NCBI GenBank assembly: GCA_022452145.1
Contig: JAKURY010000011.1
Location: 1 to 64,000 of the forward strand
DNA: 64,000 nucleotides
DNA from: Acidimicrobiales bacterium
GTDB lineage: Bacteria > Actinomycetota > Acidimicrobiia > Acidimicrobiales > MedAcidi-G1
Reading direction: 5' to 3'
The notes under the pieces were generated by a model. That model was not told where the DNA came from. It did not search any database and saw only the letters and a program-made list of their open reading frames with translations. The position numbers were made by a program, and so were the translations under genes. Of the stretch, positions 1 through 64,000 are shown in pieces (within the stretch, counting starts at the first letter, position 1; each line of letters begins with the position of its first letter).

Positions 1-812
1 CACAACGCCCGGAAGTCCGCGATCGCCCGGTCTGGCGGGATCGCCCCGTCCTCCATGCCCTCGAAGAGGATGGCGGGCTTGGCGCAGAGATCGGCCACCC
101 CCGCGGCCCCCGCTACGACATAGTCGCGGATGCGGCCCAGATAGGCATCCAGGGGGAACTCCAGTCCCCCGATGGCCGACTCCCGGTCCGGGAACGGCAT
201 CGAATACGCCCTAATCCAGGTGTCATCCACCGCCGCCGAGTTGGTGAATCCGATGATCTTCATGACCGACAGGACCGTGGATCCGAGGTTCAGCAGGACG
301 TCGGCGGTCCGCCCCGACTCCAGCCCCTCGCCGATCCAGCGGAACCACCTGGACTCCGACGTCGGCGTGACCGTTGACGCGTCCACCCTCCCGTAGCCGG
401 CCAGGGTGTTGGCGAACACGATCCGCTTGATCCGATCCGGGTGGCGCACGGTGAGGGCGGCCGCGATGGGTCCCCCCCAGTCCTGTCCGACGAGAGTGAT
501 GTCCTGGAGGTCCAGGTGCTCGACCAGAGCCAGAAGGTTCTCGGTGTGGGAGCACAACGTGTACTCCCGGTCCTGGGGCGTCTCGGACTTGCCGAAGCCC
601 ATGTGGTCGGGGACCACCACGCGGTTGTGCACCGCCAGCGGACCGATCATGTGTCGGTACAGGTACCCCCAGGTCGGCTCTCCGTGCAGGCAGACGATTG
701 GTTCGGCACCACGCGGCCCCTCGTCCACGAAGTGCTGGACGAAACCATGACCGTCGAAGGTGTGAGGGGCGAACGGAAACGTCGAGTCGAATGTCTCTTC
801 GAGGGGGACCAT
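1..812 (-). CDS. Haloalkane dehalogenase-like alpha/beta hydrolase (3' end outside window)
   Basis: Partial gene: it starts with ATG at 812 and its C-terminus lies left of base 1. The fold starts with the oxyanion loop HGEPTWGYLYRHM (residues 43-55) and has the nucleophile motif GQDWGG with Asp111 followed by the halide-stabilising Trp112, as in DhlA-type (HLD-I) dehalogenases, which hydrolyse carbon-halogen bonds through an Asp ester. The acid and His parts of the triad are beyond the edge, so the full triad cannot be checked. A GGAGG ribosome site lies 5 bases before the ATG. It is divergent from a second dehalogenase-type gene at 1005, with a 192-base shared upstream region. An epoxide hydrolase role is less likely but not excluded. 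Confidence 0.8.
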   Translation of the reverse strand, partial: MVPLEETFDSTFPFAPHTFDGHGFVQHFVDEGPRGAEPIVCLHGEPTWGYLYRHMIGPLAVHNRVVVPDHMGFGKSETPQDREYTLCSHTENLLALVEHLDLQDITLVGQDWGGPIAAALTVRHPDRIKRIVFANTLAGYGRVDASTVTPTSESRWFRWIGEGLESGRTADVLLNLGSTVLSVMKIIGFTNSAAVDDTWIRAYSMPFPDRESAIGGLEFPLDAYLGRIRDYVVAGAAGVADLCAKPAILFEGMEDGAIPPDRAIADFRAL

Positions 813-1004
813 GGAAACCTCCGGCTGATGGACGGGCTGGAGCGGGCGGGTCACTGCGGTCCGCCGGCGGCCAGCCATGTTGGCAGACGATCCGGCCGGG
901 CACGACACTTCGACCAGGCATCGATGCACCGGGGGAGCCATGGAGAAGCCTGAGCAAGTCGCCCAGATCAAGTTATTCGTGTCCCGCCTCTCTGATGGGG
1001 CCTG

Positions 1005-1916
1005 ATGGAGGCCCTTCGTACGCCCGAGGAGCGGTTTGCCGACCTTCCCGACTACCCCTTCGAACCCAATTACGCCGAGATCCGGGACGGCGAGGGCGGC
1101 ACCCTGCGAGTCCACTACCTGGACGAGGGACCGGCCGATGCGGCACCGGTGCTCCTCGTCCACGGCGAACCGTCTTGGAGCTACCTGTACCGTCACATGG
1201 TTCCGATCCTCGTAAATGCCGGCCACCGGGTCGTCGTGCCCGACCTCGTCGGGTTCGGACGTAGCGACAAGCCCACCCGACAGACCGACTACTCATACGC
1301 CCGACACGTGGCCTGGCTCTCCGAGCTCGTCTTCGACCACCTCGACCTCCGGGACGCCACATTCTTCGGCCAGGACTGGGGAGGCCTCCTCGGCCTACGC
1401 CTGGTTGCCGACGAGCCCGACCGGTTCGCCAGGGTCGTCATCGGCAACAGCGGCCTGCCGACTGGCCATGGTCCGGCCAGCGAGGCATTTCTGCGTTGGC
1501 AGCGCTTCTCACAGACCACCCCTGTGTTCCCCGTCGGTGACCTAGTTGGGAGAGCCTGCACCACGGAGTTGTCCGCGGCGGTGGTAGCCGCCTACGACGC
1601 CCCGTTCCCGGACGACACCTTCAAGGCCGGCGCCCGCATCTTCCCCTCATTCGTGCCCACCAACCCGGATGATCCTGAGACGGCGCCCAACCAGGCGGCG
1701 TGGCGGGTCCTGGAGGCCTTCCAGAAGCCGTTCCTCTGCGCTTTCAGCGACTCGGACCCGGTCACCGCAGGTGGTGACGCCCCCTTCCTGGCCAAGGTGC
1801 CCGGTGCCCGAGGGCGCCAGCACCCGACCATCGTCGGCGCGGGCCACTTCCTTCAGGAGGATGCCGGACCGGAGTTGGCAGCAGTGATCCGGGACTTCAT
1901 TAGCGACACCTCCTGA
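1005..1916 (+). CDS. dhmA: Haloalkane dehalogenase, DhmA type
   Basis: 303 residues, the normal length of HLD-I dehalogenases. It resembles mycobacterial DhmA from the first residues (MEALRTPEERF) to the end. Visible motifs are HGEPSWSYLYRHM (53-65), GQDWGG with nucleophile Asp124 and Trp125, a likely acid Asp251 in FSDSDPVT, and the catalytic His281 in GAGHFLQED. The family converts haloalkanes to alcohol and halide in the cytoplasm; many members have unknown natural substrates. It heads a co-directional series of genes, the next starting 15 bases downstream. The start was chosen because the N-terminus matches the family. Symbol assigned by remembered similarity; substrate range is not readable from sequence. 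Confidence 0.85.
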   Translation: MEALRTPEERFADLPDYPFEPNYAEIRDGEGGTLRVHYLDEGPADAAPVLLVHGEPSWSYLYRHMVPILVNAGHRVVVPDLVGFGRSDKPTRQTDYSYARHVAWLSELVFDHLDLRDATFFGQDWGGLLGLRLVADEPDRFARVVIGNSGLPTGHGPASEAFLRWQRFSQTTPVFPVGDLVGRACTTELSAAVVAAYDAPFPDDTFKAGARIFPSFVPTNPDDPETAPNQAAWRVLEAFQKPFLCAFSDSDPVTAGGDAPFLAKVPGARGRQHPTIVGAGHFLQEDAGPELAAVIRDFISDTS

Positions 1917-1931
1917 CAGGGGACCAGACCC

Positions 1932-2411
1932 GTGCACGTCGACGAGATCCCGGTGGCCCATACCCCGGATGGCTACTGGGCGGAGATGCCGGCTCCGGTG
2001 CTGGCCGGATGTACGACCCCGTTGCATCCGAATGCACCAGACCTCCGAGGAGCGTGGCGAACAATTCGGGCCGAGATCGACGGTACACCGGCGGAACCCG
2101 AGTCACCGTTCGCCACCCACGCGGAGCGGGTCGAGCAGGCGGGGGACCGGGTTGTGGTTTGCAGCGGAGGCGTAACCCACGACATGCGGGCCGACGGCAC
2201 CCTGGAGAACGGCGTGCACGACGTCAGCGGATTAGGGGGCACAGAGATCCACGTGGTTGCTACCTTCGAGGAGGGGCGGCTGGTCCTACGACCCGTCGAC
2301 ATGGACGTGGAGGTACTCCGCTGGAGGGAAGGCGACCTGATGGTCTGGCAGTTCGGCCCGTCGATCATCGTGTGGATGGAACGGATCGACGGCCCGAAGG
2401 GGTGGCGATGA
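1932..2411 (+). CDS. Hypothetical protein, possible beta-barrel binding protein
   Basis: 159 residues from a GTG start. I do not recognise the family. The sequence begins with a short segment VAHTPDGYWAEMPAPVLAGC, followed by alternating hydrophobic strands ending in VWMERIDGPKG; this pattern would suit a small lipocalin-like or calycin barrel, but no signature residue supports that. No signal peptide or membrane segment is seen. It lies 15 bases after the dehalogenase and its stop overlaps the ATG of the next gene (ATGA), so it is probably co-translated with both neighbours. It may be an accessory protein of this small operon; function unknown. Confidence 0.6.
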   Translation: MHVDEIPVAHTPDGYWAEMPAPVLAGCTTPLHPNAPDLRGAWRTIRAEIDGTPAEPESPFATHAERVEQAGDRVVVCSGGVTHDMRADGTLENGVHDVSGLGGTEIHVVATFEEGRLVLRPVDMDVEVLRWREGDLMVWQFGPSIIVWMERIDGPKGWR

Positions 2412-3253
2412 CCTCGAAACAACCGACATACGGAACGGTCGACCGCTCCTACGGGATGCGCCTGGCGACGACACCGCCGGACCGGGACGGTCCCATCTGG
2501 ATGGTCAACCTGATGCGCTACCGGGCCGAAGCCGTGTACCGGGAGGTGTCCGACACCGGGCCAGGCTCCGGTGTGACCGGTGTGACCGGCGTGACCGGCA
2601 GGGAGGCCGACGAGCGATACTCGCCCATCGACATACTGCACGACATAGGCGCCAGCGTCGTGTTCATGGGAGACGTAGCTGAGCAACTCCTTGGCGACTC
2701 ACCTGTGTGGGACCGGGTCGCTGTGGTTCGGTACCCGACCCGGCGGTCGTTCATCGAGATGCAGCAGCGAGAAGACTTCCGTGAGAAGCACCTGCACAAG
2801 GAGGCCGGTATGGCCGAAACGATCGTGGCCGGCTGCCTGCCGGTCGATCCACCGGCCGGCCACCTCGGGGAGGTCGCCTGGGATGACGTCGAATACCCGC
2901 CCAGCGACGGGGACGGCCCTCTGATGGTGATCCACGTGCTGCGGTTCGCCGAGGGCGACGCAGAGGCCGACATGGCCGCCTACCAGACGACGGCGTTCGC
3001 TGTGGCGTCGGCACACGGGGCCCGGATCTCAGGCTGGTTCGGAGTCGAGGGGACCATCATCGGAGACGGTCGACGCTGGGACCAGGTGCGCTTCAACCTC
3101 TTTCCCAGCCGGGCGGCGTTCATGGCCGTGGTGGCCGACCCGTCCCGCCTGGAGGCGCAACGGGCCCACCGGGAGGTGTCGATAGCGGACACCTACACCC
3201 TCTTGGTGCGTCCCAACGTCGATAACCTCGCCGCTTCAATCCGATCTGCCTGA
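2408..3253 (+). CDS. Two-repeat DUF1330/EthD-like dimeric alpha-beta barrel protein
   Basis: 281 residues. The two halves (about 20-130 and 165-270) each contain a segment of the type GPIWMVNLMRYR or GPLMVIHVLRFAEGD followed by a strand ending VRYPTRRSFIEM or VRFNLFPSRAAFMAV, the hallmark of ferredoxin-like DUF1330 proteins, here as an internal tandem. An open frame extends upstream to 2009, but ATG 2408 overlaps the preceding stop by ATGA and matches the start of similarity. Residues 55-63 hold a GVT repeat from a 9-base DNA repeat. The biochemical role of DUF1330 proteins is unknown; many such barrels bind or decompose small oxidised metabolites. Function therefore left open. Confidence 0.65.
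   Translation: MTSKQPTYGTVDRSYGMRLATTPPDRDGPIWMVNLMRYRAEAVYREVSDTGPGSGVTGVTGVTGREADERYSPIDILHDIGASVVFMGDVAEQLLGDSPVWDRVAVVRYPTRRSFIEMQQREDFREKHLHKEAGMAETIVAGCLPVDPPAGHLGEVAWDDVEYPPSDGDGPLMVIHVLRFAEGDAEADMAAYQTTAFAVASAHGARISGWFGVEGTIIGDGRRWDQVRFNLFPSRAAFMAVVADPSRLEAQRAHREVSIADTYTLLVRPNVDNLAASIRSA
2570..2596 (+). repeat. Three tandem 9-base units inside the DUF1330-like gene
   Basis: Units ggtgtgacc, ggtgtgacc and ggcgtgacc follow one another and encode a Gly-Val-Thr triplet three times in a loop between the first strand and helix of the first repeat domain. The array is in frame, so changes in copy number would not break the protein. Confidence 0.8.
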
Positions 3254-3267
3254 CCGGGTTCCAAGAC

Positions 3268-4065
3268 ATGCCAAACGAGTTCGTCCAGGTCGATGCCTTC
3301 ACCGACCGGCCCTTCAGGGGCAACCCGGCCGCCGTCTGCATTCTGAACGCACCGGCAGAGGAGGAGTGGATGCAGGACGTCGCCCGGGAGATGAACCTCT
3401 CGGAGACCGCCTTCTGCCATCCGTCGACGGCGGTAGCGGGGGAGTGGGAACTCCGCTGGTTCACCCCGGGGTCCGAGGTTGACCTGTGTGGGCATGCCAC
3501 GTTGGCCACCGCACACGTTCTGGCCACGGAGCACGGTTCGACTGACACCATGGGCTTCCACACGCGGTCCGGCCGACTGTCGGCGACCGTAGGAGAAAAT
3601 GGGGACATCACCCTCGACTTTCCAGTCGACGAACTGGTTCCGGTCGATGTGACAGCGGAGATGGGCGCAGCCCTTGGCGTCGAGGTGTTGGCCGCTGCGT
3701 ACGGGCGCACCGACCTCCTCCTGGAAGCCGGTGCAGACGCCGACGTGCGCTCCTGCATTCCCGACCTGGGAGCAGTGTCAGCCCTGGCAGAACGAGGGGT
3801 GATCCTGACAGCGCGCAACGAGCGAGAGGGCTTCGACGTGGTGTCCCGGGTGTTCGCCCCGAACGTGGCCATACCAGAGGACCCGGTGACCGGTTCCGCC
3901 CACACCACGCTGGCCGTCTGGTGGGTACCCCGGTTGGGTAGTGCTGCGTTCCGGGCCGAGCAGGCGTCCCAGAGGGGCGGCGAACTGGAGGTCGAGCTGG
4001 TCGGTGACCGTGTGCGCATCACCGGCCGCGCCGTGACCGTCGTGCGTGGGACACTCCTGCCCTGA
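3268..4065 (+). CDS. PhzF-family isomerase/epimerase-like protein
   Basis: 265 residues, usual PhzF length (about 260-300). Starts MPNEFVQVDAFTDRPFRGNP, the family hallmark; Glu46 in NLSETAF corresponds to the catalytic Glu45 of phenazine PhzF. The second diaminopimelate-epimerase-like half contains the glycine-rich VDLCGHATLATAH (72-84) and EDPVTGSAHTTLAVWW near the end. PhzF proteins are cofactor-free isomerases, but most genomic members lie outside phenazine clusters and have unknown substrates. No other phenazine gene is present, so a phenazine role is unlikely. It lies 14 bases after the DUF1330-like gene, in the same apparent operon. Confidence 0.85.
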   Translation: MPNEFVQVDAFTDRPFRGNPAAVCILNAPAEEEWMQDVAREMNLSETAFCHPSTAVAGEWELRWFTPGSEVDLCGHATLATAHVLATEHGSTDTMGFHTRSGRLSATVGENGDITLDFPVDELVPVDVTAEMGAALGVEVLAAAYGRTDLLLEAGADADVRSCIPDLGAVSALAERGVILTARNEREGFDVVSRVFAPNVAIPEDPVTGSAHTTLAVWWVPRLGSAAFRAEQASQRGGELEVELVGDRVRITGRAVTVVRGTLLP

Positions 4066-4102
4066 CGGGCTTGTAGCCAACGTGGGACCCAACGGAGGTG
4101 TG

Positions 4103-4756
4103 ATGGCTGACAGGACGACCTTGCGGCGGAAGCCGGATCGCTCTGTCACCGACAAGACGGCGATCCAATCGGTGATCGACGAAGCGGTATTCGCCCACGT
4201 GGGGATTGTCGCCGGTGAAGGCGAAGCCGCACATCCGGTTGTCATACCCATGCTGCACGCACGCCACGGCGACCGCCTGCTCCTCCACGGATCGCCGGCC
4301 AGTCGCCTGCTGCGTGCAGGGAGGGCCGGCGTACAGGTCTGCGTCACTATGACGCTGGTAGACGCCCTGGTGCTGGCCCGTTCCGGATTCCACCACTCCA
4401 TGAACTACCGCTCGGTGGTGGTCATGGGCGCTGCCACCGAGATCACCGATCATGCCGAGAAGGTGGCGGCACTGGACCGCCTGGTGGAGCACGCGGTTCC
4501 CGGCCGTACGGCTCAGATCCGCCCGCCCACGGAGAAGGAGGTGGCGGGCACCCTGGTGCTGTCCCTTCCTCTGGACGAGTGCTCGATGAAGGTCCGTACC
4601 GGGCCGCCCATCGACGACGAGGTGGATATGGATGCCGACGTCTGGGCCGGGTTGATCCCACTTCGGGTGGGGGTGGGGGAGCCGCTTCCAGACGAGGTCA
4701 CCGGCGATGCCACTGTTCCCGGCCACGTCGCCTTCTGGTCGCGGGGCGACCGGTAG
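4103..4756 (+). CDS. Pyridoxamine-phosphate-oxidase-related flavin-binding protein
   Basis: 217 residues from ATG 4103, chosen because GGAGGTG sits immediately upstream; an in-frame GTG at 4046 would overlap phzF. The pattern is that of the split-barrel 'nitroimidazole resistance/flavin-nucleotide-binding' family: VIDEAVFAHVGIV, HPVVIPMLHARHGDRLLLHG, SGFHHSMNYRSVVVMG and a C-terminal VWAGLIPL segment. Members bind FMN, heme or F420 and act as reductases; the cofactor here cannot be told. Soluble, no signal peptide. It lies 37 bases after phzF and 12 bases before glycerol kinase, so it belongs to the same transcription unit. Confidence 0.8.
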   Translation: MADRTTLRRKPDRSVTDKTAIQSVIDEAVFAHVGIVAGEGEAAHPVVIPMLHARHGDRLLLHGSPASRLLRAGRAGVQVCVTMTLVDALVLARSGFHHSMNYRSVVVMGAATEITDHAEKVAALDRLVEHAVPGRTAQIRPPTEKEVAGTLVLSLPLDECSMKVRTGPPIDDEVDMDADVWAGLIPLRVGVGEPLPDEVTGDATVPGHVAFWSRGDR

Positions 4757-4768
4757 AGGACCGGGGCT

Positions 4769-6259
4769 ATGGCCTTCGTCGGGGCGATCGACCAGGGAAC
4801 CACCAGCACGCGGTTCATGGTGTTCGACCATGCCGGTCGGGTCGTGGCGATGGCCCAGCGCCCCCATGCCCAGCACTTCGACCAACCCGGATGGGTGGAG
4901 CACGATGCCGTCGAGATCCTGGTGAACACCCTGGCTGTGGTCGACGAGGCACTGGCCGGGGCCGACCTGACCGCCGCCGACCTGGTGGCTGTGGGCATCA
5001 CGAACCAGCGGGAGACCGCAGTCGTGTGGGACCGGGCCACCGGCGAGCCGGTCCACCGCGCCATCGTCTGGCAGGACACCCGGACCGACGGGATCGTCGA
5101 CCGGCTGGCAGGCGATGCCGGTCCGGACCGGTTCCGGGCCACAACCGGCCTTCCGCTGGCTACCTACTTCACCGGGCCCAAGGTCTCGTGGCTGCTGGAG
5201 GAGGTGGCGGGCCTGCGGGAACGGGCCGAGGCCGGTGCTCTGTGTGCGGGCACCATCGACTCCTGGCTGCTCTGGAACCTGACCGGTGGCGCCGGCGGCG
5301 GCAGGCATGCCAGCGACGTCACCAACGCCTCACGGACCCTCCTGATGGACCTGGGCACGCTCGACTGGAAGCCGGCACTGGTTGCCGAGATGGGCATTCC
5401 GGAGTCGATGCTGCCCGAGATCGTTCCCTCCATCGGTCGGTTGGGTATCGGCACCGGTCCGCTGGCCGGCGTGCCCATCTCCGGCATCCTCGGCGACCAG
5501 CAGGCCGCCCTCTTCGGACAGGGCTGCCATGCAGCGGGCGAGGCAAAGAACACCTACGGCACCGGCTGCTTCCTGCTCATGAACACCGGCACCGACACCG
5601 TGCCGTCGACCAACGGCCTCCTGACCACCGTGGCCGTCCAGGTGGCCGGACAGCCAGCCACCTATGCCCTGGAGGGCTCGGTGGCCATGGCCGGAGCGAC
5701 CGTGCAGTGGCTACGCGACGGCCTAGGGCTGATCGCCGGATCCGACGAGATCGAGGAACTGGCCTGCTCGGTGGACGACAACGGCGACGTCTACCTGGTG
5801 CCGGCCTTCTCTGGGCTGTTCGCCCCACACTGGCGATCCGATGCACGCGGCGTCGTGGTCGGCCTCACCCGCTTCACAGAGCGAGGGCATCTGGCCCGGG
5901 CGGCGTTGGAGTCAACCGCCTTCCAGACGGCAGAAGTGCTCGACGCCATGCTGGCCGACAGCGGGGTTGCGATTCCCGAGTTGAAGGTCGATGGGGGCAT
6001 GGTGGTCAACGACCTGCTGATGCAGTTCCAGGCTGACCTGTTGGGTGTGGACGTGGTACGTCCGGTGGTGGCCGAGACCACGGCTCTGGGTGCTGCGTAT
6101 GCTGCTGGCCTGGCCGAGGGGTTCTGGTCCGACCTGGACGACATTCGGGCCAACTGGCAGGAGGACCGCCGTTGGGAGCCCGACATGGATGCTGACGAGC
6201 GACAGCGGCTCACCATCCGGTGGGCGCAAGCCGTGGAGCGCACTCTGGACTGGGCCTGA
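4769..6259 (+). CDS. glpK: Glycerol kinase
   Basis: 496 residues, the normal length (about 500). FGGY-kinase fold with N-terminal IDQGTTSTR (7-15) for phosphate binding, DTRT (103-106), [10 protein letters not shown] with the catalytic Asp243 (Asp245 in E. coli), and the glycerol kinase signature [14 protein letters not shown] (257-270). It phosphorylates glycerol to sn-glycerol-3-phosphate with ATP in the cytoplasm. No glycerol facilitator or glp regulator is adjacent; a FAD glycerol-3-phosphate dehydrogenase lies 20 kb away at 26304. Starts 12 bases after the flavin-binding protein, implying co-transcription with a non-glycerol operon, which is unusual. Confidence 0.95.
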
Positions 6260-6351
6260 GGCGCGACGGCTATCCGGCGCGCTGCCGGGTTGTTGGCTCC
6301 GGAACCCCGGGTCAGCGCTTCGATGCCATGAGAATACGCTGGAGGGCCGTG

Positions 6352-7341
6352 ATGGCCGAGTCAACCCCCTATGCAGGTGTTGCCAACGGGGAGTACCACC
6401 CGCCGGTTCCGATCCAGATTCCGCCGCTCTGGGCCTGGCCACCCAGGCCGGTCGCCACAGTGCGGTGGTTCATCGGCAGCCTGCTCTACCCCTGGGTCGG
6501 CCTCTACCTGATCCTGTCGGTCGTGATCTGGAGGTGGCTCCTGCCCTCTGAGGAGTCCATGGCAACCCTCCGGCTGGGATGGATCCTCCAGATCTGGATC
6601 CGTAACCTGGCCCTGCTCACCCTCGTTGCCGGTGGGCTGCACCTGCTGCTGTACCGGCGACGCAGCCAGGACCGAGACTTCAAGTTCAACGGCCGTTGGC
6701 CGGTCGAGAGCCGCAGGTTCCTGTGGCGCAGCCAGGTCCGCGACAACATGTTCTGGACGCTCGTTAGCGGGGGGTTCTTCTGGACGGCGTACGAGTCGCT
6801 CACCCACTGGGCCTATGCCAGCGGGCTAGTCGGCCGCCCCGACTGGGCGTCGAACCCGGCGTACGTGTTCCTCATGGCCACTCTCGGCGTGGTGCTCTGG
6901 TCGACGGCCCACTTCTGGGCCAACCACCGGCTCCTCCACTGGAGGCCGCTATACAGGATCGCCCACCAACTGCACCACAGGAACGTGAGTCCCGGTCCGT
7001 GGAGCGGCATCTCGATGCACCCGCTGGAGCACCTCATCTACTTCTCGGTGTTCCTGCTCTGGTGGGTCGTGCCCGTGCACCCCGTGGTCATCCTGGCGTG
7101 CGGCATGTACCAAGGGCCCGGCCCGGCCCCGTCCCACTCGGGCTTCGAGCGGGTCCGCCTCGTCCGCCGGTGGTCGGTGCCTGCGGGCGACCTGTTCCAC
7201 CAGTTGCACCACCGCTGCTTCGAGGTCAACTACGGCAACACGACGACGCCGATCGACAAGGTGACCGGGACCTGGCACGACGGGACCCGCGAGATGGAGG
7301 AGCGCCTGAAGGGTCGCCGTCGGACCGAGCAGGTTGTCTGA
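6352..7341 (+). CDS. Sterol desaturase / fatty-acid hydroxylase superfamily membrane protein
   Basis: 329 residues from ATG 6352, preceded by GGAGGG; ATG 6328 is an in-frame alternative. About four hydrophobic membrane segments lie near residues 28-60, 75-100, 130-155 and 165-185. The di-iron histidine boxes are present: HFWANHRLLH, HQLHHRN and, near the C-terminus, HQLHHRCFEVNYG. This superfamily hydroxylates or desaturates lipids with oxygen at the membrane face. The lipid substrate cannot be inferred. It follows glpK by 92 bases and precedes the arylsulfatase on the same strand. Related enzymes act on sterols, carotenoids and ether lipids, so the name is kept at superfamily level. Confidence 0.85.
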   Translation: MAESTPYAGVANGEYHPPVPIQIPPLWAWPPRPVATVRWFIGSLLYPWVGLYLILSVVIWRWLLPSEESMATLRLGWILQIWIRNLALLTLVAGGLHLLLYRRRSQDRDFKFNGRWPVESRRFLWRSQVRDNMFWTLVSGGFFWTAYESLTHWAYASGLVGRPDWASNPAYVFLMATLGVVLWSTAHFWANHRLLHWRPLYRIAHQLHHRNVSPGPWSGISMHPLEHLIYFSVFLLWWVVPVHPVVILACGMYQGPGPAPSHSGFERVRLVRRWSVPAGDLFHQLHHRCFEVNYGNTTTPIDKVTGTWHDGTREMEERLKGRRRTEQVV

Positions 7342-7418
7342 GGCAGGGACCGAAGGCCCGGCCTGAAGCACTGGCCTCCGGTGACGATAGGAGAGCCGAT
7401 CTGGGCCACGCTCGGGGC

Positions 7419-9707
7419 ATGAACGAATCCGCCACCAGCCAGGCCGACCAGGTCATCGGTCGCGCCACCAGCGAGTCCACCCCCTGGTGGCCCGATCCCG
7501 TCCTGCCGGCCAGCGGTACTCCGAACGTGGTCGTGGTGCTCCTGGACGACACCGGCTTCGCCCACCTCAGTTGCTACGGAGGGCTGGTGGACACCCCCAA
7601 CTACGACCGCCTGGCTGAACGCGGCCTGCGCTACACCAACTTCCACACCACGGCGCTGTGCTCGCCGACCCGGGCCTGCCTCCTGACCGGTCGCAACCAC
7701 CACGCGGTCGGCATGCGGGCCGTCTCTAACTTCGACACCGGATTTCCCAACATGCGGGGCAGGATCGCCCGCTCGGCCGGAACCATGGCCGAGATGCTCA
7801 GCGACGAGGGTTTCGCAACGTGGGCGGTGGGCAAGTGGCATCTCGCCCCCATGCGCGAGGCATCGGCCGTCGGACCATTCGGAGACTGGCCGCTGCAGCG
7901 CGGCTTCGACCGCTACTACGGGTTCATGCAGGGGGAGACCGACCAGTTCCACCCCGAGTTGTACGAGGACAACCGGCTCGTCGACCCGCCCCGCACACCT
8001 CAGGACGGATACCACGTCACCGAGGACCTCCTCGACCGCGCCATCGACCTGGTGCGGACCCAGCACACGATGGTTCCCGAGCGTCCCTTCTTCCTGTACT
8101 TGGCGTTCGGAGCCACCCACGCGCCCCACCAGGCGCCCGACGCCTACCTCGAGAAGTGGCGGGGACGCTTCGACGACGGCTGGGACGTCGCCCGCCAGCA
8201 GGTCTACGAGCGTCAGTTGGAAATGGGCGTCATCCCGGCCGGAACGGAACTGGCTCCCCGCAACCCTGGCGTGGAGGCGTGGGCAGACCTCTCAGCCGAG
8301 GAGCGGGCGGTGGCTTGTCGCCTCCAGGAGGCGTTCGCCGCCATGCTGGACCACACCGACGCGCAACTGGGCCGCCTGCTTGACACCCTCGACAACCTGG
8401 GTATCGCCGAGGACACCATCGTCGTGGCGCTCAGCGACAACGGGGCCTCCCAGGAGGGCCGGGCCCTAGGTGTGCTTGACTCGTTCCGCCACTTCAACGG
8501 TGACGACCAGCCCCTGGACGAAGCCCTGGACCGGCTGGCGGACATCGGTACCAGAACCAGCAGCACCAACTACCCGTGGGGGTGGGCCCAGGTCGGCAAC
8601 ACCCCGGGCAAGCGGTACAAGCAGAACACCCATTCCGGCGGAATCCGCGATCCACTCATCATCTCGTGGCCTGGAGGGATCGAACTCGCAGCGCTGGGCC
8701 AGGTTCGGACCCAGTTCCACCATGTGATCGACCTGGCGCCGACCCTCCTCGAACTGCTGGGGATCGCCGCTCCCGGGGAGATCGCGGGGGTTGCCCAGCA
8801 GCCCATCGAGGGCACCAGCCTCGCCTACACGTTCAAGCAGAACGCCAACGACGCCGTCGCCGTTCCCACCCAGAAGGAACGGCAGTACTTCGAGATGTTC
8901 GGCCATCGCGCCATCTGGGCCGACGGCTGGAAAGCGGTGGCCTTCCACCGGCCCGACACATCGCTGGACGACGACGTGTGGGAGTTGTACCACCTGGACG
9001 AGGACTTCTCCGAGTGCAACGACCTGGCAGCGACCCAGCCTGAGCGGCTGGCGGACATGGTGGAGATGTTCTGGGAGGAGGCCGAGCGTTACCAGGTTCT
9101 ACCGATCATGGACCGCTCCGGGGGCCTGTTCGCAGGCCACCCCACCCCCGGTACCCCTCGGGCCCGAGACCAGTTCGTGTACCTGCCACCCACCCAGCGA
9201 GTCCCCATGGACTCGGCACCTGCCCTGGGCTCACGCAGTTGGACCATGCGCTTCGAGGTGGAGAGACCGGTCGGGGACGAGGCCGGAGTCCTCCTGGGAT
9301 TCGGCACCGTGAACAATGGCCTGGTGGTCTACGTAGACGACGACGGGCACCTCGTATATGACCACAACGCCTACTCGAACCACACGGTGGTGCGTTCTCT
9401 GGATCCCGTCCCCGTCGGCTCGAGCGTGCTGGAGGTCCACCAGGATCGGGTTCGGCGCGGGCCCGGACGCGCCCATCTAGTGGTCGACGGCGTCCAGGTG
9501 GCCGATGTCATCGTCCCGCTCGTACCGGTCATGGTCTCCTCCATCGGCATGGACATCGGACGCAACCCCACTGGCATCAGCAGTGCCTACGAAGCGCCCT
9601 ACGAGTTCGCCGGGCGCCTGGCCCGTGTTGAGATCGGCACCACGCGGTCGTTCCGCCCCGAAGAGGAGACTGCCATCGAGCTGGCGGCCGCCGCCGAGAT
9701 GCAGTGA
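7419..9707 (+). CDS. Arylsulfatase (type I, formylglycine-dependent)
   Basis: 762 residues, typical of large AtsA-like arylsulfatases. The metal site starts with VVVLLDDTGFAHLSCYGG (37-54); the modified cysteine is Cys81 in CSPTRACLLTGR, the CxPxR motif that is converted to formylglycine. Later motifs are VGKWHL, the DNGAS metal site and SHGGI-like HSGGIRDP. A C-terminal beta-sandwich (about 590-755) is the usual extra domain of this subfamily. It hydrolyses sulfate esters with calcium. No classical signal peptide is seen, so it is probably cytoplasmic. The maturase that makes formylglycine is not in this window. Start ATG 7419 chosen because upstream in-frame sequence overlaps the hydroxylase gene. 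Confidence 0.9.
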   Translation: MNESATSQADQVIGRATSESTPWWPDPVLPASGTPNVVVVLLDDTGFAHLSCYGGLVDTPNYDRLAERGLRYTNFHTTALCSPTRACLLTGRNHHAVGMRAVSNFDTGFPNMRGRIARSAGTMAEMLSDEGFATWAVGKWHLAPMREASAVGPFGDWPLQRGFDRYYGFMQGETDQFHPELYEDNRLVDPPRTPQDGYHVTEDLLDRAIDLVRTQHTMVPERPFFLYLAFGATHAPHQAPDAYLEKWRGRFDDGWDVARQQVYERQLEMGVIPAGTELAPRNPGVEAWADLSAEERAVACRLQEAFAAMLDHTDAQLGRLLDTLDNLGIAEDTIVVALSDNGASQEGRALGVLDSFRHFNGDDQPLDEALDRLADIGTRTSSTNYPWGWAQVGNTPGKRYKQNTHSGGIRDPLIISWPGGIELAALGQVRTQFHHVIDLAPTLLELLGIAAPGEIAGVAQQPIEGTSLAYTFKQNANDAVAVPTQKERQYFEMFGHRAIWADGWKAVAFHRPDTSLDDDVWELYHLDEDFSECNDLAATQPERLADMVEMFWEEAERYQVLPIMDRSGGLFAGHPTPGTPRARDQFVYLPPTQRVPMDSAPALGSRSWTMRFEVERPVGDEAGVLLGFGTVNNGLVVYVDDDGHLVYDHNAYSNHTVVRSLDPVPVGSSVLEVHQDRVRRGPGRAHLVVDGVQVADVIVPLVPVMVSSIGMDIGRNPTGISSAYEAPYEFAGRLARVEIGTTRSFRPEEETAIELAAAAEMQ

Positions 9708-9714
9708 GGGGCCG

Positions 9715-11058
9715 ATGGCCAGCGACGACGCCCTGACCAACCAGACAGTCGAACTGCTCCAGGCCCTGATCCGCAACGCCTGCGTCAACGACGGAACGCC
9801 CGAATCCGGTCAGGAGGTTCGCAACGCCGACCTGCTGGCGGCCTACCTCGGGAGCGCGGGCCTCGACGTCCAACGGTTCGAGCCGACGGCCGGCCGGACC
9901 TCGCTGGTGGCCCGTATCGAGGGTTCCGATCCGAACGCCCCCTCGCTCTGCCTGATGGGCCACACGGATGTGGTGCCCGTCAACCCGCACGGCTGGAGTC
10001 GGGACCCGTTCGCAGGGGAACTCGTCGACGGCGAGGTCTGGGGGAGGGGCGCGGTGGACATGTTGAACCTGACCGCCGCACAGGCGGTGGTCTTCCGTGC
10101 GCTGGCCGACCGGGGCTTCCGCCCGAGGGGCGACCTTGTCTTCTTCGCCGTAGCCGACGAGGAGTCCGGCAGCGCCCACGGTGCCCGCTGGATGGCCGCC
10201 AACGAGGCCGACGCCATACGGGCCGACTACGTCCTAACCGAGAACGGCGGGCTCCATTCGGGGACCGATGCGTCGCCCGTCATAAGCGTGAACGTCGCCG
10301 AGAAGGGTGCGGCATGGAGGCGGCTGACAGTACGAGGGACCCCCGGCCACGGCTCCATGCCGTACCGGACCGACAACGCCCTGGTGAAGGCGGCCGCCGT
10401 GGTCCAACGGCTGGCCGATTACAAGCCGCAGCCCCGCTTCCACGAGCTCTGGCGGGCCCAGGTCGAATCGATGGGCCTGCCTGACGAGGCCCGCGACCAA
10501 CTCCTGGACGAGGACAGGATCGACGAGTTCCTGGCCGATGTCCCGCACGCCGGGACCGCCGGTCACCTTCACGCCTGCACCCACACCACCTTCTCGCCCA
10601 ACGTGGGCGAAGGCCCCGGCAAGACAAACGTCATACCCGACCGCGTAAGCATCGACGTGGACATCCGGACCATGCCCGGCGAACACACCGACGAGGTGTC
10701 CGCCCATCTTCGCGAGGCCCTCGGTGACCTGGCCGATCACGTGGAGACCGAGGTCATAATCGACGACGCTGCATCGGCCAGCCGGATCGACACCCCGCTC
10801 TGGGATGCCTTGGAGAGGTCCATCACGAAGCCGTTCCCGTCGGCCCGCCTGAGCCCCCAGTTCATCGTGGGGTTCACCGACGCCCGCGTCTACCGGGAGA
10901 TGGGGTCCGTGGCCTATGGGGCCGGCCTGCTCAGCCCATCGATCAGCGGCGGGGAGTTCTCCCGCCGGTTCCACGGCCATGACGAGCGGATCGACGTGGA
11001 GTCACTACGGCTTACGACAGGTATGTACCTGGACGTCTGTCAGGACATGCTCGGATGA
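9715..11058 (+). CDS. M20-family zinc metallopeptidase
   Basis: 447 residues, common M20 length. Metal ligands are readable in order: MGHTDVVPV (His and Asp), WGRGAVDMLN (bridging Asp), ADEESGSAHG (general-base Glu and metal Glu), and a C-terminal His in RRFHGHDER. The dimerisation domain follows the catalytic half near TPGHGSMPYRTDNA. M20 enzymes include carboxypeptidases, dipeptidases, deacetylases and carbamoylases; the substrate cannot be chosen. Starts 7 bases after the sulfatase stop with GAGGGG just before the ATG, and its stop overlaps the next start by ATGA, so it is translationally coupled downstream. Confidence 0.9.
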   Translation: MASDDALTNQTVELLQALIRNACVNDGTPESGQEVRNADLLAAYLGSAGLDVQRFEPTAGRTSLVARIEGSDPNAPSLCLMGHTDVVPVNPHGWSRDPFAGELVDGEVWGRGAVDMLNLTAAQAVVFRALADRGFRPRGDLVFFAVADEESGSAHGARWMAANEADAIRADYVLTENGGLHSGTDASPVISVNVAEKGAAWRRLTVRGTPGHGSMPYRTDNALVKAAAVVQRLADYKPQPRFHELWRAQVESMGLPDEARDQLLDEDRIDEFLADVPHAGTAGHLHACTHTTFSPNVGEGPGKTNVIPDRVSIDVDIRTMPGEHTDEVSAHLREALGDLADHVETEVIIDDAASASRIDTPLWDALERSITKPFPSARLSPQFIVGFTDARVYREMGSVAYGAGLLSPSISGGEFSRRFHGHDERIDVESLRLTTGMYLDVCQDMLG

Positions 11059-11891
11059 ACACGACTGATCGGCCAGTCGACGGGTTCGACCTGGATCGCG
11101 AGACGACACTCACGTCGCTGGGGGACGGCCGGTACGCCGTCGACGTGAGCGACTGCTGGAACATCGGCGACAACCCGAACGGGGGTTATCTGACAGCCAT
11201 TGCCCTTCAGGCCCTTCGCCGGCTCGGCGACCACCAGGACCCGATGTCGGTGACCACCCACTTCCTGCGACCCGGGTCGGGGGGTCGCCCCGGAGAGGTC
11301 CACACATCGCTCGTACGGTCGGGGCGTTCGGTCACGACCGGACGCGCCACCCTGCTCCAGGACGGGACACAGCGCCTCGAGGTGATTGCGGCCATGGGGG
11401 ACCTGGATACCGCATCCCGGAACGGACACCGCCTGACGATTCCGCCACCAGAGATGCCCCCGGTGGCGGAGTGCGTGGAGCGCGACCTCCTGGAGCAGGG
11501 GGTCAGCCTCTTTATCTCGAGTCGCGTCGACCTTCGCGTCCATCCGGACACCTCCGTCGCCGGAAGGTCCTCCAGAGCCGAGACCCTCGGGTGGATCCGC
11601 TTCGTGGACGGTCGGGAGCCGGACACCCTGGGCGCCGTCCTGTTCTCCGACGCCTTTGCCCCGTCCATCTTTGCCCTCCTGGGTCGCGTCGGCTGGGTAC
11701 CGACAATCGAGCTGACCGTGCACGTCAGGGCGAGGCCCTCACCGGGTTGGATGATGGGGAGGTTCGTCACCGAGGACCTCCAGGACGGCCGGATGATCGA
11801 GGACGGCTACCTCTGGGATGCCGAGGGCCGCCTCATCGCACGATCCCGCCAGCTGGCCATGCTCCTACCGGACGCCGGTGAGGGCGGCTGA
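11055..11891 (+). CDS. Acyl-CoA thioesterase-like double-hotdog protein
   Basis: 278 residues. The N-terminal hotdog carries PNGGYLTAIALQAL (41-54) and VTTHFLRPGSGG, then SVTTGRATLLQDG, features of the TesB-like thioesterase family (4HBT_3). The second half repeats the fold with LGWIRFVDGREPD and IELTVHVRARPSPGW. Such proteins hydrolyse acyl-CoA in the cytoplasm; chain length is not readable. It overlaps the M20 peptidase by four bases and ends 20 bases before a convergent enoyl-CoA hydratase, so the short gap 11892-11910 separates two opposing transcripts with no obvious hairpin. Confidence 0.85.
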   Translation: MNTTDRPVDGFDLDRETTLTSLGDGRYAVDVSDCWNIGDNPNGGYLTAIALQALRRLGDHQDPMSVTTHFLRPGSGGRPGEVHTSLVRSGRSVTTGRATLLQDGTQRLEVIAAMGDLDTASRNGHRLTIPPPEMPPVAECVERDLLEQGVSLFISSRVDLRVHPDTSVAGRSSRAETLGWIRFVDGREPDTLGAVLFSDAFAPSIFALLGRVGWVPTIELTVHVRARPSPGWMMGRFVTEDLQDGRMIEDGYLWDAEGRLIARSRQLAMLLPDAGEGG

Positions 11892-11910
11892 GCGAACCAG
11901 GTCTGGGAAC

Positions 11911-12684
11911 TCAGGTACCAGACCACTCCGGAGGGCGCTTCTCGGCGAACGCCCGTGGGCCCTCCCGGGCATCGTCTGAGGCGAAGACCTTCTCCTGGAG
12001 TGGCCGTTGTATCGCCCACAGCTCCTCCTCGGTGGCGCCCTGTGTGGCCCGGATGACCTGCTTGGAGGCGGCGACGGCCAACGGCGCGTTCCGGGCCACG
12101 CGCTCCGCCAGGGCCAGGGCTTCCTGGAGCGCCTGGCCCGGCTCGGTGAGGCGTGCAATCAGGCCGTGGTCGGCTGCCTCCTCGGCGGTGATGGGATCGG
12201 CGGTTATGGCCATCTCCATGGCCTTGCCGTAGCCGACGCGGCCGGGCAGGCGGAACAGCCCCGCCCCGGCGGCCAACAGGCCTACACCGACCTCCGGGAT
12301 GCCGAGCTTCGCCCCCTTGGCCGCCACCAGCAGGTCGCACGACAGGGCCAACTCCAGTCCGCCGGCCAGGGCGAAGCCCTCGATGGCACAGATGAGGGGC
12401 TTCTGGGCTCCGTTCCGGACGAACTTCAGCATGGGGCCGATGTCCTCACCGCGGGTGAAGGCCTTCAGATCCATGCCGGAGCAGAAGCCCCGTCCGGCTC
12501 CGGTGACCACGCCGGCGGTCAGGCCGGGATCGTCGTCTAGGTCCTGCACGGCGTTCCAGAGCCCGTTGGAGAGGTCGCCGTTTATGGCGTTCATGGCGTC
12601 TGGCCGGTTCAGGGTGATGACCAGAATCCGGTCGCGACGCTCGGTCAGGACTGCCGGCTGATCGGTCTCGTTCGTCTCGCTCAT
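11911..12684 (-). CDS. Enoyl-CoA hydratase/isomerase (crotonase family)
   Basis: 257 residues, standard crotonase size. The oxyanion-hole sequence is GFCSGMDLKAF (66-76) and GFALAGGLELA (103-113). Both catalytic glutamates of true hydratases appear to be kept: Glu111 in GGLELA and Glu131 in LGIPEVGVG. It would add water to 2-enoyl-CoA, or act on a related CoA ester, in the cytoplasm. It is last in a minus-strand run with a 3-hydroxyacyl-CoA-dehydrogenase-like SDR (41 bases upstream) and a Zn alcohol dehydrogenase, a grouping that suits degradation of a short or branched alcohol or acid. Confidence 0.9.
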   Translation of the reverse strand: MSETNETDQPAVLTERRDRILVITLNRPDAMNAINGDLSNGLWNAVQDLDDDPGLTAGVVTGAGRGFCSGMDLKAFTRGEDIGPMLKFVRNGAQKPLICAIEGFALAGGLELALSCDLLVAAKGAKLGIPEVGVGLLAAGAGLFRLPGRVGYGKAMEMAITADPITAEEAADHGLIARLTEPGQALQEALALAERVARNAPLAVAASKQVIRATQGATEEELWAIQRPLQEKVFASDDAREGPRAFAEKRPPEWSGT

Positions 12685-12724
12685 GTAATGGTTCCTCGTG
12701 ATTCGTCAGCTCGGCCGCGTGGGC

Positions 12725-13504
12725 CTACTTGGGGGGCATCCGGATGCCACCGTCCACCCGGATGACCTCGCCGTTCATGTACGGATTGGTGATCAACTCC
12801 ATGACCATGTAGGCCAACTCCTCGGCCGACCCGAGTCGCATGGGGAACAGCACCGACTGGCCTAGATGGGCCTTGAAGGCGTCGCTCTGCTCGCCCTCCC
12901 CGTAGATGGGGGTGTCGATGAGGCCGGGGGCGATCGTGTTGACTCGGATTCCGGCCACAGCCAGGTCCCGGGCGATGGGCAGGGTCATGCCGACGATGCC
13001 GCCCTTGGAGGCCGAGTAGGCGGCCTGGCCGATCTGGCCGTCGAAGGCGGCAACCGATGCCATGTTGACCACGGCTCCCCGCTGGCCGTCCTGGTCCAAG
13101 GGCTCGGTGCGTGCCATGGCAGCAGCAGCACGACTCAGAACGTTGAACGAGCCGATGAGGTTCACCCGGATCACGAACTCGAACTTCATCAGGTCCATGG
13201 GTTCGTTGTCCCTCGAGATGGTGCGACCCGGGTGGCCCAGACCGGCCGAGTTCACGAGCGCCCGCAGCGGGCCCATCTCGGACGCGGCGACCACAGCGGT
13301 GTCGGCGTCATCCGTGCTGGTCACGTCACAGTGGACGAAGAGGCCGCCAAGTTCAGTGGCCACGGCCTGGCCGCGGTCGTCGTTCAGGTCGGCGATGACG
13401 ACGCGGCTACCTGCGGAGGCAAGCTGTCGGGCGCTGGCTTCGCCGATGCCGGATGCTCCGCCGGTGACGACGGACGAGCTGCCTTCGAGGTTCATGCGTG
13501 GCAT
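12725..13504 (-). CDS. Short-chain dehydrogenase (3-hydroxyacyl-CoA dehydrogenase type II-like)
   Basis: 259 residues. Cofactor motif TGGASGIG (14-21) with Asp39 in VVIADLND, which favours NAD over NADP. Catalytic set Asn115, Ser150, Tyr163 and Lys167 (AAYSASKGG) is complete. The segment AVVNMASVAAFDGQIGQAAY is characteristic of HSD10/FadB2-like 3-hydroxyacyl-CoA dehydrogenases. Start at 13504 was chosen because AGGAG lies 6 bases upstream; the in-frame frame continues further up without a good start. It would oxidise the 3-hydroxyacyl-CoA made by the neighbouring hydratase, so the two genes form a consistent two-step beta-oxidation pair. Confidence 0.88.
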   Translation of the reverse strand: MPRMNLEGSSSVVTGGASGIGEASARQLASAGSRVVIADLNDDRGQAVATELGGLFVHCDVTSTDDADTAVVAASEMGPLRALVNSAGLGHPGRTISRDNEPMDLMKFEFVIRVNLIGSFNVLSRAAAAMARTEPLDQDGQRGAVVNMASVAAFDGQIGQAAYSASKGGIVGMTLPIARDLAVAGIRVNTIAPGLIDTPIYGEGEQSDAFKAHLGQSVLFPMRLGSAEELAYMVMELITNPYMNGEVIRVDGGIRMPPK

Positions 13505-13547
13505 GGGGGACTCCTGGACTATTCGGGTGGTCGGTCGTATCGGCCGG

Positions 13548-14630
13548 TCAGCCGTGGGGGAGGAGCACGGTGCGGGCTTCGGCACCCGCCTTGAGGGCGT
13601 CGAAGGCGCCCTGGAGTCCGTCCAGGCCGGCGGTGTTGGACACCAGCTCGTCGAGTCGGAACATGCCCTTCAGGTAGAGGTCGGCGATCAACGGAAAGTC
13701 CGCCCTGGGCCGGCCGCCACCTGCCCGGATGCCCAGGAGGTTCTTGTTCTGGTGCAGGGCCTGGAACGGATAGGTCACCGTCGCAGTCAGGTCGGGGACC
13801 CCGACGGCACAGATGTTCCCCCCGGGCCGGACCATCGAGATGGCATCGGCAAGCAGCTTCGTGCTGCCCACCACTTCGAAGGCGTGGTCGACGCCACTGG
13901 TGCTGGTCTGCTGCACGGCGGCGATGGAATCGAAGTCGTCGCCTTCGGCCAGGATGAAGTCGGTGGCACCGAACTCGACAGCCATTCGCTCCTTGGACGC
14001 CACCCGGTCGATGGCGATGATCTGGGACGCTCCGCTCAGCCGGGCCGCCTGGATGACGTTCAGCCCGACCCCGCCCGCACCGATGACCACCACCGTGTCG
14101 CCCAACTCCACGCGTGCACGGTTGAACACGGCACCGGCACCGGTCATGACCGCGCATCCGATGAGGGCTGCAGAACTTAGGGGTACCTCCTTCGGGATTG
14201 GAACGGCCTGGTTCTCGTGGACGATCGTCTCCTGGCAGAAGGCGCCCAGGTTGGCGAATCCCCAGAGTTCCGTGTCGCCCTCGGTGTGGGTGTGGCGGAG
14301 GCCTCCGAACCCGCAGTTGCCGGGGTCACCGGCCTCACAGGTCGGGCAGTGACCGCAGTTGCCGAACGTCGAGAGCACCACATGGTCCCCGACGGCGCAG
14401 TAGGTGACGGCGGCGCCGACCTCCGCCACCACACCGGCGGCCTCATGGCCGGGCACCAGCGGAGTCGGCATGTAGTACTTGCCCGTGACGCAGCTCAGGT
14501 CGCTGCCGCACACGCCGGCCGCCATGACCTCCACCCTGACCTGGCGTGGCCCGACTGCGGCAGCGTGCTCGATGTGCTCGGACAGGCGGACGTGTTCTTC
14601 GCCGTTCCCCTCCTGGATGAGTCCCAGCAT
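13548..14630 (-). CDS. Zinc-dependent alcohol dehydrogenase (MDR superfamily)
   Basis: 360 residues, usual MDR length. Catalytic zinc ligands Cys41 (GVCGSD), His62-Glu63 (VPGHEAAG) and Cys159; structural zinc cysteines 92, 95, 98 and 106 are all present, so it is a full two-zinc enzyme. Rossmann motif VIGAGGVGLN (182-191) and Asp208 point to NAD. It oxidises an alcohol, possibly with glutathione or mycothiol adducts in some relatives; substrate unknown. First gene of the minus-strand run with the SDR (43 bases downstream) and hydratase. No good alternative start exists upstream; AGAGG touches the ATG. Confidence 0.9.
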   Translation of the reverse strand: MLGLIQEGNGEEHVRLSEHIEHAAAVGPRQVRVEVMAAGVCGSDLSCVTGKYYMPTPLVPGHEAAGVVAEVGAAVTYCAVGDHVVLSTFGNCGHCPTCEAGDPGNCGFGGLRHTHTEGDTELWGFANLGAFCQETIVHENQAVPIPKEVPLSSAALIGCAVMTGAGAVFNRARVELGDTVVVIGAGGVGLNVIQAARLSGASQIIAIDRVASKERMAVEFGATDFILAEGDDFDSIAAVQQTSTSGVDHAFEVVGSTKLLADAISMVRPGGNICAVGVPDLTATVTYPFQALHQNKNLLGIRAGGGRPRADFPLIADLYLKGMFRLDELVSNTAGLDGLQGAFDALKAGAEARTVLLPHG

Positions 14631-14767
14631 CCTCTGGCGGCTCCCGTGTCGTCGTAGTCCGCGCTGCGGCAGAGGTGAGCATTGTCCACCTCGACGGGCC
14701 TCCGGGCCAATACGCGGCGCAGTATGTCTCGGTTCAAGCCAGCCGCCCGATTCTTATGGGCGGCGTG

Positions 14768-15535
14768 CTACCGGGACAGTGAATTCCAGAACTCCAGCAG
14801 GGTCCCGGCCGACTCGCCGGGACGCTCACACATCCACCAGTGACCAGCGCCCTCCAGCGGAGCGTGTCGGGCGCTGAGCCGGTCGGCCATCTCGGCGGCC
14901 CTTCCGGGCGGGCCCACGTAGGGATCTTCCGACGGGTCGACAGCCAGTCCCGGCGGGAGGTCGGCGGCGGCGAGTGCCTCGCCGAGCTGGGCCATCACCG
15001 GCTGGGCTCCAGTGCGGTAGAGGGGCAGGATGCAGGCGGCGATGCTGTCGATGGAGTCAGCTACATCTGCTGCGGCGGCGGCGGCCATGCCGAGGGAGGC
15101 CATCATGGCGATCCGTTCCTCCCGGGTGCCGGCTCGCATACTGGCGACCACCTGTTCTCCGACGTCGGGGGTCTGCCAGAGTTGAGCCATGTCGTGCCAC
15201 ACGTAGTCCGGATGGATGAGCCCTGTGCAGTCGCAGGCCCAGGATCGCACCAGTTCAGGTCGGACGGACAGCAGGCCGAACACGTGACCAGCTCCCCAGT
15301 CATGGCCGATGACGTCCACCGGGCCGCCACTGGTCTCCACGACGGACTCCAACTCCCGCACCAGCCAGTCGCGGTATTCGGAGCGGGTGGCTCCCCAACC
15401 GTCGGGAGAGGGTGAGCCGAAGCCCGGAGGCGAGAGCAGGACGATCCCGTCGACACCCCGGTCGGTCAACTCTCCTACGAGGTCCGACCAGATGGCATCC
15501 GTCTCCGGATTTCCGTGTACGAATACCTTGGACAT
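14768..15535 (-). CDS. Alpha/beta hydrolase with aspartate nucleophile
   Basis: 255 residues. The nucleophile elbow is VIGHDWGAGH with Asp79 rather than Ser, placing it with dehalogenase/epoxide-hydrolase-type enzymes; the oxyanion region is FVHGNPET (5-12) and the catalytic His is His232 in GAGHWWM. The cap region (about 105-190) is alanine-rich and short. It lacks the HGEP pattern of the two HLD-I proteins at the left end and resembles the HGNP class, so epoxide hydrolase or dehalogenase activity are both possible. It stands upstream of the alcohol dehydrogenase run by 137 bases; an alcohol made by this enzyme could feed that dehydrogenase, which is inference only. Confidence 0.8.
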   Translation of the reverse strand: MSKVFVHGNPETDAIWSDLVGELTDRGVDGIVLLSPPGFGSPSPDGWGATRSEYRDWLVRELESVVETSGGPVDVIGHDWGAGHVFGLLSVRPELVRSWACDCTGLIHPDYVWHDMAQLWQTPDVGEQVVASMRAGTREERIAMMASLGMAAAAAADVADSIDSIAACILPLYRTGAQPVMAQLGEALAAADLPPGLAVDPSEDPYVGPPGRAAEMADRLSARHAPLEGAGHWWMCERPGESAGTLLEFWNSLSR

Positions 15536-15648
15536 ACTGGCTCCCCTTGTGAAGTTTCTGCTTGCTGGTCCGCAGCGCTTCGAACCCTCTTCTGCCAGAT
15601 GGCATGGGAAAGGTCCCCCGGTCAGATGCCTTCCGCCATGGCGAGAGC

Positions 15649-17085
15649 TCAGCCCCGCTCTGTCAGGTCGTACTCGGCCATGAAGTACGGGGTATCGGGA
15701 TCGAAGTTCGTGAGGGTGACGGGACCCGTCACCCGCCCGACCGGTCGGACGCCGGCGCCCACGACATCCGTGGCGTCATCGCCCAGGTCGGCCCGACCGC
15801 CATCGATCAGGGCAAGCAGGTCGGCCACCACCTCCGGCTGCTCGTCGAGTACGTCATGGCGCTCGCCTATGTCAGTCTCCAGGTCGTAGAGCCGGAACCG
15901 CTCGTCGGTCCACTTGCGGACGTGGAGTTTCCAGCGACCGAGGCGAACGGCCTCGATGTTGCCTCCCAGGATGTAGAAGAAGGGCCTCGTCCCGGGGCCA
16001 TCGCCCCCGGAGAGCAGCCCTCCCAGGTCCCGACCGTCCAGCGTCCTGTCGTCCGGGACCGCCACCCCGCACCATCCGGCGATCGTGGGGTACAGGTCCA
16101 TGGCGTTGGCGACGTCGGCGACCACCCGACCCGATGGCACGGTGCCCGGCCAGCGGACGATGCAGGGGACCCGCTGGCCTCCCTCCCATGTCGTTCCTTT
16201 GGAGGCGCGCAGTGGGCCGTTGCTTCCGCCACCGTCGCGGATCAGGGCACCGTTGTCGCTCGTGAACACCACCACGGTGTCCTCGTCGATGCCAGCCGAC
16301 AGCAGTTCCGCCAGGAGGACGTCGGTGGACCAGTCGATGCAGTGCACTGCCGCGCCGTACCGGCCGTTCCGGGAGTCCTGCACGAAGCGGTCCCGGACGT
16401 AGATCGGCAGGTGGACGTACATGTGGGCCAGGTAGAGGAAAAACGGACGGTCGCGGTTGGCCCTGATGAATCGAACGGCGTCGTCGACGTAGCGCTCGGT
16501 CAGGGCTGCCTGGTCGGGCTGCTGCTCGACCACCTCGGCATCCAGCATCAGGGGTAGCGGAGGTCGCTCCTGCAGCATCGGGGCGTCGTCCGGCACCGGT
16601 GTGCCGAGCCGGGCCATGATCTCCCGGTACGGACGATCCTCGTCGGGCCACGCCTGCCGACCCATGTCGTTGCTGTACGGGAGCCCGAACCAGCCGTCGA
16701 AGCCGTGTCGCGTCGGCAGGAACTCGGGCTGGTCCCCACAGTGCCATTTGCCGATCAGGCGGGTGGCGTATCCGCCGTCCTGCAGGAGCCTCGCGATGGT
16801 GATCTCGTCGGGATGCAGCCCGTGGGCCTGCCCGGGGAAGAGAACCGGTGCGTTGTCGATGCTCCTGCCGCCGAAGCCGACCCGCAGGGGGTAGCTGCCG
16901 GTGAGCATGGCGGCCCTGCTGGGCGAGCAGACCGGAGAGGCCATGTAGAAGTCGGTGAACCTGACCCCGTCGTCGGCCATCCGGTCCAGGGCCGGGGTGT
17001 GGTGCTGCGTCGACCCGTAGCAGCCGAGGTCGCCGTAACCCAGGTCGTCGCAGTTTATGAGGATGACGTTCGGTCGACGGGCCAT
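15649..17085 (-). CDS. Sulfatase (type I, formylglycine-dependent)
   Basis: 478 residues, typical sulfatase length. Motifs: NVILINCDDLGYGDLGCYG (6-24) for the calcium site, Cys53 in VCSPSRAAMLTG for formylglycine, IGKWHCGD, SDNGALIRDGG and KGTTWEGGQRVP. It resembles the N-acetylgalactosamine/arylsulfatase A class more than the large AtsA class at 7419. No signal peptide is seen with this start, chosen because GGAGG lies 4 bases before ATG 17085. Substrate is unknown; a sulfated polysaccharide or aryl ester are both possible. It is divergent from the DDN-family gene across a 129-base region. Confidence 0.9.
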   Translation of the reverse strand: MARRPNVILINCDDLGYGDLGCYGSTQHHTPALDRMADDGVRFTDFYMASPVCSPSRAAMLTGSYPLRVGFGGRSIDNAPVLFPGQAHGLHPDEITIARLLQDGGYATRLIGKWHCGDQPEFLPTRHGFDGWFGLPYSNDMGRQAWPDEDRPYREIMARLGTPVPDDAPMLQERPPLPLMLDAEVVEQQPDQAALTERYVDDAVRFIRANRDRPFFLYLAHMYVHLPIYVRDRFVQDSRNGRYGAAVHCIDWSTDVLLAELLSAGIDEDTVVVFTSDNGALIRDGGGSNGPLRASKGTTWEGGQRVPCIVRWPGTVPSGRVVADVANAMDLYPTIAGWCGVAVPDDRTLDGRDLGGLLSGGDGPGTRPFFYILGGNIEAVRLGRWKLHVRKWTDERFRLYDLETDIGERHDVLDEQPEVVADLLALIDGGRADLGDDATDVVGAGVRPVGRVTGPVTLTNFDPDTPYFMAEYDLTERG

Positions 17086-17107
17086 CGTGCCTCCGTGGTC
17101 GAAGCGA

Positions 17108-17123
17108 TTGTCGTGGCTGACAA
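17108..17123. promoter_or_regulatory. Inverted repeat in sulfatase/DDN divergent region
   Basis: Arms ttgtc and gacaa are separated by 6 bases. It lies 22 bases before the sulfatase start and about 90 bases before the DDN gene. Arms are short, so chance is possible; an operator is a weak inference. Confidence 0.25.
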
Positions 17124-17214
17124 CCTCGACGGCCCAACCGGGACCCGGATGCCGGTTCGGGCCATGGCCGCCGGGTCGGGTCGAGACCATTCGGCGGGGC
17201 TACGGTCGGCGGCC

Positions 17215-17736
17215 ATGACGAACGAATCCAGCCAGGAATCCAGCCAGAAGGGGCTCAGCCAGAAGGTGGAGATGGAATGGGAGACGCCGTCCCATGACCA
17301 GATAATCGAGATCTCGCGGGGACACGTCATGGGCATGGAGATGTCCGACGACGATGCGGTCTGGTGCGTCGCAGGAATGCACCACGTGTTGCTCCACACC
17401 ATCGGACGACGGTCCGGCGATGAGCACAAGGTGGCGTTGCCGTTCTGGCGGGACGCCGACGGGCACCGGATCGTTGTGGGTTCGTTCGCCGGTTCCACGA
17501 GCGACCCGTCGTGGGTCCTGAACCTGCGGAACCGTGAGGCCAATCCCCGGGTGAAGGTCCGGATACAGGGTGGCATGTTCTGGTCCGAGCACGTGGTGCT
17601 CGACGGCGGCCCCGAGCGTGACGCCCTGTGGGCAGCCCTGCTTGAGGACCGGGCCTGGTACGCCGACTACCAGGCGAAGACGGATCGGGTGATTCCGTTG
17701 GTCCGGCTGGCCGAAACCGAGGCCATCACGGACTGA
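17215..17736 (+). CDS. DDN/nitroreductase-family deazaflavin (F420)-type protein
   Basis: 173 residues. The core matches the F420-dependent DDN split-barrel family: VLLHTIGRRSGDEHKVALPF, then DGHRIVVGSFAGSTSDPSW and NLRNREANPRVKVRIQGG, the three blocks that hold the deazaflavin. The first 30 residues are a Ser/Gln/Lys-rich tail without similarity. Family members reduce quinones or nitro compounds with reduced F420; some may bind FMN. No F420 synthesis gene is nearby. ATG 17215 begins the tail; internal starts are also possible. It is convergent with the TauD gene at 17762. Confidence 0.82.
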   Translation: MTNESSQESSQKGLSQKVEMEWETPSHDQIIEISRGHVMGMEMSDDDAVWCVAGMHHVLLHTIGRRSGDEHKVALPFWRDADGHRIVVGSFAGSTSDPSWVLNLRNREANPRVKVRIQGGMFWSEHVVLDGGPERDALWAALLEDRAWYADYQAKTDRVIPLVRLAETEAITD

Positions 17737-17761
17737 TCCCGGTCGGCCGGGACCGGGACCG

Positions 17762-18682
17762 TTACAGCCCGTACCGGTCCGGTACAGGTCCGGCCAGCCG
17801 GCCGATTGACATCCGTAGCGGCGACGGTGGCGGTTCCTCGCCGTCGGAATCGAAGAACGGTCGGTCGCCCTGCACCGTTACCCGGTGGCCGCGCCGCTCG
17901 TCAGGCCAGTAGTCCCAGATGGCGAAGTGCTGGACCCGGCGGTTATCCCACAACGCCACGTCGTTGCGTTCCCAGCGGAGGCGAATCTGGAACTCTGGCC
18001 GGGCGCAGTGTGCATGGAGGTGGGACAGCAGGTCGTCGCTCTCGGCCTCATCCAGGCATTCGATCCCCACGGTGAAGGAAGGGTTCACGAAGAGGCTCCG
18101 CCGGCCGGTCTCGGGATGGGTCCGGACCACCGGGTGGAGCGCCTGGGGATAGGCGGTGCCCTCATCGACGGCACCCCTGTCGGCGTAGCGACCCCGGTAG
18201 ACGTGCTCCGAGCCGTGGCGGGCCGACAGGCGGCACAGGCGTTGCCGCAATTCCGGTTGGAGGGTGGCGTAGGCGGCCTCCATGTCGGCGAAGAGGGTGT
18301 CCCCGCCGCCCCCCGCGGGCAGCACGTGGACCTGGAGCATGGTGGCCGACGGTGGCTCCTCGTCACAGGAGACGTCGGAGTGCCAGCCGTTGCCGTTGGA
18401 GATGGGGGAGTCGCGGTGCGTCCGGATGAGGAACACGGCCGGGTTCTCGTGTTCGGCGGGGGCCGCCGGATGCTCGTGGAGTGGCCCGAGGCGTAGGGCG
18501 AACTCCACCTGGGCCGCTGCTGCCATCGTCGTCTGCTCCCTGAACACCAGCACGCCATGGTCCAGGAACGCCCGGTGGAGGATGGCGAATCTGGCGTCGT
18601 CGACGCCCTCGGCCAGGTCGATCCCCCGGACCTCTGCACCCAGCACCGGCGTGACCGGCGTGATGGTGATCCCGTGTGTCAT
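17762..18682 (-). CDS. TauD/TfdA-family 2-oxoglutarate-dependent dioxygenase
   Basis: 306 residues, normal for TauD (about 280-300). Iron ligands are His101 and Asp103 in WHSDVS and the distal His266 in RRGHRVTV, with the 2-oxoglutarate-binding Arg shortly after. Family blocks GVLVFREQ, VVRTHPETGRRSLFVN and ALWDNRRVQHFA are present. It couples oxygen and 2-oxoglutarate to hydroxylation of a small substrate such as a sulfonate, aryloxyacid or trimethylamine compound; specificity is unknown. Its ATG overlaps the stop of the SMP-30 gene by ATGA, so the two are translationally coupled and probably work on the same substrate. Confidence 0.9.
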   Translation of the reverse strand: MTHGITITPVTPVLGAEVRGIDLAEGVDDARFAILHRAFLDHGVLVFREQTTMAAAAQVEFALRLGPLHEHPAAPAEHENPAVFLIRTHRDSPISNGNGWHSDVSCDEEPPSATMLQVHVLPAGGGGDTLFADMEAAYATLQPELRQRLCRLSARHGSEHVYRGRYADRGAVDEGTAYPQALHPVVRTHPETGRRSLFVNPSFTVGIECLDEAESDDLLSHLHAHCARPEFQIRLRWERNDVALWDNRRVQHFAIWDYWPDERRGHRVTVQGDRPFFDSDGEEPPPSPLRMSIGRLAGPVPDRYGL

Positions 18683-19545
18683 GGGAGGCCGGCTCCGGGG
18701 TGTTCCACGAGGGTCGTCCAGATGCAGCCGTCACCGGAACCCGCCCGGTCGGATCCGGCGCCCGGGGCGGTGACGATGAACAGGGTCTGTCCGTCGTCGC
18801 CACCCAGGGTGCAGGCGTAGGCCGGCTGGGGTGTGGGCATGCGATCCGTGACCGTGCCACCCTCGAGTACCCGGACTACGCCGGACCCGGCGGCGTCGGC
18901 GAACCAGATTCCCCCGCCGGAGTCGAGGGTGCACCCGTCGGGGGCGGTACCTGGCACCGACGCCCACTCGCGACGTTCCCCGGGTCGCCCGTCGGCATCC
19001 AGAGCGAAGGCGGAGAACCTGGCCCCGAAGGTCTCGGCGACGATGAGCGTGTCGCCGTCGGGAGTGATCACCGAGCCGTTCGGGAAGAGCAGGTCGTCCG
19101 GACCCGGTTCGACGGCGCCGTCCTGCCCGATGACGGCGAGGGTGGCGGACCGGGGATGGCCCCGGTCATGCTCGATGTCCCATCCGAAGTTGCCCACATA
19201 GGCGGTTCCGTCGGCGGCCACGACCATGTCGTTGCAGTGCCAGGTGGCGATCTCCGAGAGGTCGGCGTGGACGGTGACATCGCCGTCCACTACGCGAAGG
19301 ACCCGTCGCGTCGTCATGGCGACCACCAGGAGCGAGCCGTCCGGCAGCCAGCCCAGGCCCGACGGCTGCTCCGTGCCCAGGTCCAGGATGGTCTCGCGTT
19401 CCCCGAGAGCAGATACCGCGTACACGCGGCTCTGGTAGAAGTCGCTGTACCAGAGGCGCCCGTCGTGCCAGCGGGGCCCCTCACCGAAGTCGAGGCCGTC
19501 GACCAGCAGCTCAAGTTCCGACACGATGACCTCCGAGGCGTCCAT
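18679..19545 (-). CDS. SMP-30/gluconolactonase-family lactonase
   Basis: 288 residues, normal for SMP-30/regucalcin. Six-bladed propeller pattern with the metal-site Glu22 in DFGEGPRW, the Asn of WHCNDMVVAADG and the Asp of APDGCTLDSGGG, matching the three metal ligands of the family. It should hydrolyse a sugar or other lactone with a divalent metal in the cytoplasm. The frame stays open upstream, but the family start at ATG 19545 is clear. Coupled to the downstream TauD gene by a four-base overlap and divergent from an MFS transporter, suggesting a small uptake-plus-catabolism unit for an unknown compound. Confidence 0.9.
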   Translation of the reverse strand: MDASEVIVSELELLVDGLDFGEGPRWHDGRLWYSDFYQSRVYAVSALGERETILDLGTEQPSGLGWLPDGSLLVVAMTTRRVLRVVDGDVTVHADLSEIATWHCNDMVVAADGTAYVGNFGWDIEHDRGHPRSATLAVIGQDGAVEPGPDDLLFPNGSVITPDGDTLIVAETFGARFSAFALDADGRPGERREWASVPGTAPDGCTLDSGGGIWFADAAGSGVVRVLEGGTVTDRMPTPQPAYACTLGGDDGQTLFIVTAPGAGSDRAGSGDGCIWTTLVEHPGAGLP

Positions 19546-19580
19546 CGCAGGCGGCGTGTTGCAGCCGCCGGCCACTTGTG

Positions 19581-19607
19581 TGCACCGCCGACCATACGGC
19601 CGGTGCA
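19581..19607. promoter_or_regulatory. Inverted repeat between SMP-30 and MFS genes
   Basis: Arms tgcaccg and cggtgca, seven bases each, surround a 13-base spacer that itself contains ccg...cgg. It lies 36 bases upstream of the SMP-30 start and 55 upstream of the MFS start, a suitable place for a regulator controlling both divergent transcripts. No regulator gene is adjacent, so the binding protein is unknown. Confidence 0.4.
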
Positions 19608-19623
19608 GGTGTTTGGAGAAGGT

Positions 19624-19644
19624 GGGCCTCGAGGTGGGAGGCCC
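19624..19644. promoter_or_regulatory. Second inverted repeat just upstream of the MFS gene
   Basis: Arms gggcctc and gaggccc with a 7-base spacer, 18 bases before the MFS ATG. It could be an operator or a 5' mRNA hairpin that covers the ribosome site region; the sequence alone does not decide. Confidence 0.35.
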
Positions 19645-19661
19645 GTCTAGCCTCCGTCCGA

Positions 19662-20867
19662 ATGGGCTTCCGATCACTCTCGCCCCACGTCTGGCCCATC
19701 TACGCACCGTGGATGGCGGCCAGCCTCGGTATGAGCATTTTGCTCGTGGCTCTCCCCATCTGGCTGCTCGGTGGGGGATACGGGTACGTGGCGACCAGCG
19801 TGGTGGTCGGCGCAGGAGGTGCCGGGGCCGCGGCCGGTGCGTGGCTTGTCGGCCGCTCGACCGACCGCTGGGGCCCGGCGCGGGTGGCCACCGGGTCACT
19901 GTCTCTGATGGTCGTCGCCTCGGCCACCATGGCCCTCGTCGGACACGTTCTCGTGCTCGGGTTGGGCCACTTGGCGTTCGGCGTCGGTTCCATAGGGGTG
20001 ATGCTCTCCCGCCAGGCTGACCTGACCCGCCGCATTCCCGTGTGGCTACGGGGGCGGGCCATGTCCATGATGGGTGGCTCCATGCGCCTCTCGGTCCTCG
20101 TCGGAACCGCATGTGGGGGAGTGCTGGTCGACTTGGTGGGCGGCCGGTGGACCATCGCGGCGGCAGGCCTAGGAGCGGCGATCGGGCTTCCGGCAGTCAT
20201 CCCGACCGCTCGTCGGCCGGAGCGGGAGGTTGTGCCGACCGGTGCGGGCGGACCGGGACTGGCGACCGTGGTCCGTAACGAGACTCGACCGTTGCTGGCG
20301 GTCGGCGTGTTCGGAGCGCTGGCCATGGCAGCCCGGGAGGGACGGATGGTCATACTCCCGCTGGTCGGGGTGGCCCTGGGTCTCCGCCCCTCGGCGATCG
20401 GTGCACTCGTGGCCGCCGGTTATGCGGCGGACCTGCTCCTTTTTCCGGTGTCGGGATACGTGATGGACCGCCTGGGACGCCTGGCGGCCATGGTCCCGGC
20501 CTACGGCCTCCTGGCCGCCGGGTTCCTCCTCCTGGCATCCGCCGACACCTCGGCCGGTGTGCTGGTTGCTGGGGTGGTGATGGGGGTGGGCAATGGCCTC
20601 AGCTCGGGTTCCCTGTTCACCCTCGGAAGCGACGTGGCGCCCGTGGAGGGAACCGCCTCGTTCCTGGCGGCCGTCTCGGTACTCATTGACACGGGACGGA
20701 TCATGGGCCCGTTGCTGGTCGGCGTAGTGGCCGACGCACTGGGCCTGGGGGCTGCGGCTGTCGCTCTCACGGTCGTCATGGTCGCGGGCGTGCTGTGGCT
20801 CTTGACCGTGGTGGGGGAGACCTCGGACCGGTCAACGGGTGTCGGTACGGGTAGCTCCGGGTCGTAG
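19662..20867 (+). CDS. MFS transporter
   Basis: 401 residues with about twelve hydrophobic segments and the MFS loop pattern GRSTDRWGPARVATG after the second helix, plus VMDRLGRLAAMVP in the second half at the equivalent place. The first 12 residues are short and positive, as expected for an inside N-terminus. The protein has the size of small-molecule or drug efflux MFS carriers. Substrate is unknown; divergent placement from a lactonase and dioxygenase suggests uptake or export of their substrate. Start ATG 19662 was chosen; the frame is open upstream but that part does not look like a membrane protein. Confidence 0.88.
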   Translation: MGFRSLSPHVWPIYAPWMAASLGMSILLVALPIWLLGGGYGYVATSVVVGAGGAGAAAGAWLVGRSTDRWGPARVATGSLSLMVVASATMALVGHVLVLGLGHLAFGVGSIGVMLSRQADLTRRIPVWLRGRAMSMMGGSMRLSVLVGTACGGVLVDLVGGRWTIAAAGLGAAIGLPAVIPTARRPEREVVPTGAGGPGLATVVRNETRPLLAVGVFGALAMAAREGRMVILPLVGVALGLRPSAIGALVAAGYAADLLLFPVSGYVMDRLGRLAAMVPAYGLLAAGFLLLASADTSAGVLVAGVVMGVGNGLSSGSLFTLGSDVAPVEGTASFLAAVSVLIDTGRIMGPLLVGVVADALGLGAAAVALTVVMVAGVLWLLTVVGETSDRSTGVGTGSSGS

Positions 20868-20877
20868 GTTCCGAACC

Positions 20878-20934
20878 ATGGAGGTTCTGCCCACCCCGGA
20901 GTACCTCGACTTCGCTGTGGCGGGCGGGTCCTGA
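20878..20934 (+). other. 18-codon open frame between MFS and monooxygenase genes
   Basis: An ATG at 20878 opens a frame of 18 codons ending at a TGA just before the ATG of the FAD monooxygenase. The peptide would start MEVLPTPEYLDF. It could be a leader peptide, the remnant of a lost gene, or chance. There is no ribosome site that argues strongly for translation. Confidence 0.2.
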
Positions 20935-20936
20935 GA

Positions 20937-22199
20937 ATGGGTCGCTCCATCCTGATCGCCGGTGGTGGCATAGGTGGGCTGGTCGCGGCGCTGTGCCTGA
21001 ATCGGGCTGGACACGACGTGACGGTCTTCGAGACCGTGTCCCAGCCACGGGAGTTGGGTGTGGGCATCAACTTGCTGCCCCATTCGGTGAGGGTGCTCCA
21101 CGACCTGGGTCTGGAGTCGGATCTGGCGGCCTCCGCGGTGGCCACCTCCGAGCTGCGGTTCTGCTCAGACGACGGTGTCCTGATCTGGTCAGAGCCCCGT
21201 GGTCTGGCTGCCGGCAATCCATGGCCCCAGTACTCGATCCACCGGGGGCGCCTCCAGATGGTGCTCCTCGATGCTGTACGCCGGACCCTCGGACCCGACC
21301 GAATCCTCACGGGCCACCACCTCGACGGCTTCGACCAGGACAAGGACGGGGTGCTGGCCCGGTTCGTGGATCGTCGTTCGGGCGTCCTGGTCGGTGAGTA
21401 CGAGGGGGAGGCCCTGGTCGGCTGCGACGGACTGCACTCGGCGCTGCGCCGCTCGTTCGTGTCCGACGAGGGTCCGCCCCGCTACTCGGGGCTGGTGCTC
21501 TGGCGGGGTGCCGTGGAGGCGCCGCCGTTCCTGGACGGAAGGACCATGTTTATGGCCGGCCACGACCGGCAGAAGGCCGTCGTGTACCCGATCCGCGGCC
21601 CCGTCGAACCCGGTGGCACCGTCCTCACCAACTGGGTGGCCGAGCGCCCGGTGGACGTCGACGTCGCCACCGCCGACTGGAATGCGGCGGTCGATCCCGC
21701 CGACATAGCCCCCTGGTTCGCCGACTGGGACTTCGGCTGGATCCACGTCGGCGAGCTCCTATCGTCCACCGAGGTTGCCTACGAGTTCCCCATGGTCGAC
21801 CGGGATCCGCTGGAACGGTGGAGCTACGGCCGGGCGACCCTGCTGGGCGACGCAGCCCATCCGATGCGGCCCAACGGGAGCAATGGCGCCAGCCAGGCAA
21901 TCCTGGACGGCGAGGCTCTGGCTGTCGCCCTGTCTGCCGACGTCGGGGTCGCCGCTGCGCTGGAGTCCTATGACGCGGACCGTCGGGAACCGACCAGCCG
22001 CCTCGTGCTCGCCAACCGCCAGGCCGGCCCAGAGCGGGTCATGCAGTGGGTGGAGGAGCGCTGCGATCGTTCCTGTCGCGACCGGCACACCTGCGTTCCC
22101 ACCGGTGAACTGGAGCACGAGGCGAACGCCTACAAGGAGCTGGCAGGTTTCGACCTGGCCACACTCCAGGCCCTGTCCCACGATCGAACCCCCACCTGA
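20937..22199 (+). CDS. FAD-dependent monooxygenase (aromatic hydroxylase type)
   Basis: 420 residues. N-terminal FAD site ILIAGGGIGGLVAAL (5-19), a middle DG motif at LVGCDGLHSALRRS, and the second FAD motif GDAAHPMRPNGSNGASQAI near residue 303. These define group A flavoprotein monooxygenases of the salicylate or 3-hydroxybenzoate hydroxylase kind, which use NAD(P)H and oxygen to hydroxylate an aromatic ring. The ring substrate is not readable. A YciI-like protein follows after 22 bases and is probably co-transcribed; a PcaD-like hydrolase lies next, on the other strand, so this corner may be an aromatic catabolism patch. Confidence 0.9.
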   Translation: MGRSILIAGGGIGGLVAALCLNRAGHDVTVFETVSQPRELGVGINLLPHSVRVLHDLGLESDLAASAVATSELRFCSDDGVLIWSEPRGLAAGNPWPQYSIHRGRLQMVLLDAVRRTLGPDRILTGHHLDGFDQDKDGVLARFVDRRSGVLVGEYEGEALVGCDGLHSALRRSFVSDEGPPRYSGLVLWRGAVEAPPFLDGRTMFMAGHDRQKAVVYPIRGPVEPGGTVLTNWVAERPVDVDVATADWNAAVDPADIAPWFADWDFGWIHVGELLSSTEVAYEFPMVDRDPLERWSYGRATLLGDAAHPMRPNGSNGASQAILDGEALAVALSADVGVAAALESYDADRREPTSRLVLANRQAGPERVMQWVEERCDRSCRDRHTCVPTGELEHEANAYKELAGFDLATLQALSHDRTPT

Positions 22200-22221
22200 A
22201 CGCCGAGCCGAGGAGTACCCC

Positions 22222-22494
22222 ATGCCCCACGTGATCCACGCCCTGGATCGAGCCGATGCCGGTGACCTCCGCGCTGCGACCCGGCCGGAGCACCTGGCCT
22301 ACGTCGGAGGCTTCGACGTCCTCTACGGTGGACCCCTGCTGGAAGACAACGGCCGGATGTGCGGTTCTTTGATCGTCCTGGACGTCGACTCCCGGGAGGC
22401 GGCCGAGGAGTTCGCGGCCGGGGATCCCTACGCCGTGGCAGGCCTGTTCGAACGGGTCACGATCACAGGCTTCAGGCCCATCCTGGGTACCTGA
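22222..22494 (+). CDS. YciI-like protein
   Basis: 90 residues, exactly YciI size. Starts MPHVIHALDRADAG and contains RPEHLAYVGGF, a YciI-type RxxHLxY block, then GPLLEDNGRMCGSLIVLDVDS and the terminal AGDPYAVAGLFERVTITGF typical of the family. YciI proteins have a ferredoxin-like fold with a conserved His/Asp pair; one related enzyme dehalogenates a chlorinated muconolactone, but most have no known role. AGGAG is 8 bases before the ATG. It most likely acts with the upstream monooxygenase. Confidence 0.85.
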   Translation: MPHVIHALDRADAGDLRAATRPEHLAYVGGFDVLYGGPLLEDNGRMCGSLIVLDVDSREAAEEFAAGDPYAVAGLFERVTITGFRPILGT

Positions 22495-22515
22495 GGGCGG
22501 CCCCGTGCTCACGTG

Positions 22516-23304
22516 TCAGTCGAGGCCGGCCAGGAAGTCCAGCATGGCCGGATTGACCACGTCGGGCGCTTCGAGGTTGCTGGTGTGGCCGGCGCCGGGC
22601 ACGACCACGAAGGTTGACGGTCCTGAGAGCGATTCCGATACGAGGCGCCCCCGCTCCAGTGGGATGGCCATGTCGGCGTCGCCGTGGAAGACGATGCTCG
22701 GACAGGTGATCTCCCCGAGGCGGTCGACGATCGAGTCCCGCTCGAAGAGGCAGTTCTTGGCCCCCACCCAGGCGGCGATCGGTTTGGAGGTCCACTTGCC
22801 CCGCCAGTAGCGGGCGTCGTCGTAGCCGGGGGCGAACAGGGTCATCTCGAGGGCGTCACCGATCTCGCCGGTCAGGCCCATGGCGCTTGCGGCGTCGAAC
22901 AGTCCCTGGTACTGCACCCGGTCCTCGTCGGAGAGGGTCTCGGCCTCGGTGTCGACTAGGACCATGGCCCGGACCCGCTCGGGGGCGGTGAGGGCGGCCC
23001 GCAGCGTCAGGAAGCCGCCCTGGGACATGCCGCCGAGCACCGCCCGGTTGATGCCAAGGTGGTCCATTAGTCCGAGCACGTCACCGGCAAGGTCCCAGTA
23101 GTCGAAGGGCTCGGTGTGAGCGGTCTGCCCCCAGCCCCGCTCGTCGTAGGTGACGACCCGCCATCCGGCTCCGCTCAGCGGTCCCACCTGGTGGACCCAC
23201 ATCTCATGGCCCATGGTGAAGCCGTGGCTGAGCAGGATGGCTGGCCCGTCGCCGCCGGTGTCCAGGTAGTGGATGGTCTGGCCATTCACGTCGGCAAAGG
23301 GCAT
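22516..23304 (-). CDS. Alpha/beta hydrolase (3-oxoadipate enol-lactonase-like)
   Basis: 262 residues. Serine hydrolase: nucleophile Ser94 in LGGMSQGGFL, acid Asp in HGDADMAIPL (209-211) and His240 in PGAGHTSN, with the oxyanion region LLSHGFTMGHEMW. The opening MPFADVNGQTIHYLDTGGDG is typical of the PcaD/enol-lactonase group, though esterases share it. AGGAGA lies 7 bases before ATG 23304. It is divergent from the marR gene, and the palindromes between them could control it. It contrasts with the three Asp-nucleophile hydrolases elsewhere in this window. Confidence 0.85.
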   Translation of the reverse strand: MPFADVNGQTIHYLDTGGDGPAILLSHGFTMGHEMWVHQVGPLSGAGWRVVTYDERGWGQTAHTEPFDYWDLAGDVLGLMDHLGINRAVLGGMSQGGFLTLRAALTAPERVRAMVLVDTEAETLSDEDRVQYQGLFDAASAMGLTGEIGDALEMTLFAPGYDDARYWRGKWTSKPIAAWVGAKNCLFERDSIVDRLGEITCPSIVFHGDADMAIPLERGRLVSESLSGPSTFVVVPGAGHTSNLEAPDVVNPAMLDFLAGLD

Positions 23305-23330
23305 GGCATGTCTCCTCTGGTGGATCATGT

Positions 23331-23354
23331 CGGTACGACTGGTCGACCGTACCG
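23331..23354. promoter_or_regulatory. Inverted repeat upstream of the PcaD-like hydrolase
   Basis: Arms cggtacg and cgtaccg are separated by 10 bases, and the self-complementary ggtcgacc (23341-23348) lies near the centre. It begins 27 bases before the hydrolase start on the minus strand, well placed for repression or activation of that gene by the adjacent MarR protein. The binding protein is inferred. Confidence 0.5.
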
Positions 23355-23409
23355 TCGGCAACGTTCTGTAGGTGAACCCGCAGTTTGGGAGCCGCGCAAC
23401 ACCAGGTAC

Positions 23410-23439
23410 CTTGCCAGCAAGATAGCATCGGAGTACCCT
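23410..23439 (+). promoter_or_regulatory. Probable marR promoter with overlapping operator
   Basis: The palindrome cttgc-ca-gcaag (23410-23421) has the ttgcNNgcaa form common for MarR-type operators. It overlaps a possible -35 box ttgcca (23411-23416), followed 17 bases later by taccct (23434-23439) as a weak -10 box. The marR ATG is 7 bases after that box, which would fit a leaderless transcript. Self-repression by MarR is the natural inference. The -10 match is poor, so the promoter call is tentative while the palindrome is clear. Confidence 0.5.
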
Positions 23440-23445
23440 CCGGAC

Positions 23446-23940
23446 ATGCCGACGGCGACCCTCGGGCTCCTCCTGACCCGCCTCGGGCGGCTGAACGAGC
23501 AGTTCCTGGCCGACCACCACCGACGACACTCCTGCACGTCGGCCGAGGCGGTGGTGCTGATGCTGCTGGCGAACAACGACGCCGAGGCAGTCAGCCCGAC
23601 GTTCATTAGGGAGTGGATCGTCCAGACCTCGGGTGGTCTCACCGCCACCCTGCGACGACTCGAGCGGCGCGGCTGGATCAAGCGCCTACCGGACCCGGCC
23701 GACGGTCGTGGTCTCCTGGTCGCCCTCACGGAGGCAGGATCCGCCGCACACGACCTCCAGTTCGACGACCTCGTCGACCGTTACAACCTGGTATTCGCCG
23801 ACATCGACGACGACGCCGGCCTGGCCGCCGTACGGGGCCTCATGCGGGGTTACGAGCGACTGCAGGGCATCGCGTCGAGCGCCTGGTGGAGGCACCATTC
23901 AGATCGGCACGCGCCAGGACCGGGGAGTACACGCCCATGA
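23446..23940 (+). CDS. MarR-family transcriptional regulator
   Basis: 164 residues, usual MarR size. The winged helix spans about residues 30-100: SAEAVVLMLLANNDAEAVSP, the recognition region VQTSGGLTATLRRLERRGWI and wing LPDPADGRGLLVALTEAG. The last 25 residues are polar and poorly structured. MarR proteins usually bind small phenolic or lipophilic ligands and repress neighbouring genes. The stop overlaps the ATG of the tauD gene by ATGA, so regulator and dioxygenase are translationally coupled. Two palindromes lie in the divergent region with the hydrolase, and it probably controls both sides. Confidence 0.9.
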   Translation: MPTATLGLLLTRLGRLNEQFLADHHRRHSCTSAEAVVLMLLANNDAEAVSPTFIREWIVQTSGGLTATLRRLERRGWIKRLPDPADGRGLLVALTEAGSAAHDLQFDDLVDRYNLVFADIDDDAGLAAVRGLMRGYERLQGIASSAWWRHHSDRHAPGPGSTRP

Positions 23941-24719
23941 CCGACAGCACGACCATGGGCCTTCGACTCCGACCACTGTCGGGACGCATCGGCGTCGAGG
24001 TGCTGGATGCCGACCTGGGGCTCCTGCTGTCCGATGGCACGGCCCGGCGGGAAGTTCACCGGGCGATGCTCGACCACCACGTTGTCGTCATGAGGGGGCT
24101 CCACCCGACGCCCGAGGAGCACATCGGCCTGGCCGGAGCGTTCGGCGACCCGGTCGAACCGGAGGCTCACCTGCCGAGGCACCCCGACCATCCGTTGATC
24201 TGCCGGTTCGACAGCGCAGGCGGTTACAAGGCCGACAAGTGGCACACCGACGGGACCTTCCGAGACGTAATCCCCAGCGCCGCCGTTCTCTGCATGCGAA
24301 CCTCGCCCGGGACCGGGGGAGACACGATGTGGACGAACTGCTGCGCGGCCTACGACGACCTCTCAAACGGCATGAAGGGCCTGTTGGACGGTCGGAAGGC
24401 CCTTCACGAACAGACAGCGGACGCCAAGGCCGTCCATCCGGTGGTCGTGACCCATCCGGAGACCGGCCGGCGGCTGCTCTTCGTGAACGACATCTTCACC
24501 CGGGGCATCATCAATCTGCCGCCCGAGGAAGGCCTGGCAATCCTCCCGTTCCTGCTCCGCCACGTGACTCGGCCGGAGTTCACCTACCGGCACACCTGGG
24601 CCGAGGGCGACGTGGTGGCCTGGGACAACCGCAGCACGCAGCACTATGCCCTGTTCGACTTCGACGGCCAGCGGGTCGTTGAGCGGGTCCACCTTGCCGG
24701 TGGACCGATGACCGCCTGA
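23937..24719 (+). CDS. TauD/TfdA-family 2-oxoglutarate-dependent dioxygenase
   Basis: 260 residues, slightly short for TauD. Iron ligands His103 and Asp105 in KWHTDGTF, distal His252 in ERVHLAGG; TauD blocks VVVMRGLHP, VVVTHPETGRRLLFVND and VVAWDNRSTQHYALFDF are intact. Only about 8 residues follow the distal His, less than in most TauD proteins, so the Arg that binds 2-oxoglutarate must be sought before or around that His. It is a different subfamily from the one at 17762. Coupled to marR by ATGA and followed by a gene of unknown function after 24 bases. Confidence 0.88.
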   Translation: MTDSTTMGLRLRPLSGRIGVEVLDADLGLLLSDGTARREVHRAMLDHHVVVMRGLHPTPEEHIGLAGAFGDPVEPEAHLPRHPDHPLICRFDSAGGYKADKWHTDGTFRDVIPSAAVLCMRTSPGTGGDTMWTNCCAAYDDLSNGMKGLLDGRKALHEQTADAKAVHPVVVTHPETGRRLLFVNDIFTRGIINLPPEEGLAILPFLLRHVTRPEFTYRHTWAEGDVVAWDNRSTQHYALFDFDGQRVVERVHLAGGPMTA

Positions 24720-24743
24720 GCCGGGCCTCGTTCCGGGGGACCC

Positions 24744-26303
24744 GTGACAGTCGGCTATCGCAACCCATTTCTGGCCAATAGCCAGAACCCCATTGCCCAT
24801 GGCCGCTGCGACCAGCAGGACTGCACGCCCATCGCCGGGGCGTTGCCGGCCGGAGGCCCCAAGGTCGGCGAGGTGCTGGGCACCGGGGACTTGCAGCACA
24901 CCTGGCTGGGCCCGGGTCACTTCGGAGGCCTCATCTCCGGCGAGTATCCCGACGGGCGGCGCGTCATCTGGAGCAACGGTCGCGAGAGAGTGGTCAAGCT
25001 GGACTACGAAACCCTCGAGGTGCTGTCCACCCTCGACGTCGGGGACGGCGATCCGTCCACGAGGGAGGAGTGGGAAGCGGGCGTCGCCGGGCTGGACGAC
25101 CTGTCCGGCGACGAGGCCATCGGCCACGCCGTGGACCTGGCCTCCCGTTTCATGACTGGCCTGGATGGCGTCTACGCCCTGCTGGACCTGGACAACACGT
25201 TGTTCCTGGGCCGCAAGTCCTGCGCGGTCGCGTACGCCGAAGTGGATCCCGGAGACCGTTCGTCGGCGATCGTCGAGAAGGCACGCTGGGACAAGCCCGA
25301 TGGGATCGAGGGCTTCTTCGTCGGGGTGAACATGACCCCGGACGGCCGACTGGTGTTGTCCACCGACCACGGCTGGCTGGTCAGTCTGGCCCGGGACTTC
25401 TCCGACCACGTGGCCATCCGGATTCCCGGCGCCGCCGAGGAGGCGGCCGACCACTGCGCCCGAATGGAGGCCCAACGGGGCAACACCGGCTACGGCTGGG
25501 TACGGACAAGCCTGTGCTGCGACGACGCAGGGGGCATCTACATCAGCTCGGTGGACCACACCCACCGCGTGGTCTGGACCGGTGACAGGTTCTCCCTGGA
25601 CGAGGTGGATGGCGCCTGGAGTGCGGCCTACCGCAACGGGACCGGTCACGGCTCGGGCACCACACCGTCGCTCATGGGATTCGGCCCCGACGAGGACCGG
25701 TTCGTGGTCATAGGCGACGGCGACGAGGTGGTGAACATCACCCTGTTCTGGCGCGGTCGGATCCCCGACGACTGGACGCAGCTCCCGGGGGCCCCGTCAC
25801 GTCGCATCGCCGGAATCGGGCCGGCCAACATGGGCGATCCGGCCCTGCCGGCCATCCAGACCGAGCAGTCGATAACCGTGTCCGGGTACGGGGCCATGAC
25901 GGTCAACAACGAGCCGGGCTCCCGCCCGGACTGGCTTCCGGCCCGTGGCGCCCGACTGCTGTGCTTCTTCCTTGGCCACCACGAGCAGTACACGCCCTTC
26001 GGCCTGCACAAGTACGAATGGGATCCGGAGGCCCGGGAGTTCCGGGAGGCCTGGGTGAACACCGTGGTGAGCTCGCCGAACTCGGTGCCGTATGTCAGCC
26101 AGGGGTCCGACACCGTGTACACGTGTGGGACGAGGGCCGGCCGCTGGACCATAGAGGCGTTGGACTGGACGACCGGCGGGGCCCGTGGGCACTGGGTGCT
26201 GGGTGATTCCAGGTACAACACCCTCGGAGGCGGGGTCCACCTCGACGAGGAGGGGCGGGTCCTCTTCGGCAGCATCTTCGGAAAGACCCGGATCCTGCGC
26301 TGA
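24744..26303 (+). CDS. Unknown conserved-looking protein, probable beta-propeller
   Basis: 519 residues from a GTG start with GGGGGA just upstream. I do not recognise a named family. There is no signal peptide or membrane segment. The sequence is rich in Gly, Asp and Trp and shows repeated strand-turn units such as PDGRRVIWSNGRERVVKL, TPDGRLVLSTDHGWLVSL, DDAGGIYISSVDHTHRVVW and DEEGRVLFGSIFGKTRIL, the last closing the protein. This spacing suits a six- to eight-bladed propeller. The N-terminus has two close cysteines (CDQQDC). It lies between a tauD gene and glpD with 24 and 0 bases of spacing, so it is surely in their operon. Enzyme or binding role unknown. Confidence 0.7.
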   Translation: MTVGYRNPFLANSQNPIAHGRCDQQDCTPIAGALPAGGPKVGEVLGTGDLQHTWLGPGHFGGLISGEYPDGRRVIWSNGRERVVKLDYETLEVLSTLDVGDGDPSTREEWEAGVAGLDDLSGDEAIGHAVDLASRFMTGLDGVYALLDLDNTLFLGRKSCAVAYAEVDPGDRSSAIVEKARWDKPDGIEGFFVGVNMTPDGRLVLSTDHGWLVSLARDFSDHVAIRIPGAAEEAADHCARMEAQRGNTGYGWVRTSLCCDDAGGIYISSVDHTHRVVWTGDRFSLDEVDGAWSAAYRNGTGHGSGTTPSLMGFGPDEDRFVVIGDGDEVVNITLFWRGRIPDDWTQLPGAPSRRIAGIGPANMGDPALPAIQTEQSITVSGYGAMTVNNEPGSRPDWLPARGARLLCFFLGHHEQYTPFGLHKYEWDPEAREFREAWVNTVVSSPNSVPYVSQGSDTVYTCGTRAGRWTIEALDWTTGGARGHWVLGDSRYNTLGGGVHLDEEGRVLFGSIFGKTRILR

Positions 26304-27920
26304 ATGCGAGGCAACCGTGTGACAGTGCTGCGGACCGGCTACAACAGACCCGTGGAACGGCCACCGGATCGGCGCGTCGAGGCGCTCGAAGCCCTGGACG
26401 GAGGGGTATTCGATGCCCTGGTGGTGGGTGGCGGGATAAACGGCGCCGTCTCGGCCCTGGCTCTGGCATCCCACGGCCTGCGGGTCGCCCTCGTGGAGCG
26501 ACACGACTTCGCCTCGGGCACCAGCCAGGAGTCCTCCTGCATGGTGTGGGGCGGCTTCAAATACCTGGAGAGCCGCGACCTGAGGCTGGTAGCCGGCCTG
26601 TGTGATTCCCGGAACCGGCTGGCGAAGGCGTTTCCGACCCGACTGCTCGAGACCCGGTTCCTGGCCGCCCTGGACCACGGCGCGCCGTTCCCGCCGTGGT
26701 TCGCCTCGCTTGGCGCCGTGGCGTACTGGGGACTGGGAAGGCTCGCCACCCAGCCGCCACGGCATCGGTCCGCTGCGACCATTGAGCGCCTCGAACCGGC
26801 TGTCGACACCTCGATGGTGCGGGGCGGTATCGAGTACTCGGATTTCTTGCTGGTCGACAACGACGCCCGGTTCGTCTCCGAGATGGCACTGCAGTCCACC
26901 CGCCACGGTGCGGTCATCGCCAACCGGGTGGAGGTGCTAGCCGCATCACATGCCACGGACGGCTGGCGGGTCAGCCTGCGGGACGTGGCGGGCGGCCGCG
27001 ATCTGGAGGCCACCGCGACGATGGTCGTGAACGCCGGTGGGCCGTACGTCCCGGACGTGGGCCGCCTGACGGGCACGAGCACCCGGCACCGCCTGGTGTT
27101 CTCCAAGGGCATTCACCTGGTCGTACGCCGGATCACCGACTCCGGTCGGATCCTGGCCTTCTACGACGACCACGAGCGCCTGTTCTACATACTGCCGATG
27201 GGGGACCGGTCGGTCATTGGGACGACCGACACCCCGGTAGAGGATCCGGCCGTGGCGGTCACCGACGAGGACAGGGCGTTCCTGCTGGCCCAGATCAACG
27301 AGCGGATAGACATGCCCCGGCCCCTGGGAAGAGGTGATGTGATCGCGGAGCGCTGCGGGGTGCGCTCCCTGGTGGTGGCGCCTGAGGGCTCCTCGAAGGG
27401 GCGGGACTGGACCGAGCTGTCCAGGGAACATGCCGTGGAGGTCCACCAGGGGCTGGGCGTGGTCTCGATCCTGGGTGGCAAGCTCTCCGACTGCCTGAAC
27501 GTGGGCGAAGAGGTGGTCGATGCCGCCCGGTCGTGTGGGCTGAAGCCGATGACGCCGCCCACACGCTGGTACGGGGAACCGGGACGGACTGCCCGGCGCC
27601 GCTTCACGGAGCGTTCGGCGGGCCTCGGCATGGATCCCGTGGTGGCTGCCACCCTGTGGCGTAGGCAGGGAATGCGTGCCTTCGAGGCCCTGGAGCTGGT
27701 GGCCGAGGACCGCTTGATGGGTGACCCGATGGGTGGCCTCGTGCCGCTCACCGAGGCTGAGGTGCGGGTGATGGCCGACCACGAGCGGATTACCGAACCC
27801 GAGGACTTCCTGAGGCGTCGCACGATGCTGGCCCAGGTGGAACGGGAGGCCGATCTCGCCGCCGACGGTGCCGTGCAGCGGGCCCTGGGGATCCTGGGGG
27901 CCGCCAGTGGTCACCACTAG
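26304..27920 (+). CDS. glpD: FAD-dependent glycerol-3-phosphate dehydrogenase-like protein
   Basis: 538 residues, close to GlpD (about 500-560). FAD site DALVVGGGINGAVSALAL (37-54), then FASGTSQESSCMVWGGFKYL (69-88), where most GlpD proteins have a GTSSRSSKLIHGG-like block, so this is a divergent branch. Later GlpD features are ILPMGDRSVIGTTDTP and the C-terminal helical domain with TEAEVRVMADHE. It would oxidise glycerol-3-phosphate to dihydroxyacetone phosphate and pass electrons to quinone at the membrane. The ATG follows the previous stop directly. Because it sits with tauD and an unknown gene rather than glpK, its substrate may be a different phosphate ester; symbol therefore tentative. 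Confidence 0.8.
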   Translation: MRGNRVTVLRTGYNRPVERPPDRRVEALEALDGGVFDALVVGGGINGAVSALALASHGLRVALVERHDFASGTSQESSCMVWGGFKYLESRDLRLVAGLCDSRNRLAKAFPTRLLETRFLAALDHGAPFPPWFASLGAVAYWGLGRLATQPPRHRSAATIERLEPAVDTSMVRGGIEYSDFLLVDNDARFVSEMALQSTRHGAVIANRVEVLAASHATDGWRVSLRDVAGGRDLEATATMVVNAGGPYVPDVGRLTGTSTRHRLVFSKGIHLVVRRITDSGRILAFYDDHERLFYILPMGDRSVIGTTDTPVEDPAVAVTDEDRAFLLAQINERIDMPRPLGRGDVIAERCGVRSLVVAPEGSSKGRDWTELSREHAVEVHQGLGVVSILGGKLSDCLNVGEEVVDAARSCGLKPMTPPTRWYGEPGRTARRRFTERSAGLGMDPVVAATLWRRQGMRAFEALELVAEDRLMGDPMGGLVPLTEAEVRVMADHERITEPEDFLRRRTMLAQVEREADLAADGAVQRALGILGAASGHH

Positions 27921-27993
27921 CATCGTGATGCGTCGCCTGGTCTGAACGGCCGGCCGGTTCGGGAAGCCGGCTTTGGTGGGTGAGACTGGCGGC

Positions 27994-28506
27994 GTGCAGC
28001 TCTTCCAGCGACGGCGGTGGATCCACCCGGACCATCTCGACGACGGGATGGCGGCGTTCGTCTGCCAGTTGGCGTGGATTAACGAACACACCGGCCTGGA
28101 GATGACCGGGTGGCGGCGTACCGACGGCGACCACCCGGGAGCCATTCTGGCCACTACCACTTACGAGAACCACGCCTGGTTCCTGGGTGAAGTTGCCCGC
28201 CTCCAGACGCTCGTCGACTACGGACCGGTCAACGACACCACGGCGGCCCTGACCGTCGGCAAGGACGCTTTCGAGCGGTGGGACGCACCACCGAATACGC
28301 CAGCGGACTGGCTGCCCGGCTGGTCATTCCTCCTGCAAGTCACCGCGCCGGAGGGAACACCGGCCTGGCCGGGTCAGGGCTGGACGAACGCCGAGGGCGC
28401 CGACGGCCGGATCACCTGGCTGCGGGATAGCGAATGGCCGGCTGACAACCGTCCGGCCGACGGGGCCTCCGGTGCCCGACAGGAGCGCTGGACACGCATC
28501 CACTGA
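27994..28506 (+). CDS. Hypothetical protein
   Basis: 170 residues if GTG 27994 is used; TTG 27973 and GTG 27976 are in-frame alternatives and no clear ribosome site decides. I do not recognise the family. It begins MQLFQRRRWIHPDHLDDGMA and contains a hydrophobic centre with WLPGWSFLLQVTAPEGTPAW, then a polar tail. It has no membrane helix. Composition and codon use look native. It follows glpD by 73 bases and is convergent with the MFS gene at 28529. Confidence 0.5.
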   Translation: MQLFQRRRWIHPDHLDDGMAAFVCQLAWINEHTGLEMTGWRRTDGDHPGAILATTTYENHAWFLGEVARLQTLVDYGPVNDTTAALTVGKDAFERWDAPPNTPADWLPGWSFLLQVTAPEGTPAWPGQGWTNAEGADGRITWLRDSEWPADNRPADGASGARQERWTRIH

Positions 28507-28528
28507 CCGACCCGGCGCCGTGGGCCGT

Positions 28529-29905
28529 TCAGCCTCCGGCGCCGTCGCTGGGCCAGGTCCAGTGGCTGGGGTGCCGCTCGTCGATCTCGCATTCGTGCCG
28601 GTGGTGGTGGTGCTGCCAACCGGCCAGGGGATGCAGGACCCACCTGCCCACCGAGTGGGCGATCTCGCCGGACCGGGCCAGGATCGGCTGGAAGGTGGAC
28701 TGGCGTTCGACCGGTACGGCCTGGCGGACCCGCACGCGGTAGGCGAGGTAGACGGTCAGGACGGCCAGGCAGACGGCCAGAGACCAGAAGTAGGCGGAGG
28801 GTCCGAAGGCCTCGAGGGCCATGCCGATTCCCATGGGGGCGGCCATGGCGCCGAAGCTGGACGCCAGCACCAGGGTCGACGCGGCGGCCACGCGCTTCTC
28901 GGGAGTTACCCAGTCGTTGGCGAGGGCCACGAACTGGCCGTACAGAGGGAAGACGAACGCACCGAACGCCATGTTGACGACGATGATGGCGACGCTGGAG
29001 GCCGAGATGAGGGCACCGATGACGGCCAGACCGCAGGACGTGGCGGCCGTGACCATGATCACGGCGCGTCGCGGGTAGCGGTCAGAGAGGCGTCCGAGTG
29101 GGATCTGCAGGGTGATGGCGCCGATGACGGCAGCCGAGGTGAACAGCGTGATGCGGCCGGCACCCAGGCCCGACTCCGTACCGAACACGGCAGCCATTGA
29201 GGTGGAGGCCGCCTGGACGAACGAGCACAGGATGATGCCCACCACTGCGGCCGGAATGGTCCGGTAGAGCTCCCGGAGGGGCATCGGGTCGCTGCTCGGG
29301 ACGGGAGCGGCCGTGGACGCCGAGAGCGTCACCGGCACCACCGCCAGCGAGATCAGGACCGAGGACAGGACGAACAGCTCGAAGCCGTCGGGAGAGCCGA
29401 CGTTCAGGAGCAACTGGCCGATGGCCGTCCCACCCATCATGATCATCATGTAGGCGCCGAGGATGCTGCCCCGGGTCTCGTTGGTGGCCCGATCGTTGAG
29501 CCAACTCTCCAGGATGACGAGCACACCCGCGTTGCACACTCCGCCCACGAAGTACACGGCGGCCCAGGACGCGGGGAACACCAGAACGGCGTTGACGAGC
29601 ACGGCGGTCGACGCGGTAGATGCCAGGGCTGCGAAGACCCGGATGTGTCCGACCGACGCCAGCGCCCTGATGATGCCCTTGGCGCCCAGCAGGTAGCCGG
29701 CGAAGTGGATGGCCATGACCATGCCCATGGATCCGGCGCTGAACCCCTCTGACTCGGCCCGCATCGGCAGGAGGATCCGCTGGAGGCCGGTTCCGACCTG
29801 CAGGAACAGGAATGCCAGGAACAGGGCCCACACGCCGAGCAGGGATGAGACCGCCGAGTTCCGGCCCGTGCCCGCCGCCGACCCCCCGGCCGGCGCGATG
29901 TTCAC
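28529..29905 (-). CDS. MFS transporter with histidine-rich tail (YcaD-like)
   Basis: 458 residues, twelve predicted membrane segments, similar in layout to the YcaD-type MFS group: LILPMRAESEGFSAGSMGM-like first loop (LLPMRAESEGFSAGSMGM), NDRATNETRGSILGAYMM after helix 4, and LGRLSDRYPRRAVIM in the second half. The cytoplasmic tail (about 405-458) has HPLAGWQHHHHRHECE, a probable metal-binding or purely charged stretch. Starts at GTG 29905, overlapping the stop of the thioesterase by four bases. Position at the end of the betaine/sarcosine island suggests it imports a substrate for that pathway; this is inference. Confidence 0.85.
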   Translation of the reverse strand: MNIAPAGGSAAGTGRNSAVSSLLGVWALFLAFLFLQVGTGLQRILLPMRAESEGFSAGSMGMVMAIHFAGYLLGAKGIIRALASVGHIRVFAALASTASTAVLVNAVLVFPASWAAVYFVGGVCNAGVLVILESWLNDRATNETRGSILGAYMMIMMGGTAIGQLLLNVGSPDGFELFVLSSVLISLAVVPVTLSASTAAPVPSSDPMPLRELYRTIPAAVVGIILCSFVQAASTSMAAVFGTESGLGAGRITLFTSAAVIGAITLQIPLGRLSDRYPRRAVIMVTAATSCGLAVIGALISASSVAIIVVNMAFGAFVFPLYGQFVALANDWVTPEKRVAAASTLVLASSFGAMAAPMGIGMALEAFGPSAYFWSLAVCLAVLTVYLAYRVRVRQAVPVERQSTFQPILARSGEIAHSVGRWVLHPLAGWQHHHHRHECEIDERHPSHWTWPSDGAGG

Positions 29906-30387
29906 CCCAGGGTCCTGACGCCCCGACCCACATGGTCACCGAATGGGGTCGAAGAGTGGGCGGCCGCCAGGCTCAGGGCCCTGCCCAGCACCGGTTCGGC
30001 CATGGGTGCCACCGTGGGGCCGTCGGGACCGTCGGTCACGTGGAGCATCATGGTCTCCTGGGTGGCCGCCGGATCGGGATCCTCACCGGAGAACAGGGCG
30101 TGGTGTGCGTGGAGGCGCTTCTCGTCCGCGCCCAGCAGAAGTGTCTCCGTGTGGATCTCGGAGCCTTCCTCCACCTCGCGGAGGAAGCGGATACGGGTCT
30201 CCACGGTGTAGAAGGTCCCGTGGGCCTCCCGGTAGTCAGGACCGAACCCGAGGTGGTCAAGCAGGGCGTCGGAGGCGTCGCCGAACGCTACGCCGTAGAA
30301 GCCTTCGTTCAGGTGCCCGTTGTAGTCGATCCACTCGGCCGGTACGACGGTTCGCCAGATCCGGAGCGGCTCGGGGGATGCTGCCAT
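29902..30387 (-). CDS. Hotdog thioesterase, betainyl-CoA thioesterase-like
   Basis: 161 residues, single hotdog domain. The start region VVPAEWIDYNGHLNEGFYGV (14-33) with Asp21 is the pattern found in the thioesterase partner or C-terminal domain of L-carnitine dehydrogenase, thought to release glycine betaine from betainyl-CoA. The helix region GDASDALLDHLGFGPDYRE and strand VETRIRFLREVEEGSEI agree. It sits in the same strand run as a glycine-betaine-type Rieske oxygenase and sarcosine oxidase, which supports this reading. Carnitine dehydrogenase itself is not in the window. Other acyl-CoA substrates cannot be excluded. Confidence 0.75.
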   Translation of the reverse strand: MAASPEPLRIWRTVVPAEWIDYNGHLNEGFYGVAFGDASDALLDHLGFGPDYREAHGTFYTVETRIRFLREVEEGSEIHTETLLLGADEKRLHAHHALFSGEDPDPAATQETMMLHVTDGPDGPTVAPMAEPVLGRALSLAAAHSSTPFGDHVGRGVRTLG

Positions 30388-30554
30388 CGACCTGACCTCC
30401 ACAGTCCGGCCGTACCGACCACGACTCCGGGGAGGCCGCGGGCGATGGGGTGGTGCCACCAGAGGTGGCGCTGACGCGCGCAATCTACGACCGTGCCGGG
30501 ATCCGGGACAATCACCATCCCGGGGTCATCGGACACACCGGTGGGTGTGGGCCG

Positions 30555-31958
30555 TTACCCCAGGGGCCCCGGCGGAAGGGTGGCAGGGTCAAGAACTGCC
30601 AGGGCGCCCAGGTCCGGGGCCGGACAGGGGCCGAACACCTCCTCGGCGGCTGCGGCGAAGGCGATCAGGGCGTGGTCGTGATCCCGAGGCGCGGCGAGCT
30701 GGACGCCGACAGGGAGTCCGTCGGCCGTGAAGCCAGCGGGAACCGACACGGCCGGACCGCCGGGCACTGTGATCCGCGAGCAGGACCGCATCCAGTGCGT
30801 GTACTGGTCGAAGTGGACGCCGTCGATCTCTTCCACCCACTCGATGCCGACCGGGAACGGCGGAACCTGACTGGTGGCGCTCAGGAGCATGTCGAAACTG
30901 CCCACCGCGAAGAAGCGACCCCAGCTCGCCCGTAGGTGCTGCTCGGCCTCGACCGCCTCGGCTATACGGTTGACGCCCATCGCCAGCCCGAGACCGATCT
31001 CGTATCGGGCCGTCTCCTTTACCCGGTCGTCGTCGACGAGATGGGCGAAGCTGAGTGCCATGGAGAGGCCGCGGAGGTCCTCGAAGCAGCGGTCGGCGCC
31101 GGTCAGGTCGGGGCAGGCCTCCACGATGTCCCAGCCTGCATCGGCCAGCATGTCCGCAGCATTCCGGGTCGCCGCACGCACCTCGGGATCCAAGGGGAGG
31201 TCCCCCAGATCGGGGGAGAAGGCCACCCGGGGCCTCTCGCTGGCAGGATCCGGGGCGACCACCTGATCGGTCATGGCGCCCAGCAGGAGCGCCACGTCGG
31301 CCACTGTTCGACCCATCGGCCCGGACATGGGTTGCCGGATCCGAGGATCACGGACCACGTCGTGAATGATGGCGCCGGAGGTGGGGCGAAAACCCACGAC
31401 GCCGTTGAAGGAGGCTGGGTTGCGTAGGGAGCCACCCAGGTCGGATCCGTCGGCGACCGAGACCGATCCGCAGGCCAGGGCTACGGCGGCCCCCCCGCTG
31501 GAACCGCCGGCGCTCTTGGCGGGGTCCCACGGATTGCGGGTCAGGCCGTGCACCGGGTTGAAGGTGTGGGATCCCTTGCCGAATTCCGGGGTATTCGTCT
31601 TGCCGATCGAGACCAGCCCCGTACCTCGCAGGTGGGCGACGAGTGGGCTGTCTTCCTCGGGGATGTGCTCTGCGTAGACTGGCGAGCCGTAGGTGGTCCG
31701 CACGCCGGCCGTGTCGGCCAGGTCCTTGTGGGCGGTGACAAGGCCCCGCAGCGGCGCCCCGGCCGACAGCTCCGGGTCGTCGTCGAGGCGTCCGGCGAGG
31801 GCCTCGGCGGTCTCCCAGTCGGTGGTCGGGATGGCGTTTACCACCGGCTCGGTCAGTTCCGCCCGGTACCGGCAGGAGGCCAGCAACTCGCGGCAGGATG
31901 CCCGACCGGCGTCCAGCAGCGCCTTCTGCTCGGTGGCGGAAAAGCCGGCGAGGTCCAT
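30555..31958 (-). CDS. Amidase (amidase signature family)
   Basis: 467 residues, usual for the family. The Ser-cisSer-Lys triad is readable: Lys78 in TAHKDLADT, the cis-Ser in KSAGGSSGGAAVALA (149-163) and nucleophile Ser177 in GSDLGGSLRNPASF. It hydrolyses a carboxamide to acid and amine in the cytoplasm. It resembles general amidases and 6-aminohexanoate-cyclic-dimer hydrolases rather than GatA (no gat genes adjacent). In this island it might release an N-methylated amine or amino acid; substrate unknown. It starts 87 bases after soxG and precedes the thioesterase by 167 bases, a gap in which I see no gene. Confidence 0.88.
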   Translation of the reverse strand: MDLAGFSATEQKALLDAGRASCRELLASCRYRAELTEPVVNAIPTTDWETAEALAGRLDDDPELSAGAPLRGLVTAHKDLADTAGVRTTYGSPVYAEHIPEEDSPLVAHLRGTGLVSIGKTNTPEFGKGSHTFNPVHGLTRNPWDPAKSAGGSSGGAAVALACGSVSVADGSDLGGSLRNPASFNGVVGFRPTSGAIIHDVVRDPRIRQPMSGPMGRTVADVALLLGAMTDQVVAPDPASERPRVAFSPDLGDLPLDPEVRAATRNAADMLADAGWDIVEACPDLTGADRCFEDLRGLSMALSFAHLVDDDRVKETARYEIGLGLAMGVNRIAEAVEAEQHLRASWGRFFAVGSFDMLLSATSQVPPFPVGIEWVEEIDGVHFDQYTHWMRSCSRITVPGGPAVSVPAGFTADGLPVGVQLAAPRDHDHALIAFAAAAEEVFGPCPAPDLGALAVLDPATLPPGPLG

Positions 31959-32045
31959 CGCCGGCGCACCCTAGGGCACACCGGTCGATGGACCGCTCGC
32001 CACCGGAACCTGAGCGCCGGAGTTCATGCCACCGGGAGCACGGGC

Positions 32046-32627
32046 CTAGTGGCCGTGGAGCTCCCAACCGGCGGGGACCGTCAGCCCGAACTCGGTGCAG
32101 GCATCGGCCACAGCGATGAAGAGGAACTTCCCGAAGGAGCGCTCACAGCCGATTAGGAACGACGGCTGGCCTCCCTGGTCGTCTCGTACCAGGTCGCAGC
32201 CCACGTTGCCGACCGATGCCGAGAAGACGGCGCCGTTCGGGGTCAGCTCGTCACCCAGGTCCAGGTTGCAGATCTTGTTCAGCACCGAGGTTGTGTTGGA
32301 GCCGCTGATCCGCAGCATGGCCCGACCGTGGGTGATGTCGATGACGGTGACAAAGCCCTCGGTGGGGATCGTCGCCGAGATGGCACCCGCCTGGCCAGCA
32401 TCGCCGTAGATGGTCCACTCGTCGGGACGGGTCCCGCACACCAGCGCACCGTCGGCCCGGCGTTGGCTCCTGCCGTAGGACACGCCCAGGGCCGCGGCTG
32501 CAGACGTATCGGTGCCTGCCCTGACCTGGACCTTGGTGGTGGAGGCGGCGTCGGCCACCGTCACGCTCCCGTCGGGGGAGGTGAGCGGACCGACGTCCAC
32601 CGGGCTTTTGAAGGTGATCTCAGACAC
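32046..32627 (-). CDS. soxG: Sarcosine oxidase gamma subunit
   Basis: 193 residues, close to other SoxG. The C-terminal folate-domain-like part has GTRPDEWTIYG, GFVTVIDITHGRAMLRISG and LGDELTPNGAVFSASVGN, which match the family, and the end holds CERSFGKFLFIAVADACTEFG. GTG start at 32627 overlaps the soxA stop by 8 bases. The subunit contacts alpha and beta in the heterotetramer; its exact task is not settled. Its presence, with all four subunits in the order B-D-A-G, indicates a working heterotetrameric enzyme and not a lone flavoprotein. Confidence 0.9.
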   Translation of the reverse strand: MSEITFKSPVDVGPLTSPDGSVTVADAASTTKVQVRAGTDTSAAAALGVSYGRSQRRADGALVCGTRPDEWTIYGDAGQAGAISATIPTEGFVTVIDITHGRAMLRISGSNTTSVLNKICNLDLGDELTPNGAVFSASVGNVGCDLVRDDQGGQPSFLIGCERSFGKFLFIAVADACTEFGLTVPAGWELHGH

Positions 32628-35472
32628 GCTGGCGTGCTCCTTCGGGATCGAGGTGGGCGTGGTGCTCCTGGACGGTGGCAGTTACGCGCCGTCCGTCGGC
32701 GAGCAGCACGGTGACGGACGTGCCGGCAGCTGCCAGCGAGGGATCCACCTGCGCCAGGCAGACCGACCTCCCCAGGTTCGGCGACATGCGGCTGGACGTG
32801 ATCCTTCCCATGATCCTGGCCGTGTCGCCGTCCACGATCTGGGAGGCCTCCGTCGGGACGATCGCGGGATCGTCGGTCTGGAGGCCGACCAGGATAGGAA
32901 GGTCACTCCGCTCATAGGCGGCCTTCAGCTCGGGCAGGCCGATGGTGTCCGGCTTGTCCAGCTTGACGAGGCCGCCGAGCCCGGCCGTCGGTGCCTTGCT
33001 GAGGCCGTCGGTGTCCTGGCCCACGATGTAGTGGCCCTTCTCGAGGCGCAGGATCCGCTGAGCCTCGACGCCGAACGGCGCACAGCCCAGGTCCGCGCCC
33101 TGCTCCAGGAGGGTCTCCCACACGTGGAGGGCATGGCCGGAGGGCACGTGTAGTTCGTATGAGAGCTCCCCGGTGAAGCCGATCCGCCAGATGATGCAGT
33201 CGGCCACGCCGGCCACCGTGCCGCGGCGCACACTGAAGTACGGGAAGCCGTCGCCCGAGAGGTCGACTCCCTCCACGATGCGTTCCAGGAGCGTGCGGCA
33301 GTTCGGGCCGGCCACGTTGATGCTGGTGAGTCCGCCGGTCACCGCGGTGACGTGCACGTCCCACTCGGGGTGGGCCGTCTGCAGCCAGTCCTCCAGCATC
33401 TCCCAGACCGCTCCGGCACCTGACGAGGTGCAGGTCATCAGCCAGTGGTCCTCGCCCAGGCGGGCGGTCACCCCGTCATCGGAGACGACGCCGTCCTCTG
33501 CGACCATGGTGCCGTAGCGGACCCGGCCGACGTCCAGCTTCGACCACTTGTTCACGTACACCAGCTCCAGGAGCTTGGAGACGTCGGGGCCGCGCAGGTC
33601 CAGCTTGCCCAGTGGGGTCACGTCGATCAGGCCGACGTTGGTCCTCACGTTGGCCGCCTCTGCCATGGCGTCTCCGTAGTGGTCCGGACGGACCCACTGT
33701 CCCGCCAACAGCGGGGAGGCGCCGTGGGCGTCGTGCCAGTCCTGGAGGGCGGAACGGCGCACCGGCTCGTGGATCCGACCAGCGAGCGCACCCAGCGAGA
33801 TGGGGGCGTACGGCGGGCGCCACACGGTGGTGCCGATCTCGGCCATGGAGACGCCGTTGGCTTCGGCCAGGACCGATGCGGCGTTGACCGTCTCCAACTT
33901 GCCCTGGGAGGGACCCATGGTCACGGTGGTGTACCTCTTCATGAGCTCGATGGAGTCGAAACCCTCCTTTGAGGCCTGGACGAGGTCCTTCGAGGACACG
34001 TCCTCGGAGAAGTCGACCATGCCGTGGGTGGTGCTGCGGTAACACTCGGGATGCGGCACACGGGCCAGCGGGGTCCGGTTGTCGACCCGTTCGGCTGGCT
34101 TCTCCCATGTGGGGGTGGCTGCCCGGGAGGTCTGCGAAACCCGGTCGTGGCGTCGTCGCAGTGCACGGTTGGCCGCCAACTCGCCGGTGGCCCGACCATG
34201 GGCAGTCAGCTCGGCGGTGGACCCGTCACCGGCTATGCCACCGGTGGCCAGGATGTTGTCGGGCAGGGAGTTGGAGAAGTAGCGGGCCGCCGATGCGTCG
34301 TACACGGGCCGGTCACCGCCCATGTTCAGCAGCGAGGTGGGCGCCGTCCAACCGGTCGCCGTTACCACCAGGTCGGCGTCAAGCGTCCGACCGTCGCTCA
34401 CGGTGACCTTCGAGGCCCGACCACGTCCCTCGACCGACACGATTCTCTCGCCCTTTCGGGCATCCAGCACGGCGACGATCTCCACGCCGACCCGCTCCAG
34501 GTCGGCCAGCGCAGCGTCACCGTCGGCGTTGGCGCTCAGGACCACTGCCCTTTTCCCCGGCTTGACGGCCCAGATGTTGATGAGCCGACGTACGGCACCG
34601 GAGAGCATGACACCCGGGGTGTCGTTGCCTGCGAACACGTACGGACGCTCAACCAGCCCGGGGGCGACGACCAGGACGCCGACCCGAGCCTTGATGAGGC
34701 GCTCGGGGGCAATGGCGTGGCTCCGCTGCATGATGGCGACCCAGTTGTGGTCGTAGCGGCCGGTCACCGTGGAGTCCACGAGGACCTCGATGCCGGCGTG
34801 TGCCCGGCAGGCCACCGCCAACTCGGCGCCCCTGGCCCGCTGGGCGTCATCACCCCAGAGGAGGTGGCCCCCCAGGTCGCCGTACTGCTCGACGAGGAGG
34901 ACCGATGCACCGGCATCGGCGGCGGCCAGCGCAGCCCCCATGCCGGCGGGGCCGCCACCGGCAACGAGGACGTCAGGGTGGACGTACCTCTTGTCGTAGG
35001 CGCCGTGCTTGCTGGTCTTCCAGTGGATCTCGCCACCCGGGGCGAACTTCTTCAGGACCTTCTGGTACACCGGCCACAGGAAGGCGGGGCGCATGAAGGT
35101 CTTGTAGTAGAAGCCCGCGGACAGGAAGCGCCCGACCAGCTGGTTCACGGCACCCAGGTCGAACCTGAGGCTGGGCCACACGTTCTGGGCGCTGACGACC
35201 ATGCCGGCCTCCAGGCGGCGGCTGCCCGCGCGGACGTTCGGCTCGTCACCGACCTGTACGAACAGGCTCGGATCCCAGTGGTCGGCGGTCAGGATGCCGC
35301 GCCTGCGGTGGTACTTCATGCTGCGCGAGAACACGTCGGCGCCGTCGGCGGCGATCGCCGAGGCGATGGTGTCGCCCTCGAAGCCGGTGACGGTCTTTCC
35401 GTTCCAGGTGAAGGACAGGCTCGAGGACCTGTCGATCACCTCGCCCGGCTGGGCGGTGAGCCGGTTGCTCAT
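32620..35472 (-). CDS. soxA: Sarcosine oxidase alpha subunit
   Basis: 950 residues, usual size. Domains: N-terminal ferredoxin-like part (10-100: SLSFTWNGKTVTGFEGDTIA), a pyridine-nucleotide-disulfide oxidoreductase domain with NAD site VLVAGGGPAGMGAALAAA (168-185), and a C-terminal aminomethyltransferase domain (about 570-950) that binds tetrahydrofolate. The enzyme demethylates sarcosine to glycine with oxygen and transfers the one-carbon unit to folate as 5,10-methylene-tetrahydrofolate. GGAGG lies 4 bases before the ATG; the start overlaps the soxD stop by ATGA and the gene overlaps soxG by 8 bases, so the subunits are co-translated. Confidence 0.95.
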   Translation of the reverse strand: MSNRLTAQPGEVIDRSSSLSFTWNGKTVTGFEGDTIASAIAADGADVFSRSMKYHRRRGILTADHWDPSLFVQVGDEPNVRAGSRRLEAGMVVSAQNVWPSLRFDLGAVNQLVGRFLSAGFYYKTFMRPAFLWPVYQKVLKKFAPGGEIHWKTSKHGAYDKRYVHPDVLVAGGGPAGMGAALAAADAGASVLLVEQYGDLGGHLLWGDDAQRARGAELAVACRAHAGIEVLVDSTVTGRYDHNWVAIMQRSHAIAPERLIKARVGVLVVAPGLVERPYVFAGNDTPGVMLSGAVRRLINIWAVKPGKRAVVLSANADGDAALADLERVGVEIVAVLDARKGERIVSVEGRGRASKVTVSDGRTLDADLVVTATGWTAPTSLLNMGGDRPVYDASAARYFSNSLPDNILATGGIAGDGSTAELTAHGRATGELAANRALRRRHDRVSQTSRAATPTWEKPAERVDNRTPLARVPHPECYRSTTHGMVDFSEDVSSKDLVQASKEGFDSIELMKRYTTVTMGPSQGKLETVNAASVLAEANGVSMAEIGTTVWRPPYAPISLGALAGRIHEPVRRSALQDWHDAHGASPLLAGQWVRPDHYGDAMAEAANVRTNVGLIDVTPLGKLDLRGPDVSKLLELVYVNKWSKLDVGRVRYGTMVAEDGVVSDDGVTARLGEDHWLMTCTSSGAGAVWEMLEDWLQTAHPEWDVHVTAVTGGLTSINVAGPNCRTLLERIVEGVDLSGDGFPYFSVRRGTVAGVADCIIWRIGFTGELSYELHVPSGHALHVWETLLEQGADLGCAPFGVEAQRILRLEKGHYIVGQDTDGLSKAPTAGLGGLVKLDKPDTIGLPELKAAYERSDLPILVGLQTDDPAIVPTEASQIVDGDTARIMGRITSSRMSPNLGRSVCLAQVDPSLAAAGTSVTVLLADGRRVTATVQEHHAHLDPEGARQRV

Positions 35473-35717
35473 GACGCCTCCTGACCGCGGATCTCGTTGG
35501 TAGCGGTGTTGCGCTCGATGGTGAAGTACCGGCGGCATCCGCCCCGGCAGTACCAGGTCTCGGTGACCCAGCCCGCGGGGTTCTCCCTCATGTAGAGGTA
35601 TTCACGCCACTCGACCAGCGATGTCGTCGAGGGATCGGGGCGGGCCATCAGCTCGCCGCAGTTCCGGAGGTCGCCGGAGTTCCGGGGACCACAGTTTGGA
35701 CATGGAACAACGATCAT
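35469..35717 (-). CDS. soxD: Sarcosine oxidase delta subunit
   Basis: 82 residues, usual for SoxD (about 80-100). Zinc-binding cysteines are Cys6 and Cys9 in VPCPNCGPRNSGD and Cys57 and Cys61 in WYCRGGCRRYFTIERN, with the conserved WREYLYMRENPAG helix between. The delta subunit binds zinc and seals the folate channel of the complex. The ATG shares a base with the soxB stop (TGATG) and the stop overlaps soxA, consistent with strict stoichiometry. Confidence 0.95.
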   Translation of the reverse strand: MIVVPCPNCGPRNSGDLRNCGELMARPDPSTTSLVEWREYLYMRENPAGWVTETWYCRGGCRRYFTIERNTATNEIRGQEAS

Positions 35718-37006
35718 CAGTGACCCACCGCCGCAGCGCCCTTTTCACCAACGAGGTCTCCGTGGGTGAAGCGCTCGATTCCGAACGGGGAGATCAGGTC
35801 CGCAGTGCGGCCGGTGGCGATCGTCTCCGCCAGGGTTTCGCCGGCCACCGGCCCGGCCTTGAATCCGTAGGTGCCCCAGCCGACGTCGACCAAATAGCCT
35901 TCGACGGGCGTGAATCCCATTACGGGTGAATAGTCCGGGGTCATGTCGCACAACCCCGACCACTGGCGCAGCAGGCGCATCTTGGAGATGCCCGGCATGA
36001 GCTCCAGCACGTGACCGGCAAGTTCCTCTGTGAACTCGAGTGTGCCGTTGACCCGGTAGGTGCCGACCGGGTCCACCGATGCGCCGAACACGAGCTCGCC
36101 GCGGTCGGTCTGGCTGACGTAGACGTGCAGCGATCCGGAGACCACCACGGTCGGCAGGAACACCTTGCAGGGTTCCGTGACGGCGGCCTGCAACGGGTGG
36201 GTGGTGATGGGCAGCGGCACGCCGGCCATGTTGGAGATGAGCGACGCCCAGCCGGCCGTGCAGTTCACGACCATCGGAGCGCTGATGTCACCGCGGCTGG
36301 TCCTAACGCCGGTGACCTTGCCACCGGGGCCCTTGCCACCAGGGCCGGAGCCGCCCTCGACGTTGATGTCGAGGACCTCGGTCTCCTGGATGATGTGGAT
36401 GCCGTGGTGGTCGGCACCGCGTGCGTAGCCCCAGACCACTGCGTCGTGGCGGACGATGCCGCCTGGCGGGTGGTGGAGTGCCCCCAGGATCGGGTAGCGG
36501 GTGTTCGCCGAGACGTCGAGGCTGGGTGCCTGCTTCTTGACCTCCTGCGGATCGATGACGCTGGAGTCGATGCCCTGGAGCTTGTTGACCTCGGCCCTCC
36601 AGTGCATGGTGCGCAGCGCGGAGTCGGTGTGGGCCAGCGTGAGGTGGCCTCGTTCGGAGAACATGATGTTCAGGTTCAGGTCGGTAGCCATTGTCCGGTA
36701 CAGCTCGAGCGAGCGGTCGTAGAAGGCCACACCCTCGGGCGTGAGGTAGTTGGAGCGCACGATGGCGGTGTTTCGGCCCGACCCGCCTCCACCGACGTAG
36801 CCCTTGTCGAGCACGGCCACGTTCGTGATGCCGTGGTTCGCGGCCAGGTAGTAGGCCGTGGCGAGGCCGTGCAGGCCGGCGCCGACAATGACGACGTCGT
36901 AGGAGTCACGCATCTCGGGGCGGCGCCACATCCTGGGCCAGTCGCCTCGTGTCAGGCCGTGCTTGATCAGCGCGCCTGCTGAGTACTTCGGGGGTCGCTT
37001 CCCCAT
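35717..37006 (-). CDS. soxB: Sarcosine oxidase beta subunit
   Basis: 429 residues. FAD motif VVIVGAGLHGLATAYYLA (38-55), SGRNTAIVRSNYLTPEG (76-92) and His187 in GGIVRHDAVVWGYARG, which corresponds to the residue that carries covalent FMN in characterised enzymes. The C-terminal GYLVDVGWGTYGFKAGP is also typical. It oxidises sarcosine to an imine and sends electrons to oxygen via FMN. A loop near residue 222 carries GGSGPGGKGPGGK, a low-complexity insertion. It follows the Rieske gene by only 3 bases, so both are one operon. Confidence 0.95.
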   Translation of the reverse strand: MGKRPPKYSAGALIKHGLTRGDWPRMWRRPEMRDSYDVVIVGAGLHGLATAYYLAANHGITNVAVLDKGYVGGGGSGRNTAIVRSNYLTPEGVAFYDRSLELYRTMATDLNLNIMFSERGHLTLAHTDSALRTMHWRAEVNKLQGIDSSVIDPQEVKKQAPSLDVSANTRYPILGALHHPPGGIVRHDAVVWGYARGADHHGIHIIQETEVLDINVEGGSGPGGKGPGGKVTGVRTSRGDISAPMVVNCTAGWASLISNMAGVPLPITTHPLQAAVTEPCKVFLPTVVVSGSLHVYVSQTDRGELVFGASVDPVGTYRVNGTLEFTEELAGHVLELMPGISKMRLLRQWSGLCDMTPDYSPVMGFTPVEGYLVDVGWGTYGFKAGPVAGETLAETIATGRTADLISPFGIERFTHGDLVGEKGAAAVGH

Positions 37007-37009
37007 GGG

Positions 37010-38284
37010 CTAATTCCCTTTCCTTGCCTGGCTCTCGAACGTGCGCCACGGCAGCGGGTTGACCCCGGTGCCGTAGAGCGGCTGGTCGTCTGATTCGTCA
37101 CCGTCGGGGATCCGGGAGATCGCGTTGAACCGGTCGGCGAGCATGTTGTGGAACCGGTGCAGAGGTTCCTCGAAGCGGGGGGACAGGCGGCCCGGCGTGT
37201 AGCCGCCGTTTGCCAGGCCCCGCTGTCCCCGTTGGACGATGTCGATGTCCTCGGCGTTGACGTCCAGCCAGAAGTCCCGGGTGAGGGCGAAGTCCTCGTC
37301 GGCCACGTAGTCCGTGGACGGGGGCAGCAGCCAGGTACAGGTCTCGCGGGTGGTGCCCGGAGAGACGGGGTCCAGGCGCATCACGAATACGTGGTTGGGA
37401 AGGATGCTGAGCAGCACGTTCGGGAACAGTGCGATGAACCGACCGCTGGCCGAGTTGGACGGGTCGAGGCCCTCGGCAGGCGGCATGGCCACCCAGTCGC
37501 CTCGCTCGTCGCTGGAGATCGGCGTGGTGGTCTGCCCGCAGTACATTCCGCCGCCCTGGTAGCGGTAGTGGTCTTGGACCCGGGAGACCTTGGCGAGCTC
37601 CGGGTGGATCCAGCGCAGGTGGTAGTACTCCTGGAAGTTCTCCGAGACGAGCTTCCAGTTGGCGTCGATCTCCATGGTCAGGGTGTGGTGGCTGCGCCAG
37701 TCGGCGAACCGGTAGCCGGCCAGGCGCTGGCCGAGGTCACCGAACCACTCGTGGATCGGCTGCGTCTCGTCCGACAGGCAGACGAACAGCAGGCACTGCC
37801 AGGTGGCGATCCGGACCGTGTGCAGGCCGAAGTCGGCCGGGTCGAAGCAGTCCACGCCCGCCTCGGCGAACTGTGGAGTGGCCACCAGGTCGCCGTCCAG
37901 GTCGTAGCCCCATCGGTGGTACGGGCAACGGATGGTGCGGCCCAGGGTGCAGTCCTCGGCGAGCAGTTCGGTGCCCCGGTGTCGACAGGCGTTCAGGAAC
38001 GCCCGCAGCTCACCCGAGGCATTGCGGGTGACGATCACGGATCGCCCGGCCACCGTGCGCACGATGGCGCTGCCCGGTGCGTCCAGCTCGTCGTGGACGC
38101 CGACGCACACCCAGGAGGTGGCGAACACCCGCTCCTGCTCGACGTCGAAGAATGACCGGTCGGCGTAGGCGGCGGCCGGGAGGGCGTGTGCCTCCAGCAT
38201 GGGGCGACGGGTACCGACCCAGGCCTCCTCGGAAGCCCAGGGGGATGCAGCAGTGGCGCTCAGCGCTTCGTTTCGTGTGCTCAT
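37010..38284 (-). CDS. Rieske non-heme iron oxygenase alpha subunit, glycine betaine demethylase-like
   Basis: 424 residues, like GbcA and stachydrine demethylase. Rieske cluster: Cys100 and His102 in NACRHRGTEL, Cys120 and His123 in RCPYHRWGYDLDG. The mononuclear iron site has His222 and His227 in ENFQEYYHLRWIHPEL and an acidic ligand in the DVNAEDIDIVQ region. Such enzymes remove a methyl from a quaternary amine as formaldehyde. Direct coupling to soxBDAG supports glycine betaine or a related betaine as substrate. The reductase partner (GbcB type) is not in the window, so electrons must come from a protein encoded elsewhere. Confidence 0.88.
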   Translation of the reverse strand: MSTRNEALSATAASPWASEEAWVGTRRPMLEAHALPAAAYADRSFFDVEQERVFATSWVCVGVHDELDAPGSAIVRTVAGRSVIVTRNASGELRAFLNACRHRGTELLAEDCTLGRTIRCPYHRWGYDLDGDLVATPQFAEAGVDCFDPADFGLHTVRIATWQCLLFVCLSDETQPIHEWFGDLGQRLAGYRFADWRSHHTLTMEIDANWKLVSENFQEYYHLRWIHPELAKVSRVQDHYRYQGGGMYCGQTTTPISSDERGDWVAMPPAEGLDPSNSASGRFIALFPNVLLSILPNHVFVMRLDPVSPGTTRETCTWLLPPSTDYVADEDFALTRDFWLDVNAEDIDIVQRGQRGLANGGYTPGRLSPRFEEPLHRFHNMLADRFNAISRIPDGDESDDQPLYGTGVNPLPWRTFESQARKGN

Positions 38285-38341
38285 AGGCGCGGGTGCCGCG
38301 GCTCACCGGCTACGGCGGGACGACGGTACGCGTGCTTTCAC

Positions 38342-38367
38342 TCCTTGTAAAGGATGAGTAATCTCAT
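38342..38367. promoter_or_regulatory. Two adjacent palindromes between Rieske gene and LysR gene
   Basis: The first palindrome is tcctt-gta-aagga (38342-38354); the second is atgag-taat-ctcat (38354-38367), sharing one base with it. They lie 57 bases before the Rieske start and immediately upstream of the lysR ATG (38374). This is the position expected for LysR autoregulation and activation of the divergent operon. No convincing promoter boxes were seen. Confidence 0.55.
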
Positions 38368-38373
38368 GGATGC

Positions 38374-39294
38374 ATGAAAGAGATCGATACCCCCGCCACC
38401 AGCGACCTCCCGTCCATCCAGGGGCTGACGACTTTTGCCATCGTGGCCAGGCACCACAGCTTCTCCAGTGCCGCCGACGAGCTCGAGGTGGGGCAGTCGG
38501 CGATCAGCCATGCCATCCGACAGTTGGAGAGGTGGTTCGGATGCGCCCTATTCGAGAGGGACCACCGCGGGATCAGCCTCACCGAGGCGGGCCGGATCCT
38601 GGCCGACGGCGTCGGAGCCGGCCTAACCCGTGTACACCAGGCCGTCCGCGACGTCCAGCACCTGCACGACGGAGCCACCGAGGTGGTGACCATCTCGGTC
38701 TCCACGGCGACGGCCAGCGGCTGGCTCATGCCACTCCTGGCACGGTTCAAGGCGGCCCACTCCGAGATCGACGTGCGCTGTGTCACCACCGACTCCGACC
38801 GGAACTTCGACACCGGCACGGTTGATCTGTTCATCCCGGTCGGCCGGGCCCGATGGCCGGGCTGCCAGCGGTGGGCCCTGATGGATGAGACCGTCTATCC
38901 GGTCTGCAGCCCCAAGTACGCCGACTCGATCGGCAAGCGTCCCTGGAGCCTCGCTGTCCTGATGGGAGCGGAGCTGCTGACCCTGCAGGAACGCCACCGG
39001 TCGCGCATGCGCTGGTCGGAGTGGTTCCGGGCCGTAGGCATTGGCGTCCCCGAGGGAATGGGGGAGGAGATCACAAACGACTACACCGTCCTGCTGCACG
39101 CCGCCATGGAGGGCCAGGGGGTGGGCCTCGGCTGGCACCACCTGGTGGACGACATGGTGGTACGGGGGATGCTCGTCCGACCGGTACTCGAGTCCGTGAC
39201 CACCGACGAGCCGATGTGGTTGAACGCCCCCGCCGGACGGACGCTGACCTCGGCTACCGAGGCCCTCCGGGACTGGCTTGTCGCCCACGCCTGA
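38374..39294 (+). CDS. LysR-family transcriptional regulator (GcvA-like)
   Basis: 306 residues, normal LysR size. N-terminal winged helix (about 14-73): LTTFAIVARHHSFSSAADEL, QSAISHAIRQLERWFGCALF and GISLTEAGRIL. The effector domain (about 100-300) resembles the GcvA/AmpR group, with VDLFIPVGRARWPG and HAAMEGQGVGLGWHHL. It is divergent from the Rieske-sox operon across 89 bases holding two palindromes, so it is the probable regulator of betaine/sarcosine use, with a betaine, sarcosine or glycine as the likely effector. The effector identity is inference. Confidence 0.92.
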   Translation: MKEIDTPATSDLPSIQGLTTFAIVARHHSFSSAADELEVGQSAISHAIRQLERWFGCALFERDHRGISLTEAGRILADGVGAGLTRVHQAVRDVQHLHDGATEVVTISVSTATASGWLMPLLARFKAAHSEIDVRCVTTDSDRNFDTGTVDLFIPVGRARWPGCQRWALMDETVYPVCSPKYADSIGKRPWSLAVLMGAELLTLQERHRSRMRWSEWFRAVGIGVPEGMGEEITNDYTVLLHAAMEGQGVGLGWHHLVDDMVVRGMLVRPVLESVTTDEPMWLNAPAGRTLTSATEALRDWLVAHA

Positions 39295-39359
39295 GTGCCC
39301 GGGCGTGGAGCCCCGGGCCGTATCCGTACCCCGTCGGCCGAGCAGCCTAGGGTGGGTCG

Positions 39360-39983
39360 ATGCCCGAGCTCCATGTCGTCGACCACCCGTTGGTCGCCCA
39401 CAAGCTGACCCAGATGCGCCGGGACACCACCTCCAGCGAGCGGTTTCGACGGCTCCTTACCGAGACCAGCCTGCTGCTGACCTACGAGGTGACCCGGGAG
39501 CTGGCGCTGCGCGACGTGCGCATAACGACGCCGTTGACCCAGACCGACCAGCCGGAGCTGGTCGCCGAGCCTGTGGTGATCTCGATCCTGAGGGCCGGCA
39601 ACGGCCTGTTGGACGGTGTTCTGCAGGTCCTCCCGTCGGCCCGGGTTGGCCACGTGGGCCTCTACCGTGACCATGAGACCCTTGAGGCGGTCGAGTACTA
39701 CTGCAAGTTCCCGCCGCTGGAGGGCCGGATGGCCATTGTGGTGGACCCCATGCTGGCCACCGGCAACTCGGCCATCGCTGCCCTCGACCGGGTGATGGCC
39801 GGAAACCCCTCGGCAATCCGCTTCCTCTGCCTGCTGGCGGCCCCGGAGGGCATCGCCGCCCTCCACGACGCCCATCCGGACGTGGCCATCTGGACCGCAG
39901 CGGTCGACGAATGCCTGAACGAGGTGGGATACATCGTCCCGGGCCTCGGAGACGCCGGCGACCGGATCTTCGGGACGACCTGA
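39360..39983 (+). CDS. upp: Uracil phosphoribosyltransferase
   Basis: 207 residues, standard Upp length. Starts [20 protein letters not shown], with [18 protein letters not shown] (71-88) and the PRPP-binding loop [18 protein letters not shown] (125-142); the uracil-binding end has [18 protein letters not shown]. It salvages uracil to UMP with PRPP in the cytoplasm. Ends one base before the first codon of the deacetylase frame, so the two may share a transcript, though their functions are unrelated. Confidence 0.96.
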
Positions 39984-39984
39984 C

Positions 39985-41013
39985 ATCCGGCACCGCCTCC
40001 GGTCCCTCGTCCTGCTGCTGGCGGTAGCACTCCTGGCCATACCCGCCACCGGCCACGCTGTCCCCGCATCAGCAGCAGGTGTGGGCACCCCCACAGACAC
40101 CAGCCTCCCGGAACCCGTCGGCCGGGATCCTGGGGTCGTCTACCTCACGTTCGACGACGGACCCGACCAGATGCTGACACCGCTTCTCCTGGACCTCCTG
40201 GACCGGCACGGGGCCCGTGCCTCCTTCTTCCCCCTGGGTCGCAACCTGGAACCCCGCTGGGGGGAGGAGGAGGTCCAGGACCTCCTGAGCCGCGGGCACA
40301 CGGTCGGCAACCATTCCTGGAACCACCGGCGGATGGCCGACATGCATCCGTGGGCCGTGGCCGCGGACCTGGACAGCACATCGAGCCTGGTCGAGTATTT
40401 GGGAGGCTTCCGCCCGAGCTGCTTCCGGGCCCCCTACGGCAACCGAAACGAGGTCGTGGATGCCGTGGCCGGAAGCCTGGGGATGGTCCATGTCGGTTGG
40501 ACGGCGGACCCCCAGGAGTGGCGGGACCCATGGGTACCGGTGGCGTTGGCCTACCTGGCCAACGAGCGCCACGACGGCTCGGTGGTCCTCCTCCACGACC
40601 GCAAGTGGTTGGCCCTGCACATCGTGGCCGAGGTCCTGCCGGCCTTCATTGCCGACGGCTGGCGGTTCGAGGCCCTGCCGGCCTGCCGGCCCGCCGCCGA
40701 ACGTGAGGCCCGGATCGCCACCCGTGGACCCGGCGACGTCCCCGTTGGCCTCGTGGAACGGGTCTGGCGATCCGGGGGGGTGGTGCACATCAGTGGATGG
40801 GCGTTCGACGCCGACGCCCCGGACGGCGGACTGGAGTTGGTCGTGGCCGGGGGCCCCGTCCCTACCGTGCTCGGAGCGACGACCACAGACCATGACTTCC
40901 ACATCATGGTCGGGGACCATGATCCCGGTGGACCGATCTGCCTCTGGGCCCGCAACGCCGGTCGCTCCCGCCATGACGCCTCGCTGGGCTGCCACCTGCC
41001 GGAGCTACCCTGA
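39985..41013 (+). CDS. Secreted polysaccharide deacetylase with C-terminal beta-sandwich
   Basis: 342 residues if translation starts at ATC 39985. That frame codes a clear signal peptide, RHRLRSLVLLLAVALLAIP then an AHA-like cleavage region (ATGHAVPASA), yet it has no ATG, GTG or TTG upstream of GTG 40081, which would delete the peptide. The NodB domain has TFDDGP (55-60), the zinc pair in HSWNH (110-114), RAPYG (148-152) and LLHD (202-205), so deacetylase residues are complete. A C-terminal domain with VHISGWAFDADAPDGG follows (about 255-340), seen in other actinobacterial wall enzymes. It probably removes acetyl groups from peptidoglycan or another N-acetylated glycan outside the membrane. 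The start is uncertain. Confidence 0.82.
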   Translation: MRHRLRSLVLLLAVALLAIPATGHAVPASAAGVGTPTDTSLPEPVGRDPGVVYLTFDDGPDQMLTPLLLDLLDRHGARASFFPLGRNLEPRWGEEEVQDLLSRGHTVGNHSWNHRRMADMHPWAVAADLDSTSSLVEYLGGFRPSCFRAPYGNRNEVVDAVAGSLGMVHVGWTADPQEWRDPWVPVALAYLANERHDGSVVLLHDRKWLALHIVAEVLPAFIADGWRFEALPACRPAAEREARIATRGPGDVPVGLVERVWRSGGVVHISGWAFDADAPDGGLELVVAGGPVPTVLGATTTDHDFHIMVGDHDPGGPICLWARNAGRSRHDASLGCHLPELP

Positions 41014-41057
41014 CCGGAACGGGGTTCGGCGGCGCCGCCTCCCTACGCTCTGGAACC

Positions 41058-41732
41058 ATGCGCGAGTTCCCGAACGCACCGGATCCGGTCGAGGCCTCGT
41101 CCCTGGCGGCCGTACAACGACGGGTGGCGCGCGGTCTGGGCCTCCTGGCGACGCTCGATGCGGGTCCGAGGCCCGAGGTGCCAGACGAGCCGGTGATCTT
41201 CGCCGGCAACCATCGCAGCATGGCGGACCTGTTCATGGCCGCCGCTTCCTTCAGCTCATGGGGTTGGCCGATCCGCCCCCTCGTGGCCGGCTCCTACTTC
41301 GACAGGCCAGGTATCGGTGGCCTGCTTCATCGGCTTCGTTGCATACCGGTCCACGGGACGGAGGCCCTGGACATCGCCACCGAGGTGATGGCCGATGGCT
41401 GGTCGGTGGCCATCATGCCCGAGGGTCGGGTGGTGCCGGAGGCCCAATGGGCGGCCACCGGCGTCGGTACCGCCCGCCCGGGAATCGGTCGCCTGGCCCT
41501 GACCACAGGTCGTCCGGTGGTCGCAGTCGGCGCGAGTGGTACCGAGCGTCTCTGGCCACGGGGCCGGAACCTCCCCCACATCAGACCGTGGCGGCGTTTC
41601 CCTCTGGCGCTGCGGTGCGAGGTGCTGGGCGTCATGGAGGCCGAGCAGCCCAGCTTCGCCCTCCAGGAGATCATGGCCGCCATCGCCAGGTGCCTGGCGG
41701 TCTCGGATCGGGTGACCGGGCGAATCACCTGA
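41058..41732 (+). CDS. PlsC-like 1-acylglycerol-3-phosphate acyltransferase family protein
   Basis: 224 residues. The HxxxxD active-site motif is NHRSMAD with His52 and Asp57; the glycerol-phosphate motif is MPEGRVVP (120-127); a third block reads TTGRPVVAVGASG. The segment between (SYFDRPGIGGLLHRLRCIPV) matches the usual membrane-proximal region. No strong membrane helix. It would acylate lysophosphatidic acid or a related acceptor from acyl-CoA or acyl-ACP, but polyketide or glycolipid acyltransferases share these motifs. It follows the deacetylase by 44 bases on the same strand. Confidence 0.82.
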   Translation: MREFPNAPDPVEASSLAAVQRRVARGLGLLATLDAGPRPEVPDEPVIFAGNHRSMADLFMAAASFSSWGWPIRPLVAGSYFDRPGIGGLLHRLRCIPVHGTEALDIATEVMADGWSVAIMPEGRVVPEAQWAATGVGTARPGIGRLALTTGRPVVAVGASGTERLWPRGRNLPHIRPWRRFPLALRCEVLGVMEAEQPSFALQEIMAAIARCLAVSDRVTGRIT

Positions 41733-41744
41733 ACAGGACGGCGG

Positions 41745-42515
41745 TCAGGCGTACTCGTGGCCGTGGCCGTGGTCGTCGACCAGGACTAGGCCGCGCGCGT
41801 GGTCGTCCAGGACCCGTTCCCCGTAGGCCTGTCGGAGCACGTCGGGGGTCAACACCTCATCGGGCGTTCCGGCTGCCACCAGACGACCGTCTAGCACCAG
41901 CACCTGGTCACAGTGCCTAGCCTCGTCGAGGTGGTGGGTGGACAGGACGACGATGCGACCCGCCTCCCGCTCCTGGCCGATGACGCTCAGGATCCTCTCC
42001 TGGCTGATCAGGTCGAGGCCCGTGATCGGCTCGTCGAGGAGCAGGAGGTCCGCCTCGCGTGCCAGGGCCTGGGCCACCAGGACGCGCTGACGCTGCCCGA
42101 AGGACAGGCGGTCCAGCGGTCTGTCCAGGAGTGTCCGGACGCCGAGGCGTCCGGCCGCAGCATCCACCGCGGCGTGGTCAGACGGTCCGAGACGGCGGGG
42201 CAGGAGGGTGGAGCGGAAGCGCGCCATGCGGAGGACCTCGCCGACGGTCAGGGGCATCCAGGTTCCAGCGTGGCGTTGCGCCACGAGCGCCACCGACGGC
42301 CGCTCGCCGACGATGAGGCCGGTGGTCGGTGCCCGTAGGCCGGCGAGGACCTCCAGCAGGGTGGTCTTGCCGGAACCGTTGGGGCCCACCAGCGCAGTGG
42401 CCGTTCCCGAGCGGAAGTCGACATCGATGCAGTCGAGAGCCCGTAGTCCTCCCCGCACCACGGTGACATTGCTCAGTCCGATCACGGGCTGGTCGCCCAT
42501 CTGTCGCGGATCCAT
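41745..42515 (-). CDS. Metal-type ABC transporter ATP-binding protein
   Basis: 256 residues. Walker A GPNGSGKTT (44-52), signature LSFGQRQRV (137-145, Phe in place of the first Gly), Walker B LLLLDEP (157-163) and switch His in STHHLDEA. The layout and the C-terminal DDHGHGHEYA, with three His, resemble ZnuC/MntB-type ATPases for zinc or manganese uptake. ATG 42515 was chosen; an open frame reaches 42689 but is Pro/Arg-rich and unlike the family. A palindrome of Fur/Zur type sits 4 bases upstream. No permease or binding protein gene is adjacent on either side, so partners must lie elsewhere. Confidence 0.85.
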   Translation of the reverse strand: MDPRQMGDQPVIGLSNVTVVRGGLRALDCIDVDFRSGTATALVGPNGSGKTTLLEVLAGLRAPTTGLIVGERPSVALVAQRHAGTWMPLTVGEVLRMARFRSTLLPRRLGPSDHAAVDAAAGRLGVRTLLDRPLDRLSFGQRQRVLVAQALAREADLLLLDEPITGLDLISQERILSVIGQEREAGRIVVLSTHHLDEARHCDQVLVLDGRLVAAGTPDEVLTPDVLRQAYGERVLDDHARGLVLVDDHGHGHEYA

Positions 42516-42518
42516 GAT

Positions 42519-42531
42519 GAGAATCATTCTC
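42519..42531. promoter_or_regulatory. Fur/Zur-like operator beside ABC ATPase start
   Basis: A perfect palindrome gagaat-c-attctc, ending four bases before the ATG of the ABC ATPase. Its form is close to known Fur-family boxes of the tgaNaatNattNtca type used for zinc, iron or manganese regulators. The box covers the ribosome-binding position, so bound repressor, or a leaderless transcript, would be needed to explain it. Which metal regulator binds is inference. Confidence 0.6.
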
Positions 42532-42689
42532 GCTTCGTTCAGCCCGGTCGACAACCTGGCCACTAGGTCGGTAGAAATAGTCGCCCCACACCAAAGGTCC
42601 CTATGGCGGGGGCCTGGAGAGCACTGAGGTCCTGGCGACCGACGACACCGGAGCCGCCCTGGCGGCCGTGGGCCGTCGAGGACCGGCAC

Positions 42690-43175
42690 TCACCAGAGGT
42701 CACCGGCGAGGCCGGCGGTTAGTGAGCCTCCCAGCTCCCGGGCGGCCAACAGGTGCTCGTCGGTGACGTCACCCCGCACGACCAGGGGCTCGAGCACCGG
42801 ACGCCAGTCCAGGCCGGCGGCCAGCGGAACCACCGCAGCGACCGCACCGAGTCCGTCACCACCGGCCTTCACCAGCAGGCCGTAGGGGCGTCCCCGGGTG
42901 TACTCGAGGCACGGATAGTAGGTCCGGTCGAAGAAGTCCTTCATGGCGCCCGACATGTAGCCGAAGTTCTCCGGCGTGGCGAGCAGGTAGCCGTCGGCGG
43001 CCAGAACGTCGTCGACGCCGGCGTCGAGGGCCCCCATGACCCGCACGTCGACCGTCGACCCCAGCGTCTCGGCTATCACCGGGTCGGTGGCCCCGTCCAC
43101 CATGGCGTCCACGAGCCTTCTGGTGCCGCCTGAGGCGGAATGCCAGACGATCAGCAGTCGGGGAGGATCAGCCAC
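42690..43175 (-). CDS. Flavodoxin-fold FMN reductase-like protein (WrbA-type)
   Basis: 161 residues from GTG 43175 (MADPPRLLIVWHSASGGTRR); a TTG at 43238 would add 21 residues and is less family-like. The FMN phosphate loop is HSASGGTRRLVDAMVDG, the middle block is GYLLATPENFGYMSGAMKDF (a TPxxxGxxxxxxKxF pattern) and the strand GLLVKAGGDG follows. Family members bind FMN and reduce quinones or carry electrons. Directly downstream of menB (64 bases with this start), so it may be co-transcribed; a quinone link is possible but unproven. Confidence 0.8.
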   Translation of the reverse strand: MADPPRLLIVWHSASGGTRRLVDAMVDGATDPVIAETLGSTVDVRVMGALDAGVDDVLAADGYLLATPENFGYMSGAMKDFFDRTYYPCLEYTRGRPYGLLVKAGGDGLGAVAAVVPLAAGLDWRPVLEPLVVRGDVTDEHLLAARELGGSLTAGLAGDLW

Positions 43176-43238
43176 GGTGTCGTGACGGACCTGCAGAGAG
43201 GTCGGATGGCCACTCCATGCCGTCAGGATTCCATGCAA

Positions 43239-44150
<912 letters not shown>

Positions 44151-44192
44151 GAACCAGGAGCATACGGCCCGATACCCGACCGCTCAGAACCG

Positions 44193-44657
44193 GTGCCTAC
44201 GATCAGCCAGGTGGTTGAGAACCGGCCCGACGTCCGTCGCGAGATCCTCATCGACGCGCCTCCTGAAGTCGTCTGGGAGGTGGTGGCCGCCCCGGAACGT
44301 CAGGCTGAATGGTTTCCGGGCATGGTCGGCTCGACGGTCGAGGGGAACGTCCGGACCATTGCGACTGCGGTCGGCGGCTTCTTCCTCGAGGAGATCCTGA
44401 GGATTGACCACCAGGCCCGATGCTTCGAATATCGCATCACGGGACCCATGCAGATCGACAACCATCGCGGCCGCATCACGGTGCTCGAGGCCCTGGAGGG
44501 CAGTCGGGTCGTCTACGAACAGGAGATCGACCCGAAGCCCCTGGTCTCCGTCCTCGACGGCGCCATCGTCGATGCGCTCGAGGGCCTCAGGGCACTGATC
44601 GAGGACGGCACCACCTCGCGGGGCTGGACACCACCGACCGATACGGGAGTTGCCTGA
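44193..44657 (+). CDS. SRPBCC / START-like (polyketide cyclase-dehydrase type) protein
   Basis: 154 residues from GTG 44193; GTG 44211 is an equal alternative, neither with a good ribosome site. It shows the SRPBCC opening VRREILIDAPPEVVWEVVAA, then WFPGMVGSTVEG, and the C-terminal long helix LDGAIVDALEGLRALIED. This fold binds hydrophobic ligands; related proteins assist in coenzyme Q transport, polyketide cyclisation or toxin-like roles. Stop and the ATG of the next sulfatase share one base (TGATG), so the pair is coupled. Its ligand is unknown. Confidence 0.75.
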   Translation: MPTISQVVENRPDVRREILIDAPPEVVWEVVAAPERQAEWFPGMVGSTVEGNVRTIATAVGGFFLEEILRIDHQARCFEYRITGPMQIDNHRGRITVLEALEGSRVVYEQEIDPKPLVSVLDGAIVDALEGLRALIEDGTTSRGWTPPTDTGVA

Positions 44658-46207
44658 TGGGACGCAGGATCCTCTTTGTCACCACGGACCAGCAGCGTTA
44701 CGACGCCCTGGGGTGCAACGGCGGGGCGATCGCCCGGACGCCGACGGTCGACGGCCTCGCCGCCGATGGAGTGCGCTACGAGAGGGCCCACCCGCAGAAC
44801 GTGGTCTGTATGCCGTCACGGGCCACGATGTTGACCGGGCAGCACGTCCGGAACCACGGCGTCTGGATGAACGGGGTGCCGCTCCCGGCGGACGCACCGA
44901 CGGTGGCCGGGCTGTTGAACGATGCCGGCTACCGCACCGGGCTGTTCGGAAAGGCCCATTTCGAACCGTTCCTCGACCCGTTTCTGCGCTTTCCCGAGAA
45001 CCGGATGGGGGTCACCGGAGCGACCGACGAGGATGGCCGGCCGCATCGCGGTTTTGAGCGGATGGAGTTCGCCGGCCATGGCTCGGCGGGCCTCTTCCAT
45101 TTCGGCGGATGGCTCCGAGCCAACCACCCGGAACACATGGCGAGCTTCTTCCCGGCGCTGGACGCGACGCTCGAGGTGAGTAGCGGGCGGGGCGGTGACA
45201 CGGACGCTCCCCAGGTCCGGTTCAACGACGTGCCCAGAGAGGCCTACCACACGGACTGGGTGGCGGATCGCGCCATTGCCTGGCTGGACAGCCTGGCTGC
45301 TGACGACGACTGGTTCTGCTGGCTGAGCTTTCCGGATCCCCACCATCCCTGGGATCCTCCGACATCTGAGCAGCATCGGGTCTCGTGGCGGGACCTCGAC
45401 CTTCCGGACGGCTACCTGGAGGACCGCAGTGCGCGAGAGGCCGCCATCGACGCAAAGGGAGCCCACTGGCGTCGCTGGTATGACGGCTCCCTGGTCTCGA
45501 ACTACGAGGCGCCGGCAAGCTGGGTGCCAGCGACCCTCACCCCGGACCAGGTCCGGGAGGTCAACGCCATGGCGCACATCGAGAACGAGCTCATCGACGA
45601 AGCGCTCGGGAAGGTCCTGGCGGCAGCAGCGGCCCGCGGTTGGGCCGACGACATCGACGTCGTCTTCACGACCGACCACGGCGAGTTCCAGGGAGACCAC
45701 GGCTTCCTGTTCAAGGGCCCCTACCACGTGGACTCCCTGATGCGCCTGCCGCTGGTGTGGCGACCGGCGCCATCGGCCGGCATGGTTCCATCCGTCGTGG
45801 CGGATCCGGTTGGACTCGTGGACCTGGCGCCCACCTTCTGCCAGATCGCCGGACTCCCGGTACCGGACTGGATGGACGGCGAGCCGCTCCCGACCTCGCC
45901 CGCGGATGCCGCGGCACAGGGACGCCAACGGGCCCTGACCGAGTGGGACAGCGTGCATTCCGGCGGAGCGGAGGTCCACCTCCAGACCCTCACCAGGGAC
46001 GGCATGGTCTGCACCCGCTACGAGCCAGGCACCTGCCATGACGGCACCGAGGGCGAGCTCTGGGACCTCGCCGAGGACCCCTTCCAGCGGGTCAACCTCT
46101 GGGGCGATCCGTCCCGGCTCCCTCTCCGGGACGACCTGCTGGCCGACCTGGACGACCACCTGCCGGCGCGACCAGGCGAGCGCCTGGCCGTACAGTCCCC
46201 GGTCTGA
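44657..46207 (+). CDS. Sulfatase (type I, formylglycine-dependent)
   Basis: 516 residues. Opening RRILFVTTDQQRYDALGCNG (3-22), formylglycine site VVCMPSRATMLTG with the CxPxR Cys at about residue 51, FGKAHFEPF, a second metal site DHGEFQGDHGFLFKG. This set is characteristic of the choline-sulfatase/phosphonate-hydrolase-like branch, different from the two other sulfatases here. No signal peptide, so cytoplasmic. Substrate not determined; choline sulfate is tempting because of the nearby betaine genes but they are 6 kb away on the other strand. Overlaps the SRPBCC gene by one base and is convergent with the methyltransferases at 46215. Confidence 0.9.
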   Translation: MGRRILFVTTDQQRYDALGCNGGAIARTPTVDGLAADGVRYERAHPQNVVCMPSRATMLTGQHVRNHGVWMNGVPLPADAPTVAGLLNDAGYRTGLFGKAHFEPFLDPFLRFPENRMGVTGATDEDGRPHRGFERMEFAGHGSAGLFHFGGWLRANHPEHMASFFPALDATLEVSSGRGGDTDAPQVRFNDVPREAYHTDWVADRAIAWLDSLAADDDWFCWLSFPDPHHPWDPPTSEQHRVSWRDLDLPDGYLEDRSAREAAIDAKGAHWRRWYDGSLVSNYEAPASWVPATLTPDQVREVNAMAHIENELIDEALGKVLAAAAARGWADDIDVVFTTDHGEFQGDHGFLFKGPYHVDSLMRLPLVWRPAPSAGMVPSVVADPVGLVDLAPTFCQIAGLPVPDWMDGEPLPTSPADAAAQGRQRALTEWDSVHSGGAEVHLQTLTRDGMVCTRYEPGTCHDGTEGELWDLAEDPFQRVNLWGDPSRLPLRDDLLADLDDHLPARPGERLAVQSPV

Positions 46208-46214
46208 GGACCGC

Positions 46215-46946
46215 TCAGCCCCCGAGCAGCCCAGCCAGTACGTCCCGGGTGGCGGGCTGCACGCCCAGTGCCTCGTCCAGGCCCATCGCGACGAGGTCGT
46301 CGTAGTTCGACGCCAGGATTCCGGCCAGGGCGTCGGCCACCCAGGCATCGCACAGCTGGCTTCCGAATCCGGTGACCACGGCCATCCCGGTAGGACCCAC
46401 GTCAAGCGTGGTGACCCGGAGGTCAGGGCGATGCCTACGCAGCAGCACGACCACCTTCCACACGTCGCCGCTCCAGACCATGCCGGTGCGTTGCCGCTCC
46501 GAGCTGGGCCCATCGATCGGTAGGACGTCGTGGACCAGCATCACGGTGCCGGGGTGTGCGATCCGTTCGATGGCCAGGACGTCTGCCAGGGCAACCTCGG
46601 CGTGGTGGAGCCCATCCACGAACGCCAGATCAACCTGACCGCCGAGCAGCGCGACCGGGTCGTGGTCCCGGAAGAACGCCTCCGACGTCGCCACCACGAT
46701 CGACCAGTCGGGATGGTCGAGGCCGACCACGCGGGGAGCGGGATCCACGCCGAGGATCCTCGTGTGGGCTCCCACGCAGGCCAGGGAGTGGCCCTCGTTG
46801 ACGCCGATCTCCAGGTACCGATCAACTCGGAGCATCCGATGGAGATCCACCAGGAGGTGGAAGTACGTCTCGTAGCGGCGTGCGTCGGATGGCTGCGCTT
46901 CACGTTGGTGAATCGCTTCCTGGCGTGTCCCTGTTGTGGTGCTCAC
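46215..46946 (-). CDS. Class I SAM-dependent methyltransferase-like protein
   Basis: 243 residues from GTG 46946, chosen because it overlaps the stop of the upstream gene by GTGA and has GGAGG 8 bases before; GTG 46961 is an alternative. The SAM-type core shows RVDRYLEIGVNEGHSLACVG (45-64), then ILGVDPAPR and VDLAFVDGLHHAEVALAD, with LVHDVLPID late in the fold. It resembles methyltransferases that act on sugars or macrolide-type substrates (family with class I EIGVxxGxS motif). The substrate is not known. Coupled with the TylF-like gene, so the two likely modify one product. Confidence 0.8.
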   Translation of the reverse strand: MSTTTGTRQEAIHQREAQPSDARRYETYFHLLVDLHRMLRVDRYLEIGVNEGHSLACVGAHTRILGVDPAPRVVGLDHPDWSIVVATSEAFFRDHDPVALLGGQVDLAFVDGLHHAEVALADVLAIERIAHPGTVMLVHDVLPIDGPSSERQRTGMVWSGDVWKVVVLLRRHRPDLRVTTLDVGPTGMAVVTGFGSQLCDAWVADALAGILASNYDDLVAMGLDEALGVQPATRDVLAGLLGG

Positions 46947-47674
46947 CGGTCCCGCCTCCACCAGATACCCGTCCAGTCCACGGTCACGATCTCCTCACGG
47001 ATCATGTGCCTGTCCCGGTAGTCGTGGACGGCGGCCCGACACGGCGCAAGAGCCCCGTAGTCGTCGACTATGACTATGCCACCAGGCGACAACTTCGGGT
47101 ACAGAGCGTCCAGAGCCTCCCATGTCGACTGGTACAGGTCGCCGTCGAGGCGGAGCAGGGCCAGGCTCCTGATGGGGGCCGCGTGGAGCGTGTCGGCGAA
47201 CCAGCCCTCCAGGAAGCGGACGCGGTCGTCGAGCAGCCCGTAGCGGGCGAAGTTGGCGGCCACCTCGTCCCGGGAGACGGCCAGCGCCTCGATGCCGGAG
47301 AGGTCCACGCCGCGGTCGGATGGATACGCCGCGGCGTCGGGAGATGGGAGGCCCCGGAAGGAGTCGGCCACCCAGACCGAGCGGTCGGCGTCCTCCCAGG
47401 CGGCCAGGGCGCCGCGCATGAGTATGGTCGCGCCGCCCCGCCAGACGCCCGTCTCCACGAGGTCCCCGGGCACGTCGTCGTCCAGCACCGTGGTCAGGCA
47501 GTCGATGAGGTTGTCCAGGCGGCGCCTGCCGATCATCGTCTCGGCAGTGGCCGGCCAGTCCAGGCCCTCGTGTCGATCCGCCGGGTCCACGTCCGGCTCG
47601 TACTCCCCGAAGAGATCTCGGGAGAGGCAGCCAGCCAGGAGGTCGAGGTAGCGGCGACGGAGGTCGGTCACCAT
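46943..47674 (-). CDS. TylF/MycF-family O-methyltransferase
   Basis: 243 residues, like MycF/TylF (about 250). Key blocks: GDLVETGVWRGGATILMRG (69-87) as SAM loop, VWVADSFRGLPSP, VRFLEGWFADTLHAAPI and LALLRLDGDLYQSTWEALD with GGIVIVDDYG, all family hallmarks including the Asp residues for magnesium. These enzymes methylate sugar hydroxyls in glycosylated natural products or in surface glycans. No polyketide or glycosyltransferase gene is nearby, so the acceptor is unknown. First of a coupled methyltransferase pair; it follows the CoA-transferase gene by 45 bases on the same strand. Confidence 0.88.
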   Translation of the reverse strand: MVTDLRRRYLDLLAGCLSRDLFGEYEPDVDPADRHEGLDWPATAETMIGRRRLDNLIDCLTTVLDDDVPGDLVETGVWRGGATILMRGALAAWEDADRSVWVADSFRGLPSPDAAAYPSDRGVDLSGIEALAVSRDEVAANFARYGLLDDRVRFLEGWFADTLHAAPIRSLALLRLDGDLYQSTWEALDALYPKLSPGGIVIVDDYGALAPCRAAVHDYRDRHMIREEIVTVDWTGIWWRRDR

Positions 47675-47719
47675 GGGCCTTCGACGACGGCCCGGCGACG
47701 GAGGTCGGTCGACATCGGC

Positions 47720-50107
47720 TTAGGAGGCCGGCCCGTCGACGGCCTCCATCGCCCCGGCGGCGATGAGCTCCTCGACGAGATCCGGGTCCATTCCGAGGTC
47801 CTCCACGCAGAAGCGGCGCGTGTGTTCCCCGATGAACGGAGCCGGCCCGACGACCGGCCCGGCCATGCCGCTACCGGTGATGCATGCCCCCTCCAGAACG
47901 ACTGCCCCCAGTCCGGGCTGGTCGAGCCGCACGAGGAACCCGCGCTCCTCCAGGTGAGGGTCCTCCAACTGGTCAACCGTGTCCATGAGCCGTCCGGCGG
48001 GCACCATGGTCGCCTGGCAGCGGTCCTGAACGTCCAGCGGCGTCATGGTGGCGGTCCACGACGAGACGCCGGCATTCACCCTGTCACGGGCGGCCAGTCG
48101 GCCGGCCGTCGAGTCCAGATCGGTGCCGCCTGCCCAGGCTGGATTCTCCATGGCGCGGCGAAGGTTCATCCAGTCCACGTCGTCCCGGACGCAGACCACG
48201 CACCACTGCTCGTCGCCGGCACAGGGGAACACTCCCCAGGGGGCGCCCATGGGAGAGTCGTTGCCCTCCGGTCGGGCCGATCCGGGCGTGAGGGACTCGC
48301 TCAGGAACAGGTCTCCTAGGGTTCCCATGAGGGCCTCGACCTGGGCGACCTCGACGTGGGCACCGCTGCCGCCCCGGTTCCGCCCGATCACGGCGGCCAG
48401 TGCCCCCAGGGCACAGATCCGACCTGCCAGGTGGTCCGGGTGGATGGCGTTGCTGCCGGGCGGTCCGTCACCGTCGTCGAACGCCCAGAGCCAGCTCAAC
48501 CCGCCCACGGTCTGGATGGTCGGCCCGTAGCCGGTCCAGTCGGCAAGTGGGCCCCGAGAGCCCATCAGCTGGCTGCTCACCATCACCAGTCGAGGATTCA
48601 TGGCGTGGACGTCCTCCCAGCCGAGGCCCAGCTCATCCATGGTGCCGGTGGAGTTGTTCTCCACGATCACGTCGGCCCACCCCACCAGGCGGTCCAGGAC
48701 CTCGGCGGCGTCCGGGTGCTTCAGATCCAGGCCGAGGCAGCGCTTCGTCCGACTGGAGGAGGCGAAGGAGGGTGTCATCTCGCTGCCGAGGAAGATCCTG
48801 ATGAAGTCCGGGTAGGCGTGGCTCTCCACCTTCACGACGTCGGCGCCGTACTCGGCCAGCATCCGCCCGCACTCGACGCCGACGCCCCCGTGACCGAAGT
48901 CTGCGACCCGAAGGCCACGCAGTGGCATGTCGGGTGGCCCGCCCGGTCGTCCGTCGACCTGGAATCGTGGCCCGGCGAAGAACGTCCCGTGTTCTCCGAC
49001 CTCCGGGGCCCGGAAGCGGTAGCCGACCCGCTCTCCGTCGACCTCCCACAAGCCTGCCATGACGGAGGCCTCCGTCCCGCGGGCCACCTCGGCATGGACG
49101 AACGAGCCCCGGGCGTCGAAGTGCTCCTCGGCCAGGATGTCGCCCGGTGACAGCATCGGCGTGGCCACGATGCCCCTGGCCTGGGCCTCCCGGCAGCCGT
49201 CGAGCATCTCGATGGTGGCCCAGTGCTCCTCGAACATGGGGTTCAGGATGTCGAGGTTGGTGAGGCGGTTGAAGAAGCTCTCCCAGTACTCGTCGGCGAA
49301 CGCCTCGGGCGAGCCCATCCATTCCCACAGGGCACGCCACTGTCCGGGGGCCATGACCACCTGCCGGACGTGGCCATCTGCGCACGGAATGGTCGGGTAC
49401 ATGGGGCTGTCACCTGAGCGGAGCACCTGCGGCACCGAGCCTCGTGCGAGGCTGTGGCTGGAGTTGGGAAGCCCCCACGTGTTCAGTTGGGCCACGGCCT
49501 CCAGTGCAGAGACGTCCAGGTGCTGGCCGCCGCCGCCCCGGCTCGCCTGGATGAGGCCGAGGATGACGGCGTAGGCACCCATGACGCCGAGGACGTCAGA
49601 GGCCAGGCTGCCCGGTGGCAGCAGCGGCGGCTTTTCCGGGATGCCGGACAGCGCCAGCCACCCTGACATCGCAACCACCACGTCGTCGGTGGCGACCAGG
49701 TCCCGATCCGGTCCCGTCTGTCCGAAGTCGGTCAGTGAGGCCACGACGAGTTCGGGGTTCAGGTCCAGGAGGACAGTGGGCCCGATCCCGAGGTCGGCCA
49801 GCGCGCCGGGCTGGAAGGATTCGACCAGCACGTCGGCCTCGGCCACCAGCGCCAGGAGGCTGGTACGGCCCTCGGGAGTTCCCAGATCCAGGACCGTGCT
49901 CCGCTTGTTGGTGTTCCGGTAGGCGAAGTGGAGCGACCTGCCGTCGGGTCCGTAGGGCGGAAGGCGACGGCTACGGACCCCACCCGGGGGCTCGACCCGT
50001 AGTACGTCGGCGCCGAGGTCTCCGAGGAGCCGCGCACAGAGGTCCCCCCGTGCGTCGGTCAGGTCCAGGACCCGGAGGTCCTCCAACGGTCGGTCGGTGG
50101 TCGGCAT
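47720..50107 (-). CDS. Two-domain CaiB/BaiF (class III) CoA-transferase
   Basis: 795 residues, about twice a normal family III CoA-transferase, with two complete domains in tandem. The first starts DLRVLDLTDARGDLCARLLG (9-28) with GADVLRVEPPGG; the second, from about 405, restarts with LRGLRVADFGHGGVGVECGR and GADVVKVESHAYPD. Each has its GGxGxHxxV block: GGGGQHLDVSALEAV in the first and GGSGAHVEVAQVEAL in the second. The enzymes move CoA between carboxylic acids. Which domain is active cannot be judged; fused forms are known in actinobacteria. Substrate unknown. Start ATG 50107 chosen at the first domain's start. Confidence 0.88.
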   Translation of the reverse strand: MPTTDRPLEDLRVLDLTDARGDLCARLLGDLGADVLRVEPPGGVRSRRLPPYGPDGRSLHFAYRNTNKRSTVLDLGTPEGRTSLLALVAEADVLVESFQPGALADLGIGPTVLLDLNPELVVASLTDFGQTGPDRDLVATDDVVVAMSGWLALSGIPEKPPLLPPGSLASDVLGVMGAYAVILGLIQASRGGGGQHLDVSALEAVAQLNTWGLPNSSHSLARGSVPQVLRSGDSPMYPTIPCADGHVRQVVMAPGQWRALWEWMGSPEAFADEYWESFFNRLTNLDILNPMFEEHWATIEMLDGCREAQARGIVATPMLSPGDILAEEHFDARGSFVHAEVARGTEASVMAGLWEVDGERVGYRFRAPEVGEHGTFFAGPRFQVDGRPGGPPDMPLRGLRVADFGHGGVGVECGRMLAEYGADVVKVESHAYPDFIRIFLGSEMTPSFASSSRTKRCLGLDLKHPDAAEVLDRLVGWADVIVENNSTGTMDELGLGWEDVHAMNPRLVMVSSQLMGSRGPLADWTGYGPTIQTVGGLSWLWAFDDGDGPPGSNAIHPDHLAGRICALGALAAVIGRNRGGSGAHVEVAQVEALMGTLGDLFLSESLTPGSARPEGNDSPMGAPWGVFPCAGDEQWCVVCVRDDVDWMNLRRAMENPAWAGGTDLDSTAGRLAARDRVNAGVSSWTATMTPLDVQDRCQATMVPAGRLMDTVDQLEDPHLEERGFLVRLDQPGLGAVVLEGACITGSGMAGPVVGPAPFIGEHTRRFCVEDLGMDPDLVEELIAAGAMEAVDGPAS

Positions 50108-50242
50108 CGGCCCTCGGCAAATGGCAGCGGGTTCTGTCGAGGGTCTACCACCCGGTTGCGGGCAGGGCGTCACCACGGGTACGGCGCCGACCCGGGGGCA
50201 CAGGTACCCTGCGCAGGCCCGCGATGGGGCGACCCTTCCGTG

Positions 50243-51409
50243 ATGAACCGACCTGCCACCTCCCTCCGCCGAACCATGGCCGTCGCCTGCCTGCTGGTCG
50301 TGGGGATGGCCGTACCGGCCGGAGCGGTGAAGGAGACCGAGTCGATCAGGGAGGCTCGGGACAGGCGAGAGGCCGCCCGGAACGAGGCCGCTTCGGCCGC
50401 CGAGGCACTCCACCTCGTGACCGCCGAGGACGACCAGGTCTCCGACGCCCTCCATGCCCTGGACGACGCCGTGGCACTCCAGCAGGCCAGGATCCTGGCG
50501 GCCCGTCAGGCAATCGAGGCAGCCGAGTCCGAGGCCACGCTCCGCTGGGTCCAGGCCGACCAGGCTGCGGCTGAGGTGGGTGACCTCCGACGGCGCATCC
50601 AGGAGCTCGCAATCGACGTCTACATCTCGCGGATGCGGCCGGGAAGCTTCCTGGAGTCACAGAACCTGACCGAGGGGGTCCGTCGGTCGGCGATCCTGAA
50701 TGCCGTGACGGGTGATCGGGGCGATCTGGTGGACCGGCTGCGGGCGCTCGAGTCGGACCTGGAGGACATCGCACGCTCGGCTGACGATGCCATCCGGGAG
50801 GCCGAGGTGCGCCAGCGGGAGCTGGAGTCGTCGATCCTCGTCCTGGACAGACGGATCGCCGCCAAGGAGAACGTCAAGGAGGAGCTCGACGACCGGATTC
50901 GGGCCTACGAGGCAGAGATCCGCCAGTTCGAACGAGACCAGTACGTGATGGCGATCCTGATCGATAACCTGATCGCTGAGGAACTCCGCAAGTCGGCACC
51001 CGACCTGACGAAGGAATCGGGCCAGGGGTTCATCATGCCCATGGAGGGCCGGCTCGGATCGGGGTTCGGGTCCCGGAAGCACCCGATCTTCGGGACGATG
51101 CGCCAGCACAACGGGGTCGACATCGGTTGCGTCCGGGGACAGCCGATCTGGGCAGCCAAGGCCGGCAAGGTCCTCTTCGCCGGCTGGAGGAACGGCTACG
51201 GAAACGTGGTCCTGATCGAGCACGAGGGCCCGGTGATCACCCTGTACGCCCACCAGGAGGAGGTCAGCGTGTCGAATAACTACATGATCGACAAGGGCGA
51301 AGTGCTCGGCAGGTGCGGCTCCACCGGATGGGCGACCGGGCCGCACCTCCACTTCGAGGTCCGCACCGGCGGCGAGGCCAAGGACCCCCTCATCGTCCTA
51401 CCTGGCTGA
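50243..51409 (+). CDS. M23-family (LytM) peptidase with coiled coil, EnvC-like
   Basis: 388 residues. A signal peptide covers about residues 1-28 (RRTMAVACLLVVGMAVPAGA), followed by a long helical coiled coil (about 35-255, rich in Glu, Arg and Ala) and a C-terminal LytM domain with zinc residues in QHNGVDIG (about 290-295) and GPHLHFEVR (about 366-374), so it looks catalytically complete. It would cleave or activate cleavage of peptidoglycan cross-links outside the membrane, as EnvC-type division proteins do. FtsE/FtsX are not adjacent. Preceded by GTG 50240 as alternative start. A strong hairpin lies just after the stop. Confidence 0.9.
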   Translation: MNRPATSLRRTMAVACLLVVGMAVPAGAVKETESIREARDRREAARNEAASAAEALHLVTAEDDQVSDALHALDDAVALQQARILAARQAIEAAESEATLRWVQADQAAAEVGDLRRRIQELAIDVYISRMRPGSFLESQNLTEGVRRSAILNAVTGDRGDLVDRLRALESDLEDIARSADDAIREAEVRQRELESSILVLDRRIAAKENVKEELDDRIRAYEAEIRQFERDQYVMAILIDNLIAEELRKSAPDLTKESGQGFIMPMEGRLGSGFGSRKHPIFGTMRQHNGVDIGCVRGQPIWAAKAGKVLFAGWRNGYGNVVLIEHEGPVITLYAHQEEVSVSNNYMIDKGEVLGRCGSTGWATGPHLHFEVRTGGEAKDPLIVLPG

Positions 51410-51430
51410 GCAACCGCCCGGAACGGCCGA

Positions 51431-51450
51431 AGGGGCCCCGAAGGGCCCCT
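51431..51450. terminator. Shared hairpin between convergent M23 and hppA genes
   Basis: Perfect 8-base arms aggggccc and gggcccct with a cgaa loop, 22 bases after the M23 stop and 25 bases from the hppA stop on the other strand. There is no T-run, so it may act as a hairpin for both transcripts rather than as a classical intrinsic terminator. Confidence 0.65.
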
Positions 51451-51474
51451 GGCGAACCGGTTCGGACGGGTCGG

Positions 51475-53571
<2,097 letters not shown>

Positions 53572-53715
53572 GGAATTGTCTCCTCGATCAGGTGGGACGT
53601 AGCGACACTCCGGCCGGTTGTCTTTGGACGGAGTGGTTCGACGGAACACGCCGAGTGGGGCGGGCTCGCACCGGAACCGGGGGAACTCTAGTGAGATACG
53701 GGCCCCGGGCCGCAC

Positions 53716-54360
53716 ATGAGCAATGCGCCGGAGGTCACTCCGGTGAGGGTGGCGGATCGCCCATCCGTGGGCCACGATCTCACCATGGAATCCGTGCGGG
53801 GCGACGTCAGCCGGGTGAGGTCCGGCATGCTGACCCGTCGCCGGGCCCTGGCACCCGACCTGGTGGCACGTGCCTCGGCGCTGGTAGTCGAGCGCATCCT
53901 GGGACTACCGGAGGTCCGGGATGCGCAGGTGGTCGGGGCATACATGGGCGTCCGCGGGGAGGTCGACCCCTCACTGCTGCGCGACGAGCCTGGGTTCGAG
54001 GTGGCGTTTCCCGTGACGAGAGAAGGCGAAGCTCTCCGCTTCGTCGTGCCGAGCGGCCCCCTTCGGGCGGGTCCGTTCGGGATACCGCAGCCCGACTCCG
54101 GGCGTGAGGTGTACCCGTGCACCCTGGACATCGTCCTGGTGCCCCTGGTGGCCGTCGACTCCCGGGGCAACCGGGTTGGCCACGGGGCAGGGTTCTACGA
54201 CCGGACCTTTGCCGACTGCCGCGGGTCGGAGGGGGGCGGCCCTGTCCTCGTCGGGATCTGCCACGCCTTCCAGGTTGTGCCAGAGATCGACCCACGCCCC
54301 TGGGACGTGTCCATGGACCTGCTGGTGACCGACGCCGGCCTGATCCGACCGGGAGGCTGA
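53716..54360 (+). CDS. 5-formyltetrahydrofolate cyclo-ligase
   Basis: 214 residues from ATG 53716; ATG 53785 would give 191 residues, nearer the usual length, and neither has a clear ribosome site. The 5-FCL pattern is visible: MLTRRRALAPDLVARAS, VGAYMGVRGEVDPSLL, FGIPQPDSGREV, and the ATP-site DIVLVPLVAVDSRGNRVGHG followed by GAGFYDRTF. It turns 5-formyl-THF into 5,10-methenyl-THF with ATP in the cytoplasm, clearing a folate dead end. It starts 145 bases from the hppA start and 78 bases ahead of trkA. Confidence 0.9.
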   Translation: MSNAPEVTPVRVADRPSVGHDLTMESVRGDVSRVRSGMLTRRRALAPDLVARASALVVERILGLPEVRDAQVVGAYMGVRGEVDPSLLRDEPGFEVAFPVTREGEALRFVVPSGPLRAGPFGIPQPDSGREVYPCTLDIVLVPLVAVDSRGNRVGHGAGFYDRTFADCRGSEGGGPVLVGICHAFQVVPEIDPRPWDVSMDLLVTDAGLIRPGG

Positions 54361-54438
54361 GCGGGTGGTGGGCCTCCAGAAATTTGTAGGCCGAGGGATT
54401 GCCACCCCGGCCGCCCGTCCATGGGGAAGGATTGGGCC

Positions 54439-55839
54439 GTGCGCATAATCGTGGTGGGTGCCGGCGAGGTCGGCTCCTACGTTGCCGAACGCCTCAGCCG
54501 CCAGGGCCACCACGTGGTCCTGATCGAGTCGGACACAGAACGCTTCCGTCAGGTGGACCAGGACCTGGACGTCATGACCCTCCGGGGGAGCGGCACCGAC
54601 CCAGTGACGCTCGCGGCGGCGGGCATCGAGCAGGCCGACCTGCTGGTCGCCGTTACAGCGGTCGACGAGACGAACATCGTGAGTGCCCTGCTGGCCCGTC
54701 GGGCCGGCGTGTCCAAGACGATCATCCGGGTGGAGTCGCGTCCGTTGCGTCGCCCCGAGGTGGCTGCCCTGTTCGACGGCGCCGACGACCACCTGGTAAT
54801 CGACCCCGACGAGGAGGTCGCCCACGCCGTCCTTCGGCTCATGGAGTACCCGGGAGCCATGGAGGTCAACCAGATGGCGGGTGGCGAGGTGGAGGTGCTG
54901 ACCGCTCGCCTGCCGGGCCACGCGCCCCTCGTCGGTGTCTCCCTCAGGGCTCTGGGTGCCGAGTTGGAGCCCGACTGGGACTTCATCGTGGGATCGATCA
55001 CACGCAGGGAGGCCGACGCCGACGAGGAGCGCACGATCATCCCGCGCGGCGACTGGATCCTCCGCAAGGGTGACCTACTCACCGTGATCTGCAAGCGTCG
55101 TGCCCTTGGGGACGTCACGGCCCGGATGGGCCTGGCCCATGATATGCCCACCCGGGCACTCCTCCTGGGCGGCGGCCGGACAGCCCAGATGCTGGCTGAA
55201 TCGCTGATCCAGCGCGGCCTCGACGTGGCCATAATCGAGAAGAAGGAGGAACGGGCCGACGAGTTGACCGACGAATTGGACCGTCGGGTGACCGTCTACC
55301 TGGGCGACATCACCGACGCCACGATTCTGGAGGAGGCCGGCGTGGCCAGCCAGGATGTGGTCATAGCCCTGACCGGCGCGGACGACGCCAACGTCCTGGC
55401 CTGCCTCTACGCCAAGGCGGCCGGTGCACGGCACAGCCGGTCGGGCGCCGCCGGACCCGAGACCATTGCCGTGGTCCACCGACTGCAGTTGCTGGATCTC
55501 CTGGAGGCGCACGAGGTGGATGCGACCCTCAGCCCGAGGACCGCCACGGCCAACAGCGTCTTGCGCTTCGTCCGGGGCGAGGGTGAGACCGTGACCGCAG
55601 TTGCCACCTCCCTCCACGGTGATGCCGAGGTCCTGGAGTTCGCCGTGGCGGAAGGCTGCCGCTGCGACGGCCAGTCGATCGCCGACCTGGGCCTCCACGA
55701 GGACGTCCTCATCGCCGCGATCGTACGGGACGGCAAGCCCCAAATCGGTCGTGGCCGGAGCACCCTGCGGGCCCGTGACCACGTCATCGCGGTGACCCGA
55801 CCCAACTCGGCGCCACTCCTCTCCTCCCTGTTCGAGTGA
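54439..55839 (+). CDS. trkA: Trk potassium uptake regulator TrkA
   Basis: 466 residues from GTG 54439 (MRIIVVGAGEVGSYVAERL), with GGAAGGA upstream; ATG 54421 adds 6 residues. Two RCK units are present: first GAGEVGSYVAERLSRQGHHV with Asp in VVLIESD; second LLGGGRTAQMLAESLIQRGL with VAIIEKK; each followed by a TrkA-C domain. TrkA is the cytoplasmic NAD/ATP-sensing gate of the TrkH channel. It is followed by two trkH genes (13 bases and then overlapping), so one TrkA may serve two channel proteins. Confidence 0.93.
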   Translation: MRIIVVGAGEVGSYVAERLSRQGHHVVLIESDTERFRQVDQDLDVMTLRGSGTDPVTLAAAGIEQADLLVAVTAVDETNIVSALLARRAGVSKTIIRVESRPLRRPEVAALFDGADDHLVIDPDEEVAHAVLRLMEYPGAMEVNQMAGGEVEVLTARLPGHAPLVGVSLRALGAELEPDWDFIVGSITRREADADEERTIIPRGDWILRKGDLLTVICKRRALGDVTARMGLAHDMPTRALLLGGGRTAQMLAESLIQRGLDVAIIEKKEERADELTDELDRRVTVYLGDITDATILEEAGVASQDVVIALTGADDANVLACLYAKAAGARHSRSGAAGPETIAVVHRLQLLDLLEAHEVDATLSPRTATANSVLRFVRGEGETVTAVATSLHGDAEVLEFAVAEGCRCDGQSIADLGLHEDVLIAAIVRDGKPQIGRGRSTLRARDHVIAVTRPNSAPLLSSLFE

Positions 55840-55852
55840 CCCGGCCGGTCGG

Positions 55853-57376
55853 ATGATCCGCACCGTCCTGGCCGGGCTCCGGTCGGCGGGGGCGTCGGAG
55901 CCGCCCTGGGCATCGTGGACGACCTCCGCTGCAACATCCGTGGTTGTTGCCACGGGGCTCTTCTCGCTCCTGTCCACCACCTCGGGATTGGCCGACATGC
56001 TCGGCAACGGCGACGACACCGTGCTCCTCCTGACCCTCGGTGGACTGGCCGGCCTGGCCGCCACGTTCCTGCTCAGCCGGATCCGCCCAGCCGAGCGGAT
56101 CCGGGACGCCGATGTCCTGGGTGGTGCCACCTCCTGCCTCCTGCTCCTGGTTGGGATGGTCGCGGTCCTGCACCTGCTGGTCGGGACGACGGGCTCGGTA
56201 GTCGATGCCGTGACCGACGCGACCGCCGGGCTCACGACCACCGCCCTCGGGACCGTGACACCCGACTCGGCCGACCACGGAGGGCGCTTCCTCCGGGCGG
56301 GCAGCCAGTGGATCGGCGGCTTGGGAGCCCTCATGGTCGCCGTCGCCGTACTCCCGTTCTTCGGTGCGGAGCGCGAGTTCGCGGACCGGTCCCGGCTGCA
56401 CGGACGCCGACCCATGGCGCCGAACCAGCGCACGGCGGTGCGCAACATCCTCTACGTCCACGGCGCGGTCTCGCTCGGAACCTGGGTTGGTTACACCCTG
56501 GCCGGGCTGGGCGTATTCGACGCCCTCCTGGTGGCCATGGCGACGGCGTCTACCGGTGGGATGGTGGACGGAGACCCGTTCACGGACCCCGCCGTGCAGT
56601 GGGTGGCGGTCGTCGGCATGGCGGTTACCGGAACCAGCCTGGTGGTCCTCTGGCGCCTGGTCGTCGGACGCTCCCGGGGACTCCTCCGCTCGACCGAACT
56701 CCGCTCCTATCTGGGCCTGCTGGTGGTCGGGACCGGTCTCCTCCTCCTATGGACGGACGGCTCCGGACCGGACGGCATCCGACGGGCCGCTTTCACGGTG
56801 ACGGCAGCGCTGACCACCACCGGCTTCCCGTCGGCGCCGGCGGGCACCTGGGCGGCAGCGGCACCCGTGCTCCTCCTGGGCCTCGTGTCGATCGGCCCGA
56901 TGACCGGTTCGGCGGGCGGTGGCTTCCAGATCCTGAGGCACAGGGCCCTGCTCCAGATCGCCCTCAGGGAGATGGTCCGCCAACTCCACCCGCGGGTGGT
57001 CTCCAAGGTGCGGCTGGGGGGTCGGGTCGCATCCGAGTCAACCCTCGCCCGGATCGTGGTCATCCAGTTCCTGGTGGTGAGCGTGCTGTTCGCCACCGCC
57101 ACCGTGGTGGCCGCCCTGGGCCTCGACCTGGCGACGGCGCTGGGTGTCGCTGTCCACGCGATTTCAACCGGGGGACCGGTACGCGCCCTGGACGGCTCGC
57201 TGCTGGACCCGACTGACTGGTCTGCGCCGGTCCGCCTGGCGATCCTCCCGGCCATGGTGATCGGCCGACTGTCGATCTACCCGGCGATGGTGGCCGCCAG
57301 CAGCGCAATCTCCGTTGTACGCCATCGGGCCAGGCTGGGACGTCGGATCCGGGCATTCCGGAGGCGAACGGGATGA
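55853..57376 (+). CDS. TrkH-family potassium channel subunit, divergent copy
   Basis: 507 residues, about ten membrane helices in four M1-P-M2 repeats. Pore loops read TDATAGLTTTALGT, MATASTGGMV, TAALTTTGFPS and HAISTGGPV. In loop one the filter glycine is replaced by Ala (TTTALG in place of TTTG), unlike the canonical neighbour. The C-terminus is positively charged (RHRARLGRRIRAFRRRTG). It may form a heteromer with the next TrkH, be a channel with altered ion choice, or be a degenerate copy. Overlaps the next gene by ATGA, so both are made together. Confidence 0.82.
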   Translation: MIRTVLAGLRSAGASEPPWASWTTSAATSVVVATGLFSLLSTTSGLADMLGNGDDTVLLLTLGGLAGLAATFLLSRIRPAERIRDADVLGGATSCLLLLVGMVAVLHLLVGTTGSVVDAVTDATAGLTTTALGTVTPDSADHGGRFLRAGSQWIGGLGALMVAVAVLPFFGAEREFADRSRLHGRRPMAPNQRTAVRNILYVHGAVSLGTWVGYTLAGLGVFDALLVAMATASTGGMVDGDPFTDPAVQWVAVVGMAVTGTSLVVLWRLVVGRSRGLLRSTELRSYLGLLVVGTGLLLLWTDGSGPDGIRRAAFTVTAALTTTGFPSAPAGTWAAAAPVLLLGLVSIGPMTGSAGGGFQILRHRALLQIALREMVRQLHPRVVSKVRLGGRVASESTLARIVVIQFLVVSVLFATATVVAALGLDLATALGVAVHAISTGGPVRALDGSLLDPTDWSAPVRLAILPAMVIGRLSIYPAMVAASSAISVVRHRARLGRRIRAFRRRTG

Positions 57377-58941
57377 GGAACGCAGGTGCCGTGGAAGGAG
57401 AGAGTGCGAGCCCGCTCAAGGGCCGCTTCCGCAGCACCACGGCGCATGTAGCCGGCCTCGCGCTGCTGTTTATCTCCGTGGGAATGCTGCTTTCCGCGGT
57501 CGTCGAATACGTTGACGGGACCGCCGGAAACGCCCTGCTGCTGGCGACCCTGGCCACGGCCCTCGGCGGCATGGCCCTCTGGTGGCCGACTCGGCCCGGC
57601 GCCCTCGACCACGCCTCGATCTTCACCGCGGTGGGGACGACGTGGCTGGTGGCTTCGGCGTTCGGGGCACTGCCATACCTCTTCGCCGGAACCTTCGCCG
57701 TCGCCGGAAGGCCGTGGGCCGTGGTGCTGGCCGACGCGTTGTTCGAGTCGGTCTCGGGGTACTCCTGTACAGGTTCCACCGTCTTCGGCGGTCACAACCC
57801 AATCGCCGCCCAGGGCTCCGGGGTGCTCCTCTACCGCCAGCTCACCCAGTGGGCCGGAGGCATGGGAATCGTCGTGCTCGTGGTGACCGTGCTGCCGTCC
57901 TTGCGTGCCAGTGGCCTGGGCCTCATCGATGCCGAGGCCCCGGGTATAGGCGTGGATCGCCTGGCCCCCCGTGTCCGGGACACCGCAGCCCGTTTCTGGA
58001 AGTTGTACGCGGGCCTCACCGCCCTCATCGCAGTCGGGCTCCTGGCCGCCGGCATGGGTCCGTTCGACGCGGTGGCCCACGCCCTGACCACGTCCTCCAC
58101 CGGAGGATTCTCCACCCGAGACGGCTCCATCGGCCACTGGGACAGCCTCAGCGTGGAACTCGTCCTGGTTGTCGCCATGGTCCTCGGCGCGGCCAACTTC
58201 ACCCTCCATGGGCGCTCCATCTCACTCCGGAGGATCGTGCACTTCTCGGATCACGAGTTCCGCGGCTACCTCGCCATCCTCGGAATCGGCACGGTGCTGG
58301 TCACCGGAATGCTGGCCATCGACGGCATGGGCGTAGCCCGGGCATTGCGCATGGCCCTCTTCAACGTGGTCACGCTCGGTACCAGCAGCGGCTTCGGCAA
58401 CGCCGCCGGGGCCGGCAGCGACGGCGACTTCGTGCGTTGGGCCGCCGGCCCGCAGATGGTCCTGCTCTTCCTCCTGGTGTTCGGCGGGTGCACCGGCTCG
58501 ACGGCGGGCGGTGTGAAGGTCATGCGGCTACGGATCGGCATGGCCCACGCCTACAGGACGCTGCGGGGATTCCGACGCCCACGAGCCCTATTGCCGGTCC
58601 GACAGGGAGCCGCCACGGTTCCCGACACCATCGTCGCCCGGATTGCCGGCTTCATGGTCATCTACGGGATGCTGGTTGTGGGCGGCACGATGGTCATCGC
58701 CGCCCTGGGTACCGATCTGGTAACCGCCGTGGGTGGCGTCGTTGGCGCCCTGGGCAACATGGGACCGGCCTTCGGGGAGGCCGGCCCCACGGCCTCGTTC
58801 GTCGACGGCTTCTCGACGCCGGCCCGCCTGGTCCTGGCGGTCCTGATGCTGGTGGGCCGCCTGGAGATCTTCCCGATGCTGCTCATGCTCGTAGCGCCCT
58901 ACCGATCCCTCCGCGGGGCCGGTAGGCGGGGCCGGGGCTGA
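57373..58941 (+). CDS. trkH: TrkH-family potassium channel subunit
   Basis: 522 residues. Canonical TrkH with four pore loops: ESVSGYSCTGSTVFG, TSSTGGFSTRDGSIG, NVVTLGTSSGFGN and GALGNMGPAFGEAG, each keeping the filter glycine. It takes up potassium, gated by TrkA on the inner face. Membrane helices begin near residue 25 and the last part ends with the VGRLEIFPMLLMLV helix. ATG overlaps the previous stop by ATGA. With trkA and the divergent trkH it forms one operon, beside a pyrophosphatase of the potassium-requiring type. Confidence 0.93.
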   Translation: MRNAGAVEGESASPLKGRFRSTTAHVAGLALLFISVGMLLSAVVEYVDGTAGNALLLATLATALGGMALWWPTRPGALDHASIFTAVGTTWLVASAFGALPYLFAGTFAVAGRPWAVVLADALFESVSGYSCTGSTVFGGHNPIAAQGSGVLLYRQLTQWAGGMGIVVLVVTVLPSLRASGLGLIDAEAPGIGVDRLAPRVRDTAARFWKLYAGLTALIAVGLLAAGMGPFDAVAHALTTSSTGGFSTRDGSIGHWDSLSVELVLVVAMVLGAANFTLHGRSISLRRIVHFSDHEFRGYLAILGIGTVLVTGMLAIDGMGVARALRMALFNVVTLGTSSGFGNAAGAGSDGDFVRWAAGPQMVLLFLLVFGGCTGSTAGGVKVMRLRIGMAHAYRTLRGFRRPRALLPVRQGAATVPDTIVARIAGFMVIYGMLVVGGTMVIAALGTDLVTAVGGVVGALGNMGPAFGEAGPTASFVDGFSTPARLVLAVLMLVGRLEIFPMLLMLVAPYRSLRGAGRRGRG

Positions 58942-58954
58942 CCGACGGCGAAGG

Positions 58955-60214
58955 TCAGCCGGCGAACAACTCGACCAGCAGATCGCGGAGTCGAGCCGGA
59001 TCGGCGCTACCGCAGGTCTCGCGGGCGCTGTGCATGGCCAGTTGGGCGACCCCGAGGTCGACCGTCCGCATGCCGACCGCGGCTGCGGTTGGCGGACCAA
59101 TAGTCGAACCACAGGCCATGTCGCCTCGGCTTACGAAGGACTGGAGGTCGACCGAGGCCCGCTCGGCCGCCAGCCGAACGATCCCGGCACCGATTGCGTC
59201 GGTGGCGTACCGCTCCCGGGCGTTGAACTTGAGTACCGGACCTCCGTTCAGGAAGACCAGGTGCTCGGGATCGTGGCGCTCCGGGTAGTTCGGATGGGTG
59301 GCATGGGCACCGTCGACCGAGAAGACCACCGAGGCGCTCGTCGGTCGGTCCGCCAGGCCGACGAACCGACGGAGGATCCGATCCAGGATCGGTCCGGCCG
59401 CACCGGTGGACGACACGCTGCCGACTTCCTCGTGGTCGAAAAGTGCCAGCACCGGGACCGGACCCTCGCCGGCGGAGGCGGCCGCCAACGCCTCGGTGCC
59501 GGCGTGGCAGGAGAGCAGGTTGTCGATCCTCGGTGCGCTCACCATGTCCTCCTGCAGGCCGACGAGGCGGGACGGCGTCAGGTCGTGGAACATCATGTCC
59601 CATGCCAGGACGTCATCCGGATCGATGTCCGCGTCGGCGGCCGCCATGGCCGGAAAGGCGCCGGGCGTGGCATCACCCAGGCCGAGGACGGGGGAGAGGT
59701 GCTGCTGGGGGTTCAGGACCAGGCCCTTGTCGTTCACGCCCCTGTCCAGGTGAACCGCCAACTGGGGTATACGTGCCACGGGACGATCGTCGCGGACAAG
59801 GACATCACGGACACTGCTCCCGTCCCGTACGGCCAGTCTGCCGGAGAACCCGAGGTCCCGATCCAGCCAGGAGTTCAGGAGCGCGCTGCCGTAGACCTCG
59901 ACGCCGAGCTGGCGAAAGCCCATGCCGCCCCGGTCGGGGATCGGCTTCAACCTCAGGTTCGGGCTGTCGGTGTGGGCGCCCACGATTCTGAGCGGCGCGT
60001 CAGGCGCCCGGCCGGCATCCGCCCAGGCCACCAGCGTTCCTCCGGACCTGACCAGGTGCCGGCCGGGTCCGGGTGGATCGTCGTCGGGGCCGAGCTCCGT
60101 GAAACCGACGGCCATCAGGCGTGATGCGGCTTCGGCGACGGCGTGGTACGGGCTGGGCGAGGCATCTATGTATCGGCACAGATCGCGTGCCGGAGCGTTG
60201 TCAGGGGCGGTCAT
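58955..60214 (-). CDS. apeB: M18-family aminopeptidase (aspartyl aminopeptidase-like)
   Basis: 419 residues, typical M18 length. Zinc ligands and catalytic residues are readable: [14 protein letters not shown] (His and Asp), [10 protein letters not shown] (bridging Asp), [10 protein letters not shown] (Glu-Glu), [19 protein letters not shown] and the final [18 protein letters not shown] (His). The enzyme removes acidic N-terminal residues from peptides in the cytoplasm as a large oligomer. Ends 13 bases after the trkH stop on the opposite strand. Divergent from gltB by about 200 bases. Symbol by family; substrate not shown. Confidence 0.93.
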
Positions 60215-60416
60215 TGCCCTATATTGGTCCCTCCACGGCCGACGTGAGACGCCAGCAATGAGGCGGCGACGATTCCCGGCCATCGCTCCGACCGACGATG
60301 TTCCGGGCGATCTCCAGACAGAGGGCCCGCCAGGGTCCCGGATCCCAGGAGACGACTCCCCGAACATGTCCGCCGACTTCGATCAACAGCGCCGGCCGGC
60401 CCACGCCGAACGCGAC

Positions 60417-63400
60417 ATGCCGTCGGCCCAGGGCCTCTACGACCCACGGTTTGAGCACGATTCCTGCGGGGTCAACTTCGTTTGCCACCTACGGGGCGCG
60501 GCCAGCCACAGGATCATCGAACTGGGTGTGGGGGCACTCTGCAGGATGCAGCACCGGGGAGCCCTCGGGGCCGAGAAGAACACCGGTGACGGCGCCGGCA
60601 TCCTGCTCCAGGTTCCCGACGGCTTCTACCGGCAGGTGGTGCCCTTCGAACTTCCGGAGCCCGGTCGGTACGCCACAGGCATCGCCTTCCTCCCGAGTCA
60701 CCCCGAAACGGCCGACCGGGCCGCCGCGGCGGTGGAGGAGATAGCCACTCAGGAGGGCCTGGAGGTGCTCGGCTGGCGGGACCTGCCGATCGACGACTCC
60801 ATGATCGGCAGCGCCGCACGTGCCACCGAACCGACCTTCCGTCAGGTCTTCCTGGCCGGCATCCCGGCCGAGGGTGGTCGTCCCTCGGGCATAGCCCTGG
60901 ACCGCCTTGCCTACGTGGTCCGCAAGCGGATCGAACACGAGGTCCGACTGGACGGCGACGGGCGGTCCCCGGAGCCCCAGGGCGTCTACTTCCCGTCGCT
61001 CTCGGCAAGGACCATTGTCTACAAGGGGATGCTCACCACCCTCCAACTGTCGACGTTCTTCGCCGACCTCACGGACCCACGGGTGGAGAGCGCCATGGTC
61101 CTGGTGCACTCCAGGTTCTCAACCAACACGTTCCCCTCCTGGCCGCTGGCCCACCCCTATCGGATCGTGGCCCATAACGGCGAGATCAACACCGTGCAGG
61201 GCAACCGGAACTGGATGCGGGCCCGCGAGGCACTTATGGCCACCGACCTGATCCCCGGCGACCTGGAGAGGCTCTTCCCCATCTGCACGCCGGGAGCCAG
61301 CGACACGGCCGGGTTCGACGAGGCCCTAGAGCTCCTCATCCTGAGTGGATACCCGCTTCCCGAGGCAATCCTGATGATGATCCCGGAACCGTGGGAGCAC
61401 CACACCGAGATGTCCGACGAGCGCCGGGCCTTCTACCAGTACCACGCATCCCTCATGGAGCCCTGGGACGGCCCGGCCTCGATCGCCTTCACAGACGGCA
61501 CCGTGATCGGCGCCGTCCTGGATCGCAACGGCCTCCGGCCCAGCCGGTACTGGGTCACGAGCGATGACCTGGTGGTGATGGCCAGCGAGGTCGGCGTGGT
61601 GGACGTCCCCACAAGCCAGGTGGTCGAGAAGGGGCGATTGGAGCCGGGCCGGATGTTCCTCATCGACACCACGGAGGGCCGGATCATCCGGGACGACGAG
61701 ATCAAGGCCAGCCTGGCCTCGGCGCGGCCCTACCGGGAGTGGCTGGACGGGAACCTGGTCCACCTGGACGACCTCCCCGCCAGGGACCGTGTGCTGTCCG
61801 CCGACGGCACCCTGCTCCAACGCCAGCAGGCGTTCGGCTACACACACGAGTCCCTCAAGGTGCTCCTCGCCCCGATGGCCCGCGACGGCAAGGGGGCCAT
61901 CGGCTCGATGGGTACCGACACGCCGATCGCCGTCCTGTCCGACCGGTCCCGGCCCATCTACGACTACTTCCAGCAGCTCTTCGCCCAGGTCACCAACCCG
62001 CCGCTGGACGCCATCCGCGAGGAGCTCATCACCGCGGTGTGCACCACGGTCGGCCCCGAACGCAACCTTCTATTCCCGGAGGCCGCCAGCTGCCGACAGG
62101 TCCACCTGCCCCATCCGGTCATCACAGAGGCCGAGTTGGCCGCCCTCGTGGGAATCGACGGAGACGGTGGCCCGGGCGGCTTCACCACCCGCGTCCTGGA
62201 CGGCCGCTACGAGGTGGCCCGCGGCGGCGAGGGCCTGGCCCATGCCCTGGAACGGCTCCGGCAGGATGCCACGGCTGCAATCGCCGACGGTGTGGACATC
62301 CTGGTCATCAGCGACCGCAGTCCGACCCAGACGTTGGCCCACATCCCGTCTCTGCTGGCCACCGGTGCGGTCCACCACCACCTCATCCGGGAGAGGACCC
62401 GTACCAGGGTCGGCCTGCTTGTCGAGAGCGGTGACGCCCGCGAGGTGCACCACGTGGCCCTGCTGCTGGGATACGGCGCATCGGCTGTCTGCCCGTACTT
62501 GGCCTTCGCCTCGGTCGACGCCATGGTCGACTCCGGCCACCACGGACTTCCAACGACCATGACGCCGGAGAGGGCCCGCCGCAACACGGTCCGGGCCTTC
62601 GACCAAGGCTTGCTCAAGATCATGTCCAAGATGGGCATCTCCACCGTTGCGTCCTACACCGGTGCCCAGATCTTCGAGGCCATCGGCCTGGGCAACGAGG
62701 TGGTGGAGGCGTGCTTCGCCGGGACGGTCAGTCGGCTGGGTGGCGTGGGGTTGGACGTCCTGGCCGCCGAGGTGGCCGGACACCACGCCACGGCCTTCCC
62801 CAACAATCCGGAGGAGCGCGCCCACCGCACCCTCGAGGAGGGAGGGGAGTACCGGTGGCGCCGGGAGGGTGAGTACCACCTCTTCAACCCGGAGACCGTC
62901 TTCAAGCTCCAGCACGCCACACGCGAAGGTCGCTACGACCTGTTCAAGGAGTACACGAGCCTCGTCGACGACCAGGCCCGAGGCCTGGCCACGCTACGCG
63001 GAATGTTCGACTTCCGGGAGGACCGTCAGCCACCCGTGCCGATCGACGAGGTGGAGTCGGTGCCGTCGATAATCAGCCGCTTCTCCACCGGAGCGATGTC
63101 CTACGGCTCGATCAGCGCCGAGGCCCACGAGACGCTCGCCATAGCCATGAACCGCATCGGCGGCAGGTCCAACACCGGCGAGGGGGGCGAGGACCCCGAC
63201 CGGTTCACGCCGGAGGCCAACGGCGACCTCCGGAGGTCGGCCGTCAAGCAGGTGGCCTCGGGACGCTTCGGGGTGACGAGCGAGTACCTGGTCAACAGCG
63301 ACGACCTCCAGATCAAGATGGCCCAGGGGGCCAAGCCGGGCGAAGGTGGCCAACTGCCGGGCCACAAGGTGTACCCCTGGATCGCCCGTACCCGCAACTC

Positions 63401-64000
63401 CACGCCGGGCGTGGGGTTGATCTCCCCGCCACCCCACCACGACATCTACTCCATCGAGGACCTGGCCCAACTCATCTACGACCTCAAGAACTCCAATCCG
63501 GTCAGCCGTATCCATGTGAAGCTGGTCTCCGAGGTGGGTGTGGGCACCGTGGCCGCCGGCGTCTCGAAGGCCCACGCCGACGTGGTCCTGATCTCCGGAC
63601 ACGACGGAGGCACCGGGGCCTCACCGCTGACCTCCATCAAGCACGCCGGAGCGCCCTGGGAACTGGGCCTTGCCGAGACGCAGCAGACGCTGCTCCTGAA
63701 CGACCTCAGGGACAGGATCGTCGTGCAGGTGGACGGCCAGCTAAAGACCGGCCGGGACGTCATGATTGCCGCCCTGCTCGGCGGGGACGAGTTCGGGTTC
63801 GCCACCGCCCCACTGGTCGTCTCGGGTTGCGTGATGATGCGTGTCTGCCACCTCGACACCTGTCCGGTCGGGGTGGCAACGCAGAACCCGGAACTCCGCA
63901 AGAAGTTCACCGGTCGTCCGGAGTTCGTCGTCAACTTCTTCGAGTACATCGCCGAGGAGGTACGGGAACTCCTGGCAGCCCTGGGCTTCCGAAACCTGGA
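60417..64000 (+). CDS. gltB: Glutamate synthase large subunit (3' end outside window)
   Basis: Partial: about 1190 of roughly 1500 residues. ATG 60417 gives the short propeptide typical of actinobacteria, with the nucleophile Cys17 in [17 protein letters not shown] 60366 would add 17 residues. Glutaminase domain (1-400) with [15 protein letters not shown] and [12 protein letters not shown]; central domain about 450-750; FMN synthase domain from about 880 with [17 protein letters not shown] and [11 protein letters not shown]; 3Fe-4S cysteines in [15 protein letters not shown] near the edge. It makes two glutamates from glutamine and 2-oxoglutarate. gltD is expected downstream. The 202-base region before it holds nothing else I recognise. 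Confidence 0.95.

Follow-up and report, generated by a model that had tools for sequence, protein, structure and literature searches.

The polysaccharide deacetylase gene that follows upp in the window, by which we mean the whole stretch of 64,000 nucleotides analysed here, from an actinobacterial genome of probably marine origin, is likely translated from the AUC codon at 39985, a reading to which comparison of sequences leads us to assign a probability of roughly 0.7. This codon (39985–39987) is located one base past the TGA stop of upp (39981–39983), and the deacetylase reading frame is +1 relative to that of upp (Table 1). By the same reading, the start codon is probably AUA in two sister species, and the AUC is probably reached by ribosomes that finish upp.

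Start region of the deacetylase gene

The open deacetylase frame spans 39919 to a stop whose last base is 41013, and scanning it from 39919 placed its earliest ATG, GTG or TTG at GTG 40081. This bore out the initial annotation, which had reported no such codon between a stop at 39916 and GTG 40081; its signal peptide, described as encoded from an ATC just past the upp stop, was likewise found, with a gap of one base. A start-free run of this length was not rare by itself, and the unusual property of the deacetylase was that homology and a signal peptide extend upstream of every standard start. In a survey of 56 ORFs of the window with homologues in stretches from 20 relatives (some of these ORFs probably antisense), the deacetylase was the only one in which an ATH codon ahead of the first standard start aligned with the standard start of an orthologue.

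Table 1. Coordinates of the features at the upp–deacetylase junction (window numbering).
Feature	Position	Strand	Evidence or remark
upp, uracil phosphoribosyltransferase gene, 5' of the deacetylase gene	39360..39983	+	TIGR01091 (E 5.9e-77), NF001097 (E 1.8e-81), PF14681
Polysaccharide deacetylase gene, including stop	39985..41013	+	PF01522
ATC, proposed deacetylase start codon	39985..39987	+	ATA in G004 and G009, ATG in G008
GTG, earliest standard start of the frame; product would lack the signal peptide	40081..40083	+	Frame scan
CTG, codon 11, rival start inside the hydrophobic core	40015..40017	+	ATG in G004 and G009, GTG in G008
Putative signal peptide	39985..40074	+	Cleavage after ASA placed by eye
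GGGA, weak Shine-Dalgarno-like, 9 bases 5' of ATC; no better than random	39972..39975	+	
GCG where 19/24 same-frame orthologues have GTG; putative lost older start within upp	39958..39960	+	Gly200 GGC, not GGT

The deacetylase matched PF01522 with an E value of 1.2e-28 (100 bits against a cut-off of 23.1), with the catalytic domain at approximately 40126–40488. None of the eight NCBIfam models listed reached its cut-off, so the protein is given no subfamily name. The sequence contained TFDDGP, NHSxxH, RAPYG and LLHD, which we take to be the catalytic motifs of the enzyme, and in six orthologues the FDDGP, NH...H, RAPYG and LLHD columns were invariant or almost so. Translation from ATC 39985 gave IRHRLRSLVLLLAVALLAIPATGHAVPASA, in which three arginines are followed by a strongly hydrophobic stretch with a best 11-residue hydropathy mean of 3.39 (Kyte-Doolittle). 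By this pattern of arginines and hydrophobic core, the N-terminus is a predicted signal peptide.

No Shine-Dalgarno sequence above random level was detected at the ATC when duplex energies were compared with those of random 25-mers of the window: the duplex 5' of the ATC reached −4.0 kcal/mol vs. a median of −5.5 kcal/mol. The anti-Shine-Dalgarno used was a general sequence, because a 16S rRNA search found none in G000 (matches were obtained in two of eight genomes). Nor did any of three GTG starts tested in relatives have a Shine-Dalgarno that exceeded random level. The structure of the RNA at the junction did not go beyond that of shuffled sequences (z −0.65 to −0.97), and none of the inverted repeats in 39900–41100 formed a local hairpin over the start codon. 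Viral contigs yielded seven pattern matches, none of them a relative. An ORF of 339 amino acids runs antisense to upp and the junction (window 39081–40100, minus strand), and frames homologous to it are also open in relatives; it most likely arises as a side effect of coding sequence with high G+C.

The deacetylase start in orthologues and sister species

A protein search of 61 genomes gave deacetylase matches in 44, from which the 27 best loci (L001–L027, at least 43% identity) were taken as orthologues and L028–L030 left out. The deacetylase adjoined upp in 26 of the 27; the remaining locus, L003 of G009, was cut by a contig edge, and the start region of G009 was found on another contig (L046). 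For the comparison of upp, L065, L069 and L071, which come from named genomes, were added, bringing the set to 30 loci. The deacetylase frame stood as in the window relative to upp in 24 of these, while the other six orthologues (L012, L015, L022, L024, L025 and L027) were in a different frame and all had a standard start shortly past the upp stop. With six orthologues in another frame, the upp–deacetylase junction is one that has been rearranged more than once.

Among the 24 same-frame orthologues, 19 had a GTG nine codons upstream of the column of the window's ATC. This GTG lies 26 bases before the end of upp, where it is made by a GGT codon of Gly200. GGT accounted for 42 of the 258 other glycine codons in these 19 upp genes (binomial P 2e-11 against this background, overstated since the genomes are related), and it was found at Gly200 in only one of the six other-frame orthologues, that of G002 (Fisher P 0.009 for 19/24 vs. 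1/6, overstated for the same reason). In several of the 19 carriers an ATG is also present two codons before the GTG, which is then not necessarily the sole start of the gene in every case. The five same-frame orthologues without the GTG inside upp were that of G028, which has another GTG just past the upp stop, and four with GCG in its place, namely those of the window genome, G004, G008 and G009. We thus regard the GTG inside upp as the apparent older start of the deacetylase, lost in the clade of the window genome. A standard start at another position, which the initial annotation had named as evidence against an ATC start, is therefore present in 19 of 24 relatives, but this genome no longer has that codon.

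The window genome, G004, G008 and G009 formed one clade with ultrafast bootstrap support of 99% in the protein tree and 100% in the DNA tree. The order within the clade was weaker, the grouping of G004 with G009 receiving 92% and 61%, respectively. The initial annotation had proposed comparing relatives at the 39985 codon; one base past the upp stop, the window's ATC is matched by ATG in G008 and by ATA in G004 and G009. The tree requires at least two changes of the third base, and ATG-first and ATA-first histories are not told apart. Further standard codons occur upstream, inside upp, in G008 (an additional ATG) and in G004 (a TTG). Within the clade, a complete lack of standard starts ahead of the hydrophobic core is confined to the window genome and G009, and in G009, as in the window, none occurs between the in-frame stop and the ATA. 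Counted from the ATN codon, two to three arginines precede the hydrophobic core in each of the four members. Values of dN/dS were 0.14–0.19 in the six within-clade pairs (NG86, 291 codons behind the signal peptide), a range that indicates purifying selection on the gene. ATA makes up 14 of the 67 Ile codons in the deacetylase genes of the clade and is not rare there, so the codon at the start position could also be an ordinary Ile codon.

Non-standard initiation and alternative starts

Initiation at such codons in this order could be followed through infC, which was matched in 58 of the 61 genomes and read at 36 loci. The conserved infC start position was occupied by ATA in 32 loci, the window genome included, and by ATC in four. 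In 26 of the 36, again including the window genome, the infC frame was without any standard start, and in the other ten the nearest standard codon lay 20–48 codons upstream in a longer open frame. Both AUA and AUC are thus evidently used as starts in this order. The infC gene of the window genome has a GGAG upstream and a Shine-Dalgarno duplex of −7.5 kcal/mol.

At the infC loci (L135–L141 and L166–L194), a mini-ORF of 7–8 codons was observed before infC in the family of the window genome. Its stop overlaps or abuts the infC ATA in 24 of the 25 loci of this family; in the window genome it reads VTHRSDDR from a GTG start, and the GGAG of infC is contained within it. The same loose rule was satisfied by 6 of 11 loci of other families and by 22% of upstream sequences after shuffling.

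Initiation at the deacetylase AUC would proceed by the initiator tRNA reading the codon as fMet through its first two base pairs. Ribosomes ending upp at UGA would meet the AUC one base downstream and restart there, and with this spacing a Shine-Dalgarno sequence would not be needed; we infer this coupling to upp from the geometry and the missing Shine-Dalgarno. Such initiation would be weak and held down by IF3, resulting in a low level of the exported enzyme. A broader proposal, in which the end of an upstream ORF licenses AUH initiation in the family of the window genome (the deacetylase past upp, infC at the mini-ORF stop), appears rather doubtful; under it, selection would hold the A and U of the start codon at such junctions while the third base drifts, and IF3 would control the deacetylase, as a secreted cell-wall enzyme, along with infC.

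Some evidence speaks against the AUC start. The deacetylase has no Shine-Dalgarno, in contrast to infC here (GGAG) and to the Staphylococcus cases (extended), and G004 and G008 have the upstream TTG and ATG inside upp. A strong Shine-Dalgarno is, however, a frequent trait of genes with AUH starts and not a strict requirement. Additionally, G+C by codon position in 39988–40080 (0.87, 0.58 and 0.71) is unlike that in the rest of the gene (0.75, 0.50 and 0.86). If instead the start were being lost, any translation of the gene would begin at GTG 40081 and omit the signal peptide, or secretion of the enzyme would have decayed recently. We consider this improbable: no standard start of the frame precedes GTG 40081 and a recent loss would leave dN/dS unchanged, but in the ORF survey no orthologue has a standard start at that column, the first shared standard column being 84, inside the catalytic domain. 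The catalytic stretches are also intact, and since G009 is without a standard start ahead of the core as well, loss would have to be under way in two lineages. Translation from codon 11, inside the hydrophobic core, would draw on the standard codons found there in three of the four clade members, and CTG, the codon in the window, can weakly start translation. This start is nonetheless quite improbable, as it would still be non-standard in the window, would remove every arginine ahead of the core and would lower the hydrophobic means to 1.73–1.75 in the three sisters (codon 12 of the window gives 2.10). ATG, GTG and CTG interchange as ordinary hydrophobic codons too, and the codons between the ATN and codon 11 look translated, with G or C at 36 of 37 third positions across the four clade members.

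A sequencing or assembly error at base 39987, hiding a true standard start, would agree with the ATG of G008 and with the draft state of the window genome (46 contigs). It was dropped as the main explanation and is very improbable, because G004 and G009, which are separate assemblies, have ATA at this codon and the gene appears to be under purifying selection. Between the two readings offered by the initial annotation, a true non-standard start or a start lost or misread, the former is now favoured by the ATA, ATA and ATG of the sisters; loss applies to the older GTG inside upp, and a misread base is not needed. Hardly credible is a +1 ribosome shift where upp ends (ACC UGA C) that would produce an Upp–deacetylase fusion. 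The deacetylase frame is indeed +1 relative to upp, and UGAC is similar to the stop at the prfB shift site, but no slippery codon or stimulator was found by eye at the upp end, a signal peptide buried within a fusion makes little sense, and 19 of the 24 orthologues in the same frame begin at a GTG instead. The efficiency of the favoured AUC start is unlikely to be high, since IF3 disfavours weak third-base pairs in vitro according to the excerpted text of PMC10158994.

Known non-standard starts and implications

AUH and other non-standard starts are already known as a kind. Streptomyces infC starts with ATC and that of E. coli with ATT, and Streptomyces sigR has a GTC start repressed by IF3 (PMC5472188, as excerpted). 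Like the proposed deacetylase start, that of infC is AUH, both in this genome and elsewhere in the order, but infC encodes the factor controlling such starts and has GGAG upstream here. As described in the excerpt of PMC5472188, sigR resembles the deacetylase as an actinobacterial gene with a non-standard start missed by annotators; it differs in that its codon is GTC rather than AUH, that it was bench-tested, and that sigR leads its gene pair while the odd start of the deacetylase is on the second gene.

AUH starts outside infC, as proposed for the deacetylase, have been reported for Staphylococcus aureus ccpN (AUA), cvfC1 (AUU) and citZ (AUA), with AUA and AUU reporters reaching approximately 10% of AUG, and ccpN up to 30% in rich medium (PMC13009471, excerpted part). 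An extended Shine-Dalgarno is described there for infC, cvfC1 and ccpN; the deacetylase differs from the Staphylococcus cases, as far as they are covered in that excerpt, in having no Shine-Dalgarno and a third base that varies between sister species. Together with sigR, these reporters provide published support, within the excerpted texts, for weak but real initiation at such codons. In an E. coli O104:H4 isolate, a natural ATG-to-ATA change at the rpoS start lowered expression without abolishing it (PMC12864459, as excerpted); this is likewise a third-base change of a start codon, but, by that excerpt, in a single isolate and not maintained between species. The titles and abstract openings searched named no deacetylase with an AUH start. 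As far as this search shows, three aspects are new: the gene, the position of its proposed start next to a stop codon without a Shine-Dalgarno, and the alternation of ATC, ATA and ATG among sister species.

Gene finders restricted to ATG, GTG and TTG would truncate the deacetylase and hide its predicted export. With GTG inside upp in relatives and ATG, ATA and ATC past upp in the clade, these species constitute a natural series that shows how a start codon can shift and become weaker from one species to another. Should the AUC prove functional, the deacetylase would join infC and sigR as a gene sensitive to IF3 in Actinobacteria.
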